Source of the DNA: Sphingomonas crusticola
GTDB taxonomy: Bacteria > Pseudomonadota > Alphaproteobacteria > Sphingomonadales > Sphingomonadaceae
Length of the DNA stretch: 64,000 nt
Direction: 5' to 3'
Assembly (NCBI RefSeq): GCF_003391115.1
Contig: NZ_QTJP01000001.1
Location: forward strand, 2,440,501-2,504,500
Below, one piece after another: positions 1-64,000 of this stretch. The translations under genes were made by a program, and so were the position numbers. Position 1 is the stretch's first letter. The number at the start of each line of letters is the position of its first letter. The notes beneath the pieces were generated by a model. That model ran no database searches and was not told the origin of the DNA. It worked only from the letters and a program-made list of their open reading frames with translations.

Positions 1-22
1 CATCGGGCACGTCCGGCCATGA

Positions 23-538
23 TCATGCTTTGAAAGCGCCGGCACGCGCCTGGTCGAGCAGGCGACGCGCGCGCAGGAACATCTCCAGCCGCGTCGCCGC
101 GAACAGGCCGAGCGCGAACACGACCAGCAGGTCGGTCACGAAGGCGAGGTTGAAGCCCATGGTAGAGGCTTCCATCCGCAGCCCTTGCCGGATGATGATC
201 AGCACCAGGATGAACAGCATCGCCGCGGGCGAGGCCTGCTGGTTGAGCTCATGCGTTTCGGGATCGACATTGATCCGCATCAGCGCGCCGCGCCGCCAGC
301 CGAGCAGCGCGCCGAAGCCCAGCGCGATCATCACATAGAGCCACTGCACGCCCTTGGGCATTGACTGGTACAAGACGGTCGCGGTCACGAGCGCATAAAG
401 TGCCGGCACTACCCACAGCCGTTCGAGCCGCAACTTCTGCACACGCCGCATTGATCGGAAGCGGAAGAACAACACCACGCAGATGATGATCGCGGAGACG
501 GCGTAGCCGACCCAGGCGCCCGGATTTCCCTGCTGCAT
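23..538 (-). CDS. CcdC-like (DUF1453) membrane protein
   Basis: A 171-aa protein, mostly hydrophobic, with about five membrane segments: one near residues 8-27, others around 45-60, 66-80, 103-118 and 128-148. Between the third and fourth lies a short soluble loop (residues about 84-102) carrying the stretch MRINVDPETHELNQQASP. This layout and the R-x-D/T-H-E-L-x3-G/A-S-P loop resemble the CcdC/DUF1453 family of integral membrane proteins, whose biochemical role is not established. The stop is close to an ATG pair at 20-26 on the same strand, so a co-transcribed gene may begin just outside the window, but only about 20 bases of it would be visible. Family assignment is from memory of the motif; function unknown. 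Confidence 0.7.
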   Translation of the reverse strand: MQQGNPGAWVGYAVSAIIICVVLFFRFRSMRRVQKLRLERLWVVPALYALVTATVLYQSMPKGVQWLYVMIALGFGALLGWRRGALMRINVDPETHELNQQASPAAMLFILVLIIIRQGLRMEASTMGFNLAFVTDLLVVFALGLFAATRLEMFLRARRLLDQARAGAFKA

Positions 539-815
539 ATAGCCCCCGTATTTCGTTGTCCTTTAACGGCGGCCGAAATGGCTGTCGATTGTCTGTTGCG
601 CGGCTGAAGGATGCCCACGCGCGCGCGGCGGGTGCCATGGTGAGCGCGCAGCCCGACCAGACGCCGAGTTCATACTGACCGTCACGCTCCCCAGTGCCAG
701 CCACTGGCCTAGCCCATCAACGCATGATCCTTCCCGCCCCGCGCTTGCTGCCGCCTCTATCTGAACATTCGCAGCCGTGCCGGGTTAAGACCGATCGTGA
801 TCGTGGAGGCAGAGT

Positions 816-1844
816 ATGCTCAGACAATTGGCTCTGTCGGGCGGGGCGGTTGGCACATTGGCGCTTGGCCTGGCAGTCGGCGCGTGCAGCAAGGTTCAGC
901 CGCAAGCGCCTGCCGAAACGGCACGAACACGCGCTGAAGCCAAGCGGCACAAGGACGCTTGCGCCTCCACCATTGCGTATGATCGCATGAAGCGCGCGAT
1001 CTTTAGTCAGGCCAGTCGACAAGGTGTCAGTCACCCGACCCGTCTGGCGACTCTGGAGGAGTTTGCGTTCGTCCGGATGGAGGATCCGGTGGTTACTGGC
1101 TTTGAGCCGACGCTGGATCTGACGCACTGTCGCGGCCGCTTCATTCTCGATGTTCCACCCGGCTCGGCGCCGGCTTTTGGCGGCGAGCACCGGCTGCAGG
1201 CCGACATCACCTACACGGCCCAGGGCGCAGCGGATGCAAGCGGGCTCGTCTACGCAATTCAGGGCGCAGAACCGATTGTCGGCAAGCTGGCCGCGTTCAA
1301 CCTCGCCGATGCCAGCTTTCGGCCGTTACCAGCTGTCGACGTGGACGCTCCGACCGCAACCGGTTCCGATGGAGAGGCTGGCTCTACCCCGGTGGAAACC
1401 GCCGCGACGTTTCGCCAGGCCCCGGACACGGATAGGCGTCCGCTGCCGATGCCTGCGGTCGAGGCAAGGCGAACCGTCGCGCGGCAGTTCCCGGTGGCCG
1501 CACCCGCGGCAGGCGGGCCGCCTGAGGGTTCGCGGGGCGAAGACACCGTGCGCACCTTTTACAATGCGCTTGGCGCCGGCAATGGCGAACTCGCGTCCGC
1601 GCAGGTCGTCCCCGCCAAGCGGTCCAGCCGGGCCTATTCTCCGGATGCCATCTCGCGCTTTTATGGACGACTCTCGACGCCGCTGCAGCTGACCGGCGTT
1701 TCAGCGCTGTCGGGTAACAGCTATCGCGTCACCTATCATTATGCCGGTGCCGGCATCCGCTGCAACGGAAGCGCCGTCGTCAGGCTCATTCCCACGGGCG
1801 GCCGCCTTCTGATCCGATCGATCACCGCTGGGAGTGATTGTTGA
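816..1844 (+). CDS. Hypothetical lipoprotein
   Basis: A 342-aa protein with a hydrophobic leader ending in a lipobox (AVGAC, Cys about residue 24), so it is probably anchored to the envelope. A GGAGG ribosome-binding site lies 6 bases before the ATG. Two folded parts can be guessed: residues about 45-130, with three cysteines, and a C-terminal part from about 245 to the end, beginning EDTVRTFYNALGAG and ending in a GSDC tail. They are joined by a Pro/Ala/Thr-rich linker (about 165-240). The C-terminal part looks like a small NTF2/DUF4878-type fold, but that is only an impression. No enzyme motif was recognised. It converges on the TonB receptor downstream. Confidence 0.7.
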   Translation: MLRQLALSGGAVGTLALGLAVGACSKVQPQAPAETARTRAEAKRHKDACASTIAYDRMKRAIFSQASRQGVSHPTRLATLEEFAFVRMEDPVVTGFEPTLDLTHCRGRFILDVPPGSAPAFGGEHRLQADITYTAQGAADASGLVYAIQGAEPIVGKLAAFNLADASFRPLPAVDVDAPTATGSDGEAGSTPVETAATFRQAPDTDRRPLPMPAVEARRTVARQFPVAAPAAGGPPEGSRGEDTVRTFYNALGAGNGELASAQVVPAKRSSRAYSPDAISRFYGRLSTPLQLTGVSALSGNSYRVTYHYAGAGIRCNGSAVVRLIPTGGRLLIRSITAGSDC

Positions 1845-1896
1845 TGGCGTGGCGCATCAGATCCCGTCGCCCCAGGGCTGGATTCCTCGATTCGGC

Positions 1897-4716
1897 CTAG
1901 AACTTGACGCGGACGCCGATGCGGAAGCTTCGTCCGATCGGATCGTACAGGTCGAACCGCCCGCCCAGGCCAGGCGCGGAATATTGCACGGTCGCAGGTA
2001 TCACCGGCAGATCGATGGGATCGCGGTCGAACAGATTATCGATGCCGAAGGTCAGCGCATAGGCCCCGCGCCCGTCGAGACGTACGATGCCGGTGAGGCC
2101 GAACGTCATGAAGCTCTTCACGCGGTTATCGTCGACGTCGACACCGCTAACCCAATTGTTCTGCAATTTTGCGGGGCCGACATAGCGCCAGTTCAGCGTT
2201 AGCGAATACGGCCCCTGCTCGACGGTGGCGAACGCGTTCGCCTTGAACTTCGGCTCGCCGGGATTGAGGTCCGCGACCTGACCGGCCAGGTCGGTCACGT
2301 TGCCGAGCGCATCGACCTGCCGCAACACCGGCACGTAGGATGCCAGTCCCCGCAGGATGATCTGACCCTGGCCGAGACCGTGCCGGTAATCGGCCTCGAA
2401 ATCCCAACCGTGCGTCTTCAGGCTGGCCGCGTTGAACGGGACCGTGTCGATCGAGAGGATGGCCTGGCTCGCGTCGCGGTGCACATACTGGCAATATTGC
2501 GTTTGTCCGGCATTGCAGAAAGCCAGTTCCTGCCCCGCGCTGATCGACGTGATCGCACCCTTCAAACTGATACGGTAATAATCGATCGAGAGCTGCAAGC
2601 CCGGCACGAAGCTGGGGCTGTAGATGATGCCGGCCGTCACCGTGTCCGCCAGTTCAGGCCTGAGGGCAGGGTTCCCGGTCGCATTGGTATATTGCGGATA
2701 GGTCTTGTTGGTCAGCGTGTCGAACACGGGCTGCTGCGTAAGTGTGCCGCCCGAGAAAAGGTCGGTGAGGGTCGGCGCGCGGATATCGCGCGAAAGCGTC
2801 GCGCGCACACGCAGGTCGCTGAACACCTGATCGGAAATGCCGACCTTCCAGGTCTTCACACTGCCGCTGGTGCTGTAATGGGTGATGCGGCCGGCTGCGT
2901 TCAACTCCAGCTTTTGGGCCAGCGGCGTGTCGTGAATGAGCGGAACGACCGCTTCCACGAACCCTTCCTTGATGTTGCGCTGCCCCGAAAAGGGCTGGAA
3001 ATTCTGCACGGCATAGGCCCGCGCGCGCGCCAATTCGTCCTGTGTGGAATAAGCCTGGTTCTTGATATAGTCGCCGCCGAACGCGACCGACACGTCGCCC
3101 GCAGGCAGGGCAAACAGCGTTCCCGACGCGTCCGCCGAAAGGACGTCGAGCTTCACCACCGAATGCTGGAACGCCGTGCCGTGCGTATAGGCGATCGCTC
3201 CCGGGGACGCCACGCCGACGCCGAAGAGATTGAGCGGCACGCAGCCGTTGCCGGGGTTGGTCAGCGTCGAGCGGCAGACGATCGCGTTCGTGGCCGGATT
3301 GCGGACCGCATCCACCGCATTGTTGAAATTGGCGATGATGGTGTCGTTATAGGCGTACAGGTTGGTCGTCGATCCGCCGTGCGTATAGTAACCATGCCAC
3401 TTCCAGGTCGAACCGATCTGCCCGTCCAGGCCGGCGACCACCCGCCACACCTCGCGCGCATTGTGCGACCTTGGGGGGCCGAAATCGACCGTGTCCTTGC
3501 CTAGGCTGAACGACGTTTGTCCGGCCGCGAGCAGGCGGCTGCGCAGCGTCGGATCGAGATACGCATTGTCGGAATTGATCGTGATGTTGCCCTGGCGCAA
3601 ATAATTCAGGTAACCGTTCTCGTCATAATTCGTCTTTCCGTAGAACCCCTCGACATAGGCTTTCACGTTCGACAGCACGTCATAGTCGACATGCGCGAAG
3701 GCGTTTGTGTAATTGAGCGGCGTCGAGATCGACCGCGCGAGACCAACCGTATTGTCGAAATCCCCGCCATATTGGACGAGGCCCGACTGAGTGCCGAAAT
3801 TATAGGGCGCGGGGGTGCCGGACGACCCGAGAAACTGGATGCCGCGCAGGGCTCCGGACGTGATCACGCCGCCCGGCGACACGTTTGACGGGCCGGCGTT
3901 GCTGATCGTGATCTGCCGGGGCTGCCCGTTGGTGGCGGTATAGGCCGGGTTGTTCACCACGGCCCGGCTCTTGAAGAAATCGCGGTCGATCAGATCGACG
4001 CCATCGCGCTGATTGAAGTAATCGATTTCGGCGACGAAATGGCCTCTGCCCTCGGCGACGCTGTGACCCGCGGTCAGATTCGCCTTCACATAGCTCGCGT
4101 CGCCGCGCTGCGTGATGCTGCTCTCGACGTTGATGCCGAGGCCCTTGTAATCGCGGTCGAGCACGAAGTTCACGACGCCTGCGACCGCGTCCGAACCCCA
4201 CGCCGCCGAGGCGCCACCGGTGACGACCTCGACCCGTTTGATCAGACCGAAGGGCAGCGTCACGGTGTCGACGCCGCCAGCGGTGGTCGATTCAACCACG
4301 CGCCGGTTATCGAGCAGGACGAGCGTCCGTGTGGCGCCCAGGTTGCGGAGATTGACGAATTCTGCGCCGCCCCCCGCGACGTTGATCGCCGGGTTGCGGG
4401 CAGACGTGGCATTACCGAACGACGGCAGCTGGTTCAGGTAGGTTGCGATGGTCGGCGGGGCTTGCCGCGTGATCTCCGCTTGACCCACGACCGTCACCGG
4501 AGTCGGCTGCCGGAAGCCGTTCGCGGCAATGCGCGACCCGGTCACGACGACCTCGCCATCGGTGTCCTGCTGCGCGCCATCAAGCGCCTGATCGGGAGAA
4601 GCCTGGCCGACGACGGACGGATTAGCGGCCGTCGCCGTGGTCGTTGTGGCTTGACCGAATGCCGCCGACGGCAGGGCAATCGACGCGGCACCGCATAACA
4701 ATACTGCCTTTAACAT
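1897..4716 (-). CDS. TonB-dependent receptor
   Basis: A 939-aa outer-membrane receptor of the kind sphingomonads carry in large numbers. It has a cleavable leader (hydrophobic to about residue 20, ending SAAFGQ), then a TonB-box region with EVVVTGSRI. The plug domain has the signature LVLLDNRRVV and VEVVTGGASAAWGSDAVAGVVN. A long beta-barrel follows and the protein ends in an aromatic-basic terminus (FRIGVRVKF) typical of barrel insertion. A longer frame starts at 4788, but the ATG at 4716 is preceded by GGTGGAGGATG, a strong ribosome-binding site, so I use that start. Substrate is unknown; the divergent DUF3089 hydrolase may act on the same nutrient, which is inference only. Confidence 0.93.
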   Translation of the reverse strand: MLKAVLLCGAASIALPSAAFGQATTTTATAANPSVVGQASPDQALDGAQQDTDGEVVVTGSRIAANGFRQPTPVTVVGQAEITRQAPPTIATYLNQLPSFGNATSARNPAINVAGGGAEFVNLRNLGATRTLVLLDNRRVVESTTAGGVDTVTLPFGLIKRVEVVTGGASAAWGSDAVAGVVNFVLDRDYKGLGINVESSITQRGDASYVKANLTAGHSVAEGRGHFVAEIDYFNQRDGVDLIDRDFFKSRAVVNNPAYTATNGQPRQITISNAGPSNVSPGGVITSGALRGIQFLGSSGTPAPYNFGTQSGLVQYGGDFDNTVGLARSISTPLNYTNAFAHVDYDVLSNVKAYVEGFYGKTNYDENGYLNYLRQGNITINSDNAYLDPTLRSRLLAAGQTSFSLGKDTVDFGPPRSHNAREVWRVVAGLDGQIGSTWKWHGYYTHGGSTTNLYAYNDTIIANFNNAVDAVRNPATNAIVCRSTLTNPGNGCVPLNLFGVGVASPGAIAYTHGTAFQHSVVKLDVLSADASGTLFALPAGDVSVAFGGDYIKNQAYSTQDELARARAYAVQNFQPFSGQRNIKEGFVEAVVPLIHDTPLAQKLELNAAGRITHYSTSGSVKTWKVGISDQVFSDLRVRATLSRDIRAPTLTDLFSGGTLTQQPVFDTLTNKTYPQYTNATGNPALRPELADTVTAGIIYSPSFVPGLQLSIDYYRISLKGAITSISAGQELAFCNAGQTQYCQYVHRDASQAILSIDTVPFNAASLKTHGWDFEADYRHGLGQGQIILRGLASYVPVLRQVDALGNVTDLAGQVADLNPGEPKFKANAFATVEQGPYSLTLNWRYVGPAKLQNNWVSGVDVDDNRVKSFMTFGLTGIVRLDGRGAYALTFGIDNLFDRDPIDLPVIPATVQYSAPGLGGRFDLYDPIGRSFRIGVRVKF

Positions 4717-4815
4717 CGCACATCCTCCACCCAACGCGCTCTTCGGCACGATGAGAAAAATGTAGATGCGCCGCCCCCGCAATTGCAATCATTATTTCAC
4801 GCGAGAGTGAATCAC

Positions 4816-4839
4816 ATGGGTAATCGGGGGCTTACCCAT
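4816..4839. promoter_or_regulatory. Perfect 8-bp dyad between receptor and hydrolase
   Basis: In the 356-base divergent gap (4717-5072), ATGGGTAA at 4816-4823 is repeated inverted as TTACCCAT at 4832-4839, with an 8-base G-rich spacer. It is flanked by GTGA (4807-4810) and TCAC shortly after. It could be an operator shared by the TonB receptor (leftward) and the DUF3089 gene (rightward), or a hairpin in the receptor leader. No gene or known riboswitch was recognised in the rest of the gap. Confidence 0.4.
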
Positions 4840-5072
4840 CTTCACTATAGTCAGGCGACCACATTTGCGCGCGGTCGTGACCAGATATGAGCTTCGTTTG
4901 GAGCTATAAGAGCGAGCGCCATAGCGCCCGAGCTCGGTGCGGACGTGCGCGGCCGTGCGCCGCCCGCCGTCGGAAAAGCATCAAGATATTATCTCTCTGC
5001 ATAGTGAATTTGACAGGGCGAAGCGGAGAATGCCACAACCCTGCGAAGAACATATGACCAAGGAGCGGCGCG

Positions 5073-6308
5073 ATGCATCACCCGAAGGGGGTCCGCTATC
5101 CGGCCCGTAATGTCGTGAACCGCGCTTCGCGGGGACTGGCAGGAGCGGCCTTCGCGATCGTCACGCTGCTGTCTTCCCCGGCCAGCGCCACGCCGGCTCC
5201 CGTCGCCTCCCCGGATTATAGCCGGCCGGATGCTTGGCTCTGTCGCCCCGACCGGCCTGCGGCGTCTGACGTCTGTGGACGTTCCAACCAAGACGCACTG
5301 GTCATTCGCGCCGACGGGTCGACACGCGTGGAGCATTTTCGGGCTGATCCACAGGCTCCGGTCGACTGCTTCTACGTGTACCCCACGGTGTCACTCGATC
5401 CCGGCGGGAACGCGACCATGCATGTCGGGCGGGAGGAGGTGGCCGTCGTCAATCAGCAGTTCGCTCGGTTTGGCGCGGTCTGCCGCCGCTATGCGCCGCT
5501 GTACCGCCAGGTAACGCTGGCGGCGTTGCACGCCAATATGCGCGGCGCACCGATTCCTACCGACCGTGCCATGGCCTATGAAGACGTGAAGCGCGCCTGG
5601 GACTATTACCTGGCTCACGACAATCAAGGCCGGGCAGTCGTCCTGATCGGTCACTCTCAGGGTTCCGCGCTCCTCGCTCAACTGATCAAGAACGAGATCG
5701 AGGGGAAGCCGGTGCAAGACCGCCTGCTGTCGGTGATACTCGCCGGATACCGGCTGCAGGTCCCTGTGGGCAAGGCCGTCGGCGGCGAATTCAAGGCGAT
5801 CCCACTCTGCCGCGCCGCTCAGCAGACCGGTTGTGTCATCACCTTCGCCTCGTTCCGCGCCGACAGCCCCCCGCCGCCCGACGGGCGGGTGTTCGGAGCG
5901 TCGGCAGGGCCAGGGCTCGAAGCGGCATGCGTTAATCCCGCATCCCTGGCCGGGGGCGCCGCCCCGCTCCACGCTTACCTTGGCTCGGGCGCCGAGATGG
6001 TGACCGCCAGCGGCGAGCAGCAGGGCCCGTGGACCAACCCGCCGACGACCGTTCGCGAGCCGTTCGTCAAGGTGCCGGGGCTGCTCAGCGCGGAATGCCG
6101 CAGCGAGGCGAACCACAATTTCCTGGCGATTACCCTGCATCCGGATCCCCGCGGGCGGCGCACCAACGCGATCGTAGGCGACGTCGTGATTGACGGGCGG
6201 AGGCTGCCCGACTGGGGGCTGCACCGCATCGACGTCAACCTGACGATCGGGAACCTGATCGACGCAATTCGGGCTCAGACGCAAGCCCGTCTCGCGGATC
6301 GCCGCTGA
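5073..6308 (+). CDS. DUF3089-family exported alpha/beta hydrolase
   Basis: A 411-aa protein with an AAGGAG ribosome-binding site before the ATG. The N-terminal leader is long and slightly basic, with a hydrophobic core at about residues 22-38 ending PASATPAP, so it is likely exported to the periplasm or beyond. The mature part carries the nucleophile elbow VLIGHSQGSA (G-x-S-x-G, about residue 190). It also has YVYPTVSLD near residue 107, a pattern typical of DUF3089 lipase-like proteins. A late histidine in SEANHNFLAI may complete a catalytic triad. Substrate unknown; the family is lipase/esterase-like. It is divergent from a TonB receptor and shares its upstream region. Confidence 0.85.
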   Translation: MHHPKGVRYPARNVVNRASRGLAGAAFAIVTLLSSPASATPAPVASPDYSRPDAWLCRPDRPAASDVCGRSNQDALVIRADGSTRVEHFRADPQAPVDCFYVYPTVSLDPGGNATMHVGREEVAVVNQQFARFGAVCRRYAPLYRQVTLAALHANMRGAPIPTDRAMAYEDVKRAWDYYLAHDNQGRAVVLIGHSQGSALLAQLIKNEIEGKPVQDRLLSVILAGYRLQVPVGKAVGGEFKAIPLCRAAQQTGCVITFASFRADSPPPPDGRVFGASAGPGLEAACVNPASLAGGAAPLHAYLGSGAEMVTASGEQQGPWTNPPTTVREPFVKVPGLLSAECRSEANHNFLAITLHPDPRGRRTNAIVGDVVIDGRRLPDWGLHRIDVNLTIGNLIDAIRAQTQARLADRR

Positions 6309-6314
6309 TCTCGA

Positions 6315-6522
6315 CACGTTCACAAGCACCGCCGCTTCCAAACATAAAGGCCGCTCCGACCACGCGCTCGTGGACCTCAAGGAAGCGACCAATCCGACCA
6401 TGCCGAGGCGGTGAAAGCCGCTCGTCTTGCGTTCGCCGTGGGCAAGGCCCTCGCCCGCCAAATGGACGCGCACGACCGAGCCGATTGGCCGGGCGTGCTC
6501 GAAGCCGACCGCAAGGCATGAT
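6315..6522 (+). pseudogene. Possible decayed reading frame (unrecognised)
   Basis: The 6309-6671 stretch holds no intact gene. One frame reads ...HKGRSDHALVDLKEATNPT and stops at 6412. From about 6399 the neighbouring frame continues as HAEAVKAARLAFAVGKALA up to a stop at 6522. A single-base shift would join the two into one protein-like C-terminus, rich in Ala, Lys and Glu as expected for helical protein. The original gene is not recognised, and chance readability at this GC content cannot be excluded. Confidence 0.25.
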
Positions 6523-6673
6523 CGATGCCCCGTCGCGGCTATGCGAGAGCGTCGTTTCTCTCGCGGGCAGCCACGAGGCGGGGCCGACGTCCGCCTGTGG
6601 CAGCAGACGAAGGCCGCTGAACCCCACCTCGTGTTCGTTGTAGCCGCAAGGCCACAAGTCGGCCTTATCCCAG

Positions 6674-6700
6674 TTGACAAATGTACGTATAAAGCGTACA
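6674..6700 (+). promoter_or_regulatory. Promoter-like dyad, copy 1 (TTGACA + TGTACG-N7-CGTACA)
   Basis: A perfect -35-like hexamer TTGACA (6674-6679) is followed two bases later by TGTACG (6682-6687), seven bases and its exact inverse CGTACA (6695-6700). The dyad covers the spacer and -10 region, the usual place for an autorepressor operator. The same arrangement with the same 2- and 7-base gaps occurs inverted at 48524-48550. Copy 1 lies 183 bases upstream of a conserved T-rich tail, again as in copy 2. No reading frame downstream was recognised. Confidence 0.6.
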
Positions 6701-6856
6701 CGTGCGGTGATGCAGATTGTGTCCTTTCGAATTACGAACCTTTCCTCTCCCCGTTGGCAAAGGGCACAAATGCTCCAGGAAGTGTCGGCCGTTCGTGCCG
6801 GAGCGACGTCCTTCCGAGGTCGCATCACGATGCGCCGGCGCGGCAGGCAAAGCGCA

Positions 6857-6900
6857 ATCATCAAGTTCGTTTCTGGTGTTTTTTTGTTTTTCCCTTCGGC
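6857..6900 (+). repeat. Dispersed T-rich tail repeat, copy 1
   Basis: Forty-four bases beginning ATCATCAAGTTCGTTTCTGG, running through GTGTTTTTTTGTTTTT and ending near TCGGC. They match the minus strand of 48335-48377 almost base for base; copy 1 has one extra T in the first T-run and a C for A after the second. It lies 53 bases before argS. The flanks outside the tail and promoter dyad are not clearly alike, so the two conserved parts bracket a variable stretch of about 130-150 bases. Nature unknown. Confidence 0.75.
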
Positions 6901-6952
6901 GCGAGGCCTCCCCGCCGCTCGCCAGCGGACACGCCCCCGGGCGTGACGCACG

Positions 6953-8731
6953 ATGATTGATCCGCTAACAGCGCCGCTTCTCTTAGCATTGGACCCGCAG
7001 ACCTTGCCGACGCTTCATGCCCGTTTCGCCGCCGATCTCGCTGCCGCGCTCGATGCGCTGGAAGGGGAGGGCGCGCTGCCGTCCGGGCTCGATCGCCGCA
7101 ACGTCACGGTCGAGCCGCCGCGCGATACCAGCCACGGGGATCTCGCCACCAACGCCGCGATGGTGCTCGCCAAGCCTGCGGGTACGAACCCGCGCGCGCT
7201 GGCGGCCTTGATCGAGCCCAGGCTGGCGGCGCTGGACTACGTCACCTCGGTCGCGATCGCCGGGCCGGGCTTCCTCAACGTGCGCCTGTCGGACCAGACG
7301 TGGCGTGACGAGCTTGCCAACATCCTTGTCGAAGCCGGCGATTATGGCCGCTCGGCGATGGGCCATGGCATCACCGTCAACGTCGAATATGTCTCGGCCA
7401 ATCCGACCGGGCCGATGCACATGGGGCATGCACGCGGCGCCATTGTCGGCGACGCGCTCGCAACCTTGCTCGAATATGCCGGTCACAAGGTCGTCCGCGA
7501 ATATTATATCAACGATGCCGGCGCCCAGGTGCAGACGCTCGCCCGCTCGGTCCACCTGCGCTACCGCGAGGCGCTCGGCGAGACGATCGAGATCCCCGAA
7601 GGCTTCTACCCCGGCGATTATCTGATCCCGATCGGACAGAGCCTCGCCGCCGAGTTCGGCCCTGCCTATGTCGGCAAGCCCGAAAGCGAATGGCTCGACC
7701 TGTTCCGCACGCGCGCGGTCGCGGCGATGATGGACATGATCCGCGCCGATCTCTCACTTCTCGGCATCCACCACGATGTGTTCGCGTCCGAGGCGGCGGT
7801 GCAGGATGCGGGCAAGGTCGAAAAGGCGTTCGCGCAGCTCCGCAAGGAAGGCCTGATCTACGAAGGCGTGCTCGAGGCGCCCAAGGGCGAGCTACCCGAC
7901 GATTGGGAGCCGACCGAGATGACTCTGTTCCGCTCGACCCAGTTCGGCGACGATCAGGATCGCCCGGTGCGCAAGGCCGGCGGCGGGCTCACCTATTTCG
8001 GCACTGATCTCGCTTACCATGCGCAGAAGGCGGAAACCGCCGACATGCTGATCGACATCTGGGGCGCGGACCATGCCGGCACGGTCAAGCGCATCCAGGC
8101 GGCGGTGAGGGCGCTGACCCACGGCAAAAAGCCGTTCGACGTGAAGCTCGTCCAGATGGTCCGCCTGATGCGCGCCGGCGAGCCGGTCAAGATGTCCAAG
8201 CGCTCGGGCAAGTTCATCACCATCGCCGACATGGTCGAGGAGGTCGGCAAGGATTCGGTCCGCTTCACCATGCTGGCGCGCAAGGCCGACGCGCAGATGG
8301 ATTTCGATTTCGCCAAGGTGGTCGAGGCGTCGAAGGACAATCCGGTCTTCTACGTCCAATATGCCCATGCCCGCATCGCCTCGCTCCATCGCCGTGCGAT
8401 CGAGGCTGGGATCGCGCTGCCCGAGGCTGCGGACCTGTCGCTGCTCCATGGCGAGGAGCTGGCGCTGGTGAAACTGGCGGCCCAGTTCCCGCGCGTGATC
8501 GAAAGCGCCGCCAACACGCATGAGCCGCACCGCATCGCCTTCTACCTCTACGATCTTGCCGCCGCCTTCCACGCACTGTGGCACCGCGGCAACGATGATC
8601 CGGGACGTCGTTTTCTGGTGGCCGAGGATGGCGCGATTACGGCCGCACGTCTGGCGCTGGCCGATGCGATCGGGCAGGTATTGCGCAACGGGCTCGGCGT
8701 AATGGGCGTCGCGGCCGCGGAGGAGATGTAG
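6953..8731 (+). CDS. argS: Arginyl-tRNA synthetase
   Basis: A 592-aa class Ia aminoacyl-tRNA synthetase that charges tRNA-Arg in the cytosol. The N-terminal Add1-type domain includes DTSHGDLATNAAMVLAK. The HIGH signature appears as GPMHMGHARGAIVGD (about residue 150) and the KMSKS signature as VKMSKRSGKF (about residue 412). The C-terminal DALR anticodon-binding domain carries YVQYAHARIASL. Length is normal. The ATG at 6953 has no clear ribosome-binding site; a start a few codons downstream is possible. It is followed after 3 bases by the SPOR gene and then nagZ, a block usual in sphingomonads. Confidence 0.96.
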   Translation: MIDPLTAPLLLALDPQTLPTLHARFAADLAAALDALEGEGALPSGLDRRNVTVEPPRDTSHGDLATNAAMVLAKPAGTNPRALAALIEPRLAALDYVTSVAIAGPGFLNVRLSDQTWRDELANILVEAGDYGRSAMGHGITVNVEYVSANPTGPMHMGHARGAIVGDALATLLEYAGHKVVREYYINDAGAQVQTLARSVHLRYREALGETIEIPEGFYPGDYLIPIGQSLAAEFGPAYVGKPESEWLDLFRTRAVAAMMDMIRADLSLLGIHHDVFASEAAVQDAGKVEKAFAQLRKEGLIYEGVLEAPKGELPDDWEPTEMTLFRSTQFGDDQDRPVRKAGGGLTYFGTDLAYHAQKAETADMLIDIWGADHAGTVKRIQAAVRALTHGKKPFDVKLVQMVRLMRAGEPVKMSKRSGKFITIADMVEEVGKDSVRFTMLARKADAQMDFDFAKVVEASKDNPVFYVQYAHARIASLHRRAIEAGIALPEAADLSLLHGEELALVKLAAQFPRVIESAANTHEPHRIAFYLYDLAAAFHALWHRGNDDPGRRFLVAEDGAITAARLALADAIGQVLRNGLGVMGVAAAEEM

Positions 8732-8734
8732 GCG

Positions 8735-9574
8735 ATGGCGGAAATCCGGCGCGGCTTCGGCGGTGAAGGGTTCGGCAATGAGCGCCTGCCATGGCTCGAG
8801 CCGGTCGAGGACGAGGACGATTATCCGGATACCGCCGGCGGGGGCGGCGGTGGCCGCGCCGCTTTGTGGATCGTGATCGCGCTGGTCGCGGCCGCCATCC
8901 TGTTCGGCGCCTTTATCGTGTGGCAGCGCCATCGCGCGGCGCGCGCCGATCTCGGCGAAATCATCCATGCGCCACCCGGCCCCTATAAGGAAAAGCCGGC
9001 CAATCCGGGCGGCCTCGCCGTGGACGAAAGCGGCGTGATCGCGGAGCGGATGGGCACCGGCAACGATATCGACAGCCCGATCGATCTCTCGCGCTTGCCC
9101 GAGCAGCCGGTCACCGGTCCGGGCAGCGATCCGAGCGCCACACCGCCTGCGGTCGCGCCCGCCGCGACCCAGCCGGGCGCGCGGCCAGCCGCTGCGCCCG
9201 CGCCGGCCGGCAACGTCGCCGCCAAGCCTGCGACCGCATCCGCGCCGCCGATCGTCGCCTCCGCCCCGGTGGTAAAGGCGCCGCCCAAACCGCTGCCGGT
9301 GAAGACACCCCCGGCCGCGATCGTCACGCCGCCGCCGCCATCGGTGGGCGGCAACACGATCCAGCTCGGCGCGCTTGCGAGCGAGGCCAAGGCACGCGCC
9401 GTGTGGAAAAGCCTTTCCACCCGCTTCAGCGCACTGGCGCCGCTCGCCATGTCGATCACGCCGGTCAAGGTCGGCGACAACACGCTCTACCGCCTGCGCG
9501 CGAGCGGTGGGGACGCGCGCAGATTGTGCGCCCAGCTCAAGGTCGCCGGCGAATCCTGCAACGTCGTCGACTGA
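8735..9574 (+). CDS. SPOR-domain cell-envelope protein
   Basis: A 279-aa bitopic protein. An acidic cytoplasmic segment is followed by one membrane helix (about residues 45-68, LWIVIALVAAAILFGAFIV). Next come a Pro/Ala-rich periplasmic linker (about 120-200) and a C-terminal SPOR domain (about 203-279), beginning NTIQLGALASEAKARAVWKS. SPOR domains bind denuded septal glycan strands, so a role near the division site is likely, as with FtsN or DedD; the exact role is inference. It sits 3 bases after argS and its stop overlaps the nagZ start (ATGA), so the three are probably co-transcribed. Confidence 0.88.
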   Translation: MAEIRRGFGGEGFGNERLPWLEPVEDEDDYPDTAGGGGGGRAALWIVIALVAAAILFGAFIVWQRHRAARADLGEIIHAPPGPYKEKPANPGGLAVDESGVIAERMGTGNDIDSPIDLSRLPEQPVTGPGSDPSATPPAVAPAATQPGARPAAAPAPAGNVAAKPATASAPPIVASAPVVKAPPKPLPVKTPPAAIVTPPPPSVGGNTIQLGALASEAKARAVWKSLSTRFSALAPLAMSITPVKVGDNTLYRLRASGGDARRLCAQLKVAGESCNVVD

Positions 9575-10629
9575 TGACGCCTTTGATCTTCGGGCTCGCC
9601 GGCCCGACCCTGACCGGTGATGAGCGCGCCTTCTTCCGCGACGTCGATCCGGCCGGCTTTATCCTGTTCAGGCGCAACGTGATCGATCGCGCGCAGGTGA
9701 AGGCGCTGACCGACGAACTGCGCGCGCTCTCCGGCCGCGCCGATGTGCCGATCCTAATCGACCAGGAAGGCGGCCGCGTCGCCCGCATGCAGCCGCCCCA
9801 ATGGCCCGCTTTCCCGCCCGGCGGCGCCTTCGACGCGCTCTACGACACCGCGCCGATGTCGGCGATCGAGGCGATGCGCGTCAACGCCCAGGCGCTGGCG
9901 GTAATGCTGCGCGAGGTCGGCATCAACGTCGATTGCCTGCCCTTGCTCGACGTGCGGCAGCCCGGCGCCCACGACATTATCGGCGATCGCGCGCTGGGGT
10001 CGGAGCCGCTCCGCGTCGCTGCGCTCGGCCGCGCCACGCTTGACGGGCTGAGGGCGGGCGGCGCCGTCGGCGTGGTCAAGCACGTGCCTGGCCATGGCCG
10101 CGCGCTTGCCGACAGCCATATCGAATTACCCGTTGTCGATGCATCGGCCGAAGATCTCGAAACCGATCTGCGCCCCTTCGCCACCCTCAACTGGGCGCCG
10201 ATGGCGATGACCGCGCACGTGATCTTCACCGCCTGGGATGCCGAGCGACCCGCCAGCCTGTCGCCGACGGTGATCGGCGACATCGTCCGCGGCCGCATCG
10301 GCTTCGACAATCTGCTTATGTCCGACGATCTCGGCATGCATGCCTTGAAGGGCAGCTTCACCGATCGTGCGGCGGGCGTGATCGCCGCAGGCTGCGACAT
10401 CGCGCTCCACTGCTCGGGCGACATGGCCGAGATGCAGGCCTGCGCGGCCGGTGTTGGCGAGATCGCCCCGCGCGCACACGAGCGCCTGCTGGCCGCGATG
10501 GCGACGATCGCCGGGGATGCCGAAGATGCGTCCTTGGAGGCCCTGACCGCCAAGCGGGACGCGCTGCTGGCGCAGGGCATGCCGGCCGGAGCGATGAGTG
10601 TCCCTCCGGCGCAGCGCTATGACCGATGA
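9574..10629 (+). CDS. nagZ: Beta-N-acetylhexosaminidase NagZ (GH3)
   Basis: A 351-aa cytoplasmic family-3 glycosidase that removes N-acetylglucosamine from muropeptides during cell-wall recycling. The conserved substrate-binding stretch KHVPGHGRALADSH (about residue 168) is intact. So is the nucleophile region LLMSDDLGMHALKG (about residue 247), and an early IDQEGGRVARM motif (about residue 62) is present. A longer frame begins at 9403, but the ATG at 9574 overlaps the SPOR stop as ATGA and starts exactly at the family N-terminus (MTPLIFGLAG). Usually scpA follows in sphingomonads; here about 6 kb of other genes intervene. Confidence 0.95.
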   Translation: MTPLIFGLAGPTLTGDERAFFRDVDPAGFILFRRNVIDRAQVKALTDELRALSGRADVPILIDQEGGRVARMQPPQWPAFPPGGAFDALYDTAPMSAIEAMRVNAQALAVMLREVGINVDCLPLLDVRQPGAHDIIGDRALGSEPLRVAALGRATLDGLRAGGAVGVVKHVPGHGRALADSHIELPVVDASAEDLETDLRPFATLNWAPMAMTAHVIFTAWDAERPASLSPTVIGDIVRGRIGFDNLLMSDDLGMHALKGSFTDRAAGVIAAGCDIALHCSGDMAEMQACAAGVGEIAPRAHERLLAAMATIAGDAEDASLEALTAKRDALLAQGMPAGAMSVPPAQRYDR

Positions 10630-10692
10630 TCGGTCGGCCTCATAGTGAGGCCCGGCCTTGCAGCCGTCGAGCTTCACACGCGTTGTCCCGCC

Positions 10693-11385
10693 ATGGAACC
10701 CGCACAAGCCGGCAGCGGCATGAAAGCGCCAACAATCTCGCTGACGCGCGTCCAACAGAACGTCTTGGCGGCAGGCGAACGGCGCCTGCTCGACAAATTA
10801 TGTGCGGCCATGCCGTCCTGGATCAATCCAGACAGGCTGACCGCGCTGGGCATGGTCGGCTCGCTGATGATCTTTGCCGGCTACGCCGCCAGCAATTGGG
10901 CAGCGGGTTGGCTCGTATTGTCGCTGGGTGGCTATGTCCTGCAATGGTTCGGGGATTCGATGGATGGAAGCCTCGCCCGCTTCCGCCATATCGAGCGCCC
11001 TTCCTATGGCTACTTCCTGGATCATAGTTGCGACGGCATCACCGTTCTGCTGATCCTCGGCGGGTTGGGCCTGAGCCCCTATATCCGGCTCGATGTGGCG
11101 CTCACCGCGCTCGTCGGATATTTGCTGCTGTCGGTGCACGCTTTTCTCAGTGCCAAGGTCACCGATCAACTCAATCTCACCTATCTCGCGGCCGGGCCGA
11201 CCGAGTTGCGGCTGCTGCTGGTCGGGCTGACCGTGGCGATGCTGCTGCTGGGGCCCGGTCCCGGCGCGTTCGGGCCGGTTTCCGGCTTCGATATCTTCGT
11301 CGGTGCCGTCGCGACGATCTTGCTCGTGCTGTTTGTTTCCCACACTGCGAAAGTCGCCCGTCAGCTTGCGAGAGCTGGAAAATAG
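10693..11385 (+). CDS. CDP-alcohol phosphatidyltransferase family protein
   Basis: A membrane enzyme of about 230 aa with the CDP-alcohol transferase signature D-x2-D-G-x2-A-R-x8-G-x3-D-x3-D, seen as DSMDGSLARF...GYFLDHSCD near residues 83-109. About six hydrophobic segments follow. Such enzymes join a CDP-activated lipid or alcohol to a second alcohol; the substrate here is not evident. Start uncertain: ATG at 10693 or 10720, neither with a good ribosome-binding site. It is the first gene of a block that separates nagZ from scpA. Confidence 0.8.
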   Translation: MEPAQAGSGMKAPTISLTRVQQNVLAAGERRLLDKLCAAMPSWINPDRLTALGMVGSLMIFAGYAASNWAAGWLVLSLGGYVLQWFGDSMDGSLARFRHIERPSYGYFLDHSCDGITVLLILGGLGLSPYIRLDVALTALVGYLLLSVHAFLSAKVTDQLNLTYLAAGPTELRLLLVGLTVAMLLLGPGPGAFGPVSGFDIFVGAVATILLVLFVSHTAKVARQLARAGK

Positions 11386-11498
11386 ACGCGGCGCCTTCGT
11401 GGGCGGCACCGGCATGGACGCGCTGAGCAGGTTCGCAGTGACGATCCCTGAACGAAAGGCCGGCCAGGGCGTTGTCGGCCGCATCACCGGAGCTCTCT

Positions 11499-12221
11499 AT
11501 GTCCGACTACGACCTCTATTATTGGTCGGTGCCCTTCCGGGGTCAGTTCGTCCGCGCACTGCTTGCCTATGCCGGCAAAAGCTGGACCGAGCCTGGCGAC
11601 GCGGCCATCGCGCAGCTGATGGATGGACCGGTGGCGGACATGCCGGTGCCATTCATGGGCCCGCCGGTGCTGGTTGACAATCACGCCGGTTTCGCCGTCG
11701 CCGAGATGCCGGCGATCATCCTTTACCTCGGCGAGACGCTGGGTCTGCTGCCGGGCACGGCCGCCTTGCGGGCGCTCACCATGAAGATCGTCAACGACGC
11801 CAACGATGTGATCGACGAACTCACGCGCGACGGTGGGCGCGAGATGTGGACCGAGCAGAGCTGGCAGGAATTCATCCCCCGCCTTCAGAAATGGATCTCG
11901 CTGTGGGAGGAGACCGGGCGCCGCCATGGGCTCCAGGCACAGTCAGGCTTCCTCCTTGGTAGCAATGCCCCGGGCGTCGCCGACATCGTCACCGCCACCT
12001 TATGGTCGACCATGGCAGACCGCTTCGCGGCGATTGACACGATCCTCCGCGAAACCGCCCCGATGACCATGGCCCTTACCCAGAGCGTCTCGAGCCTGCC
12101 GCCGCTGGCCGAACTGGCTAGACGCTCACGGGCCGAATATGGCGATGCCTATTGCGGCGGCCAGATAGAGGAGTCGCTGCGTAAGGTGCTCGGAGCGTCG
12201 CTTACGCCGGAAAGCAGCTGA
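11499..12221 (+). CDS. Glutathione S-transferase family protein
   Basis: A 240-aa protein. The N-terminal thioredoxin-like domain starts DLYYWSVPFRGQFVRALL and carries the conserved cis-proline step PFMGPPVLVD followed by VAEMPAIILYLGE, where the E/S pair binds the glutathione gamma-glutamyl group. An all-helical C-terminal domain follows (about 95-235). The ATG at 11499 has GGAG at the right distance, so I prefer it to an ATG nine codons upstream. Substrate unknown; likely cytosolic detoxification or a glutathione-dependent lyase. Confidence 0.85.
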   Translation: MSDYDLYYWSVPFRGQFVRALLAYAGKSWTEPGDAAIAQLMDGPVADMPVPFMGPPVLVDNHAGFAVAEMPAIILYLGETLGLLPGTAALRALTMKIVNDANDVIDELTRDGGREMWTEQSWQEFIPRLQKWISLWEETGRRHGLQAQSGFLLGSNAPGVADIVTATLWSTMADRFAAIDTILRETAPMTMALTQSVSSLPPLAELARRSRAEYGDAYCGGQIEESLRKVLGASLTPESS

Positions 12222-12422
12222 TAAGGTGGCCTCGGCCAAATCGGCGCACCGCTTGCGGACGGTGGCGGCGGTTGGCCGATGCATGCGCTCGTACAATGAG
12301 CCGGCAGTCAGGATGCCGCTAGGCACCTGCCGACGTTGCAATGCTAACTATCTAGTGAGTTACTGCTATTGCATTCCCCATCGTGACGGCACAACGACGG
12401 CCCGGCAGAGGAGAGGCACTCG

Positions 12423-13745
12423 ATGGCGGAATGGGCATCCGAAATATCTCGCCGCACTCTGATTGCCGGCGCTGCCGCTACCATCGGCTATGCCGGCGCC
12501 GCGGACTCCATACCGCCGCGGCGGCGCCTGCTTCCGCCCGATTTCCTTTGGGGCACGGCGATCTCTGCCTACCAAAGCGAGGGCAATAATACCAACAGCG
12601 ACGCCTGGATCGCGGAGAATGTCCGCCCGACCTTGTTCAAGGAACGATCGGGCGACGCGTGCGACAGCTATCACCGCTATCCGCAGGATATCGCGATCGC
12701 CGCGCGGCTCGGGTTCAACTGCTATCGCTTCGGGATCGAATGGGCGCGGATCGAGCCGAGCGACGGCCATTTTTCTTATGCCGAGCTCGACCATTACAAG
12801 CGCATGCTGGAGGCATGTCACGCCAGTGGGTTGAAGCCGGTTGTCACCTTCAACCACTTCACCACCCCGATCTGGTTCGCCGCCCGCGGCGGTTTCGAGA
12901 TGTCCGACTCGCCCGATCTGTTCGCACGCTATTGCGGCAAGCTGGCCGAGCAGCTCGGCGGGCTGATGCATCTAGCGACGACCTTCAACGAAGCCAATAT
13001 CCAGCAGTTGATCCAGGTGATGCCCGGCATGAGCGGGGCGCAGGCCGCTGCGCGTCCCATGATCGCGGCGGCGGCCAAGGCGACGGGTTCCTCCAGATTC
13101 TCGCGCCTGGCTTATGCCGATCCGGCAATCGCCACGCCGCTGATGCAGGCGGCGCACCGCCAGGGCTACGATGCGATCAAGGCGGCGCGGCCGGCGCTGT
13201 CGGTCGGGCTAACCCTCACCACCCAGGATGTCCAGCCGGTCGGGCCGGAATCATTGGCCGACACCTATCGCGAACGCCTCTACGGCAGCTGGGTGGAGGT
13301 GGCGCGCAGCCATGCCGACTTCATCGGCGTGCAGGCCTATACCCGCATTCTGGTCGATGCGACCGGTCCGGTCGGCCCGCCACCGGGCGCGGAGCTGACG
13401 TTGTCCGGCTATGAATATTATCCGCGCGCGCTCGCCAACACGATCCGCTGGGCGCACGCGACCATCGCCAAGCCGATCTACGTCACCGAAAACGGCATCG
13501 CCACCCGCGACGATGCCCGCCGCATCGCTTTCATCGACGAGGCCCTCGCCGGCCTGCGCGAATGCCTCGATGAAGGAATTCCCGTGCACAGCTACCTTTA
13601 TTGGTCGCTGCTCGACAATTTCGAGTGGACCTCCGGCTACGGCGTGCCGTTCGGCCTGGCCGCGGTCGATCGCCAGACCTTCGCCCGCACGCTGCGCCCA
13701 AGCGCACTCCATCTCGGTGCTATCGCCAAGGCCAACCGGATCTAA
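12423..13745 (+). CDS. GH1 beta-glucosidase, Tat-type leader
   Basis: A 440-aa family-1 glycoside hydrolase. The N-terminus has a twin-arginine style leader (ISRRTLIAGAAAT), suggesting export of a folded enzyme. The catalytic TIM barrel begins DFLWGTAISAYQSEG. The acid/base glutamate lies in TTFNEANIQ (Ala where TFNEP is usual) and the nucleophile glutamate in YVTENGIAT. The conserved end region YLYWSLLDNFEWTSGY is complete. AGGAGAGG precedes the ATG. It probably hydrolyses short beta-glucosides. It ends at a hairpin shared with the convergent MarR gene. Confidence 0.92.
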   Translation: MAEWASEISRRTLIAGAAATIGYAGAADSIPPRRRLLPPDFLWGTAISAYQSEGNNTNSDAWIAENVRPTLFKERSGDACDSYHRYPQDIAIAARLGFNCYRFGIEWARIEPSDGHFSYAELDHYKRMLEACHASGLKPVVTFNHFTTPIWFAARGGFEMSDSPDLFARYCGKLAEQLGGLMHLATTFNEANIQQLIQVMPGMSGAQAAARPMIAAAAKATGSSRFSRLAYADPAIATPLMQAAHRQGYDAIKAARPALSVGLTLTTQDVQPVGPESLADTYRERLYGSWVEVARSHADFIGVQAYTRILVDATGPVGPPPGAELTLSGYEYYPRALANTIRWAHATIAKPIYVTENGIATRDDARRIAFIDEALAGLRECLDEGIPVHSYLYWSLLDNFEWTSGYGVPFGLAAVDRQTFARTLRPSALHLGAIAKANRI

Positions 13746-13764
13746 TCCGCCATCTTTCTCCGCC

Positions 13765-13785
13765 CTGCTGAACTCGTTTCAGCAG
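13765..13785. terminator. Hairpin between GH1 gene and MarR gene
   Basis: CTGCTGAA (13765-13772) and TTCAGCAG (13778-13785) form an 8-bp perfect stem with a 5-base loop, placed between two convergent genes. No long T-run follows, so it may act as a weak terminator or as an RNA 3'-end stabiliser for either gene. Confidence 0.5.
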
Positions 13786-13802
13786 CTCTCCGCATCAGCG
13801 GG

Positions 13803-14249
13803 TCAGCTCTCCAACGCCTCCACATTCGCCAGCACCCGCTCCAACAGCGCCAGCAAGGTCGCCACCTCGCTCTCCGACAGGCCCCGCACGATTTCCTTAT
13901 TGCCCTCGATCAATATCTGCCGCCCTGCCGGTAATCGCGCCCGCGCTTGGTCCGTCAGGGAGATGAGGCTGCTGCGCCGGTCCGCCGGATCGGGCTCGCG
14001 CCGGACGATCCCATCGCGCTCCATCCGCGCCAGCAATTGTGCCATGGTCGGCTGCTCCACTTTAGCCCGGCGCGCCAGATCGCCCTGCGACAATTTCCCG
14101 CCGTCCTTGAGTGCGGTCAGCACCGGCAATTGCGCGGTAGCGAAGCCTAGCGTGCGCAGCCGCCCGTCGCCGACGCGGGCGATGCCGCGCGCGATCCGGC
14201 TGAAATAATGGCCCGGCATCTTGTCTGCATGCCATTCGTCGACTGCCAT
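13803..14249 (-). CDS. MarR-family transcriptional regulator
   Basis: A 148-aa winged-helix regulator. The DNA-binding region LSQGDLARRAKVEQPTMAQL (helix-turn-helix, about residues 52-72) is followed by LLARMERDGIVRREPDPADRR, the MarR wing signature, and a helical dimerisation C-terminus. It is divergent from a flavin monooxygenase and the 54-base gap holds two palindromes. Repression of both genes, relieved by a small aromatic or antibiotic-like ligand, is the expected mode for such a pair (inference). Confidence 0.92.
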   Translation of the reverse strand: MAVDEWHADKMPGHYFSRIARGIARVGDGRLRTLGFATAQLPVLTALKDGGKLSQGDLARRAKVEQPTMAQLLARMERDGIVRREPDPADRRSSLISLTDQARARLPAGRQILIEGNKEIVRGLSESEVATLLALLERVLANVEALES

Positions 14250-14252
14250 TGC

Positions 14253-14285
14253 ATAGCATCCTATGTTTAATGTATAGGTACCTAT
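14253..14285. promoter_or_regulatory. Probable MarR operator region
   Basis: Within the divergent gap, ATAGGTACCTAT (14274-14285) is a perfect 12-bp palindrome and ATAG-N4-CTAT (14253-14264) is a second, shorter one of the same half-site. Two copies of one half-site pattern next to a MarR gene suggest dimer binding that controls both the regulator and the monooxygenase. Confidence 0.6.
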
Positions 14286-14303
14286 GTAAGGGAGGAATCA
14301 GCC

Positions 14304-15434
14304 ATGACAACCGTTTCTCGCGTTGCAATCATTGGGGGTGGGCCGGGCGGCCTGATGCTGGCCCGATTGCTTCAGGAGCGTGGCCTCGCGCCCGTCGTCT
14401 TTGAGCGCGATACCCATGCCGGCGAGCGGCCGCAGGGCGGCTCGCTGGATCTGCACGGCGATACCGGGCTGCGCGCGATCCGCATGGCCGGGCTCGAAGA
14501 GGCGTTCCTGGCGCATGCTCGGCCCGAGGACCAGGGCGATCGGCTCTACGATTCCGACGGGAGGCTATTGTTCGATCATGACGGGGAGGGCGGTGGCCGG
14601 CCCGAAATTGATCGCAGCGCGCTCCGCCGCATATTGCTCGATGCGCTGACGCCGGGGATCGTGCGCTGGAGCAGCAAGGTCGAGGCGGTCGTCCCGCACA
14701 ATGACGGCTGGCGCGTCATGGCCGACGGCCGCGCGTACGAATTCGACATCGTCGTCGGGGCCGACGGGGCCTGGTCGCGCGTGCGGCCTTTGCTGTCGGA
14801 AGCGCAGCCGATCTACGAAGGCATCACTTTCGTCGAGCTCGGCTATGACGCGCGCCGCCACCCGGAGGTCGACGCGCTCGCCGGGCGCGGCAAGATGTTC
14901 GCGATCGGCAACAATCGCGCGCTCGTCACGCAGCGCAACGGTCATGATCATATCCGCGGCTATGTCGCGCTACGCATTCCCGAAGCGGAAGCGCGCCGGC
15001 TTGAAACGCTGGCGCCCGACGACGTGCGCGCCGTAATGGGCGCGGCCTTCGCCGGCTGGGCGCCGTCGCTCACGCGGATGATCGGCGTGGGCGACTTCAT
15101 CGCGGTGCGCTCGCTCTATGCGCTGCCGATCGGCCATAGCTGGCAAACCCGCCCCGGCGTAACCCTGCTCGGCGACGCCGCGCATCTGATGGCGCCGTTC
15201 GCGGGCGAGGGGGTCAACCTCGCGCTGGCCGATGCCGCCGATCTCGCCGATGCGCTTACCTCAGGCGAGGGCTGGCCCGCGGTCGCGCGCTACGAGGCGT
15301 CTATTGTCGCCCGCGCCGCCCCCGCCGCCGAGGAAGCGCACATCGGTGGTAAGGTCACTTTGTCGCCAAACGGTGCTGCGCCGGTGCTCGGCCATTATCG
15401 CGAGCGGCTGGAAGCGGCTCAGGCGGCCGCCTGA
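14304..15434 (+). CDS. FAD-dependent monooxygenase, TetX-like
   Basis: A 376-aa group A flavoprotein hydroxylase. It has an N-terminal Rossmann motif (IIGGGPGGLMLARLLQERGL) with an acidic residue closing the second strand (VFERD). The middle DG-type motif is DIVVGADGAWSRVR and the ribityl-binding GD motif is LLGDAAHLMAPFAGEGVN. The sequence around GD resembles Tet(X), the tetracycline-inactivating family, but similar proteins act on many aromatic substrates. AGGGAGG precedes the ATG. It is divergent from a MarR gene. Substrate unproven. Confidence 0.88.
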   Translation: MTTVSRVAIIGGGPGGLMLARLLQERGLAPVVFERDTHAGERPQGGSLDLHGDTGLRAIRMAGLEEAFLAHARPEDQGDRLYDSDGRLLFDHDGEGGGRPEIDRSALRRILLDALTPGIVRWSSKVEAVVPHNDGWRVMADGRAYEFDIVVGADGAWSRVRPLLSEAQPIYEGITFVELGYDARRHPEVDALAGRGKMFAIGNNRALVTQRNGHDHIRGYVALRIPEAEARRLETLAPDDVRAVMGAAFAGWAPSLTRMIGVGDFIAVRSLYALPIGHSWQTRPGVTLLGDAAHLMAPFAGEGVNLALADAADLADALTSGEGWPAVARYEASIVARAAPAAEEAHIGGKVTLSPNGAAPVLGHYRERLEAAQAAA

Positions 15435-15484
15435 AGCCTTCGCCGTCATCGCCAAGCGCGGAAAGCGCCGCGGCCAGTCCGGCG

Positions 15485-15513
15485 CTGGATTGCTACGCTT
15501 CGCTCGCAATGAC
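15485..15513. repeat. Dispersed palindromic-type repeat unit
   Basis: CTGGATTGCTACGCTTCGCT followed by CGCAATGAC. The core is the well-known alphaproteobacterial intergenic motif read in reverse (GTCATTGCGAGCGAAGCGTAG). It sits between the monooxygenase and the acyltransferase in a 100-base gap that otherwise holds no gene. Recognised from memory as a common extragenic repeat; the copy number in this genome cannot be judged here. Confidence 0.6.
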
Positions 15514-15533
15514 CGGACTTTGAACGGGAGGCG

Positions 15534-16652
15534 CTACCCAAATGCCCGTCTAAGCCACGCCCGCACCGGCTCGTCATACAGTTTCAGCGCAAGCCAGCTG
15601 GCCGCGACCACTAGGACGAACGATCCCGCGCCGGCTAGGTAAAGCGTCGATGCAGGCGGTTTGCGGAACAAGGCGAAGTTCATGTAAATCAACAGGAAAG
15701 GATAGTGCAGGATGTAGAGCGGATAGGAAATGCGGCCCGCAAATTTGCATAAAGCGAGCTCGATCCGGCCGATCTCGGAATGCGCCCCGCAGAGGATGAT
15801 CGCCGGGAATAACAGCATCGCGAAGACCGCTTCGAGCAGGCCGTTGCCATGCGGAACGGACTTCGGCACGAGCGGCGCCGCGAAGGCGAGCACCAATATC
15901 GCACTCAGCACGACCCAGCCCAGCCGCACTTTCGGCGCACGGCCCCGCACCCGATACAACCACAAGCCCAGCGTAAACGAAAACGCCATCCGCGCGGGCG
16001 CGCCCCACCAGGTCAACCAATCCGAACCCATGTCGATGCTGTTACGGCGCCATAGCAGCCACAGCAGCCAAGCCGCTGTGAACGCCAACACGACCCCCAG
16101 CGCGCGCGTTCGCAGCCGGCGCAGCACGAGAGCATAGGCGAGGTTACCGATATATTCCTGAAGTAGCGACCAGGCGGGGCTATTGAGGCTGTGCGTGTCG
16201 GTCCAGCGATTGGGTAGCGTCGCCGAAGGCAATAATAGGCAGGAGAGGGCGAAAACGCGCAGCACCTCGCCGAGCGGCACCAATTTCTGGTTCGGCGCGA
16301 ACGGATCGACCAGAAAGCTGATCAGCCCCAGCACTGCTCCCAGCAGCACGAGCGGATGCAAACGGATCAGGCGGAGCGTGCAGAATTGCCAGACCGACAT
16401 TCTATCCCAGCGCGCGTCATAAGCATAAGCGACCACGAAGCCCGATAGCGCGAAGAAGAAATCCACCGCCATTGCGGCATGATGCAGATATTGACCCTGG
16501 TCCGCCCAAGCGATCGGCATGCCCATGATGTGGAACAGCACGACCATCACGGCGGCGGTCCCGCGTAGTCCATCCAGCACCTCAAAATGCGGCTTGCCCG
16601 TTCCGGTTCTATCCGGATGCACGATCGCCTCGGCCGTCGTCTCGCCCGCCAT
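15534..16652 (-). CDS. Acyltransferase family 3 (OafA/YrhL-like)
   Basis: A 372-aa integral membrane protein with about ten hydrophobic helices. The family start FEVLDGLRGTAAVMVVLFH holds the R and the H of the conserved R/K-x10-H active-site pattern. AVDFFFALSGFVVAYAY is the second family hallmark. These enzymes transfer acetyl or other acyl groups to exopolysaccharide, lipopolysaccharide or macrolide sugars at the membrane. The frame opens at 16718, but the ATG at 16652 has a GGGGGAG ribosome-binding site and is preferred. Acceptor unknown. Confidence 0.88.
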   Translation of the reverse strand: MAGETTAEAIVHPDRTGTGKPHFEVLDGLRGTAAVMVVLFHIMGMPIAWADQGQYLHHAAMAVDFFFALSGFVVAYAYDARWDRMSVWQFCTLRLIRLHPLVLLGAVLGLISFLVDPFAPNQKLVPLGEVLRVFALSCLLLPSATLPNRWTDTHSLNSPAWSLLQEYIGNLAYALVLRRLRTRALGVVLAFTAAWLLWLLWRRNSIDMGSDWLTWWGAPARMAFSFTLGLWLYRVRGRAPKVRLGWVVLSAILVLAFAAPLVPKSVPHGNGLLEAVFAMLLFPAIILCGAHSEIGRIELALCKFAGRISYPLYILHYPFLLIYMNFALFRKPPASTLYLAGAGSFVLVVAASWLALKLYDEPVRAWLRRAFG

Positions 16653-16823
16653 GTTCGCTCCCCCACCCGGCTTGCGCCGCTTGGCACAGTTCATGTCATG
16701 TCGGATCCGTTTCGACAACGATCTGGGATTCGCGCGTCTGTTGTTCAGCGTAATTCCTCCCCATTATTGGGGCAGAGAAGGAAAGATTCCCTGTTGAACA
16801 GGAAGGCGCTAGTCTCGGCCGTG

Positions 16824-17576
16824 ATGGATGAAGACGAATTCGATCTCCGCCCTGCCGAGCCCGAGGCGCTGACGATCGCGATCGACGGCTGGGAGGGCCC
16901 GCTCGATCTGCTGCTAACGCTGGCGCGCACGCAGAAGGTCGATCTCAAGCAGATCTCGATCCTGGCGCTGGTCGACCAATATATCGCCTTCATCAACGAA
17001 GCCCGCGCGCTCAAGCTGGAACTTGCCGCCGATTATCTAGTGATGGCCGCCTGGCTCGCTTACCTCAAATCGGCGTTGCTGCTACCGCGCGACCCGGAGG
17101 TCGAACCTTCGCCCGAGGAACTCGCGCTGCGGCTGCAACTGCGCCTCCAAAGGCTTGACGCGATGCGCGACGCCGGTGCGCGGCTGATGGGCCGCGACCG
17201 CATCGGCCGCGATGTCTTCCTGCGCGGCGCGCCCGAAGGCCTGCGCGTCGTCCGTCGTCCCCGATGGGAGGCATCGCTCTATGAGCTGATCGCCGCTTAT
17301 GGCGTGGTCAAGGCTCGCTCCCAGCCTGCTTTCCACGTCGTCGCCCGCCGCGCGGTGATGACGCTAGAGGAGGCGCTTGATCTGGTCGCGCGCATGATCG
17401 GCCAGAAGCTCGATTGGGCGAGCCTCGAAAGCTTCCTGCCGCCAGACCTCGCCCCCGATCATCGCCGCTCGGCCGTCGCTTCAAGCTTCGTCGCCGCACT
17501 CGAGCTTGCCCGCCAGGGCAAATTGCAGCTGGCGCAGGATGCCGCGTTTGCGCCCTTGATGGTGAAGGCGGCATGA
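16824..17576 (+). CDS. scpA: Segregation and condensation protein A
   Basis: A 250-aa kleisin that bridges SMC dimers with ScpB in chromosome condensation. The N-terminal domain IDGWEGPLDLLLTLARTQKV and AADYLVMAAWLAYLKSALLL are classic ScpA segments. The C-terminal winged helix includes RRAVMTLEEALDLVARMIG. An open frame extends upstream to 16587, but similarity starts at the ATG at 16824 (MDEDEFDLRP); GTG at 16821 is an alternative. The stop overlaps the scpB start (ATGA), so the two are translationally coupled. Confidence 0.94.
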   Translation: MDEDEFDLRPAEPEALTIAIDGWEGPLDLLLTLARTQKVDLKQISILALVDQYIAFINEARALKLELAADYLVMAAWLAYLKSALLLPRDPEVEPSPEELALRLQLRLQRLDAMRDAGARLMGRDRIGRDVFLRGAPEGLRVVRRPRWEASLYELIAAYGVVKARSQPAFHVVARRAVMTLEEALDLVARMIGQKLDWASLESFLPPDLAPDHRRSAVASSFVAALELARQGKLQLAQDAAFAPLMVKAA

Positions 17577-18145
17577 TCGACCATCATCTGCGCGCGCTCG
17601 AAGCGGCGCTGTTCGCGGCGGACATGCCGATGACGCCGGCCGATATCAGCGCCGCGACCGGCATCGACGAACCCAGGGCGGCGCTGACCGAACTCGCCAC
17701 GCTCTACGAAGGACGCGGGATCGAACTGGTCGAACGCGGCGGCCGCTGGCTATTGCAGACCGCCCCCGACCTCGCCCACATATTGCGCCGTGAGCGCGAG
17801 GAGCCGCGCAAGCTCAGTCGCGCCGCGATCGAGACGCTCGCGATTATCGCGTATCACGAGCCCGTCAGCCGCGCCGAGATCGAGGCAATCCGCGGCGTGC
17901 AGATTTCCAAGGGCACGCTCGATGCCCTGATCGAAGCGGCATGGGTCCGCCCGGCGGGCCGTCGCGAGACGCCGGGGCGGCCGCTGACCTACGCCACCAC
18001 CCCCGGCTTCCTCGATCATTTTGGCCTCGCCTCGCGCAAGGATCTGCCCGGAATAGACGATTTGCGCGCTGCCGGGCTGCTCGATCCGATCGATTTGGCG
18101 CTCGAGACGCAGCTATCGGTGGAAAAGGACGAGGTTGAGGACTAG
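17573..18145 (+). CDS. scpB: Segregation and condensation protein B
   Basis: A 190-aa protein made of two winged-helix domains. It binds ScpA as a dimer in the SMC complex. Typical segments are LRALEAALFAADMPMTPADI, RKLSRAAIETLAIIAYHEPV and VSRAEIEAIRGVQISKGTLD. The ATG at 17573 overlaps the scpA stop by four bases. It is followed by tatA after 31 bases, an arrangement kept across sphingomonads. Confidence 0.94.
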   Translation: MIDHHLRALEAALFAADMPMTPADISAATGIDEPRAALTELATLYEGRGIELVERGGRWLLQTAPDLAHILRREREEPRKLSRAAIETLAIIAYHEPVSRAEIEAIRGVQISKGTLDALIEAAWVRPAGRRETPGRPLTYATTPGFLDHFGLASRKDLPGIDDLRAAGLLDPIDLALETQLSVEKDEVED

Positions 18146-18176
18146 AGAGGCACCGGTAAGTCTTTGGAGAGTTCAA

Positions 18177-18422
18177 ATGGGCTCGTTTTCGATCGTCCAC
18201 GTCCTCATTTTCGCGGTCATCGCGATCCTGTTGTTGGGGGGCGGCCGCTTCTCCAACATGATGGGCGATGTCGCCAAGGGCGTGAAACAGTTCAAGAAGG
18301 GCATGTCGGAGGATGACGACGCCTCCACCAAACCCGCCCCGCGCCTTCACGTTCAGCCGCCGGTCGATCCCAATCCCGACCAGAATCTGCAGCCGATGAA
18401 GGACGATCGTCCGGCGCAGTAA
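18177..18422 (+). CDS. tatA: Twin-arginine translocase subunit TatA
   Basis: An 81-aa protein with a short N-terminal membrane helix (FSIVHVLIFAVIAILLLGGG), an FG-like hinge reading GRFSNMM, and an amphipathic helix GDVAKGVKQFKKGM, the family hallmark. It has an acidic, Pro-rich tail. It oligomerises to form the Tat translocation pathway for folded proteins. TTGGAGAG precedes the ATG at 18177; the frame opens at 18135 inside scpB. Confidence 0.93.
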   Translation: MGSFSIVHVLIFAVIAILLLGGGRFSNMMGDVAKGVKQFKKGMSEDDDASTKPAPRLHVQPPVDPNPDQNLQPMKDDRPAQ

Positions 18423-18433
18423 GTAAGGCCCGC

Positions 18434-18889
18434 ATGTTTGACGTTGCCCCTACGGAATTGCTGCTGATCGGTGCGGTGGCGGTTGCCGTCATTCCGCCCA
18501 AGGATCTCCCGCGTGCGATGCGCTTTGCCGGACAGTGGATCGGCAAGGCGCGCGGCATGGCGCGCCATTTCCGCTCCGGTATCGACGAGATGATCCGCCA
18601 GTCGGAGCTCGACGAGATCGAGAAGAAATGGCGCGAGGAGAACGAACGTATCATGCGTGAGCATCCGCTGCATGACGCGATTGAGCATCCCGACGAACCG
18701 GAGGAATTGGCCGCGCTACCTGCACCTGCCGCTTCGGACCCCGTCGCCGGCATGATCGCGGAAGACGTTCCCGCGCCGCTTGCAGCGGAAAACGGCACGG
18801 AGCTGCCGCCGTCCGTGCCCGCGGGCAACCCCGCATCCGTGGATGACCTTGGTCCTGAACTCCCTCTCGGTCTGCCGCCCAAGCAATGA
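18434..18889 (+). CDS. tatB: Sec-independent translocase subunit TatB
   Basis: A 151-aa protein. The N-terminal helix FDVAPTELLLIGAVAVAVI is followed by the conserved proline hinge PPKDLPRAMRFAGQWIGKAR and a long amphipathic helix of charged residues (about 45-85). The tail is Pro/Ala-rich. TatB joins TatC to form the signal-peptide receptor. It lies 11 bases after tatA, and its stop overlaps the tatC start (ATGA at 18886-18889). Confidence 0.93.
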   Translation: MFDVAPTELLLIGAVAVAVIPPKDLPRAMRFAGQWIGKARGMARHFRSGIDEMIRQSELDEIEKKWREENERIMREHPLHDAIEHPDEPEELAALPAPAASDPVAGMIAEDVPAPLAAENGTELPPSVPAGNPASVDDLGPELPLGLPPKQ

Positions 18890-19671
18890 CCGAAGAGCAT
18901 GACGAGATAGACGACAGCCGCGCGCCGCTGATGGATCATCTGATCGAGCTGCGAAAGCGCTTGATCTGGTCGTTTGCTACACTCGGGCTGTGTTTTGCCG
19001 TCTGCCTTTATTTCGCGCGCCCCATACTTTCTTTCCTCGTCCACCCGCTCAAGGCGGCGGGGCAGGACAAGATCATCTACACGCAGGTGTTCGGCGCGTT
19101 CCTGACGGAGGTAAAGGTCGCCTTCTTCGCGGGGTTGATGATTTCATTTCCGGTCATCGCCAACCAGCTTTGGCAGTTCGTCGCGCCCGGCCTCTACCGC
19201 AAAGAGAAAAAGGCGCTGCTGCCATTTCTCCTGGCCACACCCGTTCTTTTCCTGCTTGGCGCAAGCCTCGCTTATTTCATCGCGATCCCGCTCGCGCTCA
19301 AATATCTGCTCGGCTTTTCCGGCGACCTCGGCGGCGTCCAACAGGAGGCATTGCCTGAGCTAGCCAATTATCTGAGCTTCGTGATGCAGTTTCTGTTTGG
19401 CTTCGGCGCGGCATTTTTGCTGCCGGTGCTGCTGATGCTGCTCGAGCGGGCCGGCATCGTGACGCGCGGCCAGCTGATCAAGTTCCGGCGCTACGCAATC
19501 GTCGTCAATTTCGGCATCGCGATGGTGCTTAGCCCGCCGGACGCGGGCTCGATGTTCCTGATGGCGGTGCCGCTGGTGCTGCTCTACGAGCTCGCGATTG
19601 TCGGCATCTGGTTCACCGAACGCAAGCGCAAGCGCGAATCCGCAGAAACGCTGCCAGCTCCCCGGGCATAA
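18886..19671 (+). CDS. tatC: Sec-independent translocase subunit TatC
   Basis: A 261-aa polytopic membrane protein with six helices, the receptor for twin-arginine signal peptides. Family landmarks are PLMDHLIELRKRL at the N-terminus, ARPILSFLVHPL, and the conserved acidic TEVKVAFFAGLMISFPVI. QLWQFVAPGLYRKEKKALLP and SPPDAGSMFLMAVPLVLLYE are also present. The last gene of the scpA-scpB-tatA-tatB-tatC run; it ends at a bidirectional hairpin. Confidence 0.96.
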   Translation: MTEEHDEIDDSRAPLMDHLIELRKRLIWSFATLGLCFAVCLYFARPILSFLVHPLKAAGQDKIIYTQVFGAFLTEVKVAFFAGLMISFPVIANQLWQFVAPGLYRKEKKALLPFLLATPVLFLLGASLAYFIAIPLALKYLLGFSGDLGGVQQEALPELANYLSFVMQFLFGFGAAFLLPVLLMLLERAGIVTRGQLIKFRRYAIVVNFGIAMVLSPPDAGSMFLMAVPLVLLYELAIVGIWFTERKRKRESAETLPAPRA

Positions 19672-19674
19672 GAA

Positions 19675-19703
19675 AGGGCGCCGCTCCATAGGAGCGACGC
19701 CCT
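19675..19703. terminator. Bidirectional terminator of tatC and entericidin gene
   Basis: AGGGCG-C-CGCTCC at 19675-19687 pairs with GGAGCG-A-CGCCCT at 19691-19703 around an ATA loop, with one internal mismatch. It lies 3 bases past the tatC stop and 20 bases past the end of the convergent entericidin-like gene, so it can serve both. Confidence 0.75.
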
Positions 19704-19722
19704 CAATCATTTAACGAGGCGC

Positions 19723-19860
19723 TTACTTGGCGCCGTCGGCAGCGTTGCTCACGGCCTTGCCGGCCGACGAAACGTCCTTGCCTGCACCCGAAACGGTGTT
19801 GCAAGCGGCCAGCAGCAGCGTGCCGGCGATTAGGGTAGCTTCCAGTACCTTGCGAACCAT
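19723..19860 (-). CDS. Entericidin A/B-family small lipoprotein
   Basis: A 45-aa protein. The leader MVRKVLEATLIAGTLLLAAC ends in a lipobox, so the mature part is a short lipid-anchored peptide of about 26 residues with the NTVSGAGKDVSSAGKAV pattern of entericidins. GGAG lies 7 bases before the ATG. In enterobacteria such peptides are a toxin-antidote-like pair induced in stationary phase; in alphaproteobacteria single copies like this are common and of unclear role. A longer frame opens upstream but is not protein-like. The 244 bases upstream (19861-20104) hold no recognisable gene. Confidence 0.82.
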   Translation of the reverse strand: MVRKVLEATLIAGTLLLAACNTVSGAGKDVSSAGKAVSNAADGAK

Positions 19861-20104
19861 GATGATGCTCCATGTTTGTGCGCCCCGCGGCGCGGTGCCT
19901 GAAACCAATGCCGCTGTCGAACAATAGTTCCGGCAGCGGTCCGATCTGGCGCAGATACAATTTGGGCCCGAAGGCGCCACCGGGGGGGAGGATCGGCGCG
20001 TTCGGGCCCATGTGTTCGGACAGCGAGAGCGGGGGGGCAAAAGGTCGCTATCCGAGGTGTAAAACGGCCTTGAATTATATGGGTTCCGTCACCCGCGGCA
20101 TTTT

Positions 20105-21694
20105 TCAGATTTTTTTTGCAACTTGGTCTTCGCGTTCGAGATCCGGCGTGACCGCGATAGCTATTTCGTAACGTCCGCGCGTCTCATCATAGTGAAGCGT
20201 TGAGCGGAGCTGGCGCGCCAGGCCCGTGATGATGCGCTCGAAGCGTCCCCGGCCGATATTTCCCGCGCACGCCGATGCCGTCAGGCCGCTCGCCTCCATC
20301 GAAAGCACCGCGCGGTCGGGCGTATCACCAGGCAGCAGGGTCAGTGCGATGCTGCCCGTGGGATCGCAAGTCATGACCATTTCCACGATTTCGGTAACCA
20401 GGAATGCGACGGGAACCGCGACGTCCTGGGTAATGAAAGCCGAAATCATGTCGAGCGTGATGGTCATGTGTGCGGCGCTGGCCGGTGCGGTGGCGCGCAG
20501 GTTGGCCGTCAGCTCGGCGACGATCGAACGCAGCGCGACGCCGCGATTCTCTTCGAGTTCCGCATAATGATTGCGGTGAACCACCGCCAATGCGTCGACG
20601 CGGCGCTGGATCGAAGCATAAGCTGCGGCGACGTCGCCCTCGGTGCCGCGTGCATGCAGATTGATGAGGCTTGCGACCACCTGAAGGTTGTTCTTGACGC
20701 GATGATGGACCTCCCGCGTCAGCCGGACCTGCCGGTTCAGTCCCTCCTCCAGTTCCAATTCGCGTGCCACCAACTGCGAGGCGGTCGACTCCAACGCTTC
20801 GCCGAGGGAGCGTATCTCCTCCGCCGGGGTAGTGATGCGCGGCAGGATGAGTGGGCCGTCGCCAGGCTGATAAAGGGCAATCGCACTTTGCATCTGGCGA
20901 AGCGGCCGGACCAGCAACTGATCGAGCACGATCCAGCAGATCGCCGCCGCCGCCGCCCACATTAGCAATGGCAGCAGCACCAGCAATATTTCGACAGCGC
21001 TGATGCGGCTGGCAGCGACCGTCAGCAGGAGCCGAATTTGCCCTGACGCTGCCGGAGTCGCCACTTCGACGCGCCGGACAAAGGGCGACACCTGCCCGAT
21101 GCTGGAGATGTCGAGCCGGGCATCGCCCTGGATGAGGGTGATGCCCTGGCTGCGATCGGTCGCGAGCACGGTGTGGAGGTGGTTGCGAGGTATCTCGCCG
21201 ATGCCGTACATGCCATTGGCCGCGGGAACGGTGAACCGCAGTCCGTCGTCACCGGGAAGTAGGGTCGCGGTCAGCGTGGCGGATCGGGGACGGGGCAGGC
21301 GGGCGGCGGCAAAGCCGGGCGTCGCGCACGCGAGAGAGCCATCGCCATTGTATAATGCCAGTTTGAGGGGCGCGTTAAGCGTTGCCTGATCGCGTGTGAG
21401 CATCGACCGGCAGACGCGGTCATTGACTATCGCGCCGCCCAGGTTGGAGCGGATCAGCGAAGCGCCCCGCAGCAGTAGAATATCGATCTGCCGCGCCTCG
21501 GCAATCGCAACGACGCGGGCGTCGGCCTCGCGCTGCGTTTGTTTGGCATGTGCAGATTGGATCGAGGCGAAGAGAGCGATCAGACCGAGCGGCAGCAACG
21601 CCGCGGTCAGGATTAACAGCATCTTCGTGCCGGTAGAAAAGTGAGCGGGGGCGAGACGCGCGAAGAATGGAGCCGCCGAGGGGGTGGATGCCAT
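20105..21694 (-). CDS. phyP: PhyP-like HisKA_2 sensor with degenerate ATPase domain
   Basis: A 529-aa membrane sensor. It has a first membrane helix (about 24-45), a periplasmic domain (about 46-230), a second helix (about 235-258), a HAMP-like linker, and a HisKA_2 dimerisation domain with the phospho-acceptor region REVHHRVKNNLQVVASLINL (about residue 330). The C-terminal ATPase domain is degenerate. Where the N-box should read like VTELVTNA, this protein has VTEIVEMVM, losing the Asn that binds Mg-ATP; the glycine boxes are also eroded (SMEASGLT, GRGRFERII). This pattern and the place next to nepR/phyR match PhyP, described in Sphingomonas as a negative regulator of PhyR. It probably dephosphorylates PhyR rather than phosphorylating it (inference from family knowledge). 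The gene starts 14 bases after nepR. Confidence 0.85.
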   Translation of the reverse strand: MASTPSAAPFFARLAPAHFSTGTKMLLILTAALLPLGLIALFASIQSAHAKQTQREADARVVAIAEARQIDILLLRGASLIRSNLGGAIVNDRVCRSMLTRDQATLNAPLKLALYNGDGSLACATPGFAAARLPRPRSATLTATLLPGDDGLRFTVPAANGMYGIGEIPRNHLHTVLATDRSQGITLIQGDARLDISSIGQVSPFVRRVEVATPAASGQIRLLLTVAASRISAVEILLVLLPLLMWAAAAAICWIVLDQLLVRPLRQMQSAIALYQPGDGPLILPRITTPAEEIRSLGEALESTASQLVARELELEEGLNRQVRLTREVHHRVKNNLQVVASLINLHARGTEGDVAAAYASIQRRVDALAVVHRNHYAELEENRGVALRSIVAELTANLRATAPASAAHMTITLDMISAFITQDVAVPVAFLVTEIVEMVMTCDPTGSIALTLLPGDTPDRAVLSMEASGLTASACAGNIGRGRFERIITGLARQLRSTLHYDETRGRYEIAIAVTPDLEREDQVAKKI

Positions 21695-21708
21695 CGGGCT
21701 AATGCCCG

Positions 21709-21927
21709 TCAGTTAAGCTTGCCGAGCAGATCGAGAAACTCCTGCGGCACGTCTTCGCTGATCGCCTCTTCATAGGCGTTACGAAGTGCGTGCGCGACAT
21801 GCGGATCAGGTCCGCGCGCAACGCGTTTAGCCGTTCCAGAAGCCTGTTTATCGCGCCCGGTCACTTTGGATGTTTTGTCCGCCGTCAAACCGAACGCCCC
21901 CCGCAGAATATCATCGTCCAGCCGCAC
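21709..21927 (-). CDS. nepR: Anti-sigma factor NepR
   Basis: A 72-aa protein whose C-terminal half, ALRNAYEEAISEDVPQEFLDLLGKL, has the two short helices of NepR that wrap around EcfG. The N-terminal half is basic and unstructured. NepR holds EcfG inactive until phosphorylated PhyR takes it away through its sigma-like domain. It is divergent from phyR and probably co-transcribed with the phyP-like gene. An EcfG-type promoter may lie about 110 bases upstream. Confidence 0.9.
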   Translation of the reverse strand: MRLDDDILRGAFGLTADKTSKVTGRDKQASGTAKRVARGPDPHVAHALRNAYEEAISEDVPQEFLDLLGKLN

Positions 21928-22034
21928 TCTATTTGCCTGCCCTCAACATCAAACTCGGGAGGCCAAGGCCCTTGAAGAGCCATTGGATGCGATCCGAATA
22001 ATCGTCTCGCCGGAAAGTCCCGCGCTAACCGTGA

Positions 22035-22059
22035 AACCAAAACACCGCATGTTTGTTCC
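22035..22059 (-). promoter_or_regulatory. Candidate EcfG-type promoter for nepR-phyP
   Basis: On the minus strand GGAAC (22059-22055) is followed after 16 bases by GGTT (22038-22035). The EcfG consensus is GGAAC-N16/17-CGTT, in which the first -10 base is the least constant. It points toward nepR, 108 bases away. It would give the feedback loop known for this regulon, but one consensus base is off. Confidence 0.5.
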
Positions 22060-22188
22060 CTATCCCGGGCAAAGAATCAGGCGCCGCCCGCGCTGGGGGT
22101 TTTCGTCGGCAAAGACGGAGTGCTTTCGGTTGCATAGGTGGCGGCGCATGCCCACAATACACAAGTCTTACAGGAGCTGTTGAAACTC

Positions 22189-22983
22189 ATGTCGCTCGGC
22201 CAGGATCTCGCACCTCACCTTCCTTTCCTGCGCCGCTATGCCCGCGCGCTTACCGGCAATCAGAAACATGGCGACGCCTATGTGCGTACGGCGCTCGAGG
22301 CGATCGTCGCTGCGCCACACGAATTTCCTCGCGACGTAGACGTTCGGCTGGGTCTCTACCGTACCTTCCAGCGGATCTGGCAATCGACCAATGAGGACGA
22401 GCGCGCCGACGACGATGCCGGCGGCGATGCCGCCAATGTTGCCGATGCACGCCTCGCCCGCATCACGCCGCGGTCGCGCCAGGCTTTGCTACTCACGCAA
22501 CTTGAAGGTTTCACACCTGAGGATGCCGGCTATCTGATGGAGACGACCGCGGCTGAAGTTGAGGCGCTGGTCGCGGAAGCGATCGCCGAGATCGAACGCC
22601 AGACGCACGCCGACGTGTTGATTATCGAAGATGAGCCGATCATCGCGATGGATCTCGAAACGATCGTGCGCGATCTTGGCCATAACGTGACCGGCGTCGC
22701 GGTTACGCGGGATGAAGCGGTCGCGCAGGCGCGTGCCCATCGGCCCGGCCTGGTCCTTGCGGACATCCAGCTTGCCGACGACAGTTCAGGGATCGACGCA
22801 GTCAAGGACATCCTTGCGGAGTTCCAGGTGCCGGTAATCTTTATCACCGCATTTCCCGAGCGCCTGCTCACGGGAGAGCGTCCCGAACCGACGTTCCTGA
22901 TAACCAAACCGTTTCAGCGTTCGACGGTCAAGGCGGCAATCAGCCAGGCGTTATTCTTCGATGCGGCAACCGTTCCGGCCTGA
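22189..22983 (+). CDS. phyR: Anti-anti-sigma response regulator PhyR
   Basis: A 264-aa protein with two domains. Residues about 1-135 form a sigma-factor-like domain (APHLPFLRRYARALTGNQKH; ITPRSRQALLLTQLEGFTPE). Residues about 140-255 form a receiver with the acidic pair IIEDEPIIAMD, the phospho-acceptor Asp in LVLADIQLADDSSG, the switch Thr in IFITAFPE and the Lys in FLITKPF. When phosphorylated the receiver frees the sigma-like domain to sequester NepR. The frame opens at 22138, but homologous N-termini start MSLGQ, matching the ATG at 22189. Confidence 0.93.
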   Translation: MSLGQDLAPHLPFLRRYARALTGNQKHGDAYVRTALEAIVAAPHEFPRDVDVRLGLYRTFQRIWQSTNEDERADDDAGGDAANVADARLARITPRSRQALLLTQLEGFTPEDAGYLMETTAAEVEALVAEAIAEIERQTHADVLIIEDEPIIAMDLETIVRDLGHNVTGVAVTRDEAVAQARAHRPGLVLADIQLADDSSGIDAVKDILAEFQVPVIFITAFPERLLTGERPEPTFLITKPFQRSTVKAAISQALFFDAATVPA

Positions 22984-22994
22984 TCGGCCCTAAT

Positions 22995-23019
22995 GGAACC
23001 CGGCGACATCGCGTCCGTT
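22995..23019 (+). promoter_or_regulatory. EcfG-dependent promoter (GGAAC-N16-CGTT)
   Basis: GGAAC at 22995-22999, sixteen bases, then CGTT at 23016-23019: an exact match to the general-stress sigma consensus. It lies just after phyR and 32 bases before the small membrane gene that precedes ecfG, so EcfG should activate its own transcription from here. Confidence 0.85.
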
Positions 23020-23050
23020 GGCAGAGTGTAACGATTACGGGGCTTGGGCT

Positions 23051-23188
23051 ATGGCCGAAGAAGAGACACATCTGTCACGGACCGAAGCGCGGGCCGGACA
23101 GTCTAACCATATGACGCGCTACATTCTTCCCGCATCGCTCGGGATTGTTGTGATCTTGTTCATCGTTATCGTTTTAGTCTGGCACTGA
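23051..23188 (+). CDS. 45-aa membrane peptide in the stress locus
   Basis: A short reading frame between the EcfG-type promoter and ecfG. It codes a soluble, charged N-terminus (MAEEETHLSRTEARAGQSN) followed by one membrane helix (about residues 25-43, PASLGIVVILFIVIVLVWH). The LSRTEARAG opening is one I associate with small sphingomonad membrane proteins; no function is known. It would be transcribed from the stress promoter 32 bases upstream, with ecfG 90 bases downstream. No strong ribosome-binding site is seen. Confidence 0.65.
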   Translation: MAEEETHLSRTEARAGQSNHMTRYILPASLGIVVILFIVIVLVWH

Positions 23189-23278
23189 GCAGCGGGGCAT
23201 CATGTCCTATTGTAGCTCGATGGAGTGCCCCCATCTTTGGGGGCATGCGCCGGCGATTCCCGCTTACGGAGAAATTTG

Positions 23279-23920
23279 TTGACTGATCCGATTGCGGATG
23301 ATGACGATTTGGAGGTTGTCGCCGAGCCGGTCGAGCATGTCTCGCTCTCGGACGACGAGTTTCGCGACGAGCTTGGTCGGGTAATTCCGCACCTTCGCGC
23401 ATTCGGACGGTCATTGTCCGGAAATCGCGACCTAGCCGACGATCTGGTGCAGGAAACGTTGCTGAAGGCCTGGGCGGCGCGCAAGCGTTTCCAAGCTGGT
23501 ACCAACATGCGCGCGTGGACTTTCATCATTCTGCGTAACCTGTTCCTCAGCCAGATGCGGCGTGCGCGCTTCAAAGGCGAGTGGGACGACCTCACTGCCA
23601 GCAAGATCCTCGCCGCGCCGGCCAGTCAGGAGCGGCATGTTGACCTCGGCGACCTGCAACGTGCGTTGCTTCATCTGCCTCAGCCGCAGCGCGAAGCGTT
23701 GATCTTGGTCGGGGCGGGCGGCTTCGCTTACGAAGAGGCGGCCGAAATTTGCGGCTGTGCCGTTGGTACAATCAAGAGTCGTGTGGCGCGCGGCCGGGTA
23801 GCGCTCGAACAGCTCATGGCCGGCGGTAAATTGCCGTCACGCCGGGATGACGAGAATACCGGGCATAGTCCTCTTCATGATATCATGGGCGAAGTGGACG
23901 AATTAAGCCGCGGCCGCTGA
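23279..23920 (+). CDS. ecfG: General stress sigma factor EcfG
   Basis: A 213-aa ECF sigma factor. The sigma2 region includes NRDLADDLVQETLLKAWAA and NMRAWTFIILRNLFLSQMR. The sigma4 region includes LPQPQREALILVGAGGFAYE, AAEICGCAVGTIKSRVARGR and ALEQL. The TTG at 23279 is chosen as start because GGAG lies 7 bases before it and translation from it gives MTDPIADDDD; the only in-frame ATG upstream (23225) has no ribosome-binding site. It directs RNA polymerase to GGAAC-N16/17-CGTT promoters and is held by NepR. Confidence 0.93.
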   Translation: MTDPIADDDDLEVVAEPVEHVSLSDDEFRDELGRVIPHLRAFGRSLSGNRDLADDLVQETLLKAWAARKRFQAGTNMRAWTFIILRNLFLSQMRRARFKGEWDDLTASKILAAPASQERHVDLGDLQRALLHLPQPQREALILVGAGGFAYEEAAEICGCAVGTIKSRVARGRVALEQLMAGGKLPSRRDDENTGHSPLHDIMGEVDELSRGR

Positions 23921-23937
23921 CGTATCAGCCTTTTCGG

Positions 23938-24111
23938 TTAGCGCAGGCGTTCGAGCAGCCGGGCGAAATCCTCAGGCATTGCCGGAAACGACCCGAAGCT
24001 GCCCAGCAATGCGCGACGGACCCCCTCATGCGGTGGCGGAACGGCGACAGCCTCCGGAGTATGCTCCTTATTGCCTTGGCCCGGCCCGCATGGATTACTC
24101 AGAATACTCAT
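23938..24111 (-). CDS. 57-aa NepR-like protein
   Basis: Not a standard long reading frame: 57 codons from ATG at 24111 to TAA at 23938, converging on ecfG. The C-terminus reads VRRALLGSFGSFPAMPEDFARLLERLR. Its spacing and the MPEDFARLLERL ending resemble the second NepR helix (VPQEFLDLLGKL in the nepR gene of this locus). The N-terminal half is Pro/Gly-rich and probably disordered, as in NepR. It may be a second anti-sigma factor or a decoy. A GCAAC-N17-CGTT element (24146-24121) lies just upstream, one base from the EcfG consensus, and would yield an almost leaderless mRNA. Assignment is tentative. Confidence 0.55.
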   Translation of the reverse strand: MSILSNPCGPGQGNKEHTPEAVAVPPPHEGVRRALLGSFGSFPAMPEDFARLLERLR

Positions 24112-24174
24112 ATAGGTTAGAACGCCGCAGCCCCTAATAGAGTTGCGAACGATATCTCGTGGGCTGATTGATCT

Positions 24175-26850
24175 ATGACCGAGCAGATTGAAGCTTCAGC
24201 ACTAAGCTCGGCAATCGAGCGGGCCGAGACCTTTTCTCCTTTCTTGCGTCAATTGATGCGCCGCCGCCCAGAATTGGTGGAGAAGCTCGCGCGTGACGGT
24301 TTGGCGGCGCTGCTTGCATCCGCCGCGGCGGACGCTGGGACCGATACCGATACGATGCGCGCGTTACGCCGGGAGCGGCAGGCGGTCAGCTTAGGAGTGG
24401 CACTCGCCGACCTTGCCGGCGCTTCGTTCGAGGCCGTGACCCAAGCACTGACGGCGTTTGCCGACCGCGCATTGGATCGGGCCATCAGAGCGGCAATCTC
24501 CGAACGTACCGATGCACCGCCGACAGGTTTCGTTGCGATCGCCCTCGGCAAGCAGGGCAGCGGAGAGCTCAACTACTCCTCCGACATCGATCCGATCCTG
24601 CTGTTCGATCCGCGAACCCTACCGCACCGATCGCGCGAGGAGCCGGTCGAAGCGGCGGTCCGCATCGCACGGCGCGTGGTCGCCCTGCTGCAGGAACGCA
24701 CCGCCGACGGCTATGTGCTGCGGGTCGATCTGCGGTTGCGGCCGGCCGCCGAGGCGACACCGCTGGCAGTGCCGATCGACCTTGCGATCGCCCACTATGA
24801 AGCCAGCGCGCTTCCTTGGGAACGCGCAGCGTTCATTCGTGCACGGGCCTCTGGCGGCGATATTGCCTTAGGCAACGCCTTCCTGGATCACATCCGTCCC
24901 TTCGTCTGGCGGCGCGCGCTCGATTTTGGCGCGATACGCGAGATCCGAGCACTTTCGCGCCGCATCCGCGATTACCATGCTCAGGGCCAGCGCATCGGCC
25001 CCGGCTATGACGTCAAGCGCGGCCGGGGCGGCATACGCGAGATCGAGTTCTTCGCGCAGATACACCAGCTCATTCATGGCGGGCGGCTGCCGTCTTTGCG
25101 CACGCCGGCGACGCTCGATGCACTTTCGGCTTTGGCGGAGGCGGGGATCGTCGATCGGACTGACGCGACGCTCCTTGGTAATGCCTATCGGGCGCTTCGC
25201 ACGATCGAGCATCGCCTGCAGATGGTGGATGACCAGCAAACCCATCGCTTGCCGCCCGATGCGCAGGGGCTCGACAATGTTGCCAGGCTCGCCGGCCTTG
25301 CCGATGGGCAGGCCTTGATCGCCGCTCTGGAGCCTCAGGTCGAAAGCGTCGGGCAACGCTATGACGCGCTCGATCAACCCGAGAGCGGCGAAGGTCCGGC
25401 GCTCGACAGCGTCGTTCAGCAGGCCGGCTTTGGCGATCGCGAGGCGGTTCGGGCGCGGATCGAGGGATGGCGCGAGGGCCGGACCCGTACCACCCGCAGC
25501 GCCGCCGCCCGCGCCGCGCTCGAGGCGGTACTGCCCGCGCTTATCGCAGCGCTCGGCAACGCCCCGGATCCGGACCTCGCCCTGAACCGCTTCGACGATC
25601 TGGTTGCCCGCCTGCCGAGCGCCGTGAATCTGTTCCGCCTGCTTGAGGCGCGGCCGGCGTTGATTGGACAACTTGCCGCAATATTGAGCCACGCGCCGAC
25701 ATTGGCTGCGGCGCTGTCCCGGCGCGCAAGCCTGCTTGACGGGCTGATCGACATCAGTGCGCTCGAGCCGCCACCGCCCGTCGTCGAGTTGACAGAGGCG
25801 TGGGCGAAAGGAGAGCGCGGTGACGATTATCAGGCGTTACTCGATCGGGTGCGGATCGCTGTCGGCGAGCGGCGTTTTCAACTTGGCGCGCAACTGATCA
25901 TAGGTGCGGCCGACCCGATCGACGTCGGCCGGGGCTATGCGCGTGTCGCCGAGGCAGCGCTGGACGTCGTCGCAGCGGCGACCGCGACGGAGTTCGAAAC
26001 AATCCACGGCCGGATCTACGGAGGAGAGCTCGTGATCCTGGCTCTCGGCCGGATGGGCGGGGGCGTGTTGACGGACGCTTCCGATCTTGATCTGATCTAT
26101 CTTTTCACCGGCGACTTCCTGGCCGAATCCGACGGTAGGAAGCCCCTTGGTGCAACGACCTATTTCAATCGCCTCGCCCAGCGGGTGAGCGCGGCATTGT
26201 CGGTACCGACGGCCGCCGGGCCGCTTTATGAGCTCGACACGCGCCTTCGACCTTCCGGCAACCAGGGGCTGCTCGCGGTCTCTACCGACAGCTTCGCTCG
26301 CTATCAGGCCGAGAGTGCGTGGACGTGGGAGCATATGGCTCTCACGCGCGCGCGGCCCGTATTCGGAAGCGATGAGGCCCGTGCGAGCGTTCAGGCAATT
26401 ATCGATAGGACATTGCGCCGGCAAAGCGATCCGGAGGGCTTGGCGGCCGACGTTGCCAAGATGCGCAACGACATTGCCACCCACAAACCGCCGGCCGGCC
26501 CGCTCGACGTCAAGCTGATCGATGGGGGATTGGTCGATGCGGAATTTACGATCCACCTCCTGCAACTGCGGGAAAAGGTCGGTCTTCATCCGGACCTCAC
26601 GCACGCGATCAACGTGCTGGCGACGGCTGGCCTGATCGATCCAGATTTTGCCAAAGCCTTCGCGCTGCTGACGCGCATGCTCGTAACGTTGCGCCTGGTC
26701 GCGCCGCAATCGACGGAACCGCCGCTCGCTTCGCAGGCGCTGGTCGCGCAGCGATGCGGGTATGACGATTGGCCGGCCTTGCTCGACGCATATGGCGAGG
26801 CGCGGGCCCTGATCACACGGGAGTGGCGCCGTGTGGCGAGCCTGGGCTAG
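24175..26850 (+). CDS. glnE: Bifunctional glutamine-synthetase adenylyltransferase/deadenylase
   Basis: An 891-aa enzyme that adds and removes AMP on glutamine synthetase in response to PII. Two nucleotidyltransferase domains are seen. The N-terminal (deadenylylase) one carries GKQGSGELNYSSDIDPILLF (about residue 124) and the C-terminal (adenylylase) one carries GRMGGGVLTDASDLDLIYLF (about residue 624). Each has the GS/G-x-S-D-x-D metal triad. Between them is GYDVKRGRGGIREIEFFAQ. Length is close to other alphaproteobacterial GlnE, shorter than the E. coli form. It starts 63 bases from the divergent NepR-like gene. Confidence 0.95.
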   Translation: MTEQIEASALSSAIERAETFSPFLRQLMRRRPELVEKLARDGLAALLASAAADAGTDTDTMRALRRERQAVSLGVALADLAGASFEAVTQALTAFADRALDRAIRAAISERTDAPPTGFVAIALGKQGSGELNYSSDIDPILLFDPRTLPHRSREEPVEAAVRIARRVVALLQERTADGYVLRVDLRLRPAAEATPLAVPIDLAIAHYEASALPWERAAFIRARASGGDIALGNAFLDHIRPFVWRRALDFGAIREIRALSRRIRDYHAQGQRIGPGYDVKRGRGGIREIEFFAQIHQLIHGGRLPSLRTPATLDALSALAEAGIVDRTDATLLGNAYRALRTIEHRLQMVDDQQTHRLPPDAQGLDNVARLAGLADGQALIAALEPQVESVGQRYDALDQPESGEGPALDSVVQQAGFGDREAVRARIEGWREGRTRTTRSAAARAALEAVLPALIAALGNAPDPDLALNRFDDLVARLPSAVNLFRLLEARPALIGQLAAILSHAPTLAAALSRRASLLDGLIDISALEPPPPVVELTEAWAKGERGDDYQALLDRVRIAVGERRFQLGAQLIIGAADPIDVGRGYARVAEAALDVVAAATATEFETIHGRIYGGELVILALGRMGGGVLTDASDLDLIYLFTGDFLAESDGRKPLGATTYFNRLAQRVSAALSVPTAAGPLYELDTRLRPSGNQGLLAVSTDSFARYQAESAWTWEHMALTRARPVFGSDEARASVQAIIDRTLRRQSDPEGLAADVAKMRNDIATHKPPAGPLDVKLIDGGLVDAEFTIHLLQLREKVGLHPDLTHAINVLATAGLIDPDFAKAFALLTRMLVTLRLVAPQSTEPPLASQALVAQRCGYDDWPALLDAYGEARALITREWRRVASLG

Positions 26851-26881
26851 GGCCGCTCCGATTAAAGCTGGAGAACGGAAA

Positions 26882-27358
26882 ATGGTCAGGGAAGGCGATG
26901 CCGTACCCGATGTGACGCTGGAGATGGGGGACGGCAGCGCGATGCCTCTGTCACAGCTTCCGCGGCCGTTGGTGCTGTATTTCTATCCCAAGGACGACAC
27001 GTCCGGCTGCACCGCCGAGGCCAAGGACTTTTCCGACCTTGCCGGCACGTTCCAGTCGGAAGGAACGTCGCTATTGGGGGTTTCCAAAAACAGCCCCAAA
27101 GACCACGCCAAATTCACTGCCAAATATGATCTGAAGGTACCGCTTGCGACCGACCCCGACGGATCGGTTACCAATGCGTTCGGCGTGTGGGTCGAAAAAA
27201 GCATGTATGGCCGCAAATATATGGGGATCGAGCGCGCGACCTTCCTGATCGGGCAAGATGATCGGGTGATCCGCGCGTGGCGCAAGGTGGCCGTCCCTGG
27301 ACATGCCCAGAACGTTCTTGCAGCGGCACGCTCGCTAAAAGCGGACCCGTCATCCTGA
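26882..27358 (+). CDS. bcp: Thioredoxin-dependent peroxiredoxin (BCP/PrxQ)
   Basis: A 158-aa peroxidase reducing H2O2 and organic hydroperoxides. The peroxidatic Cys is in YPKDDTSGCTAEAKDFSDL (about residue 45). The usual resolving Cys five residues later is absent (Lys instead), so it belongs to the 1-Cys-like BCP forms. The conserved Arg sits in IERATFLIG. The ATG at 26882 has GGAG upstream; the frame opens inside the 3' end of glnE. Order glnE-bcp is conserved in sphingomonads. Confidence 0.93.
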   Translation: MVREGDAVPDVTLEMGDGSAMPLSQLPRPLVLYFYPKDDTSGCTAEAKDFSDLAGTFQSEGTSLLGVSKNSPKDHAKFTAKYDLKVPLATDPDGSVTNAFGVWVEKSMYGRKYMGIERATFLIGQDDRVIRAWRKVAVPGHAQNVLAAARSLKADPSS

Positions 27359-28209
27359 CGCTGGCACTGGCCGCACGGCACGTTTTGGAAACTGCCGAGC
27401 CGACAGCCAAGATCAAGGCAGCACGCAAAGCTGCGCGCGATTGGCGACTGGGTCGGCTGGAATGGCGCTTCGACGTCATGATGCCCGACCGGCCCGCGCG
27501 GGAGGGTCGACCTGAGCTTCTGCCGGCCAACCGGATGCCGCGGCGGGGCAAGGGAGGCAATGCAGCCAACCGGATCGCGTTGCTCCATGCGATCGCGCAT
27601 ATCGAATATGTCGCGATCGACCTTGCCTTCGACCTCGTCGGCCGGTTCGGCAGCCTGTTTCCGCGCGCTTTCGCTGACGATTGGATGCAGGTCGGCGCAG
27701 AGGAGGCGATGCATTTTGCGCTGCTCAAGCGGCGCCTGCGCAGTTCCGGCAGCTTCTACGGCGCCTTGCCGGCGCATGACGGGCTGTGGGAAGCGGCCGA
27801 GGCGACCGCGCATGATGCGCTTGCCCGGTTGGCGATCGTGCCGATGGTGCTGGAGGCGCGCGGTCTCGACGTCACGCCACAGATGATCGCGCGTTTCGAT
27901 GCCGCCGGAGACGTTCGATCGGCGCGAATGCTGGACCGCATCCTGCACGATGAGGTGCGCCATGTGTCGGCCGGCGTCCGCTGGTTCCGGCAAGCCTGTA
28001 TGGGCGGTAGTGATTCTCCCCAAGAAGCATGGCGGCAGCTGGTCGCGCAGCATTTTGGCGGGTCGTTGAAGCCTCCATTCAACGACTCAGCGCGCGCTGC
28101 TGCCGGTCTGACGATTGATTTCTATCAAGCTGTTGCAGAGTCGCACGCATATCTTCCACAAAAGTTCCCGTCGTCGCGGGAGGGGCAATTCTCGAAGGCG
28201 GCCGGTTAA
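27277..28209 (+). CDS. DUF455 ferritin-like protein
   Basis: A ferritin-like helical protein of the DUF455 (COG2833) family. Carboxylate/His pairs suited to a di-iron site are visible: HAIAHIEYVAI, VGAEEAMHFALL and LHDEVRHVSAG. The segment YGALPAHDGLWEAAEATAHD then ALARLAIVPMVLEARGLDVT is the family hallmark. The start is unclear: the first usual start codon in frame is a GTG at 27277, deep inside bcp, while similarity seems to begin near LTLALAARHVLE (27353), where no ATG, GTG or TTG exists. Function unknown. Confidence 0.85.
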   Translation: MAQGGRPWTCPERSCSGTLAKSGPVILTLALAARHVLETAEPTAKIKAARKAARDWRLGRLEWRFDVMMPDRPAREGRPELLPANRMPRRGKGGNAANRIALLHAIAHIEYVAIDLAFDLVGRFGSLFPRAFADDWMQVGAEEAMHFALLKRRLRSSGSFYGALPAHDGLWEAAEATAHDALARLAIVPMVLEARGLDVTPQMIARFDAAGDVRSARMLDRILHDEVRHVSAGVRWFRQACMGGSDSPQEAWRQLVAQHFGGSLKPPFNDSARAAAGLTIDFYQAVAESHAYLPQKFPSSREGQFSKAAG

Positions 28210-28264
28210 TTTTCAAACCGTGCGGGGGGGAATTCCGCGCGGCCCACATACCGCCGGAGAGACA

Positions 28265-28978
28265 ATGATCGCTTCAACCGTCGCCATCCGCGCCCTGCGC
28301 GCTTTCGGTCTGGCCGCCGCCGCTGTCATGATGCTTTCGCAGCCGGTGCTGGCAGCCGGGCTCCCCGCTCCCCAGAGAGGCGACAAGATCCAGCCTAGCG
28401 GGGGCCCGTTGCTTCCGGCCAGCGCCGCCGGCGACAGCCGCTTTCACAGCCTGTTCCTGTCATGGAAAAAGGCGGATGCGATCTCTTCCCCGGGCGCGAT
28501 TTCGGTGCCGTCCTCCAAGCCGGTTCAGACCGCGACCTATACGTCGGGCTATGGCGTCCGCTCCGATCCTTTCCGCGGCAGCGCGGCGATGCACGCCGGC
28601 ATCGATCTGGCAGCGCCAATGGGCACCGCGGTCTATGCAACGGCCGATGGTGTCGTCGATCGTGCCGAATGGTCGGGCGGTTACGGCAACCTGGTCGAAA
28701 TCGATCATGGCAAGGGCCTGCAGACTCGGTTCGGCCACCTCTCGCGCGTTCTGGTTCATTCCGGGGATCGCGTAGTACGCGGCCAGTTGATCGCACTTAT
28801 GGGCTCGACCGGCCGCTCGACCGGTAGCCACCTTCATTACGAAGTTCGTATCGACGGCCATGCGGTGAACCCGGTGCCGTTCTTGCAGTCGGCCGACTAT
28901 GTGACCGCGATGGAGGCTCGCACCGCTGCGGGTCTCGCGCTCGGTGGTCCTAACGATGCCAACGACGACCAGGATTAA
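28265..28978 (+). CDS. M23 (LytM-type) peptidoglycan endopeptidase
   Basis: A 237-aa exported protein. It has a leader (hydrophobic about 14-30, ending PVLAAGLPAP), then a spacer, then a LytM domain (about 95-215) with both zinc motifs intact: HAGIDLAAP (H-x3-D) and GSHLHYEVRI (H-x-H). GYGVRSDPFRG precedes them as in active family members. It should cut peptidoglycan cross-links or act as an activator of amidases. GGAGAG precedes the ATG at 28265. A longer frame upstream reads through a non-coding leader. Confidence 0.92.
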   Translation: MIASTVAIRALRAFGLAAAAVMMLSQPVLAAGLPAPQRGDKIQPSGGPLLPASAAGDSRFHSLFLSWKKADAISSPGAISVPSSKPVQTATYTSGYGVRSDPFRGSAAMHAGIDLAAPMGTAVYATADGVVDRAEWSGGYGNLVEIDHGKGLQTRFGHLSRVLVHSGDRVVRGQLIALMGSTGRSTGSHLHYEVRIDGHAVNPVPFLQSADYVTAMEARTAAGLALGGPNDANDDQD

Positions 28979-29023
28979 GCCCGGGTCATTGTCGGCGGCG
29001 CTTGGCGCTCCTATCTCTCGCTC

Positions 29024-29350
29024 ATGAGCGACGTCGATATCACCTCTTCGGCAGCCGCGCGAGTTGCGGCGATTGCGGGCAAGCAGGGCAAGCCGGCCAT
29101 TTTGCGCCTCGCGGTCGACGGCGGCGGTTGTGCCGGCTTCCAATATAAGTTCGAAATGGCCGATGCCGTCGGATCCGACGACGTCGTCGCCGAGCGCGAT
29201 GGCGTTCGGCTGGTCGTCGATGCCATTAGCCTCGACCTCGTCCGCGGCAGTGCCGTCGACTATGTCGAGAATATGGGAGGCGCGGCATTCCGCGTCACCA
29301 ATCCCAACGCAGCCTCCGGCTGCGGGTGCGGAACCAGCTTCTCGATCTGA
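29024..29350 (+). CDS. erpA: Iron-sulfur cluster insertion protein (ErpA/IscA type)
   Basis: A 108-aa A-type carrier that delivers Fe-S clusters to apoproteins. It has the three ligand cysteines: one in VDGGGCAGFQYKF (about residue 36) and the pair in ASGCGCGTSFSI near the end. The central domain IS/LDLVRGSAVDYVENMGGAAF is typical. It is followed after 23 bases by xth. ErpA and IscA are hard to separate by sequence alone; symbol given for the family. Confidence 0.88.
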   Translation: MSDVDITSSAAARVAAIAGKQGKPAILRLAVDGGGCAGFQYKFEMADAVGSDDVVAERDGVRLVVDAISLDLVRGSAVDYVENMGGAAFRVTNPNAASGCGCGTSFSI

Positions 29351-29373
29351 CCTGCCTGCCCTAAGTCAGGCGC

Positions 29374-30156
29374 ATGAGGATCGCGACTTACAACGTCAAC
29401 GGCATCGGTGCGCGGCTGCCGCGGCTGCTGGAATGGCTTGATGAGACCCAGACGGACATCGTCTGCCTTCAGGAATTGAAGGCCCCCGACGAGCGTTTCC
29501 CCGAGGCGGAAATCTCGGCGCTTGGTTATAATGCGGTCTGGCATGGACAGAAGAGCTGGAACGGCGTCGCCATCCTCGCGCGCGGCATGGACATCGAGCT
29601 CAGGCGTAAGGGTCTGCCCAATGATCCCGATGACAGTCACAGTCGCTATATTGAAGCCGAAGTCGGCGGGGTCGTTGTCGGCGGGCTTTATTTGCCCAAT
29701 GGCAATCCCGTTCCGGGCCCAAAGTTCGATTATAAGATTGCCTGGTTCGAAGCCTTGCTTGCCCATGCCCGCACGCTGTTCCTGACGGAACGGCCGGTCG
29801 TGCTAGCGGGCGACTGGAACGTGATCCCAACAGACAGCAAGCTCGACGTCTTCTCAGCCAGCCGCATGTCTGCCGATGCCCTGATGCAACCGGAGAGTCG
29901 CGCCTGCTTCTTTCGACTGAACCATGCCGGCTGGACCGACGCGCTCCGCGCCATTCACGCCGATGAGCAGATGTACACGTTCTGGGACTATACCATGAAC
30001 GCCTGGACGCGCGACGCCGGCTTTCGCATCGATCATCTGATGCTCACACCCGCAGCGGCGGACCGTCTGATCGATGCGGGTGTCGACAAACAGTTTCGTG
30101 GACGGGAAAAGGCGAGCGATCACGCGCCAACTTGGATCAAAATCAGGGGATCCTAA
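29374..30156 (+). CDS. xth: Exodeoxyribonuclease III
   Basis: A 260-aa AP endonuclease/3'-5' exonuclease acting in base-excision repair. Conserved blocks: MRIATYNVNGIGARLP (Asn metal ligand), DIVCLQELKAPD (Glu), GGLYLPNG, VVLAGDWNVIPTD (Asp/Asn), FWDYTMNAW, FRIDHLMLTP (Asp-His), and KASDHAPTWI (final Asp-His). All catalytic residues are present; length is normal. Confidence 0.95.
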   Translation: MRIATYNVNGIGARLPRLLEWLDETQTDIVCLQELKAPDERFPEAEISALGYNAVWHGQKSWNGVAILARGMDIELRRKGLPNDPDDSHSRYIEAEVGGVVVGGLYLPNGNPVPGPKFDYKIAWFEALLAHARTLFLTERPVVLAGDWNVIPTDSKLDVFSASRMSADALMQPESRACFFRLNHAGWTDALRAIHADEQMYTFWDYTMNAWTRDAGFRIDHLMLTPAAADRLIDAGVDKQFRGREKASDHAPTWIKIRGS

Positions 30157-30227
30157 CCCGCTGGATTCAAGGGCAATACGCATTTCGGCCCAATCGGCAG
30201 TTGTAATGCCCTTCATTCCTAGAAACC

Positions 30228-32087
30228 TTGGCCGATCGTTATGGGCCTAGGGACGTGGTTGATCTTCAGAAGCTGATCCTCGAAATGATCGCCCGCGGCG
30301 AAGTGCTGGCGGCGACGGCGGAAAGGCTGTGCCGCGAGATGGAGCGGCTGGCGCCCGGCGTGGTCTGCTCGATTGTCGGAGGCGAGCCGGACGCGACAAT
30401 GCGCTTGATTGCGGCCCCTAGTCTGCCCGAGGATTACCAGGCAGTTTTCGATAGTCTGGGCATTAGGCCAAGCGAAGCTCCCGGCGGCGGCGAGCCTGGC
30501 GACGGCAGTAAGGCCATAGGCGATCCCGCAGCCGATTTCCTTTCTGCGGTAGCGCTGCCGCCTGGTGTCGGCGCTCGCTGGTCGGCTCCGATTCGGTCGG
30601 CCGGGAAGCTGGTCGGGGCGCTGACATTCTTTTTTCCCGAGCAACGGGTGGCGACCGATCTCGAGCGAGAAATCGCTGCGGTCGGTATCGAGCTTTGCCG
30701 GATCGCGTTCGAACGCGATTTTGCCCTGCGCGCCAACCAGCGGCTGCTCTACACCGACTCGCTAACCGGCCTCCATAATCGGGCCTGCTTCGAAGAGGCG
30801 CTGATGGAGCCGCCTTCCACCGGTGGATCCGCATTGCTGCTGGTCGACATCGATGGCCTTAAAACCGTCAACGATACCTTTGGCCACAATACGGGCGACA
30901 GCTTGATTCGAACGATTGCCCAGCGCCTCGCCGAGGCGGCGGCTCCCTATCGCGCCTTCCGAATCGGGGGGGACGAACTGGCGGTCCTGGCGGCGGCAGA
31001 GGATGTAGTGCCTTTGGCCCACCGCATTCTGGATAGATTGGGACAAGCTGCCGATTGTGCGGGCCACATGTTGGTGCCGAGCATGACCATCGGTGCGGCG
31101 ATCCGGGCGATCGACGACAAAAGCGGCATGATCATGCGTCAAAATGCCGATCTCGCTTTATACCACGGCAAGGATGACGGCGGACGCGGCAGCCTGGTTC
31201 TGTACGCGCCTGAGTTGCGCACCCGCATGAACCGCCGGTTACGCGCGATCGATCAGTTGCGAAGGGCGCTGGCGGAGGGCCGGATCGAAGCACGTTATCA
31301 ACCGATCGTGCGGCTCGACAGCGGAGCGGTCACCGGCTTTGAGGCGTTGGCGCGCATTCGCGAGCGCGATGGACGGATCGTCGCGGCTGCCGATTTCCAG
31401 GATGCCTTTGCCGACGCCCGCAATGCGTCCGACGCGACGCGCGCGATGCTGCGCGCGGTCTCGGCGGATCTGCGCTCCTGGCTGGATGCGGGCATCGCGG
31501 TCGGGCGGGTGGCGGTCAATCTGGCACCCGCCGACTTCGCGCATGGACATTTGGTCGAGGAGGTTCAGGAAATCTTTGTCGCCGCTGGCGTGCCGCTCGA
31601 CCGGCTCGCGCTCGAGATCACCGAATCGGTTTATCTCGGCCGCCGCGAGCTGCTCGTGCAACGTCAGATGGAGGCGTTGCGAAGCCTGGGCATCAAATTG
31701 GCACTGGACGATTTCGGCACCGGCTACGCTTCGCTCACCCATCTTCTGTTCACGCCGGTAGATACGCTCAAGGTCGACAAATCTTTCGTCGATCATCTCA
31801 ACAATGACGAGCAGACCGGCGGTGCCGTGATCAACGGCCTGATGCGTATCGCGGAAAAGCTTGGCGTGGAGGTGGTGGCGGAAGGCGTCGAGACGGTGGA
31901 ACAGCGGGAGCGGCTGGTAGGCCTTGGTTGCCGTCTTGGCCAAGGCCACCTCTATTCCGGGGCGCTCGACAGCGCGGCGGTCGGCACCCTCATGCGGACC
32001 ATGCCGGCGCGGCTGCCTTCGACACCGCTTCCTACTTCGATCCGCTCGCGCGGCATCCGACGCAGGGTGCAGACGCGCGCCGCCTGA
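30228..32087 (+). CDS. GAF-GGDEF-EAL cyclic-di-GMP protein
   Basis: A 619-aa soluble signalling protein. Residues about 10-165 form a GAF-like sensor (ERLAPGVVCSIV; ARWSAPIRSAGKLVGALTFF). Next is a GGDEF domain (about 170-325) with the active loop as RIGGDELAVLAA, then an EAL domain (about 350-600). EAL is intact (TGFEALARI), with the second metal pair in LALDDFGTGYASL, LKVDKSFVDH and the terminal VVAEGVET. The phosphodiesterase part therefore looks active; the cyclase loop has Leu for Phe, and no RxxD inhibition site precedes it. The start TTG at 30228 is weakly supported; GTG at 30255 is possible. Confidence 0.9.
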   Translation: MADRYGPRDVVDLQKLILEMIARGEVLAATAERLCREMERLAPGVVCSIVGGEPDATMRLIAAPSLPEDYQAVFDSLGIRPSEAPGGGEPGDGSKAIGDPAADFLSAVALPPGVGARWSAPIRSAGKLVGALTFFFPEQRVATDLEREIAAVGIELCRIAFERDFALRANQRLLYTDSLTGLHNRACFEEALMEPPSTGGSALLLVDIDGLKTVNDTFGHNTGDSLIRTIAQRLAEAAAPYRAFRIGGDELAVLAAAEDVVPLAHRILDRLGQAADCAGHMLVPSMTIGAAIRAIDDKSGMIMRQNADLALYHGKDDGGRGSLVLYAPELRTRMNRRLRAIDQLRRALAEGRIEARYQPIVRLDSGAVTGFEALARIRERDGRIVAAADFQDAFADARNASDATRAMLRAVSADLRSWLDAGIAVGRVAVNLAPADFAHGHLVEEVQEIFVAAGVPLDRLALEITESVYLGRRELLVQRQMEALRSLGIKLALDDFGTGYASLTHLLFTPVDTLKVDKSFVDHLNNDEQTGGAVINGLMRIAEKLGVEVVAEGVETVEQRERLVGLGCRLGQGHLYSGALDSAAVGTLMRTMPARLPSTPLPTSIRSRGIRRRVQTRAA

Positions 32088-32104
32088 AGCGCGTGCCGCC
32101 GGCG

Positions 32105-33274
32105 TCAGATCGCCTTTTCGTAGATGCGGTACGTCTTGTTGATCCGGCTCTCGATCGTCGAGGCGATGGAATTCATCCCCTGATTGTCCTCCAAAATCCA
32201 GCCGATCTCGCTATGTGTCGAGCCATAGAATTTAAGTGCGGCCTGACGCGTATCTTCGATCATCATGAAAGCTAGCTGGCTCGCCAGCCGGCTGGCCTGA
32301 AGATGCTTCACGACGCCCATCAGGGGAACGCGTGTAGTCCGGACCTTGGGTATGCCGGTCAGGCCGCCGTTCAGGCGCCATAGTAATTTGATGAAGCCGA
32401 ACGGAAACAGATTGCCGTTGAGATCGGCCTGCATCTCGTTGAGATCGGGCCAGGTCATCATGAAGGCGACCGGCTCGCCGTCATATTCGGCGATCTTGAC
32501 GAGATCGTTGAAGATGATCGGCTTCATTTTCTTCCCCGCGAACGCGATCTCGCTCTCGGTGAAGGGTACGAAGCCCCAATTCCCGCTCCATGCGTCGTTG
32601 AGGATATTGAGGATGATCGCCGCCTCGGCGGCGAACTTCTTCTTGTTGACGTCGCGGACGCGAATCCGCGAATTTTTCTGACCGGATTGCACGATCCGCG
32701 CGATGAGGGGCGGGAAGTCCTTGGTGATGTCCAGATCCCACGTGTGGAGATCCTTGACCTTGGCATAGCCCCAGCTCTCCACCCATGCCTCATAGCGCGC
32801 GTCGTCATAGCCCATCATCACCGTGGGTGGATGATCGTGACCTTTGATCAGCAGACCAGGCTCTTCCCAGATCGACATCGAAATCGGCCCGATCGAGCGC
32901 TTGACGCCATGCGTGCGGAGCCACTCCTCCGCCTGTCCGATCAGCAGGTCGGCGACGGCCTTGTCCTCGGCATCGAGATAGCCCCAATTCCCGCTATCGG
33001 CGCCGCCGCCTTTTTCCGGCGGCATCGGCGTCCACATATGATCGATCGAGGCAGAGATACGGCCGACGACTTTGCCCGCCCGCTCCGCCAGATAGAGCTG
33101 CGCCTCGGCGTGCTCGAAAAAGGGATTCTTGCCGGGCGTAATCAGCCCGTAGGCCTCGTCCTTGAGCGGCGGCACCCAGGCCGGATTGTCGGCATAGAGC
33201 CGGAACGGGAGGTCGACGAAAGCCTTGCGGTCCGCCTTGGTGAGAACCGGGCGGATCGTGATCCCGTTCGGCAT
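32105..33274 (-). CDS. GNAT-fold N-acyltransferase; candidate ceramide synthase
   Basis: A 389-aa protein. It opens ITIRPVLTKADRKAFVDLPF then ADNPAWVPPLKDEAYGLITP and GKNPFFEHAEAQLYLAERAG, ending in a GNAT-like core (VVGRISASIDH). A second half runs to the C-terminus (WGFVPFTESE; EIGWILEDNQGMNSIA). Relatives carry the dubious label dATP pyrophosphohydrolase. From memory, the Caulobacter ceramide synthase (bCerS) is of this GNAT-like family, so a role in N-acylation of the sphingoid base is possible. It begins 7 bases after the FA2H-like hydroxylase, so both are one operon. The ATG at 33274 matches the conserved N-terminus. General fold likely; substrate inferred. Confidence 0.65.
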   Translation of the reverse strand: MPNGITIRPVLTKADRKAFVDLPFRLYADNPAWVPPLKDEAYGLITPGKNPFFEHAEAQLYLAERAGKVVGRISASIDHMWTPMPPEKGGGADSGNWGYLDAEDKAVADLLIGQAEEWLRTHGVKRSIGPISMSIWEEPGLLIKGHDHPPTVMMGYDDARYEAWVESWGYAKVKDLHTWDLDITKDFPPLIARIVQSGQKNSRIRVRDVNKKKFAAEAAIILNILNDAWSGNWGFVPFTESEIAFAGKKMKPIIFNDLVKIAEYDGEPVAFMMTWPDLNEMQADLNGNLFPFGFIKLLWRLNGGLTGIPKVRTTRVPLMGVVKHLQASRLASQLAFMMIEDTRQAALKFYGSTHSEIGWILEDNQGMNSIASTIESRINKTYRIYEKAI

Positions 33275-33281
33275 GTAGGCC

Positions 33282-34046
33282 TTATCCCCTGATACGGGTG
33301 GATGGATGTCCCGTGGCGACGCCACCGGAAAGCTCGGCAACCTTCGGATAGACCTTCGCTACCTCAGGCGTGTAGCCAAGATTGAAGACGGTTGGGCTCT
33401 TCTTGCGCTCGCTCACTTTGGCATAGCTGGTGCCGAACAGGCGATCCCAAAAGAAATTGGTGATGCCGAAATTGCCGGTCTCGTCGTGGAAATGATGCGC
33501 CATGTGACGCTGCTTCATCTTCACGAGCAAAGGATGTTTCGGCGTGTAAGCTAGATGCTGAATGCAGTGGCAGAATTCATAGAAGGCCGTCGTAAGCAGG
33601 CCTGAGGCAAGGCCCGCCGCCGCTCCGCCGATACCGCCGAACAGGTACCCGATCGGCATGGTCGCAAGCATGATCGGCGGCAGCGTCGTGTGAAGCGCGC
33701 CGAACAGGATTTCGAGCCGGTTGGGATCTTGATGGTGATCGTAGTGGATGCGCTTCCAGGTCGCAGCCAGCATCGGAACCTTGAACATCCAGCGGCTGTG
33801 CAGCACGAAACGATGCAGCGTGTACCAGACGAGCGGGTATAGCAGGACGGCGACCGCGGCCGACGCGACAGTCGCCAGCGCCGACGCGGGATAGGCAAAC
33901 CACACGCCGATCGAGGCCGCTGCCAGCAGCAGATAAGCGATCACCGCCGGATACTGGAAATAGGCGACCACCAATTGCTTCAAGTTCATGCGATCAAGAT
34001 GATGCTCTCGCCGCCAGAAGCTGGGTTTGACCGAAATACTCGTCAC
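33282..34046 (-). CDS. Fatty acid hydroxylase (FA2H/Scs7-like)
   Basis: A 254-aa membrane di-iron enzyme with about four helices and the histidine boxes of the fatty acid hydroxylase superfamily: LHRFVLH, RIHYDHHQDP, CHCIQH and KQRHMAHHFHDE. After the last box the text NFGITNFFWDRLFGTSY matches the end of sphingolipid 2-hydroxylases (H-x2-HHF-x8-FG-x-T-x3-WD-x2-FGT). It should hydroxylate an acyl chain in the membrane; in sphingomonads the N-acyl chain of glycosphingolipids is 2-hydroxylated, so ceramide is a fitting substrate (inference). GTG at 34046 has GAGG upstream; an ATG at 33989 lacks one. It precedes the GNAT gene by 7 bases. Confidence 0.82.
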   Translation of the reverse strand: MTSISVKPSFWRREHHLDRMNLKQLVVAYFQYPAVIAYLLLAAASIGVWFAYPASALATVASAAVAVLLYPLVWYTLHRFVLHSRWMFKVPMLAATWKRIHYDHHQDPNRLEILFGALHTTLPPIMLATMPIGYLFGGIGGAAAGLASGLLTTAFYEFCHCIQHLAYTPKHPLLVKMKQRHMAHHFHDETGNFGITNFFWDRLFGTSYAKVSERKKSPTVFNLGYTPEVAKVYPKVAELSGGVATGHPSTRIRG

Positions 34047-34120
34047 GCTGTTAATCCTCGGAATGATGCACCGATTTAATGGCTCACCTGTGGCCCCGCA
34101 ATGCGGCGCTTTGTGGGCGA

Positions 34121-35677
34121 TTAATGGGCCTGAGATGTATCGACTGCCTTGCGCGGCTTGGGCACGAGCCAGATCAGGGCCGCCGAGAGCAGCAGCAGGG
34201 CGGTCGCAATTTCGAACATATGGTCGAGAGAAATGACCAAGCTTTCCTGTGTAAGCAGATTTTCGACCATCGCCCGCACCTGCGCCGGGCTATAGCCGCT
34301 GCTTTCCAGCTGGGCCACCAACCCGGGGGACGGATTGATCGATCCGACCAGTTCGGCATGGGTCCGGACCGCGCCGTTCGCCCATATGGTGGTCGCCACC
34401 GATGTTCCCACGGCGCCCGACAAAGTTCGCATGAAGCTGGAGAGGCCGGCGGCCGACGCGGTCTCCTTGGGCTGGACCGAGCCGAGCGACAGGATGGTCA
34501 GCGGTACGAAGAAGAAGGGCATACCAAGACCCATGGCGAGATGGGGCAGGGCGAGCGTCCAATAGTCAGTCGACGAGGTCCAGCCGGAGCGGACGAAGAT
34601 GCTGCCGGCCATCCAGCACATGCCGAAGGATACCAGCAGCCGCGGATCGAACTTGCCGCTGAGCTTGCCTACGATCAGCGAGAAAACCACCGCGAGCAGG
34701 CCCTGCCAGGCGGTGACATATCCGGACCATTGGGCTGTATAACCCATTGCTCCCTGCAACCATTGCGGGGTGACCACGACGGCCGAGAAGAATGTGCCAT
34801 AGGTCACCGCGAGAGCGATCACGCTTGCGCTGAACCCGCGATGTCGGAACACGCGTAGATCGACCGCGGGATTGTCCTGCGTCAATTCCCAGATCAGGAA
34901 GGTCACGAAACCCACTGCCGCGATGCACGCGAGCGCAACGATGAAGGTGGAATGAAACCAGTCGCGGTCACGGCCGAGGTCGAGCATGATCTGGAGCGCG
35001 CCGACCCACAGCACAAGCAGGGCCATGCCGCCGGCATCGATGCGGGCGCGGACCTGTGCGGTCTCGCAGCGGCGCACCAGCATATAGCTGCCGACCACGC
35101 AGGTGATCGCGATCGGAATGTTGATGAAGAAGATCCAATGCCACGACCAATTGTCGCTGATCGTGCCGCCGAGCACCGGCCCGGCGATCGGCGCGACGAC
35201 GGTCGTCATCGCCCATAATCCCATAGCCTGGCCGCGTTTCTCGGAAGGGAAGACCCGCAGCAACAACGTCTGCGTCAGCGGCATGATCGGGCCGCCGCAA
35301 ATGCCTTGCCCGATACGGGCGGCAACGAGCGCGCCGAGCGTCGGGGACATGCCGCACAGGATCGAAAACAGGCCGAAGCCGGCCATCGCGGCCAGATAGA
35401 CTTTCACGGTCCCGAAACGCATCGCAAGCCAGCCGGTGAGCGGAACGCAGATCGCCTCCGCGACCGAGTAGGACGTGATCACCCACGTACCCTGATCCGG
35501 CGAGATAGCCAGGCTGCCAGCAATATGCGGTACGGACACGTTGGCGATCGACGTATCGAGCACCACCATGAAATTGCTGAGCGCGAGCACGCCTCCGGCG
35601 AGCCACATCGTCGGGCCGGAAAGTGCGCAGCCGTCCCGGCTCGGGGCGGGGTTCGCCGCCATGGCCCTGCTCGCCAC
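34121..35677 (-). CDS. DHA2-family MFS drug exporter (EmrB-like)
   Basis: A 518-aa inner-membrane proton antiporter with about 14 helices. Motif C-like and A-like segments are present: FMVVLDTSIANVSVPHIAGS, the DHA2 signature near helix 1, then LTGWLAMRFGTVKVY and GQGICGGPIMPLTQTLLLRV. It pairs with the membrane-fusion protein just upstream to drive substrates through the outer-membrane channel. I use the GTG at 35677: GGAGG lies 8 bases before it, across the end of the preceding gene; the in-frame region further upstream (to 35851) is not protein-like. Confidence 0.9.
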   Translation of the reverse strand: MASRAMAANPAPSRDGCALSGPTMWLAGGVLALSNFMVVLDTSIANVSVPHIAGSLAISPDQGTWVITSYSVAEAICVPLTGWLAMRFGTVKVYLAAMAGFGLFSILCGMSPTLGALVAARIGQGICGGPIMPLTQTLLLRVFPSEKRGQAMGLWAMTTVVAPIAGPVLGGTISDNWSWHWIFFINIPIAITCVVGSYMLVRRCETAQVRARIDAGGMALLVLWVGALQIMLDLGRDRDWFHSTFIVALACIAAVGFVTFLIWELTQDNPAVDLRVFRHRGFSASVIALAVTYGTFFSAVVVTPQWLQGAMGYTAQWSGYVTAWQGLLAVVFSLIVGKLSGKFDPRLLVSFGMCWMAGSIFVRSGWTSSTDYWTLALPHLAMGLGMPFFFVPLTILSLGSVQPKETASAAGLSSFMRTLSGAVGTSVATTIWANGAVRTHAELVGSINPSPGLVAQLESSGYSPAQVRAMVENLLTQESLVISLDHMFEIATALLLLSAALIWLVPKPRKAVDTSQAH

Positions 35678-35681
35678 CGCC

Positions 35682-36836
35682 TTAGCCTCCGACGTCGATC
35701 GTCGCGTCCATCGACAGCCCGACGCGCAACGGATGCTGCTGTAGCTCGGCCGGGTCGAGCATGATGCGCACCGGCAAGCGCTGCACCACCTTGATCCAAT
35801 TGCCGGTGGCATTCTGTGCCGGGATGATCGCGAAGGCGGATCCGGTGCCACCGGCGAGGCCGGTTACCGTGCCATGAAAGACGACGCTGCCGCCGTAGAG
35901 ATCCGACGTCAGCCGCGCTTTCTGCCCGACCTTGACCTTCTTGAGCTGGCCTTCCTTGTAATTCGCATCGACGTACATGCGGGTGACCGGCACCACCGTC
36001 ATGATCGGCGTGCCCGCCGCGATCCGCTGTCCGATCTGGACGTTGCGCTGTGCGATTACTCCGTCAAAGGGCGCTTTGATGATTGTGCGCGAGAGGTCGA
36101 GCTTGGCGGCGTCGAGCCGCGAGCGGGCGGCAGCGACGTCCGGATTGCTCGCCATCGAGCCCTGCACCAGCGCCTGATTGGCGTTGTAATTCTCCGAAGC
36201 CGCGACACGGTTGGCCTGTGCCTGGGCAATTCCGGAACGCGCGACGGCGAGTTGCGCCTGGGCGGCGGCAAAGGCGTTGGTTGCGCTAGTCAGCTCATCG
36301 CCGGAGACGGCGCCCGATCTGGCAAGGCTCTGGCGGCGGGCGAGATCCACCCGCGCCTTGTCGTAGGACGCTTGCGCGGCAATCATCTCGGCCCGAGCGC
36401 GGTCGATGTCGCTGCTGCGCGCGCCGATCTGCGCCTGGAGCGCACCGCCCGTAGCGCGGCTCTGAACGAACTCATGTTCGGCTTGCGCCAGATCGGCCGC
36501 TGCCCGCTCAACTGCGATCTTCGCGTCGGCCGGGTCGATCGTCACCAGGATATCGCCCTTGTGCACGATCTGGGTGTTAGCCACCCGAACGCTCTCAACC
36601 GCGCCAGCCACCAATGGAGTTATCTGCGCGGTATCGGCGCCAACATAGGCATTGTCGGTCGAGACGTGCCGCACGCCGATGAGGAAGTGATACAGCGTGA
36701 AGAGAAGTGCGATGCCGACGACCACGGCGGCGAGGATCGTGAGCCACTTCCTGCGGCGCTGGGCGAGCGTGCGCGTCGGCGCTTCGTCGGCGGCCGGGCT
36801 CGAAGCGGCCATTTGCGGATTGGGTTGATCGGCCAT
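35682..36836 (-). CDS. Membrane-fusion protein (EmrA/HlyD-like)
   Basis: A 384-aa periplasmic adaptor. A cytoplasmic N-terminus is followed by one membrane helix (about 31-52, WLTILAAVVVGIALLFTLYHF). The first half-lipoyl domain reads STDNAYVGADTAQITPLVAG, then comes a long alpha-helical hairpin of Ala/Gln/Arg heptads (about 110-220). The second lipoyl half contains TIIKAPFDGVIAQRNVQIGQ and the beta-barrel RMYVDANYKEGQLKKVKVGQ. It links the MFS pump to the OprM-like channel gene upstream. Order channel-adaptor-pump in one operon. Confidence 0.92.
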   Translation of the reverse strand: MADQPNPQMAASSPAADEAPTRTLAQRRRKWLTILAAVVVGIALLFTLYHFLIGVRHVSTDNAYVGADTAQITPLVAGAVESVRVANTQIVHKGDILVTIDPADAKIAVERAAADLAQAEHEFVQSRATGGALQAQIGARSSDIDRARAEMIAAQASYDKARVDLARRQSLARSGAVSGDELTSATNAFAAAQAQLAVARSGIAQAQANRVAASENYNANQALVQGSMASNPDVAAARSRLDAAKLDLSRTIIKAPFDGVIAQRNVQIGQRIAAGTPIMTVVPVTRMYVDANYKEGQLKKVKVGQKARLTSDLYGGSVVFHGTVTGLAGGTGSAFAIIPAQNATGNWIKVVQRLPVRIMLDPAELQQHPLRVGLSMDATIDVGG

Positions 36837-36853
36837 CGGGCTGCTCCTGAGTA

Positions 36854-38266
36854 TCAGACGCCGCTAAAGCCGCCGCCAAGCGCGCGCACGAGTGCGACGT
36901 CCAGCGTGAAAGCTCTTGCGGATAGGTCGGCATCGCGGCGGCGGGCGACAATCAGCGCCTGTTCCGCGGTAAGCACATCGAGGTAGGTCGACAAGCCGGC
37001 GCGGTAACGCAGCCGGGCGATTTCAAAGGCTTTCTGACTGTCGGCAAGCGAGGCGCGGGCATCGCTTGCCTGTTGGCCAAGCGCGCTGCGGCTGGCGACC
37101 GCATCGGCGACATCCTGCAGGGCGTTGATCAACGTGCGGTCATAGTCCGCCACAGCTGCATCATAATCGGCGCGAGCCACGCGGTAATCGCCTGATCGCC
37201 GGCCGCTATCGAAGATCGGCAAGGTGAACGCCGGTCCGAAATTACCGTAGGTGGATCCCGACTTTAGCACGTTACCGAAGCCGAGCGCCTGCAGCCCGAC
37301 CAGCCCGCTCAGGCTGATGTCGGGATAGAAAGCGGCGCGCGCAGCCTTGACGCGCTCCGCCTGGGCCTCCACCCGCGCACGGGCGGCGACGATGTCCGGC
37401 CGACGTCCTACGAGGTCGATGCCGGCCGACGCGGGCAGGGCAAGCGTAGCCAGAGCGGCGGATTTCGGCCGGGTGATGGCCAGGCCCCGATCCGGACCGG
37501 CGCCGGTCAAAGCAGCAAGCTGATTGCGCGTCAGCGCGATCTGCTCGTCGATCGCGCCGAGGTCGGCCCGCGCCGCGGGAACGGCGGCCGCCGCCTGGCG
37601 CAACTGGCCCTGCGTATCGACGCCGTTGCGTACGCGGTCGGCAACCAGGCTGGCAGTATCCTGCTGAATGCGCAGCGCCTCCTCGGCGACGTCGCGTTCC
37701 GCAAATAGACGAGCAAGGTCGGCATAAGATGCCGCAATCGAGGTGGCGATCGTCAACCGCGCCTGGGCGCGCTCGACCCGTGCGGCATCGCGCTCGGCAA
37801 GCGCGGCGCGAAGTTGCGCGCGGTTACGGCCCCAAAGATCGAGATCGAGGCTGAAACGGGTGTCGACATTGCCCGTATCCTTCCAGCCCTTGGGCAGGAA
37901 TTCCCTTGGAAAGCCGTTATTGTAGCTCTGCTTTACCTTACCGGCGCTGCCTTCGGCCCCGATCGTCGGTCCCAAAGGCGCGCGGCTCGTCCGGGCGACA
38001 CCTTCGGCGCGTGCGAGCCGCGCGGCGGCGGCAGCAATGTCGGGAGATCCGGCCACGCCCTCTGCAATCAGCTGGTCGAGCTGTGGATCGCCATAAGCCT
38101 GCCACCAGCCATCGCCTGGCCATTGGCCACCTTGATCCGGGAGGCTGCGCTGTGCCGCAAGACTGGACGCCGCGCGCGGAACGGGCTTGTCGCCCAAGTT
38201 CGGCACACACGCCGCCAGTGGCACGAACGCGCCAAGCATCAGCAGCTTTGCTACCCGAAAAACCAT
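36854..38266 (-). CDS. Outer-membrane efflux channel lipoprotein (NodT/OprM-like)
   Basis: A 470-aa RND/MFS-type outer-membrane factor. The leader MVFRVAKLLMLGAFVPLAAC ends in a lipobox, so it is lipid-anchored. Two repeated halves each carry the long coiled-coil hairpins (LARAEGVARTSRAPLGPTIG; ARVEAQAERVKAARAAFYPD). ISLSGLVGLQALGFGNVL and YRAGLSTYLDVLTAEQALIV are family signatures. I take the ATG at 38266; upstream in-frame codons lack a leader-like sequence. First gene of the three-gene efflux operon, divergent from a TetR regulator. Confidence 0.92.
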   Translation of the reverse strand: MVFRVAKLLMLGAFVPLAACVPNLGDKPVPRAASSLAAQRSLPDQGGQWPGDGWWQAYGDPQLDQLIAEGVAGSPDIAAAAARLARAEGVARTSRAPLGPTIGAEGSAGKVKQSYNNGFPREFLPKGWKDTGNVDTRFSLDLDLWGRNRAQLRAALAERDAARVERAQARLTIATSIAASYADLARLFAERDVAEEALRIQQDTASLVADRVRNGVDTQGQLRQAAAAVPAARADLGAIDEQIALTRNQLAALTGAGPDRGLAITRPKSAALATLALPASAGIDLVGRRPDIVAARARVEAQAERVKAARAAFYPDISLSGLVGLQALGFGNVLKSGSTYGNFGPAFTLPIFDSGRRSGDYRVARADYDAAVADYDRTLINALQDVADAVASRSALGQQASDARASLADSQKAFEIARLRYRAGLSTYLDVLTAEQALIVARRRDADLSARAFTLDVALVRALGGGFSGV

Positions 38267-38279
38267 GAGGTCGTGAATC

Positions 38280-38295
38280 CGTACCGTTGCGTACG
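38280..38295. promoter_or_regulatory. Probable TetR operator
   Basis: CGTAC-N6-GTACG (38280-38295) is a perfect inverted repeat in the 90-base gap between the efflux operon and the divergent tetR gene. It lies 14 bases from the first codon of the efflux channel gene, where a bound repressor would block that transcript. Confidence 0.55.
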
Positions 38296-38356
38296 CGAAG
38301 GAGATGGGACGGCGACGGCGCCTTGTCAACCGCAAAATGTACCCTATAGTATCGTT

Positions 38357-38992
38357 ATGGAATTGAGCACGCCCCCCGGCCGGCGCGAGGTCCGCAAGGC
38401 CGATCGTAGGCGCACCATTCTCGAGGTGGCCGAGCGATCGTTCCTGGAACGCGGTTTCGCCGATACGTCGATGTCCACAATCGCTGCCGAACTGGGTGGT
38501 TCCAAGACTACCTTGTGGAGCTATTTTCCGTCCAAGGATGACCTATTCGCGGCAGTGCTCGATTCGAAGATCGAGAGTTTTCGAACTGCACTCGACGAAG
38601 CGCTCATTCCGACGGGGGGGACGACTGGGGCATTGTCGCGCTTCGGGCATGTTTTCCTTAACAAGATATTGTCACCTTCGTCGATCGCGCTTCACCGCCT
38701 GATCGTCGCAGAGGCCGAACGTTTCCCCGCGATGGGCGAGACCTTCGCCGCGCGCGGTCCGGATCGCGTCCGCTCGCGGCTGTGCCGTTACATGGAAGAG
38801 GAAATGGCAGCGGGGCGCCTGCGCCAAGGAGAGCCGATCACTGCCGCACGGCAGTTCGTCGCCCTGCTGCAGGCCGGCTGCTATCTCGACCGGCTGTGGC
38901 GTCCCGCGCGCGCGCCTAACACCGATATTGACGGCGATGTGGCGTCCGCGATCGAGACCTTCATGCGGGCTTGGGGCCCGACCGCGAAGTGA
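38357..38992 (+). CDS. TetR-family repressor of the efflux operon
   Basis: A 211-aa regulator. The N-terminal three-helix DNA-binding domain reads RRTILEVAERSFLERGFADT, then STIAAELGGSKTTLWSYFPS and KDDLFAAVL (about residues 18-68). The rest is a helical ligand-binding and dimer domain of the AcrR C-terminal type. It is divergent from an EmrAB-TolC type operon, with a 16-bp dyad between them, so it likely represses that operon until an inducing drug binds. Its stop overlaps the next gene as GTGA. Confidence 0.92.
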   Translation: MELSTPPGRREVRKADRRRTILEVAERSFLERGFADTSMSTIAAELGGSKTTLWSYFPSKDDLFAAVLDSKIESFRTALDEALIPTGGTTGALSRFGHVFLNKILSPSSIALHRLIVAEAERFPAMGETFAARGPDRVRSRLCRYMEEEMAAGRLRQGEPITAARQFVALLQAGCYLDRLWRPARAPNTDIDGDVASAIETFMRAWGPTAK

Positions 38993-39774
38993 GCGGAATG
39001 CCGTGGACGGCGTTGTTGCTCGCAGGCCAGCGACCGGGCGTCGATCCGCTGGCAGAGGCGTTCGGTCAGCAATGGAAATCGTTGGTTCCGGTTGCCGGCG
39101 AAGCGATGCTGTCACGCGTGGCAAAGACATTGCTCGCCAGTCCGTCCATCACGCATGTGGTGGTTGTCGCTCAACGACCGGATCACCTGTTCGTCGGCGA
39201 TTGCGCCTGGCTCGCGGACGAGCCGCGTATTTCGTCCGCTGTTTCGGTCAGCGGCATCGCCGTCAGCATTGCAGGCCTTGCCGGCACGAAGGCGGCGAGT
39301 TGGCCCGTGTTGGTGACCACCGCCGATCATCCGTTGCTCACCCCGGCGATGGTCGAAGCGATGATCGCGGGCGTAGGCGATGCTGACGTAGCCGTTGGGG
39401 TTGTCTCCAGCGACGTGCTGCTCACCGCCTATCCGGACAATCGCCGCACCTGGCTGAAGTTCGCGCGAGGGGCCTGGACCGGCGCTAACCTTTTCGCCCT
39501 AGCATCGGAGCGCGCACGACCAGCATTGCTCGCCTGGAGCGAGGTCGAACGCGATCGTAAGAAAGCGCTGAAGCTGATCTGGCATTTCGGCCCATGGTTG
39601 GCCGTGCGTGCGATAACCCGCACCATTACCCTCGCCGGCGCGCTTTCGAAGGCGGGTCGGACGCTGGGCGCGGTGGTCCGGCCAATCGCCTTGCCTTTTG
39701 CGGAGGCCGGCATCGATGTCGACAAGCCGAGCGATCACGCGCTGGCCGAGCAGATATTGGCCGCACGGGCCTAG
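38989..39774 (+). CDS. MobA-like nucleotidyltransferase
   Basis: A protein of about 261 aa with the nucleotidyltransferase start TALLLAGQRPGVDPLAEAFG (signature G-x-R-x-G-x-D, as in MobA/IspD-like folds), then QWKSLVPVAGEAML and the metal-binding VLVTTADHPLLTP (about residue 108). The C-terminal third (about 180-261) contains hydrophobic segments (WHFGPWLAVRAITRTITLAG) not usual for MobA. The product could be an NDP-sugar or a CDP-alcohol; not determinable. The start GTG at 38989 overlaps the tetR stop (GTGA); ATG at 38998 is the alternative. Confidence 0.7.
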   Translation: MSGMPWTALLLAGQRPGVDPLAEAFGQQWKSLVPVAGEAMLSRVAKTLLASPSITHVVVVAQRPDHLFVGDCAWLADEPRISSAVSVSGIAVSIAGLAGTKAASWPVLVTTADHPLLTPAMVEAMIAGVGDADVAVGVVSSDVLLTAYPDNRRTWLKFARGAWTGANLFALASERARPALLAWSEVERDRKKALKLIWHFGPWLAVRAITRTITLAGALSKAGRTLGAVVRPIALPFAEAGIDVDKPSDHALAEQILAARA

Positions 39775-40463
39775 ACGGGCGCCTTCCCGGCTTTTTCGGC
39801 TTTCCCTGCATTCAGGCGGCGCGTGTAATGGTGCCAGGTGAAGATCGCCGCGGCCCCTCTGTGGGGTCGCCATCGATCCGCCAGGCTACGTACCATCTTC
39901 TCCGACGGCCGCTCGGGCAGGCCAAGCAATTGCCCGACCTCTTCTTGAACGGCGAGATCGCCTGCGGGCCACACGTCTCCGCGTGCTTCGGCGAACAGCA
40001 GATAAATCTCCGCCGACCAGCGGCCAATGCCCTTGATCCGCGTGAGTGCTGCGATCGCCTCCTCATCGTCGGCCGGCAAGGCGAGCAGATCGAGTTCACC
40101 GCTGGCGATCAATTGGCCTAAGCTCTTCACGTAGGAGATTTTCTGGCGCGACAGCCCGGCTGCACGCAGCGCCTCTTCAGGCGCCGCCGCAAGCACGGGG
40201 GGGTCGAGATTGGCGCCGACTGTCTGCTCAAGGCGGCTCCAGATCGCGTTCGCCGATGAGACGCTCACCTGTTGGCCGATGATGGTACGCAGCAATGTCA
40301 CATGGCCGCGGTCGCGCAGCCGCGGTTCGGGATAGCCGTAGCGATCAAGCCCCGCAACGAAGGCCGGCTCGATCGCCGCCAGTGCATCCAGGCTGCGTTT
40401 CAGTTGTTCAGCGCTCAAGCCCACCAGCTGCTCCCAATTGCGCTTGGCGCCGGGCCGCGACAT
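39771..40463 (-). CDS. DNA-3-methyladenine glycosylase II (AlkA-type)
   Basis: A 230-aa HhH-GPD base-excision enzyme that removes alkylated purines. The domain begins HVTLLRTIIGQQVSVSSANA. The helix-hairpin-helix is LTRIKGIGRWSAEIYLLFA and the catalytic Asp follows in VWPAGDLAVQE. There is no Fe-S cysteine loop, so it is of AlkA/MAG type rather than Nth/MutY. It converges on the nucleotidyltransferase, sharing a CTAG that holds both stop codons. Confidence 0.88.
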   Translation of the reverse strand: MSRPGAKRNWEQLVGLSAEQLKRSLDALAAIEPAFVAGLDRYGYPEPRLRDRGHVTLLRTIIGQQVSVSSANAIWSRLEQTVGANLDPPVLAAAPEEALRAAGLSRQKISYVKSLGQLIASGELDLLALPADDEEAIAALTRIKGIGRWSAEIYLLFAEARGDVWPAGDLAVQEEVGQLLGLPERPSEKMVRSLADRWRPHRGAAAIFTWHHYTRRLNAGKAEKAGKAPV

Positions 40464-40498
40464 AGGCCCCGTCAGCGTCTCTTTCGAAAGGTTCGATA

Positions 40499-40816
40499 AT
40501 GCCCAAGCTGATCGTCGTCACCCGCGAAGGCGAGGAGCGCGAAATTGAGGGCGATGTCGGCCTGTCGGTGATGGAGGTAATCCGCGATGCCGGGATCGAC
40601 GAGTTGCTCGCCTTATGCGGAGGTTGCTGCTCATGTGCGACCTGCCACGTTCACGTCGATCCGGCTTTTGCCGACCGGCTGCCGGTAATGAGCGACGATG
40701 AGAATGAGCTGCTCGCCATTTCCGATGACCGCGACGAAACATCGCGCCTGTCCTGTCAGATCGACTTTTCGGACGCGCTGGACGGGATGAAGGTCACGAT
40801 CGCCGCGGAAGACTGA
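40499..40816 (+). CDS. [2Fe-2S] ferredoxin, adrenodoxin type
   Basis: A 105-aa electron carrier. The cluster ligands are three cysteines in [17 protein letters not shown] (about residues 39-50) and a fourth in [14 protein letters not shown] (about residue 85). The extra Cys in GGCC is not a usual ligand. Such ferredoxins feed cytochromes P450 or Fe-S assembly; no P450 is nearby. It is divergent from the AlkA gene with a 35-base gap and ends four bases from the convergent GT61 gene. Confidence 0.92.
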
Positions 40817-40820
40817 CCCC

Positions 40821-41966
40821 TTAACGCGTCAACATGCTTCGAACTTCTTCCACGGCGGGATCGGTACGCAAGGCCCGTAAGGCGCGGCCCAGCTCGGCAT
40901 CGCTCGCGTCCACGCCGCTGCGGGGGTCGAGCAGGTAACGCAGCAGGTCCCGGCTTACCGCGTCCAAAATCGTGTTTGCATCCGGCTGCGGCAATGCAAT
41001 GCCGCTGAAGGCCGAGAGCATATCCACCAGCTTGCCGATTGGCAGGAACGAGCAGGCGGTGCCGAGCCGCGGCATGTCGTGGAGGGCATCCCAGCCGAGG
41101 GAGGCCGCGCCCCGTGCTCCGCTAAAGATCTCGACGTCGCGAGACAGTGAAGCGAGCAAGGCGCCGAAACGCCGCTTGGTCCCTGGCCGGCGGCCGATGA
41201 CGAGGATCCGCGCCTGGACCGGTCCGCACAATTCCAGATTATGGATCGCGCTGCCTTCCGCGAACACGATCTGCTCCGCCGTCCGCAACAGGCCCGCGAG
41301 CACGCGCAGAGGCATCTCTTCCGGCCGGACGATGGTGAAGCCGGCCTCCGCCAGCAAATGCTCGATCAGGGTCTCGCCGAGATAGGTTCCGCTGCGGATA
41401 TGGTGCGAGCGGGAAATGTAAAGGCGCCGCGCCGGTTCGGGCGGCGGTGCGATGGCAGTCAGCGGAAACAGATCGACGTAGCCCGGCAGCAGCACTGCGC
41501 CCCCGAGGGCACGGCCCTGGGCGGGAATGTAGAGCGTCTGAAAGGCAATGGGCTGTTCAACCAGCAGGACGCGTTCGGGCGCGATACCGCAAAGATCCAG
41601 CACCGCGTCGAACCAGGGCGGGCGCGGCGCCTGTGGGCTTGCCTGGAATGCGATGCGGACATTGGCGAGGTGCGGAAAGGCATGCGCCGCCCACAGCCGG
41701 TGAATGCACTCCGCGATCATGTGCCCGAAATGCGCCAGGTACGGCCCGGCGTAGAGGGTCGGCCCAGTGATCTGAGCCATATCCGCGCTTCTGACGGCTT
41801 CATGGACCTCGAGCCGGTTGACCGGGCCCTCCGGGGTGTCCGCGCGGATGTGGGTCAGCGTGGTGCCGGGTGTGTCCGCGATACAGCCGATGGCCGAGGG
41901 ATGCGTTGCCGGAACAAGCGGCCCGAGCACGGCATCGGAAACCCGGTGCGGCTCAGGCAAAGTCAC
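40821..41966 (-). CDS. Glycosyltransferase family 61 (DUF563) protein
   Basis: A 381-aa protein. The DUF563 core is seen in AGPYLAHFGHMIAECIHRLW, RRLYISRSHHIRSGTYLGE and the nucleotide-sugar part IVFAEGSAIHNLELCGPVQ, typical of GT61 enzymes that add sugars to capsular or cell-surface glycans. The GTG at 41966 overlaps the rlmB stop as GTGA, so I choose it instead of an open frame extending to 42065. Donor and acceptor are unknown, and there is no polysaccharide cluster around it. Confidence 0.8.
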   Translation of the reverse strand: MTLPEPHRVSDAVLGPLVPATHPSAIGCIADTPGTTLTHIRADTPEGPVNRLEVHEAVRSADMAQITGPTLYAGPYLAHFGHMIAECIHRLWAAHAFPHLANVRIAFQASPQAPRPPWFDAVLDLCGIAPERVLLVEQPIAFQTLYIPAQGRALGGAVLLPGYVDLFPLTAIAPPPEPARRLYISRSHHIRSGTYLGETLIEHLLAEAGFTIVRPEEMPLRVLAGLLRTAEQIVFAEGSAIHNLELCGPVQARILVIGRRPGTKRRFGALLASLSRDVEIFSGARGAASLGWDALHDMPRLGTACSFLPIGKLVDMLSAFSGIALPQPDANTILDAVSRDLLRYLLDPRSGVDASDAELGRALRALRTDPAVEEVRSMLTR

Positions 41967-42709
41967 GCGCGCGTCGCGACCGCGTAGAGCGCGATCGCTG
42001 CAGCATTCGAGACGTTGAGGCTCTCGACCCGCGGGCTGATCGGTAGCTTGGCGAGTTCGTCGCAATGCGCCTCGGTATTCTGGCGCATGCCCTCGCCTTC
42101 CGCACCCAAAACAAGTGCGATCCGGGCTCCGGCGATTGCTTCACCCAATAGGCGTGGCGCACTGCCGGTGAGGCCGATCCGCCAGAAGCCCGCCTCGCCG
42201 ATTTCGTCCAGCGCGCGGGCAAGATTGACCACCCGAACCCACGGCACGATTTCGAGCGCGCCCGAAGCCGATCGTGCAAGCGCACCCGATTCCGGCGGCG
42301 CATGGCGATCCTGCGTGACGAGGCCGAGTGCGTTGAACGCCGCCGCCGAGCGCAATACCGCGCCGACGTTATGCGGATCGGTCACCTGATCGAGCACCAG
42401 CAGCGGCCGCTGGTCATCCGCGCCCTGGTCCAGCAGATCGCCCAGCCAGATTTCCGGCAGCGGATCGACTTCGATTACCACGCCCTGATGAGGCGCATCC
42501 TGCGGCACCAGCCGTCCCAGATCGGCGACTTCGGCATAGGTGACCGGCAGGTCGGAGGGAAAGCCGCCGAAGGCAGCAAGCGCTTCCCGCGTGCCCCATA
42601 CGCGGCGCACGGTGCGCTCCGGATTGGCCAGCGCCGCCGACACAGCGTGGCGGCCCCAGAAGCGGGGGCGGTTCGAAGGAGCTTGGGAGGGTCGGTGGCC
42701 TTTGCGCAT
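41963..42709 (-). CDS. rlmB: 23S rRNA 2'-O-methyltransferase (RlmB/TrmH family)
   Basis: A 248-aa SPOUT methyltransferase. The N-terminal substrate-binding part is RFWGRHAVSAALANPERTVR. The knotted catalytic domain has the three motifs DPHNVGAVLRSAAAF, ALVLGAEGEGMRQ and LPISPRVESLNVSNAAAIAL. It probably methylates G2251-equivalent ribose in 23S rRNA. The tRNA-Tyr gene lies about 1.3 kb to the right. Its last codons overlap a GT61 gene, which is not a usual partner. Confidence 0.92.
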   Translation of the reverse strand: MRKGHRPSQAPSNRPRFWGRHAVSAALANPERTVRRVWGTREALAAFGGFPSDLPVTYAEVADLGRLVPQDAPHQGVVIEVDPLPEIWLGDLLDQGADDQRPLLVLDQVTDPHNVGAVLRSAAAFNALGLVTQDRHAPPESGALARSASGALEIVPWVRVVNLARALDEIGEAGFWRIGLTGSAPRLLGEAIAGARIALVLGAEGEGMRQNTEAHCDELAKLPISPRVESLNVSNAAAIALYAVATRA

Positions 42710-42938
42710 CCGCGCCTCCTAATGCGATCGCCCGCCCATGCCCAGTACCGCCGCTCAACCATCACAACCCGAACAGGCCCGCCGCCCGCAGCAATGCTGC
42801 ATTCTCACGGGCCTGCCCTTCATTGGACGCCGACGACCCATCAGCATCGCCGGCACCGACCAACCAGCCCGGCAATTCCGGCCGTGGGGAGCTTGACCCT
42901 CCTTCCCGCTTCTTCGAGACTGATCGGGGGAGAATGAC

Positions 42939-43757
42939 ATGGCGAATGCGGCAGAACGGGCGCGAACTGACATCCCGACGGTGATCGCCATCGCCGCGGT
43001 GGCGGGCGTCGTGGCGACACAATTGCACGAAGCGGTCGGCCATGGTGGCGCCTGCATCGCGCTCGGCCGCCATGTGCGCGAATGGGGCGCCTTCTATCTC
43101 GATTGCGATACACACTCGTCGCCGCCGATCATCGGCCGGCTGGTCGCGGCCGCGGGGAGCACGATGAACCTGTGGACCGCCATCTTCGCCTTCGCGGCGT
43201 TGCGGATAACGCCCGTCTCGTGGCCGCGTGCGCGCTTCTTTTGGTGGTTGCTGATGGCGGTCAGCGGCATGCAGTGGGCCGGCTATTTCTTGTTCTCGGG
43301 CATCAGCGGGATCGGCGACTGGGGTGCGGGCGAGGAGGGGGTTTTCCACCTTGTCGACCATTGGCCGGTATGGCGCGCATTGCTCGCGGTCGGCGGCGGG
43401 CTGCTCTACTGGCGGTGGGCGGTGTGGTGCGTCCGGCGGCTTGCCGGGCTGACGGGCGCGGATGAGGAGGGGCGGCATCAGGCTCGGCGGCTAGCGGCAT
43501 TTGCCTATTGGACGATCGGCGGCAGCGCCTTCGTCATTGGGCTGATCAACCCGGTCGGCCTGTTCGTGTTGCTGGCATCGGCGGTGGCATCATCATTCGG
43601 CGGGCCGTCGGGCCTGCTGTGGGCACCCAATTATATCCGCGCCGGATCGCCCGCCGCGCCGCCGCTGGTGGTCGCGCGCAGCTGGGTTTGGATCGCAGCG
43701 GCGGTGGCGATCGTCCTCGTCGAAGGCCTGATCCTCGGCCCATCCTTGCGCTTCTAG
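42939..43757 (+). CDS. Membrane protein with HExxH motif
   Basis: A 272-aa polytopic protein with about six helices. The first helix runs into TQLHEAVGHGGACIALG, a HExxH zinc-protease-like motif inside or beside the membrane, as in M50/site-2-type peptidases. A second motif (usually N/x-PDG) is not obvious; NLWTAIFAF and GLINPVGLFVLL are candidates. GGGGGAG precedes the ATG. Function unknown; it could be an intramembrane protease or a non-proteolytic relative. Confidence 0.6.
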   Translation: MANAAERARTDIPTVIAIAAVAGVVATQLHEAVGHGGACIALGRHVREWGAFYLDCDTHSSPPIIGRLVAAAGSTMNLWTAIFAFAALRITPVSWPRARFFWWLLMAVSGMQWAGYFLFSGISGIGDWGAGEEGVFHLVDHWPVWRALLAVGGGLLYWRWAVWCVRRLAGLTGADEEGRHQARRLAAFAYWTIGGSAFVIGLINPVGLFVLLASAVASSFGGPSGLLWAPNYIRAGSPAAPPLVVARSWVWIAAAVAIVLVEGLILGPSLRF

Positions 43758-43991
43758 GCAGCTTCGGGCGGCAAACAGGAATCATGCCTGAGCCCGCGAT
43801 TGGATGGAGCGACGAGCCTGCTCCGCCTCTTAGGCCGGCGGTAGGCGCCCCACTACGCTTCAAGACGCAATGGGACGCCCGCTCCCGCCATTGCAGCGCG
43901 GTGGCCGGAAGTAAACCGATGTCTCTGAAACGGAGCGATGCCGCGCTGCCATAGGGCGCGCTCGTTTGCCTTGGGCATTAGCAGGGAGGGA

Positions 43992-44077
43992 TGGTGGACA
44001 GGGCTGGATTCGAACCAGCGTACGCTTGCACGGGCAGATTTACAGTCTGCTGCCTTTAACCACTCGGCCACCTGTCC
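43992..44077 (-). tRNA. tRNA-Tyr (GTA)
   Basis: On the minus strand the acceptor GGACAGG (44077-44071) pairs with CCTGTCC (44002-43996). The anticodon GTA is at 44043-44041 inside CTGTAAA. A long variable arm is present, as expected for bacterial class II tRNA-Tyr, with TTCGAATCC as the T-loop. Discriminator A and an encoded CCA (43994-43992) follow. Total about 86 bases. Confidence 0.97.
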
Positions 44078-44225
44078 ATAGGCGTGCCCCGGCGGGGAGG
44101 CGCGTCTTTGGCGAAGCGGGTGCGGCCTGTCAACGTGGGCCGATCCTGCCGTCGCGAATGTCTGTCCCTTTGCGCATTCGATGGGGTAAGCAAGGCTGGG
44201 CAATTCGTCCGACGAGGAAGCGAAG

Positions 44226-44348
44226 ATGGCCAAGGGTCAGAAGAAATCCAACAAGGAAGCGCGCAAGCCGAAGGCGGAGAAGGTGAAGACGAATGCGTCC
44301 AACCCGTCCGCCAAGGGACCGGTAGGCCTGGTCAATCTCAAAGACTGA
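44226..44348 (+). CDS. 40-aa lysine-rich small protein
   Basis: Forty codons, MAKGQKKSNKEARKPKAEKV..., almost half Lys/Arg/Asn, ending KGPVGLVNLKD. GAGG lies 8 bases before the ATG, so translation is credible. The composition suggests RNA or DNA binding and intrinsic disorder. I recall similar short basic proteins in sphingomonads, without a known function. It is followed by a strong hairpin at 44404-44433. Confidence 0.7.
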   Translation: MAKGQKKSNKEARKPKAEKVKTNASNPSAKGPVGLVNLKD

Positions 44349-44403
44349 ACGGCATAGGGCACCGCCGGCCACGCGCGCCGACGAGCCGCTTCCCACACTA
44401 TAA

Positions 44404-44433
44404 GAGGGCGGCTTCGTTGCCGAAGCCGCCCTC
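44404..44433. terminator. Strong bidirectional terminator
   Basis: GAGGGCGGCTTCG (44404-44416) and CGAAGCCGCCCTC (44421-44433) form a perfect 13-bp stem with a TTGC loop. It sits between the 40-aa gene (ending 44348) and the end of the convergent TonB receptor (44455), so both transcripts can end here. Confidence 0.85.
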
Positions 44434-44454
44434 CTACGCTGATCCCCCCCAGGA

Positions 44455-47400
44455 TCAGAAGCTGAAGTTGGCGCCTGCGCGGAACGTCCGCCCGATCAGA
44501 CCGGCATAATGCCAGGTGGTCAGATAATTGGGCGAGCTGGCATAGGAGGCCGGCGCGATCGGCGCATGCGCGTTGAAGGCGTTGCCGATATTGCCGAAGA
44601 ACGAGAAATGCTCGCTCACTTCATATGACGCATTCAGGTCGACGTTGATGAACTTCTTGACGTAGCAGAACCGCTCGACCGGGACGCCGGCCTGCGACGA
44701 CTTGTAGAGGCTGGCTGCGCACGACGTGCTCAAATTGCCCTGGTCGGTGGCAACCGCCTTGATCTTGCCGACATAATAAGCGGTACCGCTCACCGACAGC
44801 TTGCCCACGTCGAGCGTGTTCTGCCAGTTGCCGCGCCAGTTCGGCGTGCCGTTGCCGGACGACAGATCATACGGCCCCATCGTGCCGGCATATTTCTGCA
44901 CGCCCTGCGCGGTGTGGCGATCATATTGAATGATATAGGTCGCCTCCACGCGGCTGGTGAAGCGGATGCCGTCACCCAGCGGGATGCGCGCGGTCGCCGA
45001 GAAATCGAGTCCCGAGGTCTTGTCGGAGTTCACGTTGACGAACGGCGCATTGATGATCAACAGCCGGGGCAGCGCATTCGGGAAGGCCGGATCGACGCCG
45101 TCGATCGTGTTGACCGAATAGCCCGGCCCGACCGCCGCCACCGCCGCGGTCGCAGCCGCCAGGTTCGACTGCTTGTAGTAAGCGACGATCGCATCGCCGG
45201 CGAGCGGGCCATTAGCGATCAGGTTCGACTTCTTGACGTTATAATAGTCCACCGTCGCGCTGAACCAGCGGACCGGCTCGAAGATCACGCCGCCGGTGAA
45301 GCTGCGCGACGTTTCCGGCTTCAGATCGGGATTGCCGACGAAGCCGCGGCCGACCGAATAGGACAGATTGTACGGATTGCCGCCGTTTACGCAGGTATTG
45401 GTCGCCGTGGCCGAGCCGCCATGGGCCGCGCAGAAATTGCCCGGGGGCTGGGTCGTGACGAAGCCCGCATATTGCGACCGCGGGCCGGATTCGGCGAAGG
45501 TCGGTGCGCGGAAACCCTGCGAATAGGTGCCGCGCAGCGCAAGCTGACGGAACGGGGTGAACTTCACGCCGATCTTCGGCGAGAAGCGGCCGAAGCCTTC
45601 CGAATAATGATCGTAGCGGCCCGAGCCGTTGACCTCGAGAATGTTCAGGATCGGCGCCTGGATTTCGAAATAGCCCGCCGAGACGGTGTGCTTGCCGAAC
45701 GCCGACGAGGTGGTGAGGTTATAGGTGTCGAGGGCCGCATTCTGGTTGTTGTTGACCAGCGATTCGCGCCGGACCTGGCCGCCGATCGCGACCATCAGCG
45801 GGCCGCCCGGGAGATCGAACAGCTGCTTGGTGATCGCGCCATCGAGCGAATACATCTGCGAATGGGACGGCGTGATCTTGTCGGGCGCCACGAAGTCACG
45901 CACCGCTGCCGTATTCTGCGACGGATTGACGAAGTTGTAGGCGCCCGTGTTGATCGCGTTCAGGATGTTGGCGATGTTCAGGAAGCCGTGCTGAACGATC
46001 TTGAGATTGTCGCGGGCGTAGACGCCGTCGACCTTCCAGGTCCAGTCGTCGCCGATCGTCCCGTGCAGGCCGCTCGCGAAACGATAGACTTCGTTGGTGC
46101 GGTCGCTGCCGGCCTTGATGTCGCCGAACAGATAATAGATGCGCGCCGCGCCCTGGGTCGGGTTCGCCGCGAACGCCGCTGCATAGGGATTGTTCGGGTT
46201 GAGGCGGCGGTCGGCCGCGGTGGCGCAGTTGATGCCCGCCGAACAGACATAGACCGGCAGGACGATGCCGGGGTTGCTCGATGCCAGGCTCGGGGCACCG
46301 CCATAAGGCTGCGTGTTGCGCAGCGCGCGCGGGGCGTTGAGGATGCTGACATAGCTATTGGAATAGCTGCCGGTGATATAGCCTTCGACATTATCCGACA
46401 GGCGGACGCTGACGCGGCCGTTGAACGAATATTTACGCTGCTTCGGCGCGATCTGGAAATATTCGTCTTCGATATTGTGCTTGCAGCCCACGCCGAGGGC
46501 GCCGGTGCCGGTCTGGGTGTAGGTGCCGTTTGCGCAATTGGTCAGGTTGAGCGTGGTGTAGTTGTTGTTGAACAAGCTCGTGCCGCCGCTCAGCGGGTTG
46601 TTGAGGTTGGACTGGGTCGTGCGCACGACCACGGCATTCGGCGTCGCGGTGGTGAGCGAACTGTCGGCGCCGTTATTATCGTTGCCGCCGATCGAGGTCA
46701 GATCGCGATTATTGTACGGAAAGCCGCGGCTGTGATTGCTGACGCGGCCGTCCTGCTGGAATTCGCCGTTCAGGTAGATGTTGAAGCCCTTTTCGGCATA
46801 GTCGCCGTAGCCGATCGTCAGGTTACCGCGCTGCCGGGCCGCATCGCCGAGATTGCTGATGCCGCCCTCTACAGTGCCGGCGACCCCGGTGAACTGCTTC
46901 TTGAGGATGAGATTAACCACGCCGCCGATCGCGTCCGCGCCGTAGGTCGACGAGGCGCCGTCCTTGAGCACTTCGACGCGGTCGATCAGGCTGAACGGGA
47001 TCGAGTTGAGATCGACATAGGCGTTATGGCCGTCGTCGTTGATCGGGAAGTTGGTGGAGCGCAGGCCGTCGACCAGCACGAGCGTCGACGAAACGCCGAG
47101 GCCGCGCAGCGAAACCGCCGAACCGCCGGCCGAAAAGCCGCTCTGGAAGCCGATGCCGATCGAGCCGCCGCTGTCGGCCGAGATCGAGCGGATCGCTTCG
47201 GACGCGGTGGTGAGGCCGGCTTTGGCGAGGGTGTCGGCGGTCAGCACGGTAACGGGCGAGGGCGTTTCGGTGTTGGTGCGGCGGAACAGCGAGCCGGTGA
47301 CGACCACTTCCTCGGAATCGGTCGCGGCCGCAACGTCCACGCCGGCGGGCGTGTTGGGGCCGTTATTGGTCGCCGCGGGCGGCGTCGGGGCGGGCGTCGC

Positions 47401-47493
47401 GCCCGAAACCTGCGCCGAAGCCGGCGAGGCGAGTGCGATCAGGATAGCCGACAGCGCAGAGCCGGCGCAAAGCCGGCTGGACAAGTTCATCAT
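44455..47493 (-). CDS. TonB-dependent receptor
   Basis: A 1012-aa outer-membrane receptor. Signal peptide LCAGSALSAILIALASPASA, then a Pro/Thr-rich stretch, TonB-box region EEVVVTGSLFRRTNTETPSP, and a plug with VSLRGLGVSSTLVLVDGLRS and IDRVEVLKDGASSTYGADAI. A long barrel follows, ending FRAGANFSF. An open frame runs upstream to 48432 but crosses another gene on the opposite strand; the ATG at 47493 has GGGGG 7 bases before it and starts the signal peptide. Substrate unknown; sphingomonad receptors of this class often take plant or algal oligosaccharides or siderophores. Confidence 0.94.
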   Translation of the reverse strand: MMNLSSRLCAGSALSAILIALASPASAQVSGATPAPTPPAATNNGPNTPAGVDVAAATDSEEVVVTGSLFRRTNTETPSPVTVLTADTLAKAGLTTASEAIRSISADSGGSIGIGFQSGFSAGGSAVSLRGLGVSSTLVLVDGLRSTNFPINDDGHNAYVDLNSIPFSLIDRVEVLKDGASSTYGADAIGGVVNLILKKQFTGVAGTVEGGISNLGDAARQRGNLTIGYGDYAEKGFNIYLNGEFQQDGRVSNHSRGFPYNNRDLTSIGGNDNNGADSSLTTATPNAVVVRTTQSNLNNPLSGGTSLFNNNYTTLNLTNCANGTYTQTGTGALGVGCKHNIEDEYFQIAPKQRKYSFNGRVSVRLSDNVEGYITGSYSNSYVSILNAPRALRNTQPYGGAPSLASSNPGIVLPVYVCSAGINCATAADRRLNPNNPYAAAFAANPTQGAARIYYLFGDIKAGSDRTNEVYRFASGLHGTIGDDWTWKVDGVYARDNLKIVQHGFLNIANILNAINTGAYNFVNPSQNTAAVRDFVAPDKITPSHSQMYSLDGAITKQLFDLPGGPLMVAIGGQVRRESLVNNNQNAALDTYNLTTSSAFGKHTVSAGYFEIQAPILNILEVNGSGRYDHYSEGFGRFSPKIGVKFTPFRQLALRGTYSQGFRAPTFAESGPRSQYAGFVTTQPPGNFCAAHGGSATATNTCVNGGNPYNLSYSVGRGFVGNPDLKPETSRSFTGGVIFEPVRWFSATVDYYNVKKSNLIANGPLAGDAIVAYYKQSNLAAATAAVAAVGPGYSVNTIDGVDPAFPNALPRLLIINAPFVNVNSDKTSGLDFSATARIPLGDGIRFTSRVEATYIIQYDRHTAQGVQKYAGTMGPYDLSSGNGTPNWRGNWQNTLDVGKLSVSGTAYYVGKIKAVATDQGNLSTSCAASLYKSSQAGVPVERFCYVKKFINVDLNASYEVSEHFSFFGNIGNAFNAHAPIAPASYASSPNYLTTWHYAGLIGRTFRAGANFSF

Positions 47494-47706
47494 TGATAAG
47501 CCCCCAGGACGCCGCAGCGCCGATTGTACCCCGAGCCCCCGCTCGGTGGATGTTGGGACCGTAACGGAACCTTTAGGCGGGTAAAGTGCAGCTTGTTGCA
47601 AAGCGCCACAAGTGCGGCTTTTTCGCCACACTATTGTGAAGGGTAAGATGCGTTGGGCGGCGGAACACCGGCTGACGCGGCTGCACAGCCTGTGCATAAA
47701 GCCGTG

Positions 47707-48294
47707 ATGACCACAGCCGAAACGCGCGCCGGCCTGCTGATCCTTGGCTTTGCGGATGCGTCCGCTTTCGCAGCTTGGCTGGCGGCGCAGCCCGCCGGAT
47801 CGGCCGGCCTGTGGCTGAAGCTGGCCAAACGGGGATCGAACATCGCCAGCCTGTCGAAAGCCGAGGCGATCCACGTTGCCTTGTGTCACGGCTGGATCGA
47901 CGGCCAGCTGCATCCCTATGACGAGGCGTGCTGGCTGATCCGCTTCACGCCGCGCAAGCGGGGCAGCAAATGGTCCGAGAAGAACCGGACGCGCGCGCTG
48001 GAATTGATCGCGCAGGGGCGGATGCAGCCGTCCGGCATGGCGGAGGTGGAGGCGGCGCAAAAGGACGGGCGCTGGGAGGCGGCCTATGCGCCGGCGAGCA
48101 CGGCGGAAGTGCCGCCCGATCTGCAGGCGGCGCTGGACGCCGACCCTGCCGCCGCTGCCTTCTTCGCGACGCTGACCGGCGCGAACCGCTATGCCATCCT
48201 CTATCGCATCGGCGCGGTGAAGAAGGCGGAGACGCGGGCACGCAAGATCGCGCATTATGTGGCGATGCTGGCGCGCGGCGAGACCTTGCACTGA
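47707..48294 (+). CDS. YdeI/OmpD-associated family protein
   Basis: A 195-aa protein with the family blocks GLWLKLAKRGSNIASLSKAE, AIHVALCHGWIDGQ, RFTPRKRGSKWSEKNRTRAL and a helical end LTGANRYAILYRIGAVKKAE. Members are thought to relate to antimicrobial-peptide resistance, but the molecular role is unclear. The ATG at 47707 is chosen over 47653 because conservation starts there. A frameshifted second copy of its middle part lies at about 48960-49210, beyond phnA. Confidence 0.82.
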   Translation: MTTAETRAGLLILGFADASAFAAWLAAQPAGSAGLWLKLAKRGSNIASLSKAEAIHVALCHGWIDGQLHPYDEACWLIRFTPRKRGSKWSEKNRTRALELIAQGRMQPSGMAEVEAAQKDGRWEAAYAPASTAEVPPDLQAALDADPAAAAFFATLTGANRYAILYRIGAVKKAETRARKIAHYVAMLARGETLH

Positions 48295-48334
48295 GCCTGC
48301 GGCGAACCAGCGGGCGCTCTCAGCTCCGCGCGAA

Positions 48335-48377
48335 AGCCGAGGGTAAAAACAAAAAACACCAGAAACGAACTTGATGA
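48335..48377 (-). repeat. Dispersed T-rich tail repeat, copy 2
   Basis: Read on the minus strand it starts ATCATCAAGTTCGTTTCTGG and continues GTGTTTTTTGTTTTTACCCT, matching 6857-6900. It lies 40 bases past the end of the YdeI-family gene and 147 bases from its own upstream promoter-like dyad. Orientation is opposite to copy 1. Confidence 0.75.
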
Positions 48378-48523
48378 TCCGGCATGCGCGGTTGCCTTGG
48401 CACGCGCGTAGCGGACGCAGGTGCCGGCACATTCAGTGATCTTCTCGATCCGAAAAGTCGTCGAGAGATTGTCAAACTTGAGAAAGAGCCGAAAGCCGCA
48501 CGTGGCCGCGCAAAACGCGACGG

Positions 48524-48550
48524 GCGTACGTTAAATGCGTACAACTGTCA
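48524..48550 (-). promoter_or_regulatory. Promoter-like dyad, copy 2
   Basis: On the minus strand TTGACA (48550-48545), two bases, TGTACG (48542-48537), seven bases, CGTACG (48529-48524). The order, spacing and sequence equal those of copy 1 at 6674-6700, except that the last base of the second arm differs. It points away from phnA, toward the T-rich tail at 48377-48335. No gene is recognised between them. Confidence 0.6.
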
Positions 48551-48589
48551 AGCTTTGATGGCCCGAGGCGCGTAACGAAGGACAAGCAG

Positions 48590-48898
48590 ATGGCGGCTGA
48601 CGACGAAGACTATGTCTATGACGAGGCTAGCGGTGAGTGGGTGCCGACGGGCAACGGCGCTGTCGCCGCGGATGAGGATGACACAGTCGTGGTGCGCGAC
48701 GCGGTCGGCAACATCTTGGCCGACGGCGATCAGGTGACGTTGATCAAGGATCTGACGGTGAAAGGCGCGGGCCAGACGCTCAAGCGCGGGACCGTGATCA
48801 AGTCGATCCGCCTGACCGGCGACGCGCAGGAAATCGACTGCCGCTATGAGGGGATCAAGGGCCTGGTGCTCCGGGCGGAGTTCGTGAAGAAGCGGTAG
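48590..48898 (+). CDS. phnA: PhnA-family protein
   Basis: A 102-aa protein whose C-terminal domain VVVRDAVGNILADGDQVTLI, KDLTVKGAGQTLKRGTVIKS and IKGLVLRAEFVKKR is the PhnA/YjdM domain. The N-terminal zinc ribbon of E. coli PhnA is absent and replaced by a short acidic stretch (DDEDYVYDEASGEWVPTG). AAGGA precedes the ATG. The link to phosphonate use in the family name is historical; the function is not settled. Confidence 0.82.
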   Translation: MAADDEDYVYDEASGEWVPTGNGAVAADEDDTVVVRDAVGNILADGDQVTLIKDLTVKGAGQTLKRGTVIKSIRLTGDAQEIDCRYEGIKGLVLRAEFVKKR

Positions 48899-48959
48899 CG
48901 CTTACGCGGCACCGGCATCGGCGCACCAAAAAGGATCGGGTATTACTAGTCTTCCCGGG

Positions 48960-49210
48960 TCGAGGCGGTCGAGGCGACGTCGTGCTACGATTGGATCCTT
49001 GGGTACTTCCCGATGACGAGACGAGACGAGCCGGCCGATCCGCCTTAGGCCGCGCAAGCGGGGCGGCAATGGGCTGACAAGAACCGTGCCCGCGCGCCGG
49101 AGCAGATAGCCGAAGGGCGGAGGCGGCGGTCCGGCCGGGCGGAGTGGAGGCCGCGCAGAAGTACGGGCGTTGCGAGATAGCCTGCATCGTCGAGCGCCGC
49201 AGAGGTGCGA
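48960..49210 (+). pseudogene. Frameshifted fragment of a YdeI-family gene
   Basis: From about 48960 to 49210 the plus strand resembles 47855-48115 of the intact YdeI-family gene. Matching landmarks are TGGATC followed by CCCGATGACGAG, CCGCGCAAGCGGGGC, then the reading WADKNRARAPEQIAEGRR (intact gene: WSEKNRTRALELIAQGRM), and GCCGCGCAGAAGTACGGGCG. One-base losses separate PRKRG from WADKNR and again in the AEVEAAQK part, and a stop follows, so no product is possible. It lacks both ends. It is separated from the intact copy by phnA and the dispersed element. Confidence 0.7.
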
Positions 49211-49256
49211 GACGGACGCCAAAGGCCAACAGCCAGTCCAAGTTTGCTCTTCGAGT

Positions 49257-50702
49257 TCACCGAAGCGGCCTTCCAAGCTGCTCGTAGGCAAAGCCCACCG
49301 AGAGCACGCGAGCATCGTCCCACTTAGTGCCGATAAAGCTCAGGCCGACCGGCATACCGCGATCAAGCGCCATCGGGACGGTCAAATGCGGGTAGCCGGC
49401 GACGGCCGGCAGCTGACCCGCGGATCCTTGCATCCGATCGTCGTCGGTGCGGTCGAGGGTGCCTGCGCGGGAGGTGGTCGGCGCCACGAGGATGTCGACA
49501 TGGTTCGCGGACAGCATTCGGTCGATGCCCTCCGGCCCGGCGGCGCGGGCTGCGTTGACAGCGGCCGTCGCGTAGGCCGGATCGTCAGGTCCGATCGCCC
49601 TTTCGGCGTTTTCGAAGGACTCCTGCTTGAAATAGCGCATCTCGCGAGGCTCGCTCTGATTGAAGGTGATCAGAGCGGCCAGCGTGCGCCACGGCACTTG
49701 GCTGCGCCGGGTGCTGGCGAGATAGGCGTTGAGATCCTGCTTGAAGTCGGTGACCATCACCGTGCCTTCCCAGCCGCCGATCAGATCGCGTTGTGGCGGC
49801 GGCGTGTCGATATCAACGATCTCAGCGCCCGCAGCGCGCATCCGCCGTACGGCCTGCTCGAACAAGGCCCGGGTCTCTGCGGGATAGGACGGAAGCGAGT
49901 AGCGTAGAACGCCGATGCGCGCGCCCCGCAGGGCATGAAGGTCAAGCGCTGCAGCGAAATCGATGGTGTGCCCGTCGGCGTCGGCGGTGGCGGGGTCCGC
50001 AGGATCGCTGCCCGCCATGGCCGTTAGCACCCGCGCCGCATCCCGGACATTCCTCGCGATCGGCCCTGGCGTGTCGAAATGGTGGCTGATCGGAATGACA
50101 TGCGTCCGGCTGACGAGGCCAACGGTGGGCTTGAAGCCGACCACGCCGTTGACGGAGGCTGGGCAAACGATAGAGCCGTCGGTCTCGGTGCCCACCGCCG
50201 CTGGCGCCAACCCTATGGCCACCGCCACCGCACTCCCCGATGAGGACCCGCACGGCGTGCGGGCTGGATCATAAGCGTTCAAGGTCTGCCCGCCGACGGC
50301 GCTCCAGCCGGGCACTGCACTCGTCGATCTGAAGTTTGCCCATTCGGTAAGGTTGGTTTTCCCGAGGATCACCGCACCTGCACGGCGAAGGCCGGCAACC
50401 AGCGGCGCATCGCGGCCGGGCGCGTTGTGGAGCAACGCGAGCGAACCCGCCGTGGTCGGCATATCGCGTGTCTCGATATTGTCCTTGATCAGGATCGGCA
50501 TGCCGGCGATGCCGCGGCCATTCCAGCGCACCACCCGGCGAGGATGTGCCCATGCGATGATCGCGTGCTTCGCAGCCTGCGCTGGCTTAACCAGCGGAGC
50601 ACCAAACGCCTCGCCGCGAGGCGCTGCAGCTGCCGGCGAAAGCCTAACGAGCGCCGCTGATGCTGCGCAGAATAGCGTCAGGACATGCGCACGCCTCATC
50701 AC
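49257..50702 (-). CDS. Exported amidase (amidase-signature family)
   Basis: A 481-aa enzyme with a leader (LTLFCAASAALVRLSPAAAA). The Ser-cisSer-Lys triad is complete: Lys in GMPILIKDNIETRDMPTTAG, cis-Ser in RTPCGSSSGSAVAVAIGLAP and nucleophile in GTETDGSIVCPASVNGVVG. It hydrolyses a carboxamide; substrate unknown. Its first codon overlaps the stop of the preceding amidase gene (ATGA at 50699-50702), so the two are coupled. Confidence 0.88.
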   Translation of the reverse strand: MMRRAHVLTLFCAASAALVRLSPAAAAPRGEAFGAPLVKPAQAAKHAIIAWAHPRRVVRWNGRGIAGMPILIKDNIETRDMPTTAGSLALLHNAPGRDAPLVAGLRRAGAVILGKTNLTEWANFRSTSAVPGWSAVGGQTLNAYDPARTPCGSSSGSAVAVAIGLAPAAVGTETDGSIVCPASVNGVVGFKPTVGLVSRTHVIPISHHFDTPGPIARNVRDAARVLTAMAGSDPADPATADADGHTIDFAAALDLHALRGARIGVLRYSLPSYPAETRALFEQAVRRMRAAGAEIVDIDTPPPQRDLIGGWEGTVMVTDFKQDLNAYLASTRRSQVPWRTLAALITFNQSEPREMRYFKQESFENAERAIGPDDPAYATAAVNAARAAGPEGIDRMLSANHVDILVAPTTSRAGTLDRTDDDRMQGSAGQLPAVAGYPHLTVPMALDRGMPVGLSFIGTKWDDARVLSVGFAYEQLGRPLR

Positions 50703-52261
50703 TTTGTCTCCCGCTTTCGCTCAATCCGTCGTTCCGAAAGCTCCGGCGCCGCGACCGGCAGCTTGGATGCACCCACACGCTGTTCGAACGCATAGGCATA
50801 GTTCAGGAGCTGGCGGTCGCTGTTCTCCTGTCCGAGGAGCGAGATCCCGAATGGCAGCCCGTCCGCCGTCGCACCCGCGGGAATGCTGATGTCGGGCCAG
50901 CCGGCGAGGCTGGCGAGGACCGGTCCGAAGTTGCCGAACCGGCCACGCGCATCGCGGCGTGGGTCCTCGCCGAGCCGATTGATGCGGATCGTCTGCGTTG
51001 GATAGACCAAGGCATCCAGGTGATGATCGAGGAAGACCGAGCGCAGCGCGGCGCGCAGATACTGCCGCCCCTCTGTCTTCGCCGCTTGATAGCCGGCGTC
51101 GGTCAGCGGGGGTGCGCCGGCTTCCCATTTGTACCCTGAAAGCCGTCCGGGGTTCGGCGTCGCCCCTGGCATGGGCGCATCGACGAGCTTCTGGCTGAGT
51201 GCCGTGATCTCGGCATGGCTGCGCGGAAAGCGAGGCGGAAAGGCGCTCGACAAATATCCGTCGAGGCTCGGTACGGCTTCGGTCTGAACGATCGTCGCCT
51301 GGAGGCGATCACTCAGGTCGATCAGCCCCACGGGCAGGTCGACGTCGATCACGGTAGCGCCCGCGGCCTTCAGCGCCGCAATGGCGGCGGTCATCGCCGC
51401 GTCCACCGCAGGGTCATCGCCCGAGAATTCCACACGCGGAAAGCCGACGCGCGCGCCGCGTAGCGCTACGGGGTCGAGCCTCGGCGGTGAATCTCCCTCG
51501 AGCACTGCCAGCACCAGACCGGCATCTTCGACGTGGCGTGAGATCGCGCCTACGCTGTCCAGGGTGGGGGCGTTGGGCTGGATACCGGCATAGCTGATCG
51601 CGCCGGTGGTCGGGCGCATGCCGACGACACCGTTCGTCGCTGCCGGCCAACGCGCCGAGCCGGTCGTGTCCGTAGCTATTCCGACCGGGGCATAGCCCGC
51701 CGCAACCCCGACGGCGGTTCCGTTGGATGATCCCGCTGGGCTGAACTCCAATGCGTTCGGATTGCGGGTCTGGCCACCCATCGAACTCAGGGGAGGGCCT
51801 GACGCCAGTTCGCTGAGGTTCGTCTTGCCGAGGATGATGGCGCCTGCTGCGCGGAGCCGCCGAACCACCGTGGCGTCGGCATAGGGTAGCGCGCCCCTGA
51901 AGCCGTAAAAGCCAAGCGTCGTCGGCATATCATGCGTGTCGATATTGTCCTTAAGCAGGATGGGGACGCCATGCAGAGCGGAGCGGGGTCCCTTGCTTCT
52001 CCGCTCGGCGTCGAGCGCCTTCGCCTCGGCAATCGCCGTGGGATTGATCGCCAGCATGGCATGGAGAGTGGGATCATATGCCCGGATTCGGGCCAATGAG
52101 AGGCGGACCAGCTGCTCGGAGGAGAGGCTGCCGGCCTGGAACGCTGCATTGATCTGGGCGACTGTTGCTACTGCCGGATCAAACCGCGGTTGAGTGCGAA
52201 CGCCTGGCATATGTGTGAACGAGCAGAATGCTATCACGGTCAACATCCACCGAGCGCCCAC
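50699..52261 (-). CDS. Exported amidase (amidase-signature family), second copy
   Basis: A 520-aa enzyme. A short hydrophobic start (MLTVIAFCSFTHMPGVRTQP) suggests export. The first helices carry VAQINAAFQAGSLSSEQLVR. Lys is in GVPILLKDNIDTHDMPTTLG, cis-Ser in FSPAGSSNGTAVGVAAGYAP (Ala-Gly-Ser-Ser-Asn rather than the usual GGSSGG) and nucleophile in TDTTGSARWPAATNGVVG. GTG at 52261 is preceded by GGGAG at 6 bases. It lies upstream of its paralogue; together they look like an old tandem duplication. Confidence 0.87.
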   Translation of the reverse strand: MGARWMLTVIAFCSFTHMPGVRTQPRFDPAVATVAQINAAFQAGSLSSEQLVRLSLARIRAYDPTLHAMLAINPTAIAEAKALDAERRSKGPRSALHGVPILLKDNIDTHDMPTTLGFYGFRGALPYADATVVRRLRAAGAIILGKTNLSELASGPPLSSMGGQTRNPNALEFSPAGSSNGTAVGVAAGYAPVGIATDTTGSARWPAATNGVVGMRPTTGAISYAGIQPNAPTLDSVGAISRHVEDAGLVLAVLEGDSPPRLDPVALRGARVGFPRVEFSGDDPAVDAAMTAAIAALKAAGATVIDVDLPVGLIDLSDRLQATIVQTEAVPSLDGYLSSAFPPRFPRSHAEITALSQKLVDAPMPGATPNPGRLSGYKWEAGAPPLTDAGYQAAKTEGRQYLRAALRSVFLDHHLDALVYPTQTIRINRLGEDPRRDARGRFGNFGPVLASLAGWPDISIPAGATADGLPFGISLLGQENSDRQLLNYAYAFEQRVGASKLPVAAPELSERRIERKRETK

Positions 52262-53153
52262 CTCATTCTCCCTAAAGTCCTGCGGCTCCGCATCATCAGC
52301 CGGGCCTCACACGTCAATGTAATCGGTTACAGCCCGTTGCGACGACGAGTAATGGCGGCTCAGTTGATTGTCCAACGGATGGTGAAAGCGCCCTGATAGC
52401 GGAGCTGCTTCACTAAGCGGCTTTGGACGGCACTTGCGAGGGACTGTGATATCGTTGGGCTTCAAGGCGCTCTGGACTGAAAATCAGAGAGTTGCGTTCT
52501 TCCAGAACGTGGCGAAGCACATGCCCTCCTGCGATTGGCAGCCGCTCCTAGGCTGCATAACGTCCGCAACTGGGCCGTAGGCGGCGGGTGTTTGCAAGCA
52601 CAGGCCAGTCGAGCTGAGGGCCTGCTCGAGGCAGTCCTTACGTTCGACGCGCGCGCAGGGGGGCCAGATCGTGCTGGCAGAGGAGGCGGGCGATCCGTTC
52701 TACCCTCGAGCTCGTCATGCCAGTCTCCGCTCCTTCGCTCGACTTCAGCGGCCACGGTGGCCGATGAAAGCTGTTGGGTTTGGGCCAGCGATGCCAATTG
52801 CCCCAACGCGATCAGCAAGACGAAAGCTACTGCGATCCACAACGGCCATCGCACCTTGCGTCCATCATGGCGTTTTCGCGTAAGCCATCGCGAGATAAAA
52901 AAGCCGATGGCGATTATCCCGCCATAGACCAGCAGAAGTGCCAGGATGAAACCGACGCCGACGCCAGCATTAACGGCTGCCGATTGTTCGATGCTGACCC
53001 TCCATGGTGTGCGGGGTAGCAGGAGTGACTATCGCTCGCAATGATATGCGGATCTTACCCTCCGGCGCTTCAGCCGATCCTCACGATCAACACTATAGTC
53101 GCGCGGGCGGTGGTCCGCGCTGCGCTTGGGGCAGCGCCGCTGACGGAGCCTCG
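52262..53153. other. Gene-poor stretch with a membrane-protein remnant
   Basis: No convincing gene in 892 bases. On the minus strand, from 52998 to about 52700, one frame reads SIEQSAAVNAGVGVGFILAL then LLVYGGIIAIGFFISRWLTR and PLWIAVAFVLLIALGQLASL. These are two credible membrane helices, but they have no usual start codon and end in low-complexity Pro/Arg text. It may be a gene that lost its start and 3' end. The rest (52262-52690, 53000-53153) shows nothing I can name. Confidence 0.4.
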
Positions 53154-54140
53154 TTACAGGTTCAGCGCCGCCATCTGGGGAGCGGCATAGCGCGTGCCCT
53201 CGGCGGCGCCGGGCGGCAGCACCTCGTCGATGCGGGCGAGATCCGCTGCACTCAGCGTCACGTCCAGTGCGCCAAGATTGTCCTCAAGATATTTGCGGCG
53301 CTTGGTGCCCGGGATCGGGACCACGTCCTCACCCTGTGCCAGCACCCAGGCGAGCGCGAGCTGGGCAGGGGTGCAGCCCTTCTCGGCGGCTAGCCGCTCG
53401 ATCTCGCTGACCAGATCGAGATTCTTCTGGAAGGCTTCGCCCTGGAAGCGTGGCGCATTTCGCCGATAATCATCTGCCGGCAGGTCGTCCGGGCTCTTGA
53501 ACTGGCCGGTGAGAAAGCCGCGCCCGAGCGGGCTGTAGGGCACAAAGCCGATGCCGAGCTCGCGGATCGTCGGTAGAATCTCGGCTTCCGGATCGCGGCT
53601 CCAGAGCGAATATTCGGTCTGGAGCGCGCTGATCGGATGCGTTGCATGGGCGCGCCGGATCGTGGCGGGTGCCGCCTCCGACAGTCCGAGATATTTCACT
53701 TTGCCCGCGGTCACGAGCTCGGCCATCGCGCCGACCGTCTCCTCGATCGGCACGTTCGGATCGACGCGGTGCTGATAATAGAGGTCGATCACGTCGATCC
53801 CGAGCCGCTTCAAGCTGGCGTCGCATGCCTGGCGGACATAATCGGGCCGGCCGCTGACACCCTGGAAGCTGCCGTCCGCGCCGCGGACGTTCCCAAACTT
53901 GGTGGCGACCACCACCCATTCACGCCGCTCGCGCACGACGCGACCGACCAGCTCCTCATTGGCGCCGACGCCATACATGTCGGCCGTGTCGAGGAAGGTG
54001 ACGCCGAGATCGAGCGCGCGGTTGATCGTGGCGACCGACTCCGCGTCGTCACGGCCCGCATAGAATTCGGACATACCCATGCAGCCGAGGCCGAGGGCGG
54101 AGACTTCGAGGCCTTGCGAGCCGAGCTTGCGCATTTCCAT
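53154..54140 (-). CDS. Aldo/keto reductase
   Basis: A 328-aa NADPH-dependent oxidoreductase with a TIM barrel. The start [20 protein letters not shown] is typical of the YakC/AKR13-type group. The catalytic tetrad is present: Asp in FLDTADMYG, Tyr in the same motif, Lys in VVATKFG, His in [10 protein letters not shown]. The cofactor-phosphate region is [20 protein letters not shown]. It probably reduces aldehydes. It is the neighbour of an HxlR regulator on the same strand, 212 bases apart. Confidence 0.93.
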
Positions 54141-54352
54141 TTTTCGGTTCCGTTGATGCCGCCTGGCTGAGAAGCCGAGCGCGGGTGATTGTCGATCGAC
54201 GTTCCGCCCTCCAATGCCCGTGCGCGATCAAGGTTGCAGGTCCATCGACCAGCCGGGGGTGTCGCGCGTCATGTCGCAGCTGTCCCGAAATCGATCGTGA
54301 TGTGGGACGATGCGGCGAGGCGGAGTTCCTCCGGTGGCTAAACCTCCTCCTC

Positions 54353-54730
54353 CTACTCTTCGTTTCTTCTCGACGTGTCATAGGCACGCTGTGCTGTTTC
54401 CATCGCGGGGCCGTTGGCGAGCGACCAGCTATACAGGGCAGCGAAGGGTTCGCGGAGCGAGCAGCCAAGGTCGGTAATTGTATATTCGACCCCGATCGGC
54501 TGCGTCGGCAGCACCTTGCGACTGACAAGGCCGTTGCGTTCGAGACGCTTCAACGCTTCGGACAAAGCCTTGTGCGTGATACCGTCGAGGCGGCGCTTGA
54601 GGTCGTTGAACCGCGCCGGCTGCGTGCAGAGGACGCTCAGGATCAGCACGGTCCACTTGTTGGCGATATGTTCGAGGATGGGCCGCGCCGCGGTGACATC
54701 GAGCGGTAGATCGAGCACGTCCTTGGTCAT
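54353..54730 (-). CDS. HxlR-family transcriptional regulator
   Basis: A 125-aa winged-helix protein. Hallmarks: ILEHIANKWTVLILSVLCTQ, PARFNDLKRRLDGITHKALS, EALKRLERNGLVSRKVLPTQ and VEYTITDLGCSL. HxlR regulators respond to aldehydes or redox stress. No cysteine is placed as in the aldehyde-sensing HypR except Cys in VLCTQ. It is divergent from an SDR gene and next to an aldo/keto reductase, so it may control both. Confidence 0.92.
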   Translation of the reverse strand: MTKDVLDLPLDVTAARPILEHIANKWTVLILSVLCTQPARFNDLKRRLDGITHKALSEALKRLERNGLVSRKVLPTQPIGVEYTITDLGCSLREPFAALYSWSLANGPAMETAQRAYDTSRRNEE

Positions 54731-54752
54731 GGATATACGCCTCGATATCTAG

Positions 54753-54794
54753 GCACCACTGGGTGCGTTCTTGTGATTAGATATAGGAACTATA
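54753..54794. promoter_or_regulatory. Dyads in the HxlR/SDR gap
   Basis: Two inverted repeats lie in the 96-base divergent gap: GCACC-N4-GGTGC (54753-54766) and TATAG-GAA-CTATA (54782-54794). The second lies 32 bases before the SDR start. Either could be the HxlR binding site. Confidence 0.45.
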
Positions 54795-54826
54795 CCTAGT
54801 CGTCATCACCAGCGATGTGAGGACGT

Positions 54827-55552
54827 ATGAGCAGGCTTTCAGGAAAAATCGCGGTCGTGATCGGTGGCCATGGCGGCATCGGTGGCGCGATCGCAGAGCG
54901 GTTCGCCGCGGAAGGCGCCACGGTTTACGCAACCAGCCGTGGCGCCGAAGAGGGTGAGGTCGAGCGGGGCGCCGGCCGGCTGCGCGCGCGCCGCGTCGAT
55001 GCTTCCGATCTGGCGGCGCTCGCCGCCTTCTTCGCGGCGGTGCACAGCGAGGCCGGACGGGTGGACGTGCTCGCCGTCAATGCCGGCATCTCCCAATTCG
55101 CGACGCTCGACGCCATCAGCGAGGATCATTTCGACCGGACGTTCGACCTCAACGTGCGCGCGCTGCTGTTCGCCGCCAAGGCTGCGACGGCGATCATGCC
55201 GGATGGCGGCTCGGTCGTGCTGGTGGGCTCGATCGCCGACGCCATCGGAACCAAGGGCTATGGCGTCTATGGGGCCACCAAGGCCGCGGTGCGCTCGTTC
55301 GCGCGGACCTGGGCCAACGAGCTGGCGCCCCGCAACATCCGCGTCAACGTCGTGGCACCGGGACCGACCGACACCGCCATGATGGCGGCAGCGTCCGACG
55401 AGGTGCGCGAGACGCTGACGAAGCTGATCCCGCTCGGCCGGATGGCGCGTGGCGACGAAGTAGCCTCGGCCGCTTTGTTCCTCGCCAGCGATGAAAGCAG
55501 CTTCATCACGGGCGCCGAACTGCCGGTGGACGGCGGCATGGCGCAGGTCTGA
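54827..55552 (+). CDS. Short-chain dehydrogenase/reductase
   Basis: A 241-aa classical SDR. Cofactor loop VVIGGHGGIGGAIAERF (G-x3-G-x-G; His/Gly rich), Asn in LAVNAGISQF, catalytic Ser in VLVGSIADA, and YGVYGATKAAV for Tyr-x3-Lys. The end SFITGAELPVDGGMAQV is usual. The cofactor is likely NADP(H), judged by TSR after the second strand. It is divergent from the HxlR gene and probably under its control. Confidence 0.93.
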   Translation: MSRLSGKIAVVIGGHGGIGGAIAERFAAEGATVYATSRGAEEGEVERGAGRLRARRVDASDLAALAAFFAAVHSEAGRVDVLAVNAGISQFATLDAISEDHFDRTFDLNVRALLFAAKAATAIMPDGGSVVLVGSIADAIGTKGYGVYGATKAAVRSFARTWANELAPRNIRVNVVAPGPTDTAMMAAASDEVRETLTKLIPLGRMARGDEVASAALFLASDESSFITGAELPVDGGMAQV

Positions 55553-55744
55553 CCTGGCCTTCCGCCAAGGCGACTGCGCGACCCTTGCGAGGCTCGGCGG
55601 CGTTTGTTTTTGGGAAGGCAGGCCTGGAAGCGTGTGGCTTAATGCCCGGCCCTGGGGCGGGGGATCGCGTTGTCCAGCGGATCGGCTTCCCGGCGTGGAT
55701 CAGTCATAAACTATCTTCCCAATACCATCGCCACGGATCGCGGC

Positions 55745-56143
55745 CTATTCGTTGAGGCTGCTCCGCAGCTTGTGCGGCAGATCGGGATTGAGCATTTCCC
55801 AGCCGATCCTTTCTCCGGTCCAAATCTCCACCGTCGGCGGGAAGGCTTCTGGGTCATCCAGCGTCGCGGTGGTGACGTCGCGATGGCCGGGGCGGGAATC
55901 ACGGCGGTAGGTGACGAGGCTGCCACAAGTCGCGCATGAACCCCAGAAGATGCCGGGCGAGGAGGAATATTCGCGCACCTCGCCTTGCAGCAGCGCGAAA
56001 TCCTCCTCCGCGAACACCGCCCACGCGACGCTGACGCCGCCGGTGGCGCGGCGGCAGGATATGCAGTGGCACAGGGTCTGCGCCACTGCCTTGTCCGCGA
56101 CGCGATAGCGGACCTGGCCGCACAGGCAGCCGCCTTCGATCAT
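55745..56143 (-). CDS. GFA/CENP-V-family zinc protein
   Basis: A 132-aa protein of the glutathione-dependent formaldehyde-activating (GFA) family. Zinc ligands are in GGCLCGQVRYRV, LCHCISCRRATGG and WGSCATCGSLVTY. Members are loosely tied to glutathione adducts; true activity is mostly unproven. Its ATG overlaps the stop of a 53-codon upstream frame (ATGA). The 55553-55744 gap to the right end of the SDR gene holds no gene I can support. Confidence 0.88.
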   Translation of the reverse strand: MIEGGCLCGQVRYRVADKAVAQTLCHCISCRRATGGVSVAWAVFAEEDFALLQGEVREYSSSPGIFWGSCATCGSLVTYRRDSRPGHRDVTTATLDDPEAFPPTVEIWTGERIGWEMLNPDLPHKLRSSLNE

Positions 56144-56301
56144 GGCAGCCTCGGCAGATCGGGCGGCGCGATCCGCTGGCGCGCGGCGCGGACTATGGCA
56201 GCGCTCGAAAGCAGGATCGCGGCCATCAGCCCGCCGACGGCGAGCAGACCAACCGGCGTCACCGTCAGGCTTGCCTCGCTTTCGAAGCTGCCGATGCGCA
56301 T
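56140..56301 (-). CDS. 53-aa membrane peptide upstream of GFA gene
   Basis: A frame of 53 codons from ATG at 56301: a short polar start (MRIGSFESEASLTVTP), one hydrophobic helix (VGLLAVGGLMAAILLSSAAI) and a basic tail (VRAARQRIAPPDLPRLP). The stop overlaps the GFA start as ATGA, which favours a real coupled gene. The frame stays protein-like upstream for 20 more codons (ISRIVESLTERQTARAS) back to a stop, but without a usual start codon there. No ribosome-binding site is evident. Possibly 5'-truncated. Confidence 0.5.
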   Translation of the reverse strand: MRIGSFESEASLTVTPVGLLAVGGLMAAILLSSAAIVRAARQRIAPPDLPRLP

Positions 56302-56410
56302 GCTGGCGCGGGCGGTTTGACGTTCGGTCAGGCTTTCGACGATGCGGGAGATGGCTGGTTACTCCGCTGCCGGCGGGCGATGTCCGCTGGCGGCCGTGAG
56401 CTTAAGCAAG

Positions 56411-56439
56411 CTGGACCCCGGATCAAGTCCGGGGTGACG
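56411..56439. repeat. Short palindromic repeat unit
   Basis: CTGGACCCCGGATCAAGTCC followed by GGGGTGACG: the arms CCCCGGA and TCCGGGG enclose TCAAG. It belongs to a family of extragenic hairpins I know as frequent in alphaproteobacteria. It lies downstream of thiC in the otherwise empty 56302-56492 gap and could act as a 3'-end hairpin. Confidence 0.6.
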
Positions 56440-56492
56440 ATAGAGATGTCGGCACGTCACCCACCAAGTCCGGGCAACGCGCCGGCGATGGC

Positions 56493-58625
<2,133 letters not shown>

Positions 58626-58719
58626 TACGCGCATCGTAGACCGATCGCCCGGCGCCGGGAAGCGCTCAATGCGCTGCGGCAGAATATGGGCGAGGAGAGC
58701 AAGGCTCGGGTTTGAGGCG

Positions 58720-59547
58720 TCAGTCGACGATCGCCGCCGGGACGACCGCGGGGCTCGCCTTGGGCTTGAGCAAGGCGGCGCTTTCGATCCGGTCGAGCGC
58801 GTTGCGGGCGAGCACGTAACGGCGCGCCTGGGCCAGCCAGTCATTGGCGCGCGCGGCACCGGGCATGCGCGCGACCTCGGCGGCGGCGGCGTCGACCTGG
58901 CCCTCCTCGAGCGCGTGCTCGGCACGGGTCAGGCGATCGGCCGGGACGGTCGAGGGCTGGTCGGCGCGGCGCACCACGAACAGGCTGGACAGCTCATGCT
59001 TGAAGCCCGGCCACCAGGCCTGATCCGAACCGCGCGTCACGAGCGTGGGGCGCAGCGCTTCCAGGCCGTCGCGCAGCTGGGCGAGCGTGACCGGGCGCTG
59101 CGCGGCGGCGATGATCTGGACGACCGAGGGGGCGTCGCTGCTACCGAAGCGGTCGCGCAGCAGCCCTTCGATATAGCCGAGCGGCTGGCCGCGATCGAGC
59201 GCGCGGCGGGCGGCGAAAGCGATCAGCAACGCCTCGGCGCGATCGGCGTCGCCCGACGCCTCGGCCGCGCGGGCATCCAGCATGTTGACGCGCGATTCGA
59301 TCGCGGCGAGCCGCTCATCGAGCGCCGGATCACTGGGCGGCGGCATCGGGCGGACGACCGGCTGGGCCGGCGCGGGCACGATTGCGGCGACCTTGGCAGC
59401 CGGGCGGATGAGGCCCGCGAGCCGATCCCAATTGCGGACGGCGAGGATCGTGGCACCGACGCCGAGCACGAATGCGACGAATGCGATCAGCAAGAGGCCA
59501 TAACGCCCCCGCCGCCTGGTCGTCCCGTAATAGTCGGTCTGGGTCAT
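58720..59547 (-). CDS. Mitofilin-like (COG4223) membrane protein
   Basis: A 275-aa bitopic protein. A short cytoplasmic start with a basic Arg cluster (TTRRRGRYG) is followed by one membrane helix (about 16-36, LLLIAFVAFVLGVGATILAV). A Pro-rich linker and a helical periplasmic region (about 75-260) follow, including ERLAAIESRVNMLDARAAEA and the conserved tail part DQAWWPGFKHELSSLFVVRR. This matches the bacterial mitofilin/Mic60-like family, found beside hemD in many alphaproteobacteria. The ATG at 59547 overlaps the hemD stop (ATGA). Probably a membrane-shaping or scaffold role; unproven. Confidence 0.75.
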   Translation of the reverse strand: MTQTDYYGTTRRRGRYGLLLIAFVAFVLGVGATILAVRNWDRLAGLIRPAAKVAAIVPAPAQPVVRPMPPPSDPALDERLAAIESRVNMLDARAAEASGDADRAEALLIAFAARRALDRGQPLGYIEGLLRDRFGSSDAPSVVQIIAAAQRPVTLAQLRDGLEALRPTLVTRGSDQAWWPGFKHELSSLFVVRRADQPSTVPADRLTRAEHALEEGQVDAAAAEVARMPGAARANDWLAQARRYVLARNALDRIESAALLKPKASPAVVPAAIVD

Positions 59548-60221
59548 GGCGCCTTGTCGCACAGAGACAGGGCCGCCGCCAACAGTGCCGCATCATCGGG
59601 CGTGGCGGCGATCGCGGCCTCTTTCCAGCTGCCCGATGCCGCGTCCGCGCTGATCGCGGCGATCGAGACGGTGAGGGGGCTTAGTTCGGCGGCGGCAAGC
59701 AGGCTGGCGAACAGCCTGCCGGCGCGCGGCGAGTGGACCAGGGTGACTGCGCCACGGCCCAGCGCGGCGCGGGCGGCGCCGGGGAGGGCCGCGACCGGAT
59801 CGGCGGCATAGACGATCCGCCGCGCGATGGGGAAGGGCGCGGCCCCGGACTTGCGATCGCGGCCGGCGAGGTGAAGCGGGCGGGCCACGCCATCCCGCGC
59901 CATCAGCCCGATCAACGCGGCGGCATCGCTCGCGCCGACGCGGACATCGGCGAAGCCGGCGGCGCTCGCGGCGACGGCGGTGGCTTCGCCGACGGCGTAG
60001 GCGGGCAGGGCGCGATAGAGATCGAGCGCGGCGCCGGCGTGGCGCACGGCATTGGCGCTGGTCAGCATCAATGCATCATGCTCGCGCGGAGCGGGTGCGT
60101 CCCACGCCACCGATTTGAGCGTGAAGATCGGTGCGGGGATCGCCTGGAGGCCGGCCGCGGTGGCGCGCGCGAAGGTGGCGGACGCGCCCGGCTCGGGCCG
60201 CAGAACCAGCACCGGCCTCAT
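59544..60221 (-). CDS. hemD: Uroporphyrinogen-III synthase
   Basis: A 225-aa enzyme that closes hydroxymethylbilane with ring-D inversion in haem synthesis. Weakly conserved family, recognised by LVLRPEPGASATFARATAAG, DALMLTSANAVRHAGAALDL, YAVGEATAVAASAAGF and TLVHSPRAGRLFASLL, and by position after hemC. The ATG at 60221 overlaps the hemC stop (ATGA). A much longer frame to 61205 reads out of frame through hemC and is rejected. Confidence 0.88.
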   Translation of the reverse strand: MRPVLVLRPEPGASATFARATAAGLQAIPAPIFTLKSVAWDAPAPREHDALMLTSANAVRHAGAALDLYRALPAYAVGEATAVAASAAGFADVRVGASDAAALIGLMARDGVARPLHLAGRDRKSGAAPFPIARRIVYAADPVAALPGAARAALGRGAVTLVHSPRAGRLFASLLAAAELSPLTVSIAAISADAASGSWKEAAIAATPDDAALLAAALSLCDKAP

Positions 60222-61126
60222 GCGGCGAACAAAGCGCGCAGCGGCGGCGGCGCGCGATCGAGCAGGGTGCGGGCCAATGCAGCCGGCCCGGCGGCGTCGG
60301 CGATGGCGAAGCGAGCCTCCCCGCTTTCCCACAGGGCGCCATCTTCGCTCAATATTTCGGCGCGGAGCAGGATCGCGTCGCCCTCGACGCAGGCCAGCGC
60401 GGCGACGGGGGAGCGGCAATCGGCGCCCAATGCGGCAAGCAAGGCGCGCTCGGCCAGCACGCAGCGGCTGGTCGCGGCATCGTCGATCGCGGCGAGCAAC
60501 GCCCGCGTCGCGGCATCGCCCGCCCGCGCCTCGACGCCCACCGCCCCCTGAGCAGGCGCGGGGAGGAAGTCGAGCGGCGTGCCGATATCGCCGCGGCCGA
60601 GCCGGTCGAGACCGGCGGCGGCCAGCAGAGTGGCGTCGGCCTCGCCCTCGGCCAGCTTGCGCAGGCGGGTGTCGACGTTGCCGCGGAACAAGAGGATCTG
60701 TGCGTCCGGGCGGGCGCGGCGGATCTGGGCGGCCCGGCGCGGCGACGAGGTGCCGACGCGCGCGTTTTGGGGAAGCGCGGCGATGCTGTCCGCCCCGATC
60801 AGCCGGTCGCGCGTGTCGGCGCGCGGCGGCATCGCGGCGATAACGATCTCGGCGGGACGGATCGTCTCGACATCCTTCATAGAGTGGACCGCGAAATCGA
60901 TGTCGCCGGCGAGCAGGGCGCGGTCGAGCTCCTTGGTCCACAGCGCCTTGCCGCCAATGTCCGCCAGCGCGCGATCCTGCACCCGATCCCCGGTGGTGCG
61001 GATCGGCACGATCTCGATCGCGGCTTCGTTCCAATCGTGCGCGGCGCGCAGGGCAGCCGCGACCATATTCGCCTGCCACAAAGCAAGCGGCGAGCCGCGC
61101 GTGCCGAGACGAAGGGTGCGTGTCAT
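60218..61126 (-). CDS. hemC: Porphobilinogen deaminase (hydroxymethylbilane synthase)
   Basis: A 302-aa enzyme that links four porphobilinogens. Blocks: LRLGTRGSPLALWQANMVAA, RTTGDRVQDRALADIGGKAL, WTKELDRALLAGDIDFAVHS and MKDVETIRP. RVGTSSPRRAAQIRRARPDA and LRKLAEGEADATLLAAAGLD follow. The dipyrromethane-cofactor cysteine is in LGADCRSPVAA (about residue 237). First gene of a tightly overlapping hemC-hemD-mitofilin operon. Confidence 0.96.
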   Translation of the reverse strand: MTRTLRLGTRGSPLALWQANMVAAALRAAHDWNEAAIEIVPIRTTGDRVQDRALADIGGKALWTKELDRALLAGDIDFAVHSMKDVETIRPAEIVIAAMPPRADTRDRLIGADSIAALPQNARVGTSSPRRAAQIRRARPDAQILLFRGNVDTRLRKLAEGEADATLLAAAGLDRLGRGDIGTPLDFLPAPAQGAVGVEARAGDAATRALLAAIDDAATSRCVLAERALLAALGADCRSPVAALACVEGDAILLRAEILSEDGALWESGEARFAIADAAGPAALARTLLDRAPPPLRALFAA

Positions 61127-61267
61127 GCGCGCCTTCTAGCCAAGCCGAACCGAAAGCCAATGCGGCGCCCGGATCGTGCCGCAAAAGGGTGGTGGCGCGG
61201 CCCACGAAAGACTATAACGTCCCCGTAACGATCCGTTGCGCTTGGCGGAGGGGTCGGGGGAGCGGCG

Positions 61268-61450
61268 ATGATCAGCTACAGGCTCTACCGCCTCCGGGAT
61301 GACCGCGTTTCCAGCACGGCCACGTTCGACGCGGCCGATGACGTCGCTGCGATCGAGGCGGCGCGCGCCGAGACCAATGAAGTCGATTGCGAATTGTGGT
61401 GCGACAATCGGCTGGTCGCTTTCATTCCCGCGACCAAGCGCGACGCCTAA
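61268..61450 (+). CDS. 60-aa conserved-type hypothetical protein
   Basis: A 60-aa soluble protein, [20 protein letters not shown]..., with alternating strands and an Ala/Glu helix, ending [27 protein letters not shown] lies 5 bases before the ATG, giving good support for translation. No family recognised; the pattern of strand, helix, strand with W-x-D/N resembles small sphingomonad proteins of unknown role. It ends in the same CTAA as the convergent ung gene. Confidence 0.7.
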
Positions 61451-62145
61451 CCCGGCGCGGGCAGCTGCCAGTCGATCGGCTGCCGGCCATGGGCCGTGAG
61501 GAAGGCATTCGCCTTCGAGAAATGGTTGCAGCCGAAGAAGCCGCTATGCGCGGACAAGGGCGAGGGGTGGGCGGCCTTGAGCACGAGGTGGCGCCCGCCC
61601 TTGTCGATACTGTCCACGAACGCCGCCTTCTTCTGCGCGTAATTGCCCCACAGCATGAACACGACCGGCTCGGGCCGCGCATTGACCAGGCGGATGATGG
61701 CGTCGGTGAAGCGTTCCCAGCCGCGGCCTTGATGCGATGCGGCCATGCTCATCTGCACGGTCAGCACCGCGTTGAGCAGCAGCACGCCCTGCCTGGCCCA
61801 ATGTTCGAGGAAGCCGTGGCGCGCGGGCGGGATGCCGAGGTCGCGTTCCATTTCCTTGTAGATGTTGACGAGGCTCGGCGGCGTGCGGACCCCCGGCTGG
61901 ACCGAGAAGCACAGGCCATGCGCCTGGCCTTCGCCGTGATAGGGATCCTGGCCGAGGATGACGACGCGCACGTCCTCCAGCGGGGTCAGATCGAGCGCGC
62001 GGAACCAGTCGGCGGGTTTCGGGAAGATGCGCTTGCCCGCCTGCTTCTCGCGCAGCAGGAAGCTGCGCAGGGCCTGCATGTAGGGATCGTCAAACTCGCC
62101 CTTCAGCGGTTCGAGCCAGCTTGGATGCAGCCTGATCTCGCCCAT
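61447..62145 (-). CDS. ung: Uracil-DNA glycosylase
   Basis: A 232-aa family-1 UDG removing uracil from DNA. Motifs: [20 protein letters not shown] (catalytic Asp), [27 protein letters not shown], and the His loop [20 protein letters not shown]. The start ATG at 62145 follows GGGGAGG; an in-frame extension to 62298 is not conserved. Confidence 0.95.
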
Positions 62146-62313
62146 CGATTCCTCCCCGCTCCGAATGTCCGAGGCGATTACCACGGTCAATCGCTGCCGC
62201 TCTCCTCCAGCCTTGACCATGGGCGAAGGTCCGATCCGGACCGGATCGCGGTTGCAGCCGATTGCAGGAAGAACATAGGAAGAACAAATCCTGGTCATTT
62301 ATCGGAGTTCGCG

Positions 62314-62856
62314 ATGCCCCGATCGGCTTCGTCGCCGCAGCTTGCGGTGCACAATCTGTTCTTTGCAATTCAGCCGCCGAAAGACATTCGCCTGCGTCTG
62401 GCCAAGGCGACCGCATTGCTGCCTGTGGGTGGCAAACCGGTGGGTGCCGATCGGCTGCACATCAGTACTTTGAACCTGGTGCACGAAGGCGCCTTGCCGG
62501 AGGGTTTGCGGGAAGAAGCCGCGGAGGCTGTCACAGATATGGAGGCAAGCCCGTTCCCGGTCATGTTCGATCGGCTGGCCGGCGGGGCCACATCGATCGT
62601 ACTGTTGCCGGGCGAGCCGCTCGATCACCTTCGCCTGTTTCGCGAACGGCTCGGCCTTCGACTGATCCGGGCGGGCATGGATGTCCGGCTGGAGCGGCGC
62701 TTCCGGCCGCACATCACATTGCTTTACGGCAACGAACTGACGTTCGAGACGGAGATCGACCCGATCGTCTGGACCGTGGAGGATTTCGTGCTGATCGATA
62801 GCTTCGTGGGGCAGACGAAGCATGTCGAGGTGGGGCGTTGGCCGTTGCGGGCCTAG
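62314..62856 (+). CDS. 2H phosphoesterase (ThpR/LigT family)
   Basis: A 180-aa protein with the two H-x-S/T-x motifs of RNA 2',3'-cyclic phosphodiesterases: DRLHISTLNLVHEG (about residue 50) and RRFRPHITLLYGNEL (about residue 132). The start HNLFFAIQPPKDIRLRLAK is typical of ThpR. GGAG lies 6 bases before the ATG. Substrate in the cell is unknown. Its stop shares CTAG with the convergent DedA gene. Confidence 0.88.
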   Translation: MPRSASSPQLAVHNLFFAIQPPKDIRLRLAKATALLPVGGKPVGADRLHISTLNLVHEGALPEGLREEAAEAVTDMEASPFPVMFDRLAGGATSIVLLPGEPLDHLRLFRERLGLRLIRAGMDVRLERRFRPHITLLYGNELTFETEIDPIVWTVEDFVLIDSFVGQTKHVEVGRWPLRA

Positions 62857-63488
62857 CGCGCCTTACGCTTCTTGATTTCGCGCCACACGAACCAGACAAT
62901 GCCGGCGGCGAGAGCGGCGACGACGGCGGCATCGGCGCCGTGGAGGATGTGCGACAGGCGCGGATCGGTCGCCCAGGCGGCGCCCAGCTTCATGCCGACC
63001 CACGCCAGCGCGAAGCACCACGGCCACGAGCCGATGAAGGTATAGATGTGAAAGCGGAGCAGCGGCATGCGGGCGACGCCGGCGGGAAAGGCGATGAAGG
63101 AGCGCACGAACGGCAGCAGGCGACACACCAGCACGGTGATGCTGCCCCAGCGGGCGAAGAAGCGCTCCGCCTGGTCGAGATGGTCCATGTTGAGCAGCAC
63201 GTAGCGGCCCCAGCGCGCGACGAAGGCGCGGCCGCCATGCTTGCCGACCTCGTAGGCGACAATCGAGCCGAGATTGCAGCCGATCGCGCCGGCGGTCGCG
63301 ACCAGATACAGATTGAAGCGGCCGGTCGAGACCAGATACCCCGAGAAGGGCATGATGATCTCGGACGGGAGCGGGATACAGGCGCTCTCGATCGCCATCA
63401 GGAAGGCGATGCCGGCATAGCCGCCGGCGGAGATCACGGCGATGATCCAGGCGGCGATGGGGGCGAGAATGCGTTCGGTGAGGGACAT
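62853..63488 (-). CDS. DedA/VTT-family membrane protein
   Basis: A 211-aa integral membrane protein. Family signature: FLMAIESACIPLPSEIIMPF, AIGCNLGSIVAYEVGKHGGR, F-x-RWG pattern in RFFARWGSITVLVCRLLPFV and RSFIAFPAGVARMPLLRF. DedA proteins act in lipid carrier (C55-P, PE) flipping and envelope homeostasis. Several genomes carry multiple paralogues; the specific substrate is not clear here. Confidence 0.92.
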   Translation of the reverse strand: MSLTERILAPIAAWIIAVISAGGYAGIAFLMAIESACIPLPSEIIMPFSGYLVSTGRFNLYLVATAGAIGCNLGSIVAYEVGKHGGRAFVARWGRYVLLNMDHLDQAERFFARWGSITVLVCRLLPFVRSFIAFPAGVARMPLLRFHIYTFIGSWPWCFALAWVGMKLGAAWATDPRLSHILHGADAAVVAALAAGIVWFVWREIKKRKAR

Positions 63489-63530
63489 CAGGCTGCTGTG
63501 GCAAGGCCCGCGCCCGCTGTCGAGCGGGCG

Positions 63531-64000
63531 TTACCGGGCCGGTGCGGCCGCGGGGGCGTCGGCAGGGGCGGGCTGGTTGAGCAGCGGGACGATGACCTTT
63601 TCCAGTTCGTCCAGTTCGAAGGCCCCGGCCTTGGCGTAGCGCACCACGCCGGCGCGATCGATCACATAGTTGGTCGGGACGCCGTTATCGATGATCGGAT
63701 AGGCGTCGGCATGCGCACGATCACCCAACACCACGGGGAAATGCACCATATTGGCGACCTCGCGCATCGCCTTGTTCGCTTCGGCACCGCCGGTCTCGAT
63801 CGCGATGACGGTGAAGCCATATTTCGCGCGTAATGGCGTATATTGCTCGAACAGGATGAATTCGGCGCGGCATGGCACGCACAGGTCGCCCAACGATTGA
63901 CGATCACCACCTTGCCGCGGAGCGACGCGAGATCGATCTTGTCTTTTCTGACGGTCGTCACGCGAAAGTCGGGCGCGAACTGGCCGATCTTCGCCTTCAC
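63531..64000 (-). pseudogene. TlpA/ResA-type thioredoxin-fold protein, frameshifted and partial
   Basis: The N-terminal part KIGQFAPDFRVTTVRKDKID, LASLRGKVVIVNRWAT is read in one frame up to about 63885; the rest, CVPCRAEFILFEQYTPLRAK through FPVVLGDRAHADAYPIIDNG and VPTNYVIDRAGVVRY, is in the next frame. The active site should read WATWCVPC. The bases ACCTGTGCGTGCC lack one G (expected ACCTGGTGCG) near 63882, turning it into WATCACHA. So either a mutation has killed the gene or the sequence has one error. The first visible codon is GTG at the window edge; the true start, and perhaps a leader, lie outside. If intact it would be a periplasmic disulfide reductase. Confidence 0.8.

Follow-up and report, generated by a model that had tools for sequence, protein, structure and literature searches.

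An FA2H/Scs7-type hydroxylase gene paired with a predicted ceramide synthase gene in Sphingomonas crusticola, and its alternation with a DesA-type gene in sphingomonads

The window, a stretch of 64,000 nucleotides of Sphingomonas crusticola DNA that was analysed as a whole, contains two adjacent genes that an earlier note, made from the letters alone, had put forward as a sphingolipid module. The features concerned are the following.

32105..33274, minus strand: bCerS (bacterial ceramide synthase) orthologue, a predicted tandem-GNAT N-acyltransferase of 389 aa counted from an ATG; assigned from Spt co-occurrence, synteny and AF2 fold.
33282..34046, minus strand: HYD, a predicted FA2H/Scs7-type fatty acyl (probably ceramide) hydroxylase of 254 aa with a GTG start; assigned from PF04116, the Scs7 match, the fold and the box histidines.
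38971..39774, plus strand: MobA/CofC-like nucleotidyltransferase (PF12804), clustering with those CofC-like genes that immediately follow GNAT elsewhere.

The open reading frame coordinates bear out the proposed arrangement of two minus-strand genes 7 bases apart: the gap (33275-33281) separates the stop codon of HYD from the start of the GNAT gene, which lies downstream, and a GAGG-like ribosome site precedes the GTG start of HYD. The ending HMAHHFHDE...FGITNFFWDRLFGT is also present in the translation of HYD, as described, and the histidine boxes are kept in its orthologues. In Pfam, HYD matches PF04116 (FA_hydroxylase, 2.4e-21) and no other domain, and the GNAT protein gives a sub-threshold match only, to PF00583 (GNAT). 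Neither protein matches an NCBIfam model. The MobA/CofC-like gene is 5 kb from the pair; an EmrAB/outer-membrane efflux operon (34121-38335) lies between them, as does a regulator gene of the TetR type. A homologue of the genes in the CC_1153 slot of the Caulobacter-type cluster, which serve phosphosphingolipid synthesis, it is a probable, loosely linked member of the sphingolipid cluster; together with the pair, it is possibly the remnant of such a cluster split by an insertion.

The pairing of HYD and GNAT exceeds chance. Of the 30 HYD-positive genomes in a class-wide sample of 289, 27 have HYD as the immediate upstream neighbour of GNAT in the same orientation, and 33 of 34 HYD loci adjoin GNAT in 60 close relatives; counts over related genomes are not independent, but the link is nevertheless kept across many families. 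The sole non-adjacent HYD locus of the 60 relatives is a second HYD copy with 63% identity, located away from bCerS (G002:C1:3261915-3262655). In the remaining three HYD-positive genomes of the class-wide sample, HYD is 5-27 kb from spt, and GNAT is distant and diverged (28-32% identity); in two of these three, HYD sits between lptG and a CofC-like gene. At two loci of one family (L049 and L050, from genomes G085 and G217), HYD has kept its position in the spt cluster, flanked by lptG and the CofC-like gene, while bCerS is absent from that cluster, with a diverged GNAT (28-30% identity) far off. The AasR-containing reading frame at both is unusually long, about 1,940-2,160 codons, which suggests a fusion.

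The only real sequence relative of HYD in the PDB is yeast Scs7 (5e-12), with a match that takes in the histidine boxes as well as the closing motif, FG(I/V)T..WD..FGT. An AF2 model of HYD (pLDDT 78) returned four Scs7 chains, and nothing else, in a fold search below E 0.001. Both results strengthen the assignment of the first gene to the FA2H/Scs7 type; the Scs7 entry is labelled as a ceramide fatty acid hydroxylase. Nine histidines (His78, His83, His101, His104, His105, His160, His181, His184 and His185) are invariant in 25 HYD orthologues and a tenth box histidine, His164, is kept in 24 of them. These boxes align with those of the Scs7 metal centre.

Yeast and mammalian FA2H/Scs7 enzymes have a fused cytochrome b5 domain, which is not present in every member of the family. 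HYD shares with them the four histidine boxes and the closing motif but is a bacterial protein of 254 aa consisting of PF04116 alone, without a cytochrome b5 domain; we therefore call it Scs7-like for the hydroxylase domain only, and its electrons would come from a separate donor. A further difference lies in the ceramide synthase that goes with it, here a GNAT protein encoded in the same operon and not one of the TLC type. No operon of myxobacterial FA2H homologues with bCerS is known to us from the literature. FA2H-like enzymes of myxobacteria, from another bacterial lineage and likened to HYD here by description only, are tied to sphingolipid formation (Ring 2009, via PMC10002949).

Two further activities within the PF04116 family have to be weighed, since Sur2-type sphinganine C4-hydroxylases and CrtZ-type carotenoid hydroxylases belong to it as well. 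HYD might, like Sur2, hydroxylate the long-chain base instead of the acyl chain, and its linkage to spt and bCerS would fit any sphingolipid hydroxylase. Nevertheless, HYD matches Scs7 at 5e-12, whereas the genome's second PF04116 protein gives no match, and the gene with which HYD alternates is of the DesA type, a family to which acyl hydroxylation is ascribed (see below); although the comparison included no Sur2 structure, we regard a Sur2-like role as unlikely. Still further down the scale, a CrtZ-like role or action on another non-sphingolipid would be extremely unlikely. The genome does have a carotenoid locus, yet that locus has a PF04116 gene of its own, encoding a sterol-desaturase-like protein beside the lycopene cyclase gene crtY (L002, G000:C1:2642196-2642600), a candidate carotenoid-modifying enzyme. 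This protein does not match Scs7 even at E 1, so the match of HYD to Scs7 is not a generic superfamily signal, and with its position beside crtY we rejected it as the alternative hydroxylase. HYD itself is confined to Spt-positive genomes (present in 30 of 289, all 30 with both Spt and GNAT), and no linkage to carotenoid genes was found, its neighbours being bCerS and spt genes. A carotenoid role, which the earlier note had named as a way to be wrong, thus recedes, while acyl hydroxylation remains the preferred reading.

The GNAT protein had been placed by the earlier note in the family of the Caulobacter ceramide synthase, and both gene order and co-occurrence with Spt now argue for this. Among the 289 alphaproteobacterial genomes, Spt is present in 40 (true Spt being counted at a minimum of 46% identity to that of S. 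crusticola), GNAT in 40 and both in 39; of the two genomes that break the pattern, one is 82% complete and the other has a diverged Spt-like gene adjoining GNAT. In many genomes GNAT is less than 10 kb from spt. A common arrangement is aasR-cerR-acp-spt, a CC_1161-like gene, a kinase, a CDP-alcohol transferase, a phosphoesterase and lptF-lptG-HYD-GNAT-CofC. The Caulobacter cluster runs from CC_1165 to CC_1153, with cerS (CC_1154) between lptG2 (CC_1155) and the CofC-like CC_1153 (PMC11324152). The common order is therefore that of Caulobacter with HYD inserted, and GNAT orthologues fill the CC_1154 slot in several genomes. As the protein tracks Spt, has orthologues in this slot and is encoded by a single-copy gene in S. 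crusticola, we call it bCerS, its orthology to CC_1154 resting on gene order and family; its putative activity is the N-acylation of a long-chain base.

There are also differences from Caulobacter. Descriptions of its cerS locus mention no adjoining FA2H-type gene, whereas here HYD precedes bCerS, and in S. crusticola the cluster is broken up, with spt, acp and cerR located 1.02 Mb from the pair. This split agrees with the scattering of sphingolipid genes reported for Sphingomonadales (PMC11324152). Caulobacter bCerS is a peripheral cytoplasmic membrane protein (PMC11087976).

The AF2 model of the GNAT protein (pLDDT 92.8) has a tandem GNAT fold with tandem GNAT neighbours in the PDB. Among solved structures, those closest in fold are small-molecule N-acetyltransferases, and a PDB sequence search with the protein, singly or as a profile, returned nothing useful. 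It might thus be some other sphingolipid-linked acyltransferase, the true bCerS being encoded elsewhere, all the more as CC_1154 was compared by gene order and not by alignment. This is very improbable, given that GNAT is as universal in Spt genomes as Spt itself and fills the CC_1154 slot. The separate candidate considered, PF04339 (FemAB_like), is present in 173 of the 289 genomes and neither tracks nor adjoins spt, and was dropped; with GNAT in single copy, no separate bCerS was found in the genome. We therefore keep the name bCerS in what follows.

2-Hydroxymyristate in the glycosphingolipid is a hallmark of sphingomonads, in which glycosphingolipids replace LPS. The textbook candidate for its formation is P450-SPalpha (CYP152B1) of S. 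paucimobilis, an H2O2-dependent heme fatty acid alpha-hydroxylase, which has in common with the proposed role of HYD the alpha-hydroxylation of fatty acids in a sphingomonad, but is of unrelated fold. With a query sequence checked against PDB 3awm, homologues were found in only two of the 60 relatives, and S. crusticola has no match at E 1e-30. The relative whose SPalpha is identical to the query (G033), presumably S. paucimobilis judging from that identity, also has the HYD-bCerS pair. An enzyme found in two of 60 relatives cannot be the general source of sphingomonad 2-hydroxy acids, and P450-SPalpha was rejected in that capacity. That these acids come from peroxygenases of this type, with HYD redundant or otherwise employed, is accordingly hardly likely, even though the cloned Sphingomonas fatty acid 2-hydroxylases are P450s (PMC10002949). 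The suggestion that HYD provides an alternative to the P450 route gains in strength.

The earlier note did not foresee that about half of the sphingomonads have a DesA-type gene in place of HYD. In HYD-negative sphingomonads, a divergently oriented gene of PF00487, the fatty acid desaturase family, is found next to bCerS; 14 DesA genes are such divergent neighbours within 350 bases. Among 36 genomes of Sphingomonadaceae, 17 have HYD only, 16 DesA only, one has both and two have neither (of these two genomes, one is 67% complete and one lacks a GNAT match). For the remaining families of Sphingomonadales, the corresponding numbers are 11, 9, 4 and 0. When only the genes beside bCerS are counted, in 80 named loci, HYD is found in 14, DesA in 39, neither in 27 and both in none. 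At the 27 loci that lack both, no third hydroxylase was seen adjoining bCerS, and in most of them it is lptF-lptG that directly precede bCerS. Mapped onto a bCerS tree, the distribution requires at least seven changes, some of them inside Novosphingobium, where DesA predominates but HYD also occurs (80 named loci). In Sphingomonadaceae, then, HYD and DesA alternate, almost never occurring together and usually lying beside bCerS, which is new here.

In Caulobacter, hydroxylation of the sphingolipid's amide-linked acyl chain is reportedly the work of CC_0202, a predicted desaturase/hydroxylase of the DesA family (PMC11324152). The PF00487 genes adjoining bCerS in HYD-negative sphingomonads are likened to it by family, and HYD differs from it in belonging to PF04116. 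Sphingomonadales have C14:0 2-OH as one of their predominant fatty acids, and for Novosphingobium it is listed as a major one (PMC12210278, PMC13292080). From the near-exclusivity of the two genes, the role of CC_0202 and the order-wide C14:0 2-OH, the alternation looks like non-orthologous displacement of one function, with both enzymes acting, we infer, at C-2; the displacement of one 2-hydroxylase by another predicts just this, a 2-OH 14:0 that stays constant while the gene type changes. We consider it probable that an FA2H-type PF04116 and a DesA-type PF00487 enzyme have been swapped repeatedly beside bCerS and that together they, and not P450-SPalpha, make the sphingomonad 2-hydroxy acyl chain. 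Beyond Sphingomonadales, few genomes have a close homologue of DesA; it was therefore rejected as a substitute valid for the whole class, and the either/or claim is limited to this order. Several genomes outside the order with Spt and GNAT have neither HYD nor a close DesA, so acyl hydroxylation is not obligatory to the pathway. The gene inspected between spt and GNAT in HYD-negative genomes outside the order is a phosphoesterase or an unrelated reading frame, not a hydroxylase.

Taken together, these observations largely support the interpretation of the earlier note and lead us to propose, with a probability of about 80%, that HYD and bCerS form a two-gene sphingolipid module in which HYD hydroxylates the acyl chain, C-2 being the likeliest position. 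Computation gives the gene identities, their linkage, co-occurrence and synteny, the conserved ligands and the near-exclusivity with DesA; the chemistry, position, substrate, order and stereochemistry that follow are reasoned from them. Spt, encoded elsewhere in the genome, would make the 3-keto long-chain base, to which bCerS, a GNAT-fold protein, would attach a fatty acyl chain in amide linkage. HYD, presumably in the inner membrane, would use O2, a di-metal centre bound by histidines and an electron donor encoded at another locus to hydroxylate the acyl chain, most likely at C-2, on either the ceramide or the acyl donor. This would yield the ceramide with a 2-hydroxymyristoyl chain that is found in sphingomonad glycosphingolipids, and in other sphingomonads the DesA-type hydroxylase, usually beside bCerS, may do the same job. 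The S form of 2-hydroxy acids is made by many bacteria, and myxobacterial FA2H-like enzymes are reported to make either enantiomer depending on the species (PMC10002949), so stereochemistry is no objection.

Within the same module, HYD could act upstream of bCerS, hydroxylating a free fatty acid or acyl thioester so that bCerS would use a 2-hydroxyacyl donor. Mammalian FA2H is described in this sense as hydroxylating free fatty acids prior to their incorporation (PMC3107802), and the co-operonic arrangement of HYD with bCerS would suit an acyl hand-over. The deposition of Scs7 as a ceramide hydroxylase points the other way and the order of the two steps is not derivable from genomics; we hold this order of events to be a real, if tentative, possibility. 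In either order, the module reading outlined above stands.

A full-text literature search, weak evidence as most subscription papers were outside its scope, turned up no account of HYD and bCerS in one operon, nor of an exchange with DesA. The genome paper of Rhodothalassium annotates a sphingolipid/fatty acid hydroxylase alongside Spt (PMC11762602). The operon matters because the textbook P450 is missing from nearly all relatives examined, and it offers a testable answer to the source of 2-hydroxy sphingolipids in many sphingomonads. Loss of the hydroxyl group of the amide-linked chain is reported to give colistin resistance in Caulobacter (PMC11324152), so HYD may also influence the interaction of the membrane with polymyxins. 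In addition, a bacterial enzyme of the FA2H type that is short and lacks the b5 domain may be a simpler model of human FA2H.

Two other occurrences of the pair are of note. In an 86%-complete genome (G013:C1:182731-184635), HYD and GNAT are each spread over several frames, reflecting either sequencing errors or decay. A contig titled Actinobacteria bacterium 21-64-8 (L092) carries a sphingomonad-like HYD-bCerS pair, probably through an error of binning or naming.
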